DNA from: a virus
Virus record (IMG/VR): IMGVR_UViG_3300010396_001088
Location: 1 to 22,994 of that record
DNA: 22,994 nucleotides
Strand: one strand, 5' to 3'
Positions 1 to 22,994 of this stretch are shown in pieces (position 1 is the first letter of the stretch; the number at the start of each line of letters is the position of its first letter). The notes beneath the pieces were generated by a model. It was not told the DNA's origin and made no database searches. It worked only from the letters and a program-made list of their open reading frames with translations. Made by a program: the position numbers and the translations under genes.

Positions 1-104
1 AGGCCAAGGAGCTCATCGAGGACCACGAGGAAGACCACGAGGACGAGGAAGACGAGAAGGACGAAGAGGGCGACGACGACGAGGACGAGGACGACGGCGA
101 GTAG
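1..104 (+). CDS. C-terminal end of an upstream gene with an acidic tail
   Basis: The frame beginning at base 3 is open from the window edge to a TAG at 102-104. The visible 33 residues are almost all Asp and Glu with a few Lys, Gly and His, after a short AKELIED lead. Acidic low-complexity tails occur on several phage head proteins, and the position just before the scaffold and capsid genes suggests a portal, protease or minor head protein. No domain is visible, so the identity is inferred from position only. The next gene starts 4 bases downstream. Confidence 0.6.
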   Translation, partial: AKELIEDHEEDHEDEEDEKDEEGDDDEDEDDGE

Positions 105-108
105 GTCC

Positions 109-312
109 ATGGCCGACGTCCTCATCACGCCCGACCCGCACCCGATGCCGCTCGCCGACGAGAACGAGCCGGCCTTGGGGCGCAAGTCGCGGGTCCTCGA
201 GAGCCAGCGCAACGCGCCGGGGAACCTCCCCGACGAGCCCGCCGACAACCCGGTACGGGACGACATGCCCTACCGGATCACCGGCGGCAACAGCCACGAC
301 GGGAGCAGGTGA
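109..312 (+). CDS. Small Pro/Asp-rich hypothetical protein (67 aa)
   Basis: The ATG lies 4 bases after the preceding TAG and the frame runs to TGA at 310-312. The protein is rich in Pro, Asp, Asn and Arg, has no hydrophobic segment and is probably disordered. It is the first of four consecutive genes of 53-67 residues with this composition, each separated by 4 to 27 bases, which suggests one translationally coupled block of small head-associated proteins. I recognise no family. The start is supported by tight spacing to the neighbour rather than by a clear ribosome binding site. Confidence 0.6.
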   Translation: MADVLITPDPHPMPLADENEPALGRKSRVLESQRNAPGNLPDEPADNPVRDDMPYRITGGNSHDGSR

Positions 313-316
313 GACC

Positions 317-487
317 ATGCCGAGCCCGAGAGAACAGGCGCTGAAGATCGGGATCGACCGCTCGAAGCTCGACTCCGAGGCGGAAGACCTCCCGCAGAAC
401 GCGCTCCCGCAGCAGCGCGACTACCGCGTGACCCCACCGAACCCGACCGACGGGGCGGCCGAGGTCACCAACCTGAAGGAGCCCTAG
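317..487 (+). CDS. Small hypothetical protein (56 aa)
   Basis: The ATG is 4 bases after the upstream TGA, and GGTGAGA just before it may serve as ribosome binding site. The frame ends at TAG 485-487. The product begins MPSPREQALKIG and contains paired Gln and Pro residues (LPQNALPQQRDYRV), ending in NLKEP. It is polar and has no membrane segment or cysteine. I recognise no family. Its support is the regular packing with its neighbours on both sides (4- and 3-base gaps). Confidence 0.5.
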   Translation: MPSPREQALKIGIDRSKLDSEAEDLPQNALPQQRDYRVTPPNPTDGAAEVTNLKEP

Positions 488-490
488 GTC

Positions 491-652
491 ATGGCCGAGA
501 CGAGCAACGGCGGGGAAGACCCGAACGAGGAGTACGACGACAAGCGCGCGCGCGGCGAGGACCCGAAGCTGGCGAACCTCTCCGAGGCCCAGGTCAAGGA
601 GAAGCTCACCGAGGCCGTGCCCTTCAAGGTCGGCGACGCCACCGCGAAGTAA
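491..652 (+). CDS. Small acidic hypothetical protein (53 aa)
   Basis: The ATG follows the previous TAG by 3 bases; the stop is TAA at 650-652. The sequence begins MAETSNGGEDPNEEYDDKR and ends in an AVPFKVGDATAK tail, with a likely short helix in the middle (LSEAQVKEKLTEA). It is the third member of the run of tiny genes after the acidic-tail gene. Function unknown; a small virion or assembly role is inferred only from location. Confidence 0.5.
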   Translation: MAETSNGGEDPNEEYDDKRARGEDPKLANLSEAQVKEKLTEAVPFKVGDATAK

Positions 653-679
653 GACCACCCACCGACCCAGGAGATCGAC

Positions 680-865
680 ATGGCGACCTTGCCCACCCCA
701 GTTCCCGGAAGCGACCCGAACGAGGCCCTCGACGACGAGCGCCAGCGCACGCCCGACTTCCCCGCCGCCCCGCTCGAGGAGCGCTGGGGCGAGGACCAGA
801 ACCCCCTGCGCGAGACGCCGACCCCCTTCGGCAACATGACCGACGGCGGCACCGGCGCCGGCTGA
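680..865 (+). CDS. Small Pro-rich hypothetical protein (61 aa)
   Basis: CAGGAGATCGAC directly precedes the ATG, a good Shine-Dalgarno at normal spacing and the best in this cluster. The product is Pro-, Asp- and Glu-rich (PTPVPGSDPNE near the N-terminus, PLEERWGEDQNPLRETPTP in the middle) and ends in a Gly-rich tail. It is predicted disordered and soluble. It is the last of four small proteins before ORF 876. No family recognised. Confidence 0.6.
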   Translation: MATLPTPVPGSDPNEALDDERQRTPDFPAAPLEERWGEDQNPLRETPTPFGNMTDGGTGAG

Positions 866-875
866 TCGCGCCGCC

Positions 876-1280
876 GTGCAGAGCAACCAAGTCCAGCTGA
901 CCGGCGTCCTCACGGGAACGCCGGCAAACACCGGGTACTTCTCGGCGTCGCTGGTCGACCTGCTGCAGCTCAACTTCTGCGACTGCTACGCCTGCCTGGT
1001 CAACCGCGTCGAGAGCGAGATCGTCTCGTCCTCGGGCTCCCCGTTCGCGCTGCCGTTCGGGACGATGACCAAGGCGCGGGTGGTGGCGATCCGACTGCTC
1101 GCCGGCGTGACCATCAACGTGACGATCACGACGACCGCGAAGGGGCCGGCCACCTTCCCGGTCTCCGACCTCTACGTGCACCGGGTGCGGAACCCGGGGG
1201 ACGAGATCCTGAGCATCACAATCGACACCAGTTCCCAGGCGTGCGACGTGGCGTATCTGCTCGCGGGCGACGTCTCGTAG
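876..1280 (+). CDS. Beta-rich probable virion protein (134 aa)
   Basis: A GTG start at 876 lies 10 bases after the previous TGA. There is no good Shine-Dalgarno, so translational coupling is likely. The protein has alternating hydrophobic residues typical of beta strands (VVAIRLLAGVTINVTITTTAK near residues 68-88) and a C-terminal segment on the theme of GDEILSITID...VAYLLAGD. That pattern is typical of small phage structural proteins whose exact role is not assigned. Four Cys lie between about residues 33 and 40 (CDCYAC). It sits between the small-protein cluster and a putative late promoter. I infer a decoration or minor virion role with low certainty. Confidence 0.6.
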   Translation: MQSNQVQLTGVLTGTPANTGYFSASLVDLLQLNFCDCYACLVNRVESEIVSSSGSPFALPFGTMTKARVVAIRLLAGVTINVTITTTAKGPATFPVSDLYVHRVRNPGDEILSITIDTSSQACDVAYLLAGDVS

Positions 1281-1281
1281 C

Positions 1282-1321
1282 CGCCCGCCTTCTTGACGGT
1301 CCGGACGGGCGCTGTTTCAAT
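1282..1321 (+). promoter_or_regulatory. Putative late promoter P1 with inverted repeat
   Basis: TTGACG at 1293-1298 is a near-consensus -35 box. Seventeen bases downstream is TTCAAT (1316-1321). CGCCCG (1282-1287) and CGGGCG (1306-1311) form an inverted repeat around the -35 box. GTCCGGAC (1299-1306) is itself palindromic. The CTTGACGGTCC core recurs exactly at 2774-2784 upstream of the capsid gene. The gene at 1354 begins 32 bases after the putative -10 with its own AAAGGAGA binding site. Promoter function is inferred from recurrence. Confidence 0.5.
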
Positions 1322-1353
1322 CGGTCCGTTCACGCCGCCCAAAGGAGACCGAG

Positions 1354-1782
1354 ATGAGCACGATCCGCGCAATCCTCGATACCGTCCCTCCCAACAGCCT
1401 GGCTGACCTGCTGCGGGAGTCGCCCTTCGGCTCGCTCCTGAACGCCCTCATCAAGGCGCTGACCTTCACGGAGACCGGCGTCGTGCCGAACAGCACGACC
1501 CAGATCGCCGTCCTCGCCAACCAGCCCAGCACGTCGGGTCTGCTGCGCGCGCTGGCGACGGCCGAGACCGGGACCGTGCACGAGAAGGAGATCCTCATCG
1601 GTCCGATCAGCGGCCCTGCCGCGATCGTCCCGCCCGCCGGCGTCTGCGTCTGGGACGGCGGGAAGAACGTCCTCTTCAACACCGCCGACGCGGTGACCGC
1701 CGTGTCCTTCCTCTACCTGAAGGACGCCGACACGACCGTCGGCTACATGCAGCGCTCGCCCGGCGTCCGCAACACGCCGTAG
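1354..1782 (+). CDS. Probable small virion protein (142 aa)
   Basis: AAAGGAGACCGAG precedes the ATG, a strong ribosome binding site. The N-terminal 40 residues look helical (ILDTVPPNSLADLLRE, LLNALIKAL). The rest is beta-rich with a PISGPAAIVPPAGVCVWDGG segment and a VSFLYLKDAD strand near the end. The gene has its own late-type promoter upstream and a strong GC hairpin downstream, so it is an independently expressed unit, which suits an abundant virion component such as a decoration protein. I do not recognise the family. Confidence 0.65.
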   Translation: MSTIRAILDTVPPNSLADLLRESPFGSLLNALIKALTFTETGVVPNSTTQIAVLANQPSTSGLLRALATAETGTVHEKEILIGPISGPAAIVPPAGVCVWDGGKNVLFNTADAVTAVSFLYLKDADTTVGYMQRSPGVRNTP

Positions 1783-1788
1783 TCTACC

Positions 1789-1841
1789 CGCCCGCGCGCG
1801 CGTCCCCTCCCCCTAGGCCCAGCGCGCGCGGGCGTTCTCCT
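1789..1841 (+). terminator. GC-rich hairpin, possible terminator
   Basis: CGCCCGCGCGCGC (1789-1801) and GCGCGCGCGGGCG (1822-1834) are perfect 13-bp inverted repeats with a 20-base loop, followed by a pyrimidine stretch TTCTCCTT. The hairpin lies 6 bases after the stop of ORF 1354. The T-run is weak, so it may act as an attenuator or RNA-stabilising structure rather than a full terminator. Confidence 0.5.
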
Positions 1842-1898
1842 TCGGGCAGTGGGGGACGGCGCCACCGGGCCGAGACGCGGCGGGTACGGAGAACGCAC

Positions 1899-2744
1899 AT
1901 GGCAGATCAGGATCCGGGCGCAGGAGCGCCGGCACCAGGAACCCCACCGGCCGCAGGCACCCCGCCGCCGCCGCCGCCCGCTGCACCCCCGCCCCCGGCC
2001 GCAGCCGCCGCACCACCGGCGCCGCGCGCGCCGCAGCGACCGCAGGGCAACGGCAACCGCAAGCCCCAGAAGCCGGCGCCGTTCGACCAGCAGCCGGGGT
2101 TCCGGAAGCGGGTCGACCAGGAGGCCGCGCGGGTGATCCAGCGGAAGCTGGGCTGCACGCTCGAGGAGGCGATCGCCAAGCTCGCGGCCGCCAGCCCACC
2201 GCCCGCCGCCGGTGGAGCTCCTCCCGCCGCTGGCGCTGCGCCGGCCGCAGCAGCGGCCGCCGCCGCAGCGGAGATCGCCGAGAAGGACGCGAGGATCAAG
2301 AAGCTGAAGGGCAAGCTCGCCCGCCGGAAGAGCCAGTACGAGGCGGCCATCACCCGCCAGCAGCTCGAGACCGCCGCCGTCGGCGCGGGCATCGCGAAGC
2401 AGTACGCGAACTTCGCGCTCTCCGAGTACGAGAGCCTCTTCAGCGCCTACGCGACCGACCCGTCCAAGGTCCCCGCCGAGGTGAAGAAGGCGTTCGACCG
2501 CGAGCCCGAGATGGACGACGCGGCCGTCTTCGCCTACATCCGCAAGACGCACATGCCAGCGGCTGGCACGCCGGCGCCGCCGGTGGACCTCTCGCTCTCG
2601 ACGGCGCCGCCCGCGAGCCACCAACCGGGCGGAGAGCAGCCGCCCGCCGCGCCGACCGGGACGCCGCCGACGGTGTTCGACGCGAGCAAGATGAACGAGC
2701 AGGAGTGGCGCAAGCACAAGCGCTCGATGGGCATCACCGGCTAG
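1899..2744 (+). CDS. Probable head scaffolding protein (281 aa)
   Basis: The gene lies immediately upstream of the major capsid gene, the usual place for a scaffold. Residues 1-50 are an Ala/Pro-rich disordered arm with poly-Pro runs. Residues about 60-95 form a helical segment with paired basic residues. A poly-Ala linker at about 104-124 leads into a charged coiled coil (EIAEKDARIKKLKGKLARRK, about 125-144). The C-terminus is a short basic helix beginning MNEQEWRKHKRS. A central coiled coil plus a short basic C-terminal capsid-binding helix is the known scaffold design. The start follows ACGGAGAACGCAC. No protease motif is seen. The assignment rests on architecture and position. Confidence 0.65.
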   Translation: MADQDPGAGAPAPGTPPAAGTPPPPPPAAPPPPAAAAAPPAPRAPQRPQGNGNRKPQKPAPFDQQPGFRKRVDQEAARVIQRKLGCTLEEAIAKLAAASPPPAAGGAPPAAGAAPAAAAAAAAAEIAEKDARIKKLKGKLARRKSQYEAAITRQQLETAAVGAGIAKQYANFALSEYESLFSAYATDPSKVPAEVKKAFDREPEMDDAAVFAYIRKTHMPAAGTPAPPVDLSLSTAPPASHQPGGEQPPAAPTGTPPTVFDASKMNEQEWRKHKRSMGITG

Positions 2745-2759
2745 CTCGCGCGCCCCTTC

Positions 2760-2803
2760 GCCGAGCCCCCCTACTTGACGGTCCACGGGGGCTCGGCGAC
2801 AGT
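2760..2803 (+). promoter_or_regulatory. Putative late promoter P2 of the capsid gene
   Basis: TTGACG (2775-2780) is followed after 17 bases by GACAGT (2798-2803). A perfect 11-bp inverted repeat, GCCGAGCCCCC (2760-2770) and GGGGGCTCGGC (2787-2797), encloses the -35 box in a 16-base loop and ends exactly where the -10 box begins. The same -35/17 nt/GACNNT layout occurs before ORF 8064 and before the sheath gene. The hairpin could also terminate the scaffold transcript. Promoter activity is inferred. Confidence 0.55.
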
Positions 2804-2810
2804 TTCGATC

Positions 2811-2880
2811 GAACCCAGGATCCAGCGAAGACCAAGAGGGAGGTAACCGAAAACCAGAACAACACGGAGAACCAGCGCCA
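2811..2880 (+). promoter_or_regulatory. Long capsid 5' leader resembling the sheath leader
   Basis: GAACCCAGGATCCA, GACCA and GAGGGAGGTAAC occur in this order here. They match GAACTCAGGACCA, GACCA and GAGGAGGTGAC upstream of the sheath gene at 13911-13945. The purine-rich GGGAGG motif (about 2837-2842) is too far from the capsid ATG to be its ribosome binding site; a second site, CGGAGA, lies nearer the start. The extra Shine-Dalgarno-like site may be a standby site or an mRNA stability element. This is inference from two copies. Confidence 0.45.
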
Positions 2881-4257
2881 ATGGCAAACTTCCCCGACGG
2901 CAGCATCCCGGTAATCTTCAACCCGTCGATCGCTGCGACGATCCAGTCGAACACGCTGCAGCGCGTGTTCCGGGACGCGCTGTTTCCGAACCTGCTCTTC
3001 CGCATGGAGGCGATGCGCGAGCTCTGGCCGACCCACCTGGGCGGCACCTCGACGTTCACCCGCCCCGGCCTGATCAAGCCCCGCACGCGGCCCGCCGTCG
3101 CCGGCGTGGACCCGGCGGGAAAGACCTACGGCGTCGAGCAGTGGTCGGCCACCGCGCAGAAGTGGAACGACTCGATCGACACCAACATGCCGACCAGCTA
3201 CCTGCAGCTGGCCTCGGCCTTCATGCGGAACATCCACCAGCTCGGACTCCAGGCGGGCCAGTCGATGAACCGCGTGGTCCGCGACAAGGGCTACAACGCC
3301 TACGTCGCCGGCAACACGGTGACCGACGTGCTGGCCTCCAGCTCCGCCACCACGATCCACGTCGTCAACCTGACCGGGTTCACGACCAACCTGTTCGGCG
3401 GGAGCCAGCAGCCGGTCTCGAGCACGAACCCGATCAACATCACGATCCCCGGCATCAGCTACAGCGGCCAGGTGACGGCCGCCGCGCCGGACACCGCCGG
3501 CGACCCGATCCACGGCGGGACGCTGACCATCACGCCGGCCCTGGCCGTCAACGCGCCGGCCCGCTCGGCGGTCATCACCCAGAAGGCGAGCCAGATCGTC
3601 TACTCGGGCGGCGGCACCTCGGTCGACGCCATCGACAGCTCTGACACCTTCGCGGTGCGCGACGTCCGCACGGCGATCGGGATCCTCCGCTACAACAACG
3701 TCCCCGCGCACGAGGACGGCTTCTACCACTGGCACCTCGACAGCCAGTCGGAGCTCCAGGTCTTCGGGGACAACGAGTGGCAGCGCCTGAACCAGTCGCT
3801 CCCCGACTACGTGCACTACAAGCGCTTCTGCCTCGGCGTGTTCGGGCAGTCGGTGTTCTACCGGAACAACGAGGCGCCGACGGTTCAGACCTGCGACCCC
3901 GACCCCATCGACGGGAACACCCACGGGTTCGAGACGGTCAACGGCGCGAGCATCCAGCTGCGCCGGCCCATCTGCACCGGCCAGGGCTGGATCGAGGAGA
4001 AGTACCTCGACCAGAGCCAGTTCATCTCCCAGGCCGGCATCATGGGGAAGGTCGGGGACTTCGCCGTGACCAACAACGGCGTCCAGGTCATCACCGAGGA
4101 GATCCGGCTCATCATGCGGGCCCCCATCGACAAGCTCCAGGAGAACACCAGCACCACCTGGCAGGCTTGCGGCGACTGGCCGGTGCCGACCGACGAGCTC
4201 TCGCCGCCCACGACCAGCACGTTCAAGCGCGCGGTCGTGGTCGTTCACTCCGCGTAG
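2881..4257 (+). CDS. Major capsid protein (458 aa)
   Basis: The length, the position after a scaffold candidate and the composition fit a major head protein of the HK97-fold superfamily. The N-terminal 60 residues include a segment around RMEAMRELWPTHLGGTSTFT and a loop TRPGLIKPRTRPAVAG. Next comes a helix-rich region (LQLASAFMRNIHQLGLQAGQ, about 100-120), which resembles the spine helix of such proteins. Residues about 150-240 are a Thr/Ser-rich beta insertion that could be an Ig-like domain. Residues about 260-340 (YHWHLDSQSELQVFGDNEW) resemble the peripheral domain. It has its own strong promoter candidate and leader and is closed by a rho-independent terminator, as expected for the most abundant protein. 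The fold is inferred, not proven. Confidence 0.85.
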   Translation: MANFPDGSIPVIFNPSIAATIQSNTLQRVFRDALFPNLLFRMEAMRELWPTHLGGTSTFTRPGLIKPRTRPAVAGVDPAGKTYGVEQWSATAQKWNDSIDTNMPTSYLQLASAFMRNIHQLGLQAGQSMNRVVRDKGYNAYVAGNTVTDVLASSSATTIHVVNLTGFTTNLFGGSQQPVSSTNPINITIPGISYSGQVTAAAPDTAGDPIHGGTLTITPALAVNAPARSAVITQKASQIVYSGGGTSVDAIDSSDTFAVRDVRTAIGILRYNNVPAHEDGFYHWHLDSQSELQVFGDNEWQRLNQSLPDYVHYKRFCLGVFGQSVFYRNNEAPTVQTCDPDPIDGNTHGFETVNGASIQLRRPICTGQGWIEEKYLDQSQFISQAGIMGKVGDFAVTNNGVQVITEEIRLIMRAPIDKLQENTSTTWQACGDWPVPTDELSPPTTSTFKRAVVVVHSA

Positions 4258-4284
4258 CAGCGGGGTCGAGCAGCTGACCGGCGA

Positions 4285-4312
4285 ACGGGCGTCCTTCGGG
4301 GCGCCCGTTTTT
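4285..4312 (+). terminator. Rho-independent terminator after the capsid gene
   Basis: ACGGGCG (4285-4291) pairs with CGCCCGT (4302-4308) around a CTTCGG-containing loop and is followed by a T-run ending at 4312. The hairpin sits 28 bases after the capsid stop codon and separates the capsid unit from the accessory block that starts at 4341. Confidence 0.85.
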
Positions 4313-4321
4313 CGTTGGGAC

Positions 4322-4340
4322 CCGCGTAGTATCTGGGGGC
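4322..4340 (+). promoter_or_regulatory. Leaderless-type promoter (TAGTAT)
   Basis: GCGTAGTATCTGGGGG precedes the ATG at 4341. The TAGTAT box (4327-4332) ends 8 bases before the start codon and no ribosome binding site is present. Near-identical GCGTAGTATC blocks occur at 6755, 9310 and 11198. No clear -35 is seen, so it may be an extended -10 promoter. Confidence 0.6.
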
Positions 4341-4634
4341 ATGGCCACGCCGAGAGACCAGTTCGCCGCCAGCCACGGAGAGAAGGCGGCGAGGACCGTC
4401 GACCGAAAGCTGCTGGAGGGCGTCACGGTGGCGCTGGGCGAGATGATCCGCACCGCACTCGCCGAGGAAGACGTGGCCGATCTCATCGGCTTCACGCTGG
4501 TGGCGTTCGAGTACGGGGCGGAGGGGTCGATGGCCTACTGCTCGACGGCGCCGCGGGAGGACTTCCTGCGGCTGCTCGACGAGCTGCGGGGGAAGCTGGC
4601 GGCGGCAGTGCCGGGCGCACCGAAGGGAGACTGA
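4341..4634 (+). CDS. Conserved-looking phage hypothetical protein (97 aa)
   Basis: The ATG lies 8 bases after a TAGTAT box, implying leaderless translation. The protein is alpha/beta: an N-terminal helix region (ARTVDRKLLEGVTVALGEMI), a strand IGFTLVAFEYGAEGSMAYCS, then a C-terminal helix REDFLRLLDELRGKL. This strand-then-'Y-S-x-A-x-R-x-D'-then-helix pattern is familiar from small phage hypothetical proteins of unknown function, although I cannot name a family. It starts the accessory block between capsid and neck genes and is followed after 2 bases by ORF 4637. Confidence 0.6.
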   Translation: MATPRDQFAASHGEKAARTVDRKLLEGVTVALGEMIRTALAEEDVADLIGFTLVAFEYGAEGSMAYCSTAPREDFLRLLDELRGKLAAAVPGAPKGD

Positions 4635-4636
4635 CG

Positions 4637-4975
4637 ATGTTGATCACCGATAGCTGCCGGGCGTGCGGGGCGATGCTGGAGCGCGTGAAGGACCGCGTCG
4701 CCTGCCGCGCCTGCTTCGAACAGAAGGCCGAGACGCCGACCATGTGCCGCCGGTGCCTGGCCATCCACTATGGCGAGAAGCACCCCGGCCGAGAGATGGA
4801 GGAGCACTATGAGATCAAGAAGGGGGACCGGGTCTTCCGCCGCCGGTCCGACCTCTTCGCCACGGTGGTAGAGGTGAACGGCGGGGCGCTGACGGTGAGA
4901 CCGGAATGGCCGCATGACGGGAGCCGGGTCGTCTGGCCGTTGGCCGAGGTGAGGCTGGCGGGGGCGCTGGAGTAG
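4637..4975 (+). CDS. Cys-rich putative zinc-binding protein (112 aa)
   Basis: Two CxxC pairs near the N-terminus (CRAC about residues 8-11, CRAC about 23-26) form a zinc-ribbon-like unit. A third motif, CRRCLAIHYGEKHPG (about 37-51), adds two Cys and two His and may bind a second metal. The C-terminal half (KKGDRVFRRR, ATVVEVNGGALTV, VVWPLAEVRL) looks like a small beta barrel, possibly SH3/KOW-like. Such combinations are common in nucleic-acid-binding proteins, but the function here is unknown. AGGGAGACTGACG precedes the ATG. It is coupled to ORF 4341 (2-base gap) and ORF 4979 (3-base gap). Confidence 0.6.
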   Translation: MLITDSCRACGAMLERVKDRVACRACFEQKAETPTMCRRCLAIHYGEKHPGREMEEHYEIKKGDRVFRRRSDLFATVVEVNGGALTVRPEWPHDGSRVVWPLAEVRLAGALE

Positions 4976-4978
4976 GCC

Positions 4979-5386
4979 ATGCCCGAGCGGCGGACGATCA
5001 ACGGCGAGCTCTGCGAGCGGGTGGAGCGCCCGGGGGACCTGCGGCTGATGGACATCGTCTACGGCGAGTGCGACCACGCCGGCCACGGGTTCCACCGGGG
5101 CACGCTCTTGGAGAGGTACCAGGGGATGGCCCGGGAGCCGCCGGACGGAGAGAGGATTCGCGTGGAGGGCTGGAAGCTGACCCCAGCGCCCGCCGCCCAC
5201 ATGGGGCGGGACGCGCTCTTCACCGACCAGGACGTGGTCGACGGCTTTGTCTGGCGGGTGGTCGACGAGGCGCGCGACGACGACCGGGACGCGCTGGAGA
5301 ACAAGATCCTTGAGAATGAGGCGGCCATCCGAGCGATCTGGACGTCGCAGATCCACCCTGAGCGGATCGTGAAGGTGCGGGGGTGA
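4979..5386 (+). CDS. Hypothetical protein (135 aa)
   Basis: The ATG is 3 bases after the previous stop, with GGAG overlapping that stop as ribosome binding site. The protein has a mixed, charged composition with a CDHAGHGFHRG segment near residue 31 that could bind metal, a central EGWKLTPAPAAHMG segment and a C-terminal helix with alternating acids (ARDDDRDALENKILENEAAI). No known domain is recognised. It is the third gene of a coupled accessory operon, and its stop overlaps the GTG of the next gene. Confidence 0.55.
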   Translation: MPERRTINGELCERVERPGDLRLMDIVYGECDHAGHGFHRGTLLERYQGMAREPPDGERIRVEGWKLTPAPAAHMGRDALFTDQDVVDGFVWRVVDEARDDDRDALENKILENEAAIRAIWTSQIHPERIVKVRG

Positions 5387-5628
5387 GCTGGTATGGCCAG
5401 CACCCGGACGCCTCGAAGGAGACGGTGCTTCGAGTGAACACCGCCTTCCCGCGGGACTGCCGCCTGACCATCTACGCAGCCCGCTGCGGTCGCGACAGGA
5501 GCCCGAGGTGCACGCGCTGCTCGCGCGACCAGGGGACGCGACTGCGGCTCTGGCGGGAGCGATACCGAGGCCAGCGCGGACGGTTCGTGCTGCGAGGCTC
5601 GGATGTCGAGTGGCGTCCCAACGCTTGA
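5383..5628 (+). CDS. Basic Cys-containing hypothetical protein (81 aa)
   Basis: The GTG overlaps the upstream TGA (GTGA), the coupling used repeatedly in this window. The product is strongly basic, with a CGRDRSPRCTRCSRDQG segment at about residues 34-50 that holds three Cys and could bind zinc, followed by an Arg-rich tail. This suggests nucleic-acid contact, but no family is recognised. It is the last gene before a 366-base non-coding stretch. An overlapping longer frame starting at 5508 is less credible. Confidence 0.45.
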   Translation: MSWYGQHPDASKETVLRVNTAFPRDCRLTIYAARCGRDRSPRCTRCSRDQGTRLRLWRERYRGQRGRFVLRGSDVEWRPNA

Positions 5629-5906
5629 CCACCGCCCTCCCCCGCTCCATCCTCGTCTTCCAGATGGTCGTTGCCATCAAAGTCTTGGCCGGCTCGTCCG
5701 GTCATTGTGACGCCGCTTCGGCGACGTCTGTATCGGTGGGCAACATGCGCCTGGGCTTCGGCCCACAAGCGCTGAGCCAGCCGAGCCGTCAGGAAAGAGC
5801 GCGGTCCATCGCGTCGGGCACGCGGGTGCTTCGTGCACCAAATGCTTGGGTCACAACTGATTCGTTGGTTCGCTGACCATTTAAACCACGCATCGCCAGA
5901 CGGTTT
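5629..5906 (+). ncRNA. Candidate structured RNA region in intergenic gap
   Basis: No convincing gene fills this stretch, which appears less GC-rich than its surroundings. It contains CGCCG-CTT-CGGCG (5711-5723). A hairpin with a UUCG loop, TGGGC-TTCG-GCCCA (5752-5765), is flanked by GCGC (5747-5750) and GCGC (5769-5772). A third hairpin is GGTGC-TTCGT-GCACC (5825-5839). The stretch ends in the terminator at 5907-5938. Stable small loops in series before a terminator fit a small RNA or a structured 3' end of the upstream operon. No promoter is clear. This is a candidate only. Confidence 0.3.
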
Positions 5907-5938
5907 GAGACGGCCACCTCGTGTGGCCGTTTCTTTTT
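5907..5938 (+). terminator. Rho-independent terminator
   Basis: GAGACGGCCAC (5907-5917) pairs with GTGGCCGTTTC (5923-5933), allowing one G-T pair, around a 5-base loop and is followed by TTTTT (5934-5938). It closes the operon starting at 4341 together with the hairpin-rich region before it. Confidence 0.85.
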
Positions 5939-5958
5939 GTGCCCGCGCCGCCGGCGGT

Positions 5959-5970
5959 CGGGGGTAGGCT
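5959..5970 (+). promoter_or_regulatory. TAGGCT-type promoter with short leader
   Basis: TAGGCT (5965-5970) follows the terminator and precedes a GGAGGA ribosome binding site (5979-5984) and the ATG at 5995. The box is shared with 8661 and 22595 but here the gene has a leader of about 17 bases, so both leadered and leaderless genes seem to use this class. Confidence 0.4.
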
Positions 5971-5994
5971 CTGGGGCTGGAGGACCGACCAGCC

Positions 5995-6426
5995 ATGAAG
6001 ACCCGCCCCGCCTCGCTGATGCCCGAAGCCAACGTCGCCCGCTCGCCGCAGCCGGTGCTGAAGAAGTCCGGCGGGAAGGAGACGGCGGTCGAGTTCTTCC
6101 GGGTCAACGACGGCCCGAAGAACCACCAGGCGCCCAACAAGATCGGCCCCTTCAACCGGCCCCAGGGGGACTTCTTCCTGAACCTCGGGGACGAGATCAG
6201 CTCGGCCGAGTACGACATCCGGGCGCTCAAGAACCGGGGCTGCAAGCTCGAGCCGATCGACCCGCCGGGGTGGTGGATCGACCAGCAGAAGGCGGCGGTC
6301 GCGCGCGCCGAGGAGCTGCGCGAGATGGGGATCGACGTCCCCGAGGCGGAGCTCCAGCTGCCGCCCCCGCTGGCCAAGAAGGGCCGGGGCGCCGAGGCGA
6401 CCGTTCCGGACGGGACCGCAGCGTGA
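5995..6426 (+). CDS. Hypothetical protein (143 aa)
   Basis: GGAGGA lies 10 bases upstream of the ATG. The N-terminus is basic and polar, a middle segment DFFLNLGDEISSAEYDIRAL is likely folded, and GCKLEPIDPPGWWIDQQKAA leads into a helix (AVARAEELREMGI) and a Pro-rich tail. No known domain is recognised. The stop codon overlaps the GTG of ORF 6423. It belongs to the accessory block between capsid and neck genes; the function is unknown. Confidence 0.55.
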   Translation: MKTRPASLMPEANVARSPQPVLKKSGGKETAVEFFRVNDGPKNHQAPNKIGPFNRPQGDFFLNLGDEISSAEYDIRALKNRGCKLEPIDPPGWWIDQQKAAVARAEELREMGIDVPEAELQLPPPLAKKGRGAEATVPDGTAA

Positions 6427-6731
6427 ACCTCCCGGCGCCGTTCGGGGGCGCGCCGGTGGCGACCGTGCGCGGCCAGCATGGGATCGTCTCCATCTCCCCC
6501 CACTCAAAGGACGAGGTCCTCTGCCGGCGGCTGGGCGGCGACCTGCGGCCGCTGGGGGAGGAGACCGAGGTCCTCCCCAAGATCATGCTCAACCCGCTCA
6601 CGCCCGCAGCGAACGCGGTGCTGAAGGCCGAGGTGGAGACCGAGGTGAAGGAGGGGCTCTCGGTGAGGGGGAACAAGCACGGGGAGGTCCGCGAGCGTGG
6701 GCCGCGCGGTGCCGAGGCGAAGCTGCCGTAG
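6423..6731 (+). CDS. Hypothetical protein (102 aa)
   Basis: I place the start at the GTG in the GTGA overlap with ORF 5995. The frame is open further upstream, but that part would run inside the preceding gene. The product begins with a Pro/Gly-rich stretch, has a strand-like VATVRGQHGIVSISP, a DEVLCRRLGGDLRPLG segment and a C-terminal charged helix (VLKAEVETEVKEGLSV). No domain is recognised. It is probably co-translated with ORF 5995. Confidence 0.5.
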   Translation: MNLPAPFGGAPVATVRGQHGIVSISPHSKDEVLCRRLGGDLRPLGEETEVLPKIMLNPLTPAANAVLKAEVETEVKEGLSVRGNKHGEVRERGPRGAEAKLP

Positions 6732-6751
6732 GCTCCCGCCGCGCCGCTGGC

Positions 6752-6770
6752 GCGCGTAGTATCTGGGGCG
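6752..6770 (+). promoter_or_regulatory. Leaderless-type promoter (TAGTAT)
   Basis: GCGCGTAGTATCTGGGG ends just before the ATG at 6771. TAGTAT (6757-6762) is 8 bases from the start codon and no ribosome binding site is present, the same geometry as at 4327. Confidence 0.6.
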
Positions 6771-6989
6771 ATGGACCGACGACAGTTCTTCGGGGCGTGC
6801 GCGGCGCTGGTGGCGGGGACGGCGTTCGAGCGACGGCTGCTGCCGTATGAGGCGCCGACGGTGCGCTACATCGGGACGCTCCGCGGCCACCACGCCGACA
6901 CGCTGGTCTTTGATGACCCGTTCCAGCGCCTGAACACGGTGCTCCCCACCTACGAGGGGCTGGCGCGCGTCAGCATCTACGACCTGTGA
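6771..6989 (+). CDS. Small protein with Tat-signal-like N-terminus (72 aa)
   Basis: The protein starts MDRRQFFGACAALVAGTAF: an RR-x-FF core followed by a short hydrophobic Ala/Gly-rich run. This resembles the twin-arginine export signal, although the h-region is short and no clear AxA cleavage site is seen. The remaining 50 residues contain YIGTLRGHHADTLVFDDPF and are of unknown function. The gene is leaderless and its TGA overlaps the GTG of ORF 6986, so the two are probably a functional pair. Export is an inference from the motif alone. Confidence 0.5.
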   Translation: MDRRQFFGACAALVAGTAFERRLLPYEAPTVRYIGTLRGHHADTLVFDDPFQRLNTVLPTYEGLARVSIYDL

Positions 6990-7507
6990 TCGAGCAGGAC
7001 GGAGACGAGACGATCTACGCGACCGGCGGGGTCGTCCGTCCCGAGCCGTTCCTCGAGCGCGACATCCGCGTGGCCGTCGAGCGGCTCCGCCGGGAAAGCC
7101 GAGAGCCCGTCCTCTTCCCGGCGGCGCCGAACTCTCCGCTGGCGCGCGCGGGCTACGCCGGCCTGATCTTCGACCCGGGTGATCTGGGCACGCGCGTTGC
7201 GGATCTCTTCGAGGTCCCGAAGACAACGACGCCCACCGAACTGGAGGCGGCCTTCGGGCCCGGCGGGCGGTTCGACAGCTTCGGATCGCTGCGGCGGCCG
7301 AAGACCTACTCTCCGCTCCGCCGCTGGCTGCGCGCCGAGCGCGCGCGGGAGCACCAGGAGGCGATCGCGGCCGACGTCGAGACGGTCATGGGCTGGCGGC
7401 CGAGCCGCGCGCCAGCGGTCGAGATCGCGAGTCGAGCGTGGCGGCTGCCGCCGTGGCGGAGCGGACCGCTGATGCCTCCCCCGCCGACCGACGCGCCTGG
7501 TAGCTAG
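6986..7507 (+). CDS. Hypothetical protein (173 aa)
   Basis: The GTG overlaps the stop of the Tat-like gene (GTGA). The N-terminal half is alpha/beta (DIRVAVERLRRES, EPVLFPAAPNSPLARAGYAG, LIFDPGDLGTRVADLFEVP). The C-terminal half is basic with an Arg-rich helix (RWLRAERAREHQEAIAADVE) and a Trp/Pro-rich tail. I recognise no family. Coupling to ORF 6771 suggests a joint accessory function. It is the last gene of the accessory block; 66 bases without a gene follow. Confidence 0.5.
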   Translation: MIEQDGDETIYATGGVVRPEPFLERDIRVAVERLRRESREPVLFPAAPNSPLARAGYAGLIFDPGDLGTRVADLFEVPKTTTPTELEAAFGPGGRFDSFGSLRRPKTYSPLRRWLRAERAREHQEAIAADVETVMGWRPSRAPAVEIASRAWRLPPWRSGPLMPPPPTDAPGS

Positions 7508-7554
7508 CCGAGCGCGCCGGGGGCGGGATCTGGCTGTCTGGTGCACACCCGGAA

Positions 7555-7573
7555 AGCGTAGCACCATCGGTCT
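7555..7573 (+). promoter_or_regulatory. Weak leaderless-type promoter (TAGCAC)
   Basis: GCGTAGCACC has the same frame as the GCGTAGTATC blocks, with two C-for-T changes, and lies 9 bases before the GTG at 7574. No ribosome binding site is seen. It is the most divergent member of the set. Confidence 0.3.
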
Positions 7574-8005
7574 GTGGCCGACGAAAACACCGCAGTCTTC
7601 AGCCAGGAGGAGCAGGGGCGGTTCCTCCTGCACCTCGGGTATTCCTTGGTGAACGTCGGATCCTTCCTGGCGTTCGGCACGCTGGCGCTGACCGAGAATA
7701 TGTTCGTGGCGGTGAACGCCCTGCAGCACGTTCCCCAGTCGCGGGCGGGGATCGTGCGGGACCTGCTCTCGAAGCTCGACTCGCTCTACATCAAGATCTT
7801 CGGGGCGACGGACTTCCTCTACGCGGAGCAGGTGGACCAGATCAAACCGAACCTCGAGATCACCGACGCGCTTCGCCGCGAGTACGACTTCTGGTCGAGG
7901 AAGCTCGCCGACAGCCTAGGGGTCACCCAGAACCCCTACTCGAACAGCATGGGCGCCGAGACCGGCAAGCAGCCGATGTTTCGCCGGGTGCTCCGCAGCG
8001 TGTAG
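7574..8005 (+). CDS. Helical probable virion/neck-region protein (143 aa)
   Basis: The GTG start gives MADENTAVFSQEEQG. The protein is mainly helical, with a hydrophobic segment LLHLGYSLVNVGSFLAFGTLAL (about 18-39), a helix GIVRDLLSKLDSLYIKIFG, and a C-terminal NPYSNSMGAETGKQPMFRRV tail. It resembles small helical proteins encoded near phage neck genes, but I cannot assign a named family. It begins the block that returns from accessory to morphogenesis genes and is followed by a late-type promoter. Confidence 0.6.
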   Translation: MADENTAVFSQEEQGRFLLHLGYSLVNVGSFLAFGTLALTENMFVAVNALQHVPQSRAGIVRDLLSKLDSLYIKIFGATDFLYAEQVDQIKPNLEITDALRREYDFWSRKLADSLGVTQNPYSNSMGAETGKQPMFRRVLRSV

Positions 8006-8011
8006 GGGCTC

Positions 8012-8040
8012 TTGCGATGGCGCCCGAGGTGGGCGACGCT
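8012..8040 (+). promoter_or_regulatory. Putative late promoter P3
   Basis: TTGCGA (8012-8017), 17 bases, then GACGCT (8035-8040) matches the geometry of P2 and P4. A small inverted repeat CGCCC (8021-8025) / GGGCG (8031-8035) lies in the spacer, but here it does not enclose the -35 box. ORF 8064 starts 23 bases downstream. Confidence 0.45.
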
Positions 8041-8063
8041 CAGTTCCAACAGGAGACACCGAC

Positions 8064-8618
8064 ATGGCGATCGCACCCGTCCGCAGCACCAAGAACCGGC
8101 AGATCGAGGAGCTCGACAGCGGCGCCCACCGGGACCAGCCGTTCAACGCCCCGGCGAACGAGAGCGCCAACGCGCGCGTCGCCGCCATCGGCCCGTTCCG
8201 GAAGGCCAACCTGACCGTCAGCATGTCGGCGGTGGCGATGACCCTGGGTGGCGTCGATGCCGATGCTCCGGTCTCCCTGCTGGCTCACAGCTCGGGGAAG
8301 ATTCTCGGCATCCAGTACGGCGTCAACGCGCTACTCACGGCGGGCGGCGCCTCGACGATCGTCGTGCAGCCGACCATCGCTCCGAAGGGGGTCGACGCCA
8401 ACGTGGCCGTGGCCGCGACCTCGACGGCCATCGCCTCGGCCGCCAGCGGCAATCCGCAGCGGGCCGTGGTCGACCTGGCCGAGACCGCCTTCAACAAGGG
8501 CGACGCGCTGGGCATGCAGATCGTATCGACCAGCGGGACGATGGCGCCAGCCACCACGGACGATTTTGCGGCCTGGCTTCTTGTGCGGTACGACGCCTCG
8601 CCCGGCGTCCCGGCGTAG
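8064..8618 (+). CDS. Ala-rich probable virion protein (184 aa)
   Basis: CAGGAGACACCGAC before the ATG is a good ribosome binding site. After a polar N-terminus (about 1-40), the protein is a run of Ala/Val/Thr-rich strands, for example LTVSMSAVAMTLGG, SLLAHSSGKILGIQYGVN and VDANVAVAATSTAIASA, ending in FAAWLLVRYDASPG. This composition and its own late-type promoter suggest an abundant capsid-surface, fibre or decoration protein. No family is recognised. Confidence 0.6.
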   Translation: MAIAPVRSTKNRQIEELDSGAHRDQPFNAPANESANARVAAIGPFRKANLTVSMSAVAMTLGGVDADAPVSLLAHSSGKILGIQYGVNALLTAGGASTIVVQPTIAPKGVDANVAVAATSTAIASAASGNPQRAVVDLAETAFNKGDALGMQIVSTSGTMAPATTDDFAAWLLVRYDASPGVPA

Positions 8619-8657
8619 CGCCAAGGCCGCGCCTCCTCGCGCTGTAGGGGCGTTCGG

Positions 8658-8675
8658 CGGTAGGCTGGGCCTGCG
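8658..8675 (+). promoter_or_regulatory. Leaderless-type promoter (TAGGCT)
   Basis: TAGGCT (8661-8666) lies 9 bases before the ATG at 8676 with no ribosome binding site between. The same hexamer precedes the GTG at 22608. Confidence 0.45.
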
Positions 8676-9305
8676 ATGCCAAACGACCGCACCGGCTCAG
8701 GGGACCCCGCCAGCGACATCCCAGAGGCCGCTGGCGCCTATCGCTCGCCCTTCCCCCAGCAGGAGCCGGGGACGCTGGCCGGTCGGTTGGTCAACGTCGT
8801 GGACACCTGCCGGAACATCAAGGCCATGCTCGGGGTGTCCATCTACCGGGTGTTCCTCGTGCAGGGGTACTGGACGGGCGCCGGCGGGCGCCGGGGGCGC
8901 GGGGCGGGGAAGCTGGTCATCAGCTCGCGGGTGGAGATCCTCCCCATCCCCCGCGTGCGGGACCTCAACGCCGTGCGGCGGATCGCCAACCCGATGGGGA
9001 CCACCGAGGAGGGGGACATCATCGTCGACCAGATCTCGGCCCGGTACACCGAGGACGATCTGACGGGGAAGACGCCCGACCTGGTCGATCCTGGGACGCC
9101 GCGCACCGACCGGCGCTCGATGGCGTTCTGGTACGAGGTCCAGGAGAACCGCCCGAGCTCGCCGATCCCCCCGCCGCGGCGCTTCAGCCCGCCCACCGCC
9201 ACCCCCATGCTCACCCGCGGGGGCCTGCAATGGACGGTGGTGCTGACCAAGCAGGGCTACGACGCCGGGCGGACCGGGGACGTCGACGACGCCCGCGCCG
9301 AGTAG
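8676..9305 (+). CDS. Probable phage neck / head-completion-region protein (209 aa)
   Basis: After a disordered first 30 residues the sequence has LVNVVDTCRNIKAMLGVSIYRVFLVQGYW (about 38-66), a Gly/Arg-rich loop, then ISSRVEILPIPRVRDLN, a GDIIVDQISARYTEDDLTG strand-turn segment, and a C-terminal RGGLQWTVVLTKQGYD strand. The pattern of a bent beta domain with ISxRYTEDxL is familiar from phage structural proteins near the head-tail junction, but I cannot name a family with certainty. Its position between virion genes and an HK97-gp10-like gene agrees with a neck role. Confidence 0.55.
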   Translation: MPNDRTGSGDPASDIPEAAGAYRSPFPQQEPGTLAGRLVNVVDTCRNIKAMLGVSIYRVFLVQGYWTGAGGRRGRGAGKLVISSRVEILPIPRVRDLNAVRRIANPMGTTEEGDIIVDQISARYTEDDLTGKTPDLVDPGTPRTDRRSMAFWYEVQENRPSSPIPPPRRFSPPTATPMLTRGGLQWTVVLTKQGYDAGRTGDVDDARAE

Positions 9306-9307
9306 GG

Positions 9308-9326
9308 CGCGTAGTATCGGACGGGC
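9308..9326 (+). promoter_or_regulatory. Leaderless-type promoter (TAGTAT)
   Basis: GCGCGTAGTATCGG with TAGTAT at 9312-9317 lies 9 bases before the ATG at 9327. It would drive the overlapping operon of two methyltransferase-type genes and the gp10-like gene. No ribosome binding site is present. Confidence 0.6.
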
Positions 9327-9917
9327 ATGACCGTCGCTGCTCTATTCGTCGAGACCGGAGGGATCTACTTCGGCCTCCCGGACGTTGAGCCCTGGGACGA
9401 GCCGAGGGACGCGCGAACGTATAAGGGCCCATTCCCTGTGGTAGCGCATCCGCCGTGTGACCGCTGGTGCCAGATGGCTCCGGTCAATCAAGCGCGTTAT
9501 GGGCACAAGATCGGTGACGACGGCGGTTGCTTCGAGGCCGCTCTCGCTGCAGTACGTCGATGGGGGGGGGTATTGGAACATCCGGCCCACACGCTCGCGT
9601 GGCCCGCATTCTGTCTGCCGGCGCCGCTCTCACGCGGGTGGCAGCGCTGCATCGACGGGGGCTTCGTGGCGAAGGTTGAGCAGCGCCACTACGGCCACCG
9701 CGCGCGAAAGAGAACCTGGCTCTACGCCTTCGGGATCGAACCTTCGTCTCTGAAGTGGGGTCCAGGCGCCGCGCCGGAGGTGTGGATCAGCGCTGACCGC
9801 CCCCGGGCCGAGCTCGCCGCCATGGGGATCGGCCAGCTCTCGAAGCGCGAGGCCAAGGCGACGCCGACTGCATTTCGTGACCTCTTGCTCTCGATTGCCC
9901 GGAGCGCGTCCGCGTGA
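9327..9917 (+). CDS. C5-methyltransferase-like protein with PPC motif (196 aa)
   Basis: The sequence has PVVAHPPCDRWCQ (about 37-49), with a PPC motif in the context expected of the catalytic Cys loop (motif IV) of cytosine-5 methyltransferases. It also has GGVLEHPAHTLAW, which resembles the ENV motif region, and HYGHRARKRTWLYAFG, resembling motif VIII. The SAM-binding FxGxG motif I is not visible, and the protein is about half the usual length of a C5 enzyme. It may be a compact relative widespread in phages, or inactive. The start is leaderless. Its TGA overlaps the GTG of the next methyltransferase. Confidence 0.6.
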   Translation: MTVAALFVETGGIYFGLPDVEPWDEPRDARTYKGPFPVVAHPPCDRWCQMAPVNQARYGHKIGDDGGCFEAALAAVRRWGGVLEHPAHTLAWPAFCLPAPLSRGWQRCIDGGFVAKVEQRHYGHRARKRTWLYAFGIEPSSLKWGPGAAPEVWISADRPRAELAAMGIGQLSKREAKATPTAFRDLLLSIARSASA

Positions 9918-10681
9918 AGCCGTACTTCGAGCAGGGCGGGATCCGGATCTTCCACGGTGACTGCCGCGAGATGGCGGCGTCCCTCACGACCGAGAACGTC
10001 CGCTGCATCATCGCCGACCCGCCCTACGGTGAGACGTCGTTGGAGTGGGACCGGTGGCCCGAAGGGTGGCCCGGGGCTCTTGCCGCCGCGTTCCCACAGA
10101 TCGCGCTGTCCATGTGGTGCTGGGGATCGTTCCGGATGTTTCTGGAGCGCGGTGCCGAGATCGACAAGTGCTGGACGCTCGCCCAGGACATCGTCTGGGA
10201 GAAGCACAACGGGAGCGGGTTCGCGGCTGACCGGTTCAAGCGCGTTCACGAATTCGCCGTGCAGTGGTACGCCGGCGCATGGGGGGGGGTCTTCAAAGAT
10301 CCCCAGGTCACGAACGATGCCACCGAGCGGCAGGTCCGCCGCAAGCATCGGCCGCCGCACACCGGCGAGATCGGCGAGTCGGCGTACACGTCCGAGGACG
10401 GAGGGCCGCGCCTCATGCGTAGCGTCTTCCACGTCCGATCCGAGCACGGACGCGCCGTCAATCCGACCCAGAAGCCGATCGGCGTTATCGAGCCGCTGAT
10501 CCGGTACTCGGCGGCTCCCGGGTCGGTGGTGCTGGAGCCGTTCATGGGGAGTGGCACGGGGCTGGTAGTGGCGAAATCGCTGGGCCTGCGGGCCATCGGG
10601 ATAGACCTGCGCGAGGACCAATGCGAGGCGGCGGCGAACCGGTTGATCCAGGAGCTGCCGCTCGGGATGGCGACCTCGTGA
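9914..10681 (+). CDS. DNA amino-methyltransferase (N6-A or N4-C), DPPY type (255 aa)
   Basis: The catalytic motif IV DPPY is at residues 35-38. NPTQKP, a motif typical of these enzymes, lies near residue 183. The SAM-binding motif I region, EPFMGSGTG, starts at residue 208 and is followed by LGLRAIGIDL. The order catalytic motif first, SAM motif last is that of beta-class enzymes. The length is normal. It would methylate an exocyclic amino group in DNA, probably protecting phage DNA from host restriction. The target base cannot be told from sequence. The GTG overlaps the preceding gene and its TGA overlaps the GTG of the gp10-like gene. No matching restriction gene is present. Confidence 0.9.
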   Translation: MKPYFEQGGIRIFHGDCREMAASLTTENVRCIIADPPYGETSLEWDRWPEGWPGALAAAFPQIALSMWCWGSFRMFLERGAEIDKCWTLAQDIVWEKHNGSGFAADRFKRVHEFAVQWYAGAWGGVFKDPQVTNDATERQVRRKHRPPHTGEIGESAYTSEDGGPRLMRSVFHVRSEHGRAVNPTQKPIGVIEPLIRYSAAPGSVVLEPFMGSGTGLVVAKSLGLRAIGIDLREDQCEAAANRLIQELPLGMATS

Positions 10682-11202
10682 AGTTCACCTACGAGGGCTA
10701 CCACGACCAGCTGAAGAAGGACGCCAAGCTGGTGGAGGGGGCGGTCAAGGTCATCCGGGAGACGGTGAAGCTGCACGGGCCGCGCGCGGTGCAGGAGGAG
10801 ATCTCCGCCCTCGCTCGAGCGCCGGTGGACCGCGGCACCTATCGCCGCTCCTTTCGCTTCGACGACATCCCCCTCGGCGCCACGGCCTACAACTTCGCCC
10901 CCTACGCGGCGATCATCGAGGAGGGGAGGCGCCCCGGGCAGCGCCCGCCCCCCATCGGCCCCATCATCGAATGGGTCAAGCGCAAGGGGATCGGCCGCCA
11001 GTACGGGCCCAACCAGGCGGGGAAGCGGAAGGTTTCGCGCGCTCTCTCTGACCGGGAGGCCAGGGGGATCGCCTTCGTGATCGCTAGGGCCATCGGCAAG
11101 CGCGGCGTGCCGGCCCATCACATCCTCGAGGCGGCCGCGGTGGAGATCGACCGGGCGGTACGGGCGGCGATCGACGACTTCCTGGCGGGGCGAGGCGCGT
11201 AG
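10678..11202 (+). CDS. HK97 gp10-like neck / tail-completion protein (174 aa)
   Basis: I choose the GTG in the GTGA overlap at 10678, which gives an N-terminus KFTYEGYHDQL. An ATG 57 bases upstream lies inside the methyltransferase gene. The features are an N-terminal helix, then SALARAPVDRGTYRRSFRF, YNFAPYAAIIEEGRRPGQRPPPIGPIIEWVKRKG and a C-terminal GVPAHHILEAAAVEI helix. The sequence PVDxGxxRxS...YAxxxExGxRPG...P...I..WV is the typical pattern of HK97 gp10-family head-tail connection proteins. It is odd that this structural gene is translationally coupled to two methyltransferase genes. The stop codon TAG lies inside the TAGTAT box for the tRNA. Confidence 0.75.
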   Translation: MKFTYEGYHDQLKKDAKLVEGAVKVIRETVKLHGPRAVQEEISALARAPVDRGTYRRSFRFDDIPLGATAYNFAPYAAIIEEGRRPGQRPPPIGPIIEWVKRKGIGRQYGPNQAGKRKVSRALSDREARGIAFVIARAIGKRGVPAHHILEAAAVEIDRAVRAAIDDFLAGRGA

Positions 11203-11213
11203 TATCTGACGCC
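11196..11213 (+). promoter_or_regulatory. TAGTAT promoter of the tRNA-like gene
   Basis: GGCGCGTAGTATCTGACGCC ends immediately before the first base of the tRNA acceptor stem. TAGTAT (11200-11205) is 8 bases from that base, the same spacing as from TAGTAT to start codons elsewhere. The TAG is also the stop codon of the gp10-like gene. This suggests that transcription starts at or next to the mature tRNA 5' end. Confidence 0.6.
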
Positions 11214-11304
11214 GGGACCGTGGCGGAACTGGTCAGACGCTCAGGCGGGGGAGATGGCCACCTCCGACCTCTTTTTACTGCGGGTTCGAATCCCGCCGGT
11301 CCCA
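11214..11304 (+). tRNA. tRNA-like gene, Leu-type 5' half, unresolved anticodon
   Basis: GGGACCG (11214-11220) pairs perfectly with CGGTCCC (11297-11303). The T arm GCGGG-TTCGAAT-CCCGC (11280-11296) is perfect. TG and a D arm GCGGAACTGGTCAGACGC (11223-11240) match class II tRNA-Leu. The 39 bases between D and T arms do not fold into a normal 5-bp/7-nt anticodon arm. The best hairpin is AGGCGGGGG against CCTCCG-ACCT with one bulged base. One register with U33 would give GGC as anticodon, but with a mismatched stem. CCA is not encoded. It may be a degenerate, interrupted or highly unusual tRNA. Confidence 0.6.
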
Positions 11305-11307
11305 CGC

Positions 11308-11425
11308 ATGGACGTAACGATCGGGTCGCTCTTCTCCGGGATCGAGGGGCTCGGCAGGGGCGTCGAGATGGCGGTCCCCGGCGCGCGCGTCGTGTGGCAG
11401 GCAGATCGATCCGCACGCGCGCGCG
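11308..11425 (+). pseudogene. 5' part of C5-cytosine methyltransferase, split by a frameshift
   Basis: An ATG 3 bases after the tRNA opens MDVTIGSLFSGIEGLGRG, followed by PGARVVWQ. This is the SAM-binding motif I (FSGIxGL) and motif II region of C5 methyltransferases. The frame then continues as nonsense to a stop at 11482-11484. The expected continuation, IDPHARAVLERAYP, lies in another frame from about 11399. The two parts join after a net shift near CAGGCAGATCG (11398-11408). Whether this is a true mutation, a programmed frameshift or a sequencing error cannot be told here. Confidence 0.7.
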
Positions 11426-12580
11426 GTGCTGGAGCGGGCCTATCCGGCGGCGCGGCGCTACGCCGACGTGCGAGAGATCGATGAGCGAGCGGAGCGGCCG
11501 ACGATCGTTTGCGGCGGCTTCCCCTGCCAGGACATCTCGCTCGCTGGGGCCGGAGCCGGGATCGACGGTCCCAAGTCCGGCCTCTGGGCCGAGTACGCGC
11601 GCATCGTTCGCGTTCTTCGACCCGACATCGTCTTCGTGGAAAACGTCGCAGCGCTCCTTGGTCGAGGACTCGACCGCGTTCTCGGAGACCTTGCCGCGCT
11701 CGGGTTCGATGCGGAGTGGGAGACTTTTCTCGCGTCAGATGTCGGCGCGCCCCACCGTCGAGACCGACTCTTCCTGCTGGCCTACTCCGACCGCGAGCGA
11801 GTACGGCAGCTCGCAGAACGGGATCAACGGGGTGGGCGGGGAGCACGAGCGGCCGAGCGCGGGGACGCCGAGCCTGTACACGATCGCCCGCAACTGGCCG
11901 ACGCCGACGACATCGGATGCGAGCCACGGTCCGGAGCGCCGGCGCGATACGAAGAACGGGCAGAGCCTGGTGACGGCGACGCTGCGGCCGGAGTTCTTTC
12001 CGACGCCCAGCGCCAGGGACGCAAAGGGCTGCGGCGCGGAGAACCACCCGGACCACGGCGGACCGACGCTGCCGAACTTCGTGCGGGACCACTGGGCGAC
12101 CCCAACGGCGAGTTGCGCAACGGACGGGAATGCGACAAGAGGCGGCGATCGGGCGGGGGAGTTGCTCTTGACGGGGCAGGCCCGCGCGGCGGCTCAATGG
12201 CCGACCCCGTGCGCGGCGGACAGCGGACGGGCGAGCGGGACCTTCGCGCGCGGCAATCCGACGTTGACAGGGGCGGCGAAAGAGAGCTTTTGGCCGACGC
12301 CGACGCCGACGGCGCAGGACGCAGCGAGCAGCGGGGCGGCGGGCTACTCGACCGAGAGCGATCGGCACTCGGGAACGACGCTGACCGACGCCACCGTTCG
12401 CACCGGTTCCCGCCGGGCCCCGCCGCGATCGCCCGATGGGATGGTCCTCAACCCGCGATTCGTCGAGGCGATGATGGGGTTCCCGGACGGTCACACCGCC
12501 TGCGCCTACTTGGGAACGCCGTCGTCCCCCAGCAAGCGGCGCTCGCCTGGGAAACCCTGATGAGGAGAGTGCTCGCATGA
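11426..12580 (+). CDS. C5-cytosine DNA methyltransferase body (lacks motif I in frame)
   Basis: Numbered from the GTG at 11426, the frame holds catalytic GGFPCQDIS (Cys about 34), VENV (motif VI, about 71-74), SDVGAPHRRDRLFLLAYS (motif VIII, about 104-121) and LGNAVVPQQ (motif X, about 362-370). Between motifs VIII and X is a long variable target-recognition region with repeated L-(A/S/G)-D-x openings such as LADADDIG, LSDAQRQG, LGDPNGEL and LADADADG. Homologous sequence for IDPHARA continues upstream without a start, so the intact gene would begin at 11308. The enzyme would methylate cytosine in phage DNA. The ATG of the next gene overlaps its stop (ATGA). An alternative frame over the same DNA is also coding-like. 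Confidence 0.75.
   Translation: MLERAYPAARRYADVREIDERAERPTIVCGGFPCQDISLAGAGAGIDGPKSGLWAEYARIVRVLRPDIVFVENVAALLGRGLDRVLGDLAALGFDAEWETFLASDVGAPHRRDRLFLLAYSDRERVRQLAERDQRGGRGARAAERGDAEPVHDRPQLADADDIGCEPRSGAPARYEERAEPGDGDAAAGVLSDAQRQGRKGLRRGEPPGPRRTDAAELRAGPLGDPNGELRNGRECDKRRRSGGGVALDGAGPRGGSMADPVRGGQRTGERDLRARQSDVDRGGERELLADADADGAGRSEQRGGGLLDRERSALGNDADRRHRSHRFPPGPAAIARWDGPQPAIRRGDDGVPGRSHRLRLLGNAVVPQQAALAWETLMRRVLA
11481..12560 (+). CDS. Overlapping WPTP-repeat ORF (359 aa) within the methyltransferase gene
   Basis: An ATG at 11481 opens MSERSGRRSFAAASPARTS. It is followed by FDPTSSSWKTSQRSL and FSETLPRSGSMRSG, then WPTP-type repeats beginning at bases 11778, 11895, 11997 (FPTP), 12093 (WATP), 12198 and 12291, and finally LNPRFVEAMMGFPDGHT. 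From memory, these features match a phage protein group often annotated as methyltransferase-associated. The repeats are the same DNA that reads L-A-D-A-D in the methyltransferase frame. Over 11883-11999 I count G/C at 34 of 39 third codon positions here against 24 of 39 in the methyltransferase frame. It may be a genuine overprinted gene or the remnant of frame switching. Confidence 0.45.
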   Translation: MSERSGRRSFAAASPARTSRSLGPEPGSTVPSPASGPSTRASFAFFDPTSSSWKTSQRSLVEDSTAFSETLPRSGSMRSGRLFSRQMSARPTVETDSSCWPTPTASEYGSSQNGINGVGGEHERPSAGTPSLYTIARNWPTPTTSDASHGPERRRDTKNGQSLVTATLRPEFFPTPSARDAKGCGAENHPDHGGPTLPNFVRDHWATPTASCATDGNATRGGDRAGELLLTGQARAAAQWPTPCAADSGRASGTFARGNPTLTGAAKESFWPTPTPTAQDAASSGAAGYSTESDRHSGTTLTDATVRTGSRRAPPRSPDGMVLNPRFVEAMMGFPDGHTACAYLGTPSSPSKRRSPGKP

Positions 12581-13161
12581 TCCGCCCTCAGCCCAAGCCG
12601 GTCCCCCGCGCGAAGAAGCCGCGCAAGCCGCTCCGGGCCCGCCGCTGGGGCATCTCGCGGAGGAAGCAGCCGAGCCAAGCGAAGCAAGCTATCCGACAAA
12701 CCGGCCTCGATCCGTCAAGTTATCCCGCGCCGGCGTTCGCTAAGCCCATCTCCCCCAAGGGGACCAAGCACCGGCGGCGGGTTCGCGAGTGGGGCTTCAT
12801 GCACTTCTGCCATCACCGCGGATGCGAGCTGCGCGGCGACGCCGAGCTCCAGCGGCTCTTGGGTATCCGCCACGACTGCGAGGGTCGGATCGAATTCGCG
12901 CACCTCCACGATCGGCGCCGGCATGCGCCAGGAGACATCGGAGCCGGCCTCGACCGCGCCGCCCATCTTGGTATCGATGGCAAGGAAGGAGGGAAGGCGA
13001 CCTGGTACGTCGCCCTCGACTACACGGGCCAGCACATGGTCCGGATGCGCCTAGCGAACCGCGCGCGCGGTTCCTGGGATGCCCTGACGCCTGAGCAGCG
13101 CGCCGAGTGGGATCGGAGGGCGGAGGAGCAGCGTCTCGCCGCGCGCGCCCGCCGGCCCTAG
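12577..13161 (+). CDS. HNH-like phage protein, possibly degenerate (194 aa)
   Basis: The ATG overlaps the stop of the methyltransferase (ATGA). The first 35 residues are a basic, Pro/Lys-rich arm. The core has FCHHRGC (about 76-82), HDCEGRIEFAHLHDRRRHAPGD (about 99-120), then AHLGIDGKEGGKATWYVALD and a C-terminal WDALTPEQRAEWDRRA. C-x-GxxExAHxxD followed by HxGIDG resembles the metal-binding and first-His part of phage HNH nucleases or recombination endonucleases. The second Cys and the usual HH pair are replaced (DRAAHLG), so activity is doubtful. Its neighbour suggests a DNA-related job. Family placement is tentative. Confidence 0.5.
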   Translation: MIRPQPKPVPRAKKPRKPLRARRWGISRRKQPSQAKQAIRQTGLDPSSYPAPAFAKPISPKGTKHRRRVREWGFMHFCHHRGCELRGDAELQRLLGIRHDCEGRIEFAHLHDRRRHAPGDIGAGLDRAAHLGIDGKEGGKATWYVALDYTGQHMVRMRLANRARGSWDALTPEQRAEWDRRAEEQRLAARARRP

Positions 13162-13170
13162 AATCGGCTG
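13153..13170 (+). promoter_or_regulatory. Leaderless-type promoter (TAGAAT)
   Basis: TAGAAT (13159-13164) is 6 bases before the GTG at 13171. Its TAG is also the stop codon of the HNH-like gene. There is no ribosome binding site. Confidence 0.45.
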
Positions 13171-13860
13171 GTGCCGATCTTCCAGCGGGAGCTCTACAGC
13201 CGAAGCGCCTCGACCGACCTCGAGACGGCGATCTCCCTGGCGGTCGAACGCGTCCTCGACCGCGACTTCCCCGGCCCCGGCGGCACGGGGACGATCCGTC
13301 TCCTCGAGTTCTTCACCGACTGGGCCGATCTCAACGACGCCTTCGTGAACCCCTCGGCCGCCGTCCTTCCGGACGAGGAGCTCAAGTACGGGCCCAGCCA
13401 GTTCACCCCGCACGCGCTCGAGGACACCTGGGAGCCGCAAGGGGAGCCGGGCTTCTGCCTGATGGAGATCCAGGAGGCCTCCCGCGAGTTCGAGATCGTG
13501 GTGCGCGCCGCCGAGGTCGAGCAGCGCAACGCGCTCAAGGGCGGGATCGAGACGGCCTTCCAGGACCCGCGTGGACTGCTGGTCGTGACCAGCGGCGGGC
13601 AGGCGGGGACGGCTTGCCTGACGCCGGGCGACCGGGCGGGCATTATCGTGGCCGAGATGCCGGAATACTGGCGCCTCCCCTGCCGGCTGACCCTGCTCGG
13701 CTCGCGGAAGATGGACGACGCGGACAGCGCGGCAAAGAAGATCTACGAGGCTCGGTTCCGGCTGCGCGCGGAGGCGTCGCTGGTGATGCTCCAGCCGATG
13801 CAGCCGATGCGGGTCCGGATCACGAGCTGCGTCGTCGACTCGCTGCCGCCGCGCGGCTGA
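13171..13860 (+). CDS. Probable neck / tail-terminator-region protein (229 aa)
   Basis: The GTG gives MPIFQRELYSRSASTDLETA. The protein is alpha/beta, with an N-terminal helix (LETAISLAVERVLDRDFP), a central LMEIQEASREFEIVVRAAEV segment, and C-terminal strands (AGIIVAEMPEYWRLPCRLTLLG, VRITSCVVDSL). Its position directly before the sheath gene is where contractile phages usually encode a neck or tail-terminator protein. No diagnostic motif is seen, so the call rests on position. It is the last gene before promoter P4. Confidence 0.5.
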   Translation: MPIFQRELYSRSASTDLETAISLAVERVLDRDFPGPGGTGTIRLLEFFTDWADLNDAFVNPSAAVLPDEELKYGPSQFTPHALEDTWEPQGEPGFCLMEIQEASREFEIVVRAAEVEQRNALKGGIETAFQDPRGLLVVTSGGQAGTACLTPGDRAGIIVAEMPEYWRLPCRLTLLGSRKMDDADSAAKKIYEARFRLRAEASLVMLQPMQPMRVRITSCVVDSLPPRG

Positions 13861-13904
13861 GCGGGGGCGCCCTACTTGACGGGCGGACCCGCCCCGCCGA
13901 CGAT
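13861..13904 (+). promoter_or_regulatory. Putative late promoter P4 of the sheath gene
   Basis: TTGACG (13876-13881), 17 bases, then GACGAT (13899-13904). GCGGGG (13861-13866) and CCCCGC (13892-13897) form an inverted repeat around the -35 box, ending one base before the -10 box, as in P2. CTACTTGACGG is identical to P2. It directly follows the stop of ORF 13171. Confidence 0.55.
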
Positions 13905-13910
13905 TCAGGG

Positions 13911-13973
13911 GAACTCAGGACCAACGGCGACCAGGAGGAGGTGACGAGACCCTAGCAACCCCGCGGAGAATAG
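13911..13973 (+). promoter_or_regulatory. Sheath 5' leader resembling the capsid leader
   Basis: GAACTCAGGACCA, GACCA and GGAGGAGGTGAC mirror the capsid leader at 2811-2845. A five-codon frame (GTG at 13941 to TAG at 13955) follows the GGAGGAGG. The functional ribosome binding site for the sheath is GGAG at 13965-13968, 5 bases before the ATG. The mini-frame could be chance, as it is absent from the capsid leader. Confidence 0.45.
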
Positions 13974-15662
13974 ATGGCCTTCTTCCTCAGGACGACCTCG
14001 GTCCCGCCGCTCAACCAGATCTTGGCGGTCCCCCAGATCGTCGTCGTCGATCTGACCGGACCGAACATCGTCCTCGGCACTCGCCCCGGTGCGGCCTGCC
14101 TGGTGGGCGAGTTCATCGCCGGCCCGTTCTCCCCGCTGGAGGTGACCTCGGACGGCCAGTACCGGGCCATCTACACCGCCAACGGGACGATCTACCCGTA
14201 CCTCTCCCAGAACGGCGCCAGCCCGCCGGTGCAGAACGGCACGCAGGTCAACTACGAGGGGAACGGCGGCCTCCAGCTGCTCGGCAAGACCTTCCAGCGC
14301 CTGATCCTCGTTCGCGTCGACCACGAAGCGGTGACGACGGACGGCGGGACCACCAAGGGTCAGCTCTCCCTCACCGTGACGGTCAGCGCGAACGACCAGG
14401 ACGGCAGCGGCAACACCAACAAGGACCTGGTCATCCCGGCCGGGTACCGGTTCGGCAGCTCCAGCACCTTTGGCGCCTCCACCCGTGTGTTCGCCACCTC
14501 GGGGAACACCACCATCAAGCAGGGGACCGCTCTCACCAGCAACGCGGTCACGGTGGCGGTCAACTGCTTCCCGATCGTGGTGGTCGAGCCGGTCGTGGCG
14601 ACGGCCATCGCGGCGATCGCCAACGTCATTGACTCGGTGATCCCGAACGCCGACCCGACGACCACCATCACGGCGGTCAACAACGCCACGATCCTATGGC
14701 CGAACGGTACGGGGACGACACTGGCCGCGCGCATCGCCAGCAAGTACCCGGCGGCGATCTCCTCGACGCTCCCCAACGCGGACCCGCTCACCGACATCCA
14801 GATCATCTGGGCAGCTCGGCGCACCCAGGCGATCCGCCAGGCGCTGGCCGCAAACGCCAACAACGCCTCGGGGAACGGCCCCGCGCGTGTCTGCTGCGTC
14901 TCGGCCGACCCCGCGGCGGGGACCAGCGCCGGCCAGGCGGCGGCGGCCACCACGGCGGCGATCGGCTTGGCGGCGGCGGACGCCTACCCGCAGCCGGCTG
15001 ACCGCGTGATCATCTGCTTCCCGCAGCACCAGATCGTGGTGCCCGACTTCGGGAACATCGCGGTCACCATCAACCTCGACGGGATGATGGCGGTGACCCT
15101 CTCGAACTTCCCTGAGGAGGTGAACCCAGGGGCGGCCAACCAGTTCGTCCAGGCCATCACGGCGCCCGAGCAGGCGTTCGTGCTCAACCCTCTGGCGAAG
15201 CAGGACTACGCCAACCTCATCGCCGCCGGCGTCTGCGCGCTCTACTTCGACCGGCAGGCCGGCTGGCAGTTCATGCAGGGGGTGACGGCCGCCAACAGCG
15301 TGCTCTATCCGACCCGCACGCCCATCAAGCGGCGTCGGATGGCGGACCTCATTGAGGACACGCTGGCCGACATCGCGGCGCCCTACCTGAAGCAGCCGTC
15401 GACGACCGACCGGCAGGAGGCGTTCGTCCAGGAGATCGAGACCTTCCTCGACAGCCTCAAGTCGGTGAACGACCCATCGGCGCAGCGGATCGTCGACTAC
15501 CTGGTCGACGACGTGTCGGGGAACACGGCCGCCCAGCTCGCGCTGGGGATCTTCGTGGTGAAGGTCTACGTCCAGACGCTGGCGTCGATGGACTTCATCA
15601 TGTTCCTCGCCACCATCGGCGAGACGGTCACGGTCCCGACCAGCGTCGCAGCGGCGGCATAA
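13974..15662 (+). CDS. Contractile tail sheath protein (562 aa)
   Basis: The size and position just before the tube gene fit a sheath. The N-terminal part has PQIVVVDLTGPNIVLGTRPGAACLVGEFIAGP, a typical sheath opening in which the tail name is announced by GxFxxGP. A large middle insertion (about 150-330) is Thr/Asn/Ala-rich and probably surface-exposed. The C-terminal domain includes YFDRQAGWQFMQGVTAANSV, then IKRRRMADLIEDTLADIAAPYLKQP, and ends SVNDPSAQRIVDYLVDD...GIFVVKVYVQTLASMDFIMF, where the R/N-x-Q..I.DY and VYVQ strands match sheath C-terminal cores. It wraps the tube and contracts on infection. It has its own promoter candidate and leader. Confidence 0.85.
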   Translation: MAFFLRTTSVPPLNQILAVPQIVVVDLTGPNIVLGTRPGAACLVGEFIAGPFSPLEVTSDGQYRAIYTANGTIYPYLSQNGASPPVQNGTQVNYEGNGGLQLLGKTFQRLILVRVDHEAVTTDGGTTKGQLSLTVTVSANDQDGSGNTNKDLVIPAGYRFGSSSTFGASTRVFATSGNTTIKQGTALTSNAVTVAVNCFPIVVVEPVVATAIAAIANVIDSVIPNADPTTTITAVNNATILWPNGTGTTLAARIASKYPAAISSTLPNADPLTDIQIIWAARRTQAIRQALAANANNASGNGPARVCCVSADPAAGTSAGQAAAATTAAIGLAAADAYPQPADRVIICFPQHQIVVPDFGNIAVTINLDGMMAVTLSNFPEEVNPGAANQFVQAITAPEQAFVLNPLAKQDYANLIAAGVCALYFDRQAGWQFMQGVTAANSVLYPTRTPIKRRRMADLIEDTLADIAAPYLKQPSTTDRQEAFVQEIETFLDSLKSVNDPSAQRIVDYLVDDVSGNTAAQLALGIFVVKVYVQTLASMDFIMFLATIGETVTVPTSVAAAA

Positions 15663-15678
15663 GGAGACGACGAGCACC

Positions 15679-16125
15679 ATGGCCGACGAACTCAGACTCC
15701 GGGGGCAGGAGGTCCAGCTACGGATCACGCAGGGGGGCGTCATCCTGCGGACCCTGGTCATGATCGAGAACCTGACGTGGACGGTGCTCGCCGAAATCCT
15801 GCGGAAGTCGTACCTCGGTCAAACGACCGAGATGAAGGACGACATCTACAAGGGGACCAAGGTGGAGTTCGGCTTCGACGTGACCTCGAAGGAGCCGTTC
15901 GTCATGGTCCGCACGCTGCGCGACCGGATGGCGCGCCGGACCGCGCAGGCGAACGCGCAGGTCAACCTGCGCTTCACCTGCAACATGGCCGACGGGACGC
16001 GGCCCCGCGTCACCATCCCCGACCTCAAGTTCCAGGACCCGTCCTTCGCGCTCCAGAACCGAGAGAGCTACGGGGGGTTCCGGTTCCAGTGCGAGGCCGA
16101 GGACTTCATCCTCTCGGGGGTGTAG
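15679..16125 (+). CDS. Tail tube protein (148 aa)
   Basis: It follows the sheath by 16 bases with AAGGAGACGACG as ribosome binding site; the sheath-then-tube order is standard. The sequence is beta-rich: ELRLRGQEVQLRITQGGVIL, then ENLTWTVLAEILRKSYLGQTT, KVEFGFDVTSKEPFVMV, and a C-terminal YGGFRFQCEAEDFILSGV. The length of about 150 residues is usual for contractile tail tubes. It polymerises as rings inside the sheath. No lesion is seen. Confidence 0.85.
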   Translation: MADELRLRGQEVQLRITQGGVILRTLVMIENLTWTVLAEILRKSYLGQTTEMKDDIYKGTKVEFGFDVTSKEPFVMVRTLRDRMARRTAQANAQVNLRFTCNMADGTRPRVTIPDLKFQDPSFALQNRESYGGFRFQCEAEDFILSGV

Positions 16126-16127
16126 CC

Positions 16128-16140
16128 CCGGTGGTATCTT
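16128..16140 (+). promoter_or_regulatory. Possible TGGTAT promoter before the chaperone genes
   Basis: GGTGGTATCTTCGG resembles the GCGTAGTATCTGGG blocks with G for A in the box. It lies 24 bases before the ATG at 16162, which has a proper GGAGGA ribosome binding site. Weak evidence. Confidence 0.25.
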
Positions 16141-16161
16141 CGGCGGCGGAGGAACCCGCCC

Positions 16162-16530
16162 ATGACCACCATCGCCGAAAAGTTCGTCCCGCAGATCTCC
16201 CGCCCGATCTTCGACTTCGAGATCCCGGAGAAGGACCGGCAGTGGCCGAGCGACCCGTCGCGCTTCTCCATGATGCAGACGACGACGATGCAGGACCTCG
16301 ATGCGGCGACCGAGGCCGGCGGCGATCTCGGCATCAGGTTCTTGTGGGCCAGGATCACCCGCGCGCTGATCGAGGTCGACGGCCAACCCATCAATCCTGC
16401 GCTCTCGCCCACCGACAACTGGTCGCCCCAGGTCCGCGAGTATCTGATCCTCGCCTTCAACGAGATCAGCGGCATCAGCGGCCAGGGAAAGAAGGATTTT
16501 TTAGCGTCCAAGAAGATCCGCGTCGTCTGA
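16162..16530 (+). CDS. Tail assembly chaperone, short form (122 aa)
   Basis: GGAGGA precedes the ATG by about 8 bases. The position between tube and tape-measure genes is that of the gpG-type tail assembly chaperone. The protein has FDFEIPEKDRQWPSDPSRFS, a helix MQDLDAATEAGGDLGIRFLWARITRALIEVDG, and VREYLILAFNEISGISGQGKKDF. It is thought to bind the tape measure protein until the tube forms. Near its end the message contains a slippery T-TTT-TTA, after which the short form continues only nine more codons (ASKKIRVV after Leu). Confidence 0.75.
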   Translation: MTTIAEKFVPQISRPIFDFEIPEKDRQWPSDPSRFSMMQTTTMQDLDAATEAGGDLGIRFLWARITRALIEVDGQPINPALSPTDNWSPQVREYLILAFNEISGISGQGKKDFLASKKIRVV

Positions 16531-16697
16531 TCTACGATCGCCAGATCGACGCGATCTTCGACGACATCGCCTATCTCGGGCGCTACTGCAGTCAACAGGC
16601 ATCGGAGGTCTTCCGGATGACCGGAGAGGGACGGCGCCGCCTGATCGCCGCCACTTCGAGAATCGTGCAGCGCGAGAACGACTCGGGGAAGAAGTGA
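16162..16697 (+). CDS. Tail assembly chaperone, -1 frameshifted long form (about 178 aa)
   Basis: Join 16162-16503 with 16503-16697 after a -1 slip on T-TTT-TTA. The added C-terminal domain has SVQEDPRRLIYDRQIDAIFD, DIAYLGRYCSQQASEVFRMT and a basic RRRLIAATSRIVQREN helix. There is no start codon with good spacing for this domain alone, and its reading frame overlaps the short form exactly at the slippery site. This is the known gpG/gpGT arrangement of phage tails. The tape measure gene begins 4 bases after its TGA. Confidence 0.7.
16485..16503 (+). promoter_or_regulatory. Programmed -1 ribosomal frameshift site
   Basis: Six T (16497-16502) and an A form T-TTT-TTA in the zero frame (GAT TTT TTA), a classic X-XXY-YYZ heptamer. 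It is preceded by purine-rich AGGGAAAGAAGGA, which can act as an internal Shine-Dalgarno stimulator. The -1 frame is open from before this point to 16697, as expected for a gpGT-type fusion. Confidence 0.75.
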
Positions 16698-16701
16698 CGC
16701 C

Positions 16702-18414
16702 GTGGGAGAAACCGAAACCAGGACGGTAGAGACCGAGTTCACCGCCAAGGACGCCGGCTACGGCGCCGCGATGGAGCGGATGCTCGAGACCTACCGGAAG
16801 GGGGCCGAGCATCTCTCCGAGCTCAAGGACAGGCTGGGACAGTTCAGACAGGAGACCGGGCTCTCGACGCTCGGCGCGCTCGGGCTCGGCGTTGGGATCG
16901 GGAGCTGGGTCGAGCACGCCAGGGAGGTCAACGCCGAGTTCGGGCACACGCAGAAGGCGATCGCCGGCGTCCTGGCGGGCTCGCTCAAGTTCGAGAAGGG
17001 GGCCAGCGAGATCGACCGGTACCGGCGGTCCCTGACCATCTCGCGCGACATCACGGACCAGCTGGAGGAGAACTCGGCGCGGCTGGGCGCGACGCTGGAC
17101 GAGGAGCAGGCGGCCTACCGCACTACGGCGGCAGCGGCTGGCGCGCTGGGGCTCTCGCAGAAGCAGGTGATGGAGCTGACCCAGGGCGCGATCGCCACCG
17201 GCAAAGCGTACGGGGCGGGCGGCGAAGAGGCGGCGATGCGGGTCGCGCAAGCGCTGCAGACCGGGCGCGTCAAGGGGATCGATCCATTCTCGATCGCCCT
17301 CCGCCGCGCCGCCGGCAACCTCCAGCACCTCTCCCAGGCCGCCAGGCTCCAGCACCTCGAGAAGGCGCTCCGCGGGTCGATGCAGGTGGCCGAGGAGATG
17401 AACAACGGGATCGACGGTTCGATCGCCAGAGCGCGCCAGACCGTCGACAGCGTCTTCCGCGGGGCGACGGCGCCGCTGTTCGCCGAAGTGGCCCGGAGCC
17501 TCGGGGACTGGGCCAAGCACCTCAAGGAGGCGCGAGACAATGGCAAGCCGCTCATCGAGGACATCTCTGGCAAGCTGGTGTCTGGGTTCCATGCAGTCGA
17601 GACGGCCAGCCGGTTCATCAGGGAGCATTGGATCTCGATCGGCGCGGTCTTCGCCACCCTCAAGGCCGGGGACACCCTCAAGAGCATGGCAGAAGGCGCG
17701 GCGGCGATGGGCGGGCGCGGCGGCCTCGCCGGTGGCCTGGCGGGCGGGATCGCCGGGCCGCTGGGGACCCTGGCCAACTCGATTCTGCCGGTGGTCGGCG
17801 CCCTGGCGGCGTTCAAGGTTGGACTCGACGCCGCGATCGGCGCGGTCGAGGCCCACGTGGAAAAGGAGCGCGCACTCGACGAGAAGGCGGGCTTCGGCAC
17901 GGGATCGATCGAGACCCTGCTCAAGGCCGCCCAGATCCAGAAGGCGAGCGGCTACACCGACCCGGCCACCACCAAGTTCGCCCAGAAGGCGGTCGAGGAA
18001 CTCAAGAAGTACGGCCTCGCCGGTGCGGGCGGCCTGAATCAGGGCGCGGTCGGCGCGGCGGTCGCTCGACTCGACGCCGGACAGCGGGAGTCGCTGGCGA
18101 CCAAGCTGGGGATCCGCAACCCCTACCTGCCGGTGAGCTCGATGTCGGGTAGCCAGTTCGCCACCGCGATCGGCAGCCAGATCGGCGACCTGGTGAAGAC
18201 GCTGCTCGCGCCGGCGGCGAAGGCGGTCACCGACTCGGACACGAGCCGGAAGTTCGCCAGGTCGCCGGTCCAGAACTTCAACGGAGGGATCCATATCCAG
18301 CAGAAGTTCGAGGACGCCGATCCCGACCGGGTCTTCCTCCGTTTCAAGAGCGACCTCGAGGGTCTAGCATCGACCCCGATGCAGTCGCGTGAAGCCGAGC
18401 ACGAGAGCCACTGA
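16702..18414 (+). CDS. Tail tape measure protein (570 aa)
   Basis: It starts with GTG 4 bases after the frameshifted chaperone, the standard place. It is mostly helical with long Ala/Glu/Lys heptad-like stretches (about 20-50 and 90-170). A central hydrophobic, Gly-rich region (GGRGGLAGGLAGGIAGPLGT to LPVVGALAAFKVGLDAAIGA, about 333-380) is typical of the membrane-active part of tape measures. The C-terminus (FNGGIHIQQKFEDADPDRVF) resembles tape-measure ends. At about 1.5 Å per residue the length implies a tail of roughly 85 nm. Its TGA shares a base with the next ATG. Confidence 0.85.
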   Translation: MGETETRTVETEFTAKDAGYGAAMERMLETYRKGAEHLSELKDRLGQFRQETGLSTLGALGLGVGIGSWVEHAREVNAEFGHTQKAIAGVLAGSLKFEKGASEIDRYRRSLTISRDITDQLEENSARLGATLDEEQAAYRTTAAAAGALGLSQKQVMELTQGAIATGKAYGAGGEEAAMRVAQALQTGRVKGIDPFSIALRRAAGNLQHLSQAARLQHLEKALRGSMQVAEEMNNGIDGSIARARQTVDSVFRGATAPLFAEVARSLGDWAKHLKEARDNGKPLIEDISGKLVSGFHAVETASRFIREHWISIGAVFATLKAGDTLKSMAEGAAAMGGRGGLAGGLAGGIAGPLGTLANSILPVVGALAAFKVGLDAAIGAVEAHVEKERALDEKAGFGTGSIETLLKAAQIQKASGYTDPATTKFAQKAVEELKKYGLAGAGGLNQGAVGAAVARLDAGQRESLATKLGIRNPYLPVSSMSGSQFATAIGSQIGDLVKTLLAPAAKAVTDSDTSRKFARSPVQNFNGGIHIQQKFEDADPDRVFLRFKSDLEGLASTPMQSREAEHESH

Positions 18415-19622
18415 TGTCGACCGCTGCCGCTGACACCTTCGCCTCACAGGCGTTGCCCTTCCAGATCAAGGTGATCGAGGGGGACCTCTCGGTCGCCACC
18501 TTGCAGCCGAACCAGCCGCCGGGCGTGGTGGTGCTGAGCGGCCGCGCGGGACCGCTGCAGGCGAACGTCTCCTGGGAGGTGAAGCAGCGAACGAGCCTCA
18601 AGACGCCGCCCGGGAACCCGGTCGGGACGCAGCAGGCGATCGGCCCGGTCTGGCCGAACCTGACGATCGCCGGTGAGTGGAACGACCGGTTCCTCGGCGA
18701 CGGCGCCGCCATGTCGCTGCGCGCGCTGTTCGAGAGCATCGTCGTCCGCGGTCTCTCGGTGGAGGTCTCCTGGGGGCACGGCCTTGCCGGCACGGTCAGT
18801 TCGCCAGCGCTGACGACCGACCCGATCGTCCGCGTGGGGATGCTGGTGCGGTTCAAGCCGTCTCCTATCCGGCCCCAGGACGTCCCGTGGGAGATGGAGT
18901 TCGAGTGGCGGTCGAATGGCGGCCAGTCCACCAACCCGATCTCGGCCACCGCGCAGCTCAACCCGCGCGCCGGATTCGCCGACGTCCTCAACGACGCGGA
19001 CGAGGCCACGGCCATGTGGACCGCCGTCCAGCAGGGGCCGCAGGTCAGCAAGATCGGGCTGCCGCAGTCGGCGCTGGACGCGATGAGCCGGGCGTTCGAG
19101 GCGGTCGACACCGCCAGCGACGCGATCCAGACGGCCTCCGGCCTCATCGTCAGCGCCGTGGTGATCCCGGCGTCCGCCGCCCTGCAGCTCACGGGGGCCT
19201 GCAAGAGCACGATGGACGCGCTGGCGCTCATGACCTCGACGATCCTCTCGATCAATCTGGTGGCGCTGGAGGTCGTCGACAGCGCGCTCGACATCATCCG
19301 GATCAAGGACTCGTTCTTCGACGTGCTCGCCCAGTGCGATCAGGCATCGGAGACCTGCTACGACGCGGGGACCGGGATCTCGGTGAACGTCCAGCCCGAC
19401 GTGATGGCCCAGGTGCGGCCGGCGGCCGGAACCGACCTCCGCGACCTGGCGGCGCAGTATTACGGGACGCCCGATCTCTGGTGGCTGATCGCCGATGCCA
19501 ACGACATCGACGGCTCCGCGGTCCCGGCGGCGCCGACTGGGCCGAGCGACCAGCCGAACCGGCCGCTCATCATCCCGCGCCCGCAGTCGGGGACCTCCAG
19601 CAACCTCACAGAGGCGTGCTGA
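18414..19622 (+). CDS. Baseplate / tail-initiator protein with C-terminal LysM domain (402 aa)
   Basis: The ATG overlaps the tape measure stop (TGATG). Residues about 15-190 are beta-rich (FQIKVIEGDLSVATL, GRAGPLQANVSWEVKQR, WEMEFEWRSNGG). Residues about 220-320 are helical and Ala/Ser-rich. Residues about 334-390 form a LysM-like module: VRPAAGTDLRDLAAQYYGTP, DLWWLIADANDI, then PLIIPRP. A LysM protein directly after the tape measure is usual in contractile phages and phage-like injection systems, where it connects the tube to the hub. The following gene starts one base after its stop. Confidence 0.75.
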   Translation: MSTAAADTFASQALPFQIKVIEGDLSVATLQPNQPPGVVVLSGRAGPLQANVSWEVKQRTSLKTPPGNPVGTQQAIGPVWPNLTIAGEWNDRFLGDGAAMSLRALFESIVVRGLSVEVSWGHGLAGTVSSPALTTDPIVRVGMLVRFKPSPIRPQDVPWEMEFEWRSNGGQSTNPISATAQLNPRAGFADVLNDADEATAMWTAVQQGPQVSKIGLPQSALDAMSRAFEAVDTASDAIQTASGLIVSAVVIPASAALQLTGACKSTMDALALMTSTILSINLVALEVVDSALDIIRIKDSFFDVLAQCDQASETCYDAGTGISVNVQPDVMAQVRPAAGTDLRDLAAQYYGTPDLWWLIADANDIDGSAVPAAPTGPSDQPNRPLIIPRPQSGTSSNLTEAC

Positions 19623-19623
19623 C

Positions 19624-21819
19624 GTGGCGTCTCCGGTCATCCCGGCGACGCCGACCGGCGTCCCCGGCGACAGCGGCGTGCCGGCGAGCGGCGGCGCGGA
19701 GAAGATCTACCGCCCCGCCTACGCGCTCAAGCTGACGATCCGGCTCGAGGACTTCACCAACGACGACGGCCAGTTCGCCCAGGTGGAGAGTGCTCCAGCC
19801 AAGGACCCGCACGCCAGGGCCGTCCAGAACCTCCAGCAAATGCAGGCGCTGCAGGCGGTGCGGCGCGCGTCGGGCGACCTCGATGTTCACCTCGACGCCC
19901 AGGTCGAGCAGGCGCAGAAGAAGGTCGCCAAGATGCAGTCGGGGAAGACCGCCGGCGTGCAGGCCGCGGCGCCGTTAGGGGCGGGCGGGGACGACTTCTC
20001 GATCGAGCTGCGGGTGGTGCCGACCGACCTGACGCTCTCGCTGAACGGCTTCAACCAGGCCGACAAGCTGGAATTCGAGGTCCCTCTCTTCAATCTGCCG
20101 CTGCCACCCGACCTCGTGCGCTCGCTCTTCGTGGAGGTCTTCTGCGACGAGGTGGGGGTGAACGACTTCGCCGATCCGGTGCGCTGGATCCCGAAGCTCT
20201 TTCAGACGCCGCCCGTCTTCCGCGGCTACGCCGACGACGAGCAGATGGACACCGACGAGGGACGGCTCTCTGTCCACGTCAGCGCGCTCTCTCTCGAGCA
20301 GCGGCTCATGGCGCTCAAGATCAACCCCTTCAGCAAGGCGCGTCGGATCGCCAAGGGGGGGGAGCCGATCACCTCCTACGTCCAGAAGCTGATCTCGACG
20401 ATTCCCGAGTTCAACGGCACCTACGGCAACCCGATCGGCGTCCGGATGTTCCCAAACGTCGACGCGAGCCAGGTGCCGTTCCTCGACGCCAAGCTGTTCA
20501 AGAAGAGCCTGCAGAGCGCGCAGAGCCGCGCCGCTGCGGGCGGGATGGTGCAGGGCGCCCCGCCCGCCGGGACGCTGCCCGGGCAGGATCCAGGTGGCGG
20601 CACGCCCGCCGGCGTCGGCTTCTCCTCGCCGGCCCAGCAGGTGACCGAGGTGAGCGTCTGGGACATCGTCACCCGCGCCTGCTGGCTGGCCGGCGTGATC
20701 CCGGTCTATGACCCGTCGATCGTGGTCACCGATACCGACGGCAGCACCCAGCCGATCGGTGCGAACAACATCCTCCTCATGCCGCCCCAGAACATCATGG
20801 AGACGCCCCAGGACGGGATCTCCATCCCCGGCGGCCCACCGGATGGCTTCAACCGAACAATCACCGTGGGCGGGACGACGCGGGTCTTCAGCCAGTGCCG
20901 GTTCTTCGTCTGGGGGTCGAACATCACCAGCATGAAGACGGCGAGGAAGTACGGCCGGGTGAAGGCGCCGCGCGTGCGGTGCATCGGCCACAACCCAGAT
21001 GCGCCGGCCGGGAAGCGCACGCTGACCGCCGTGTTCCCGACCACCACGCGCGGGACGACCGTCTCCGCCAGGGGATCGGGCCAGACGGGCGCCGGGGGCC
21101 AGGTCGGCAAGGGCCACGCCCCGATCGAGGAGGAGGTGGTCCGGCTCATCAAGGAGTGTCGCTCGCAGGAGCAGCTGCAGCAGATCGCGGTCGCGCTCTA
21201 CCACACGATCGGCCGGCACGAGTCGGTGGTGACGATCGAGACCACCGACCTCGCCAGCTACTACGACCCCGGCAGCGGCAAGCCGAACCCTGACGTCCTT
21301 CGCCTCCGCCCCGGCACGCCCTGCCGGGTGATGGTCGGTGTCGCCGACCCGGCGAGCGACAACCAGGTGGTGAACGGGCTCTCGGAGCTCATGGCCCGCC
21401 GCTACAACCCGGCCTTCCTGCGGCGCGCCCTGCTCGAGTCCGCCGACAGTCCCCGCTTCGCTGGCAGCAGTTCGCGCCAGTCGGCGACCGGCGTGGACGG
21501 CAGCAGCGCATCGTCGAAGTCTCGGATCGATCAGGCGCTGGCCAAGCTGGAGACCGCGTTCCAGAGCACGAAGCTGACCGACTGGTTCTACTGCCGAGCG
21601 GTCGAGCACCGCTGGAACGCGGACGACGGCTGGTCGGCGTCCATCGAGCTCGCGACGTTCCAGGAGGCGCGCAACCTGCCGCAGAATCTCTCGAAGCAGG
21701 ACCGGGACCTCAACGACCAGCTGAAGGCGGCGAAGACGACCTCGGTCCCGGATCCGAGCAGCGCGGCGGTGGCGGACAACCTCAGCGCCATCCTGAACCA
21801 GAAGTCGGGCGGGCTCTGA
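19624..21819 (+). CDS. Baseplate hub protein (731 aa)
   Basis: The GTG one base after the previous TGA is chosen; the frame is open further upstream, but that part would overlap the LysM gene. Residues 1-30 are Pro/Gly/Ala linker. A helix at about 55-100 (LQQMQALQAVRRASG) precedes beta domains (FSIELRVVPTDLTLSLNGFNQ, LEFEVPLFNLPLPPDLVR, GRLSVHVSALSLEQRLMAL). A Gly-rich loop at about 300-340 and a domain with VWDIVTRACWLAGVIPVYD follow, then a long C-terminal region ending in FYCRAVEHRWNADDGWSASI. The order LysM gene, hub, spike is standard for hub proteins of the gp27/gpD kind. The family is inferred from order and strand pattern. Confidence 0.7.
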   Translation: MASPVIPATPTGVPGDSGVPASGGAEKIYRPAYALKLTIRLEDFTNDDGQFAQVESAPAKDPHARAVQNLQQMQALQAVRRASGDLDVHLDAQVEQAQKKVAKMQSGKTAGVQAAAPLGAGGDDFSIELRVVPTDLTLSLNGFNQADKLEFEVPLFNLPLPPDLVRSLFVEVFCDEVGVNDFADPVRWIPKLFQTPPVFRGYADDEQMDTDEGRLSVHVSALSLEQRLMALKINPFSKARRIAKGGEPITSYVQKLISTIPEFNGTYGNPIGVRMFPNVDASQVPFLDAKLFKKSLQSAQSRAAAGGMVQGAPPAGTLPGQDPGGGTPAGVGFSSPAQQVTEVSVWDIVTRACWLAGVIPVYDPSIVVTDTDGSTQPIGANNILLMPPQNIMETPQDGISIPGGPPDGFNRTITVGGTTRVFSQCRFFVWGSNITSMKTARKYGRVKAPRVRCIGHNPDAPAGKRTLTAVFPTTTRGTTVSARGSGQTGAGGQVGKGHAPIEEEVVRLIKECRSQEQLQQIAVALYHTIGRHESVVTIETTDLASYYDPGSGKPNPDVLRLRPGTPCRVMVGVADPASDNQVVNGLSELMARRYNPAFLRRALLESADSPRFAGSSSRQSATGVDGSSASSKSRIDQALAKLETAFQSTKLTDWFYCRAVEHRWNADDGWSASIELATFQEARNLPQNLSKQDRDLNDQLKAAKTTSVPDPSSAAVADNLSAILNQKSGGL

Positions 21820-22574
21820 TGGCGCGGCGGCGCGCGGGGACGGCGATCCGGAGGAGTTGGGACGCGCGGCGGATCGGGCGCGCGCTCGCGCACCAGGGCG
21901 CTGATCTCCGCCATTGGGTCAGCTACGCGACCGTCGCGGCGGTCGACGAGAGCGGCAACATCGACCTCACGAACCCGAGCGCCATCGTGATCACGCCGGG
22001 CGGCATCGACGTCGACGTCGTGCTCGAGCCGAGTGGCTACCCGATGACCTGCCGCTACGGGCAGGCAGCCGCCGGGTTCTTCATCTGCGGGCCGATCAAG
22101 GTCGGCGACCAGGTGGTGGTGGATATCCCGGACGGGGACCCGTCGATGGTCGGGAAGATCGTCTCGGTAACCTCGGCCCCGGATGGCAGCGTGGTTCCCG
22201 TCGGGGACGACGGCCTGCCGATCTTCAAGAACGACCGCCTCCTCATCATGGCCAAGGGCGTCCCGGTCGACGTGCGGACCGACGGCGGCGCGCAGATGCT
22301 CCTCAACCCGGACGGCTCGGTGGCGATCAGCGCCGGCGGCGGGCAGAACACCACGTTCAACGGCGGATCTAGGGGGGTGGCGCGCGTCGGCGACAAGACC
22401 AAGCGGACGCTGAGCTCGACGGACATCACAAATATCATCGCCTCGGCGGTCGCGGCGGGCCTGGTGATAGCCGGCAGCGGCGGCCCGCCGCCTAAACCGG
22501 TGCCGCTGAACCAGGACGAGACCGGGATCTCCGAGATCGCCGAGGGCTCGGGCACCGTTCTGGCGGGGGATTGA
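21819..22574 (+). CDS. Baseplate spike protein, OB-fold type (251 aa)
   Basis: The ATG overlaps the hub stop (TGATG). After a basic N-terminus the protein has YATVAAVDESGNIDLTNPSA, DVVLEPSGYPMTCRYGQAAAGFF and GPIKVGDQVVVDIPDGDPSM, the strand-turn pattern of the OB fold in phage spike (gpV/gp45-like) proteins, with 'GDxVxVxxPxGDP' as its hallmark. The C-terminal third repeats short strands (PVDVRTDGGAQMLLNPDGSV, AISAGGGQNTTFNGG), ending GVARVGDKTKR, typical of a spike tip. It would form the membrane-piercing trimer. A 30-residue Gly/Pro/Glu-rich tail is extra. Confidence 0.75.
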   Translation: MARRRAGTAIRRSWDARRIGRALAHQGADLRHWVSYATVAAVDESGNIDLTNPSAIVITPGGIDVDVVLEPSGYPMTCRYGQAAAGFFICGPIKVGDQVVVDIPDGDPSMVGKIVSVTSAPDGSVVPVGDDGLPIFKNDRLLIMAKGVPVDVRTDGGAQMLLNPDGSVAISAGGGQNTTFNGGSRGVARVGDKTKRTLSSTDITNIIASAVAAGLVIAGSGGPPPKPVPLNQDETGISEIAEGSGTVLAGD

Positions 22575-22589
22575 GTCCGACCGCCTGGC

Positions 22590-22607
22590 GCCTGTAGGCT
22601 GGTCCCC
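22590..22607 (+). promoter_or_regulatory. Leaderless-type promoter (TAGGCT)
   Basis: TAGGCT (22595-22600) is 7 bases before the GTG at 22608 with no ribosome binding site, the same hexamer as at 8661. Confidence 0.45.
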
Positions 22608-22994
22608 GTGGCCACCCAACCGCGCGGATTCGGTCGGAGCTCATTCGGCGCCGGCCGCATGGGCGCCGGCGGCCCGATCACGGTGGTGCGGGCCCTGGCC
22701 GTCGCCAGCCACGTCGCGCGGGTCGTCTTCAACGAGGAGCCTCTGCACGTCAGCCCCGGCGGCGCCGGTGACGCGCTCAACCCGAGCAATTACCTGTTCT
22801 CGGTGCCGGGGGGCAACGCGACGGCCCCCGCGACGCTGGCGATCGACGCGACGATGCACCTGCCCGGCGAGTACGGGGTGGGGAACGGCGGCGCCACCGG
22901 GGAGCGCGGGTTCGACGTCCATACTGACGTGGCGCTGGTCTTCGGCGTGCTCTACCTGATCACCGCGCAGAACATCCAGTCGCTGCTCGGGGGC
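22608..22994 (+). CDS. Start of an Ig-like baseplate or tail structural protein (partial)
   Basis: A GTG just after a TAGGCT box opens MATQPRGFGRSSFGAGRMGAG and the frame stays open to the window edge (129 codons). The Gly-rich N-terminus is followed by VVRALAVASHVARVVFNEEP and ALNPSNYLFSVPGG. 'V.F...P...LNPSNY.F' is the pattern of Ig-like domains used in baseplate and fibre proteins. The end, VALVFGVLYLITAQNIQSLLGG, is another strand pair. The position after the spike gene supports a baseplate or tail-tip role. The product is incomplete. Confidence 0.55.
   Translation, partial: MATQPRGFGRSSFGAGRMGAGGPITVVRALAVASHVARVVFNEEPLHVSPGGAGDALNPSNYLFSVPGGNATAPATLAIDATMHLPGEYGVGNGGATGERGFDVHTDVALVFGVLYLITAQNIQSLLGG

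Follow-up and report, generated by a model that had tools for sequence, protein, structure and literature searches.

The locus studied here very probably encodes a two-subunit DNA (cytosine-5) methyltransferase of the M.EcoHK31I kind, composed of a catalytic chain, alpha, and a specificity chain, beta, that is read out of frame within the alpha gene. It lies in a complete IMG/VR virus record (IMGVR_UViG_3300010396_001088) of 22,994 bases, the whole of which was analyzed and is called the window, and at 11481-12560 two long frames of the same strand overlap, with beta in the +1 frame of alpha. This overlap is not chance. The reading builds on computed results, namely the architecture of the locus, its conservation, the frame selected in each region, the avoidance of stops in alpha, and the modularity and exchange of the beta cassettes.

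In the mechanism that we propose, alpha would supply motifs I-VIII and X, and with them SAM binding, the catalytic PC, ENV and the final helix, whereas beta, starting inside alpha, would contribute motif IX and, through a tandem row of WPTP cassettes of ~35 aa each, target recognition. The two chains could then assemble into one active enzyme, whose specificity would follow from its set of cassettes and which would methylate phage DNA, most simply as a protection against host restriction.

Organization of the locus

Alpha occupies frame 2 of the plus strand, where an ORF is open at 11318-12580, and beta occupies frame 0 of the same strand (ORF open at 11088-12560). The features of the locus are as follows.

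11308..11404, plus strand: alpha, first piece, in frame 1, with the start ATG and motif I (MDVTIGSLFSGIEGLGRGVEMAVPGARVVWQ); from translation, a PHROG_363 match, and relatives L010, L012 and L017, which read both pieces in one frame
11400..11410, plus strand: 2-nt deletion private to the window, taking alpha from frame 1 to frame 2 (GTGTGGCAGGC--AGATCGAT against GTGTGGCAGGCGGAGATCGAC in L013); from comparison with relatives
11408..12580, plus strand, stop 12578-12580: alpha, second piece, in frame 2, running from motifs IV-VIII through the LADAD read-through stretch to motif X; from translation, Pfam and PHROGs
11513..11539, plus strand: motif IV, GGFPCQDIS (catalytic PC), alpha frame
11639..11647, plus strand: motif VI, ENV, alpha frame
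11753..11773, plus strand: motif VIII, HRRDRLF, alpha frame; the first beta WPTP begins at its end
12509..12535, plus strand: motif X, LGNAVVPQQ, alpha frame
11481..12560, plus strand: beta, frame 0, proposed WPTP-cassette specificity subunit, 359 aa from the candidate ATG 11481
11778..12446, plus strand: beta cassette array, with WPTP-type motifs at 11778, 11895, 11997, 12093, 12198 and 12291
12447..12497, plus strand: motif IX of beta, LNPRFVEAMMGFPDGHT

A preliminary description of this DNA had placed two long overlapping frames at 11481-12560, and the translations of frames 2 and 0 bear this out: the methyltransferase motifs IV, VI, VIII and X that it assigned to one frame are found in frame 2, and the six WPTP-type units and LNPRFVEAMMGFPDGHT that it assigned to the other are found in frame 0, where the [WF][PA]TP motifs stand at residues 100, 139, 173, 205, 240 and 271, numbered from ATG 11481. 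It had also equated LADAD-type repeats of one frame with the WPTP repeats of the other, and LAYSD, LADAD, LSDAQ, LGDPN, MADP and LADAD of frame 2 indeed coincide with the six WPTP places. Its third-position G/C counts were reproduced (11883-11999, 34/39 in the WPTP frame against 24/39; 11399-11497, 28/33 in the methyltransferase frame), and along the locus the GC3 preference passes from frame 2 to frame 0 near 11600. The upstream methyltransferase start in frame 1 (ATG 11308, with motif I) was absent from that description.

Pfam PF00145 matches frame 2 only (residues 27-162, 2e-27), and PHROGs also assign frame 2 to C5 methyltransferases. Compared with the C5 DNA methyltransferases of PF00145, frame 2 holds motifs IV (PC), VI (ENV) and VIII together, whereas the target recognition domain (TRD) and motif IX, instead of standing between VIII and X in the same chain, are both in the +1 frame. 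Beta matched PHROG_1008 'DNA methyltransferase' (4.6e-34) as its sole confident profile match, with no match among Pfam or NCBIfam models, and PHROG_1008 was matched by 74/74 beta sequences of alignment A4.

Further genes surround the locus. A tRNA gene at 11214-11304 (Rfam RF00005; 38.3 bits, cut-off 29), which was not found by ARAGORN, lies just upstream of the alpha start at 11308. A second DNA methyltransferase, of N6/N4 type (PF01555, 1.4e-25), is found shortly upstream at 9914-10678 and is preceded by an ORF at 9327-9914 without Pfam match. Since 13974-15659 probably encodes a contractile tail sheath protein (weak PF17482 match), the methyltransferases appear to be placed among structural genes.

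Conservation of the pair

The survey of loci drew on phages, viral contigs, plasmids and bacterial genomes. All three frames were searched with four profiles, one each for the catalytic part of alpha, motif X, the start block of beta and motif IX. Relative to alpha, the beta block was in +1 at 177/183 loci and motif IX at 179/183, motif X was in the alpha frame at 174/183, and the full pair, with the +1 offset and each chain in one ORF, was present at 164 of the 183. Most of these loci had been retrieved with beta; in a second sample, chosen with alpha for this reason, 73/80 contained the complete pair. The record titles include Gammaproteobacteria, Alphaproteobacteria, Myxococcus, Chloroflexi, Actinomycetota, Opitutales, Clostridia, Spirochaetia and others, and intact pairs occurred from GC 0.44 upward. 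In Escherichia coli, the pair is intact in PT62 (L278), and a prophage pair in PCP07014 (L279, 3001-3762) is broken in both frames at one place.

This recurrence bears on whether the locus is an ordinary one-frame methyltransferase gene interrupted by sequencing or assembly frameshifts. One private indel, near 11405 in the window, is of the kind that such errors produce, but more than 200 loci that were sequenced independently, some of them within complete genomes of phages and E. coli, have the same +1 layout, so that this explanation is extremely improbable for the overlap. Only the 11405 indel may be an assembly error.

The preliminary description had offered two possibilities, a conserved overprinted gene pair or protein databases that mix two frames of one gene. 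The former is upheld: the pair is seen at more than 200 loci, and each frame shows signs of selection; among the homologues no frame was found filled with stops, and neither frame was neutral throughout. The latter is also true, as a side effect, since records annotate alpha (Acinetobacter ABMM1), beta (Rctr197k) or both (Paenibacillus, Bloom_56/57), and the label 'DNA cytosine methyltransferase' is given to the two nested ORFs alike in phages of Paenibacillus larvae; among the PHROGs, it is beta that PHROG_1008 contains.

Two other layouts were found among relatives, a split layout (L002, L003), in which motif X is attached to beta, and a fused layout with everything in one frame (L004), and in both the WPTP-plus-IX sequence occupies the usual place of the TRD and motif IX of a C5 methyltransferase. 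The end of PHROG_1008 also matches motif X in the alpha frame of the window (alpha 391-417, model 294-320), which is expected if PHROG_1008 members are of the split type.

Selection in each frame

Four-fold sites were compared in 62 independent pairs. The change at alpha four-fold sites was 0.351 and 0.435 ahead of the beta block, 0.265 over motifs VI-VIII, 0.046 in the WPTP stretch and 0.160 over motifs IX-X; for beta, the values of the same regions, in order, were 0.113, 0.121, 0.182, 0.360 and 0.236. These rates indicate that alpha is coding up to motif VI, that both frames are selected over VI-VIII and IX-X, and that beta alone is selected detectably in the WPTP stretch. The same switch of frame was seen when the window was compared with L010, L012 and L017, and alpha third-position change drops from about 11603. 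The codon-level selection that the preliminary description had proposed to examine is seen in each frame, with one refinement: in the WPTP stretch only the WPTP frame is detectably selected, and the LADAD frame is merely kept open.

That openness is maintained. When the beta protein was kept constant, shuffling of its synonymous codons gave an expectation of 403 alpha-frame stops in the WPTP stretch of 159 loci, and drawing the codons from usage gave 712; one was observed. The third frame served as a control, with 594 stops observed and 563 expected from shuffling. Most simply, alpha has to extend as far as motif X, so that it is presumably kept open through the WPTP stretch while its residues there drift, and this part of the chain would be translated only to get to motif X. 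For beta, an initial count of zero stops over VI-VIII was partly circular, because the region had been defined by a match inside an ORF. It was replaced by a count per codon at about 166 loci, still mostly found by beta, in which 46 beta-frame stops were scattered up to 11563 and one lay beyond.

These results weigh on two further explanations. According to the first, only alpha is a gene and the WPTP frame is open merely as a consequence of high GC and of the conservation of methyltransferase codons, as could be thought from alpha being the frame known to Pfam and NCBIfam and from the fact that +1 frames of GC-rich genes are often open. It predicts the opposite of the four-fold change observed in the WPTP stretch (alpha.046, beta.360); moreover, the pair is intact at GC 0.44-0.55 as well, the WPTP cassettes behave as protein units in their conservation and exchange, and the gene of the split and fused relatives normally continues into the WPTP sequence, so that we consider it highly unlikely. 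According to the second, a single polypeptide is made by ribosomes that leave the alpha frame for that of beta after motif VIII and return to it ahead of motif X. The fused one-frame relative (L004) indicates that a single chain can suffice, but two shifts would be required, and neither the beta selection over VI-VIII (alpha four-fold.265 against.35-.44) nor the avoidance of hundreds of alpha stops in the WPTP stretch would be explained, which makes this explanation an improbable one, if less so than the first. The stop-codon and substitution tests together led us to reject the spurious-ORF, frameshift-product and assembly-error readings of the overlap.

Initiation of beta

In the window, ATG 11481 is the best candidate for the beta start, with only a weak GAGAGA upstream, and in the clade of the window the first beta ATG immediately precedes motif IV. 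Across the loci, no start codon of beta is shared by all, which counts against the proposed reading. In a large clade (the last beta-frame stop stands about 200 nt ahead of motif IV in 64/160 loci), the first beta-frame ATG is found 4 nt after the alpha start (for example, at 2290-2297 of L005), so that beta may overlap nearly all of alpha there. Enrichment of Shine-Dalgarno sequences at beta-frame ATGs is modest (36% against a background of 21%). Taken together with the dual selection over VI-VIII, this enrichment favors separate initiation, and we infer that beta would be made from its own internal start rather than by frameshifting.

Cassettes and motif IX of beta

Among 237 beta sequences, the number of WPTP-like motifs ranged from 0 to 7, with nearly all having 1-5 and the window having six. 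The median spacing was 34 aa, each motif corresponded to about 35 aa more of beta (length against motif count, r 0.82), and extra WPTP motifs numbered 373 against 15.6 in shuffles. Units were shared in 1182 pairs of beta and stood at a different ordinal position in 722 of them; the window and L010, for example, share units in differing order (1-2-3-4-5-6 against 1-4-5-3-6). Units 72-96% identical were found next to alpha catalytic domains just 28-46% identical. Such similar units beside diverged alphas, at shifted positions, look like the outcome of cassette exchange between relatives.

The array is followed by LNPxWVEWLMGFPxGWT, which resembles motif IX of C5 methyltransferases. The only PDB matches of the beta profile (A4) were two plant DRM methyltransferase chains, 4onq and 4onj, at motif IX with a weak E of 1.3, and this likeness may be due to chance. 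AlphaFold models of beta alone were of low confidence, both for a compact beta (L054; pLDDT 62, pTM 0.24) and for that of the window (pLDDT 60, pTM 0.30).

The copy in this virus

Motif I is not joined to motif IV in one ORF in the window, whereas L010, L012 and L017 join them and run from motif I through motif X in one frame. The difference between L013 (CAGGCGGAGATC) and the window (CAGGCAGATC) at the same place points to a private 2-nt deletion in the window at about 11405, so that either this alpha is disrupted or the contig contains an error here. The sequence as it was assembled probably does not give a functional alpha in this virus. In the four nearest relatives (L013-L016, about 3000-3524), a deletion has brought the part of alpha that ends soon after motif I next to the beta array; motifs IV-VIII are gone, and the last cassettes, IX and X are kept.

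The architecture could therefore be real and the copy of this virus still be a decaying remnant without active enzyme. The 2-nt deletion after motif I, the loss of motifs IV-VIII shared by L013-L016 and the E. coli prophage copy, which is also broken in both frames at one place, argue for decay, but both frames are intact downstream of the deletion and a two-base assembly error would give the same picture, and we regard the matter as evenly balanced.

Relation to known methyltransferases and significance

M.EcoHK31I, with which M.EaeI is of the same kind, has a small chain that Lee, Kam and Shaw reportedly found in 1995 to be out of frame within the gene of the large chain. The pair described here likewise overlaps in +1, with both frames selected, and the likeness is one of architecture. 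In M.EcoHK31I (YGGCCR), the large chain contains motifs I-VIII and X and the small chain motif IX, and the predicted TRD was assigned to the large chain, whereas in M.AquI motifs IX and X are together in the small chain (PMC3404938). The great majority of the related loci share the former layout, with I-VIII and X in one chain and IX in another, and the window does so only with its deletion set aside. Unlike M.EcoHK31I, beta is an array of cassettes, and no restriction enzyme gene was seen in the neighborhoods listed. M.AquI resembles this locus in being a C5 methyltransferase of two polypeptides, and its joining of X with IX in the small chain recurs in L002 and L003, whereas X is in the alpha frame in the window. 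The frame selected in the TRD region here is that of beta, which suggests, at the level of sequence, that the recognition domain is in the small subunit, contrary to the prediction for M.EcoHK31I.

The recognition units of multispecific Bacillus phage methyltransferases have about 40 aa. For the C5 enzymes of SPR, phi3T, rho11 and H2, several such units in tandem are on record in references given in PMC8936443. Like these enzymes, beta has tandem units in variable number, mostly 1-7 of 35 aa and apparently exchanged; their units are in the catalytic frame and in one chain, whereas those described here are in the beta frame and in a separate predicted chain. By this analogy, each WPTP unit may set one target. 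A literature search of open-licence papers found no description of the family.

Our results raise the possibility, to which we give somewhat less than even credence, that these loci form a widespread phage and prophage class in which exchangeable specificity cassettes lie in the alternative frame of the catalytic gene, each WPTP unit would be one recognition element of a multispecific heterodimer, and the catalytic chain would translate a long stretch without detectable amino-acid selection of its own. In phages and bacteria, long genes that overlap on one strand seldom gain acceptance, and annotation usually retains one of the frames. The present loci form a large natural series that allows selection on each frame to be followed along the gene, and one of the two chains is seemingly translated through a region without amino-acid selection. 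They also extend a layout known from one or two enzymes to many phyla. Through the cassettes, it would become possible to read which targets a phage methyltransferase chooses, and to test this one unit at a time.
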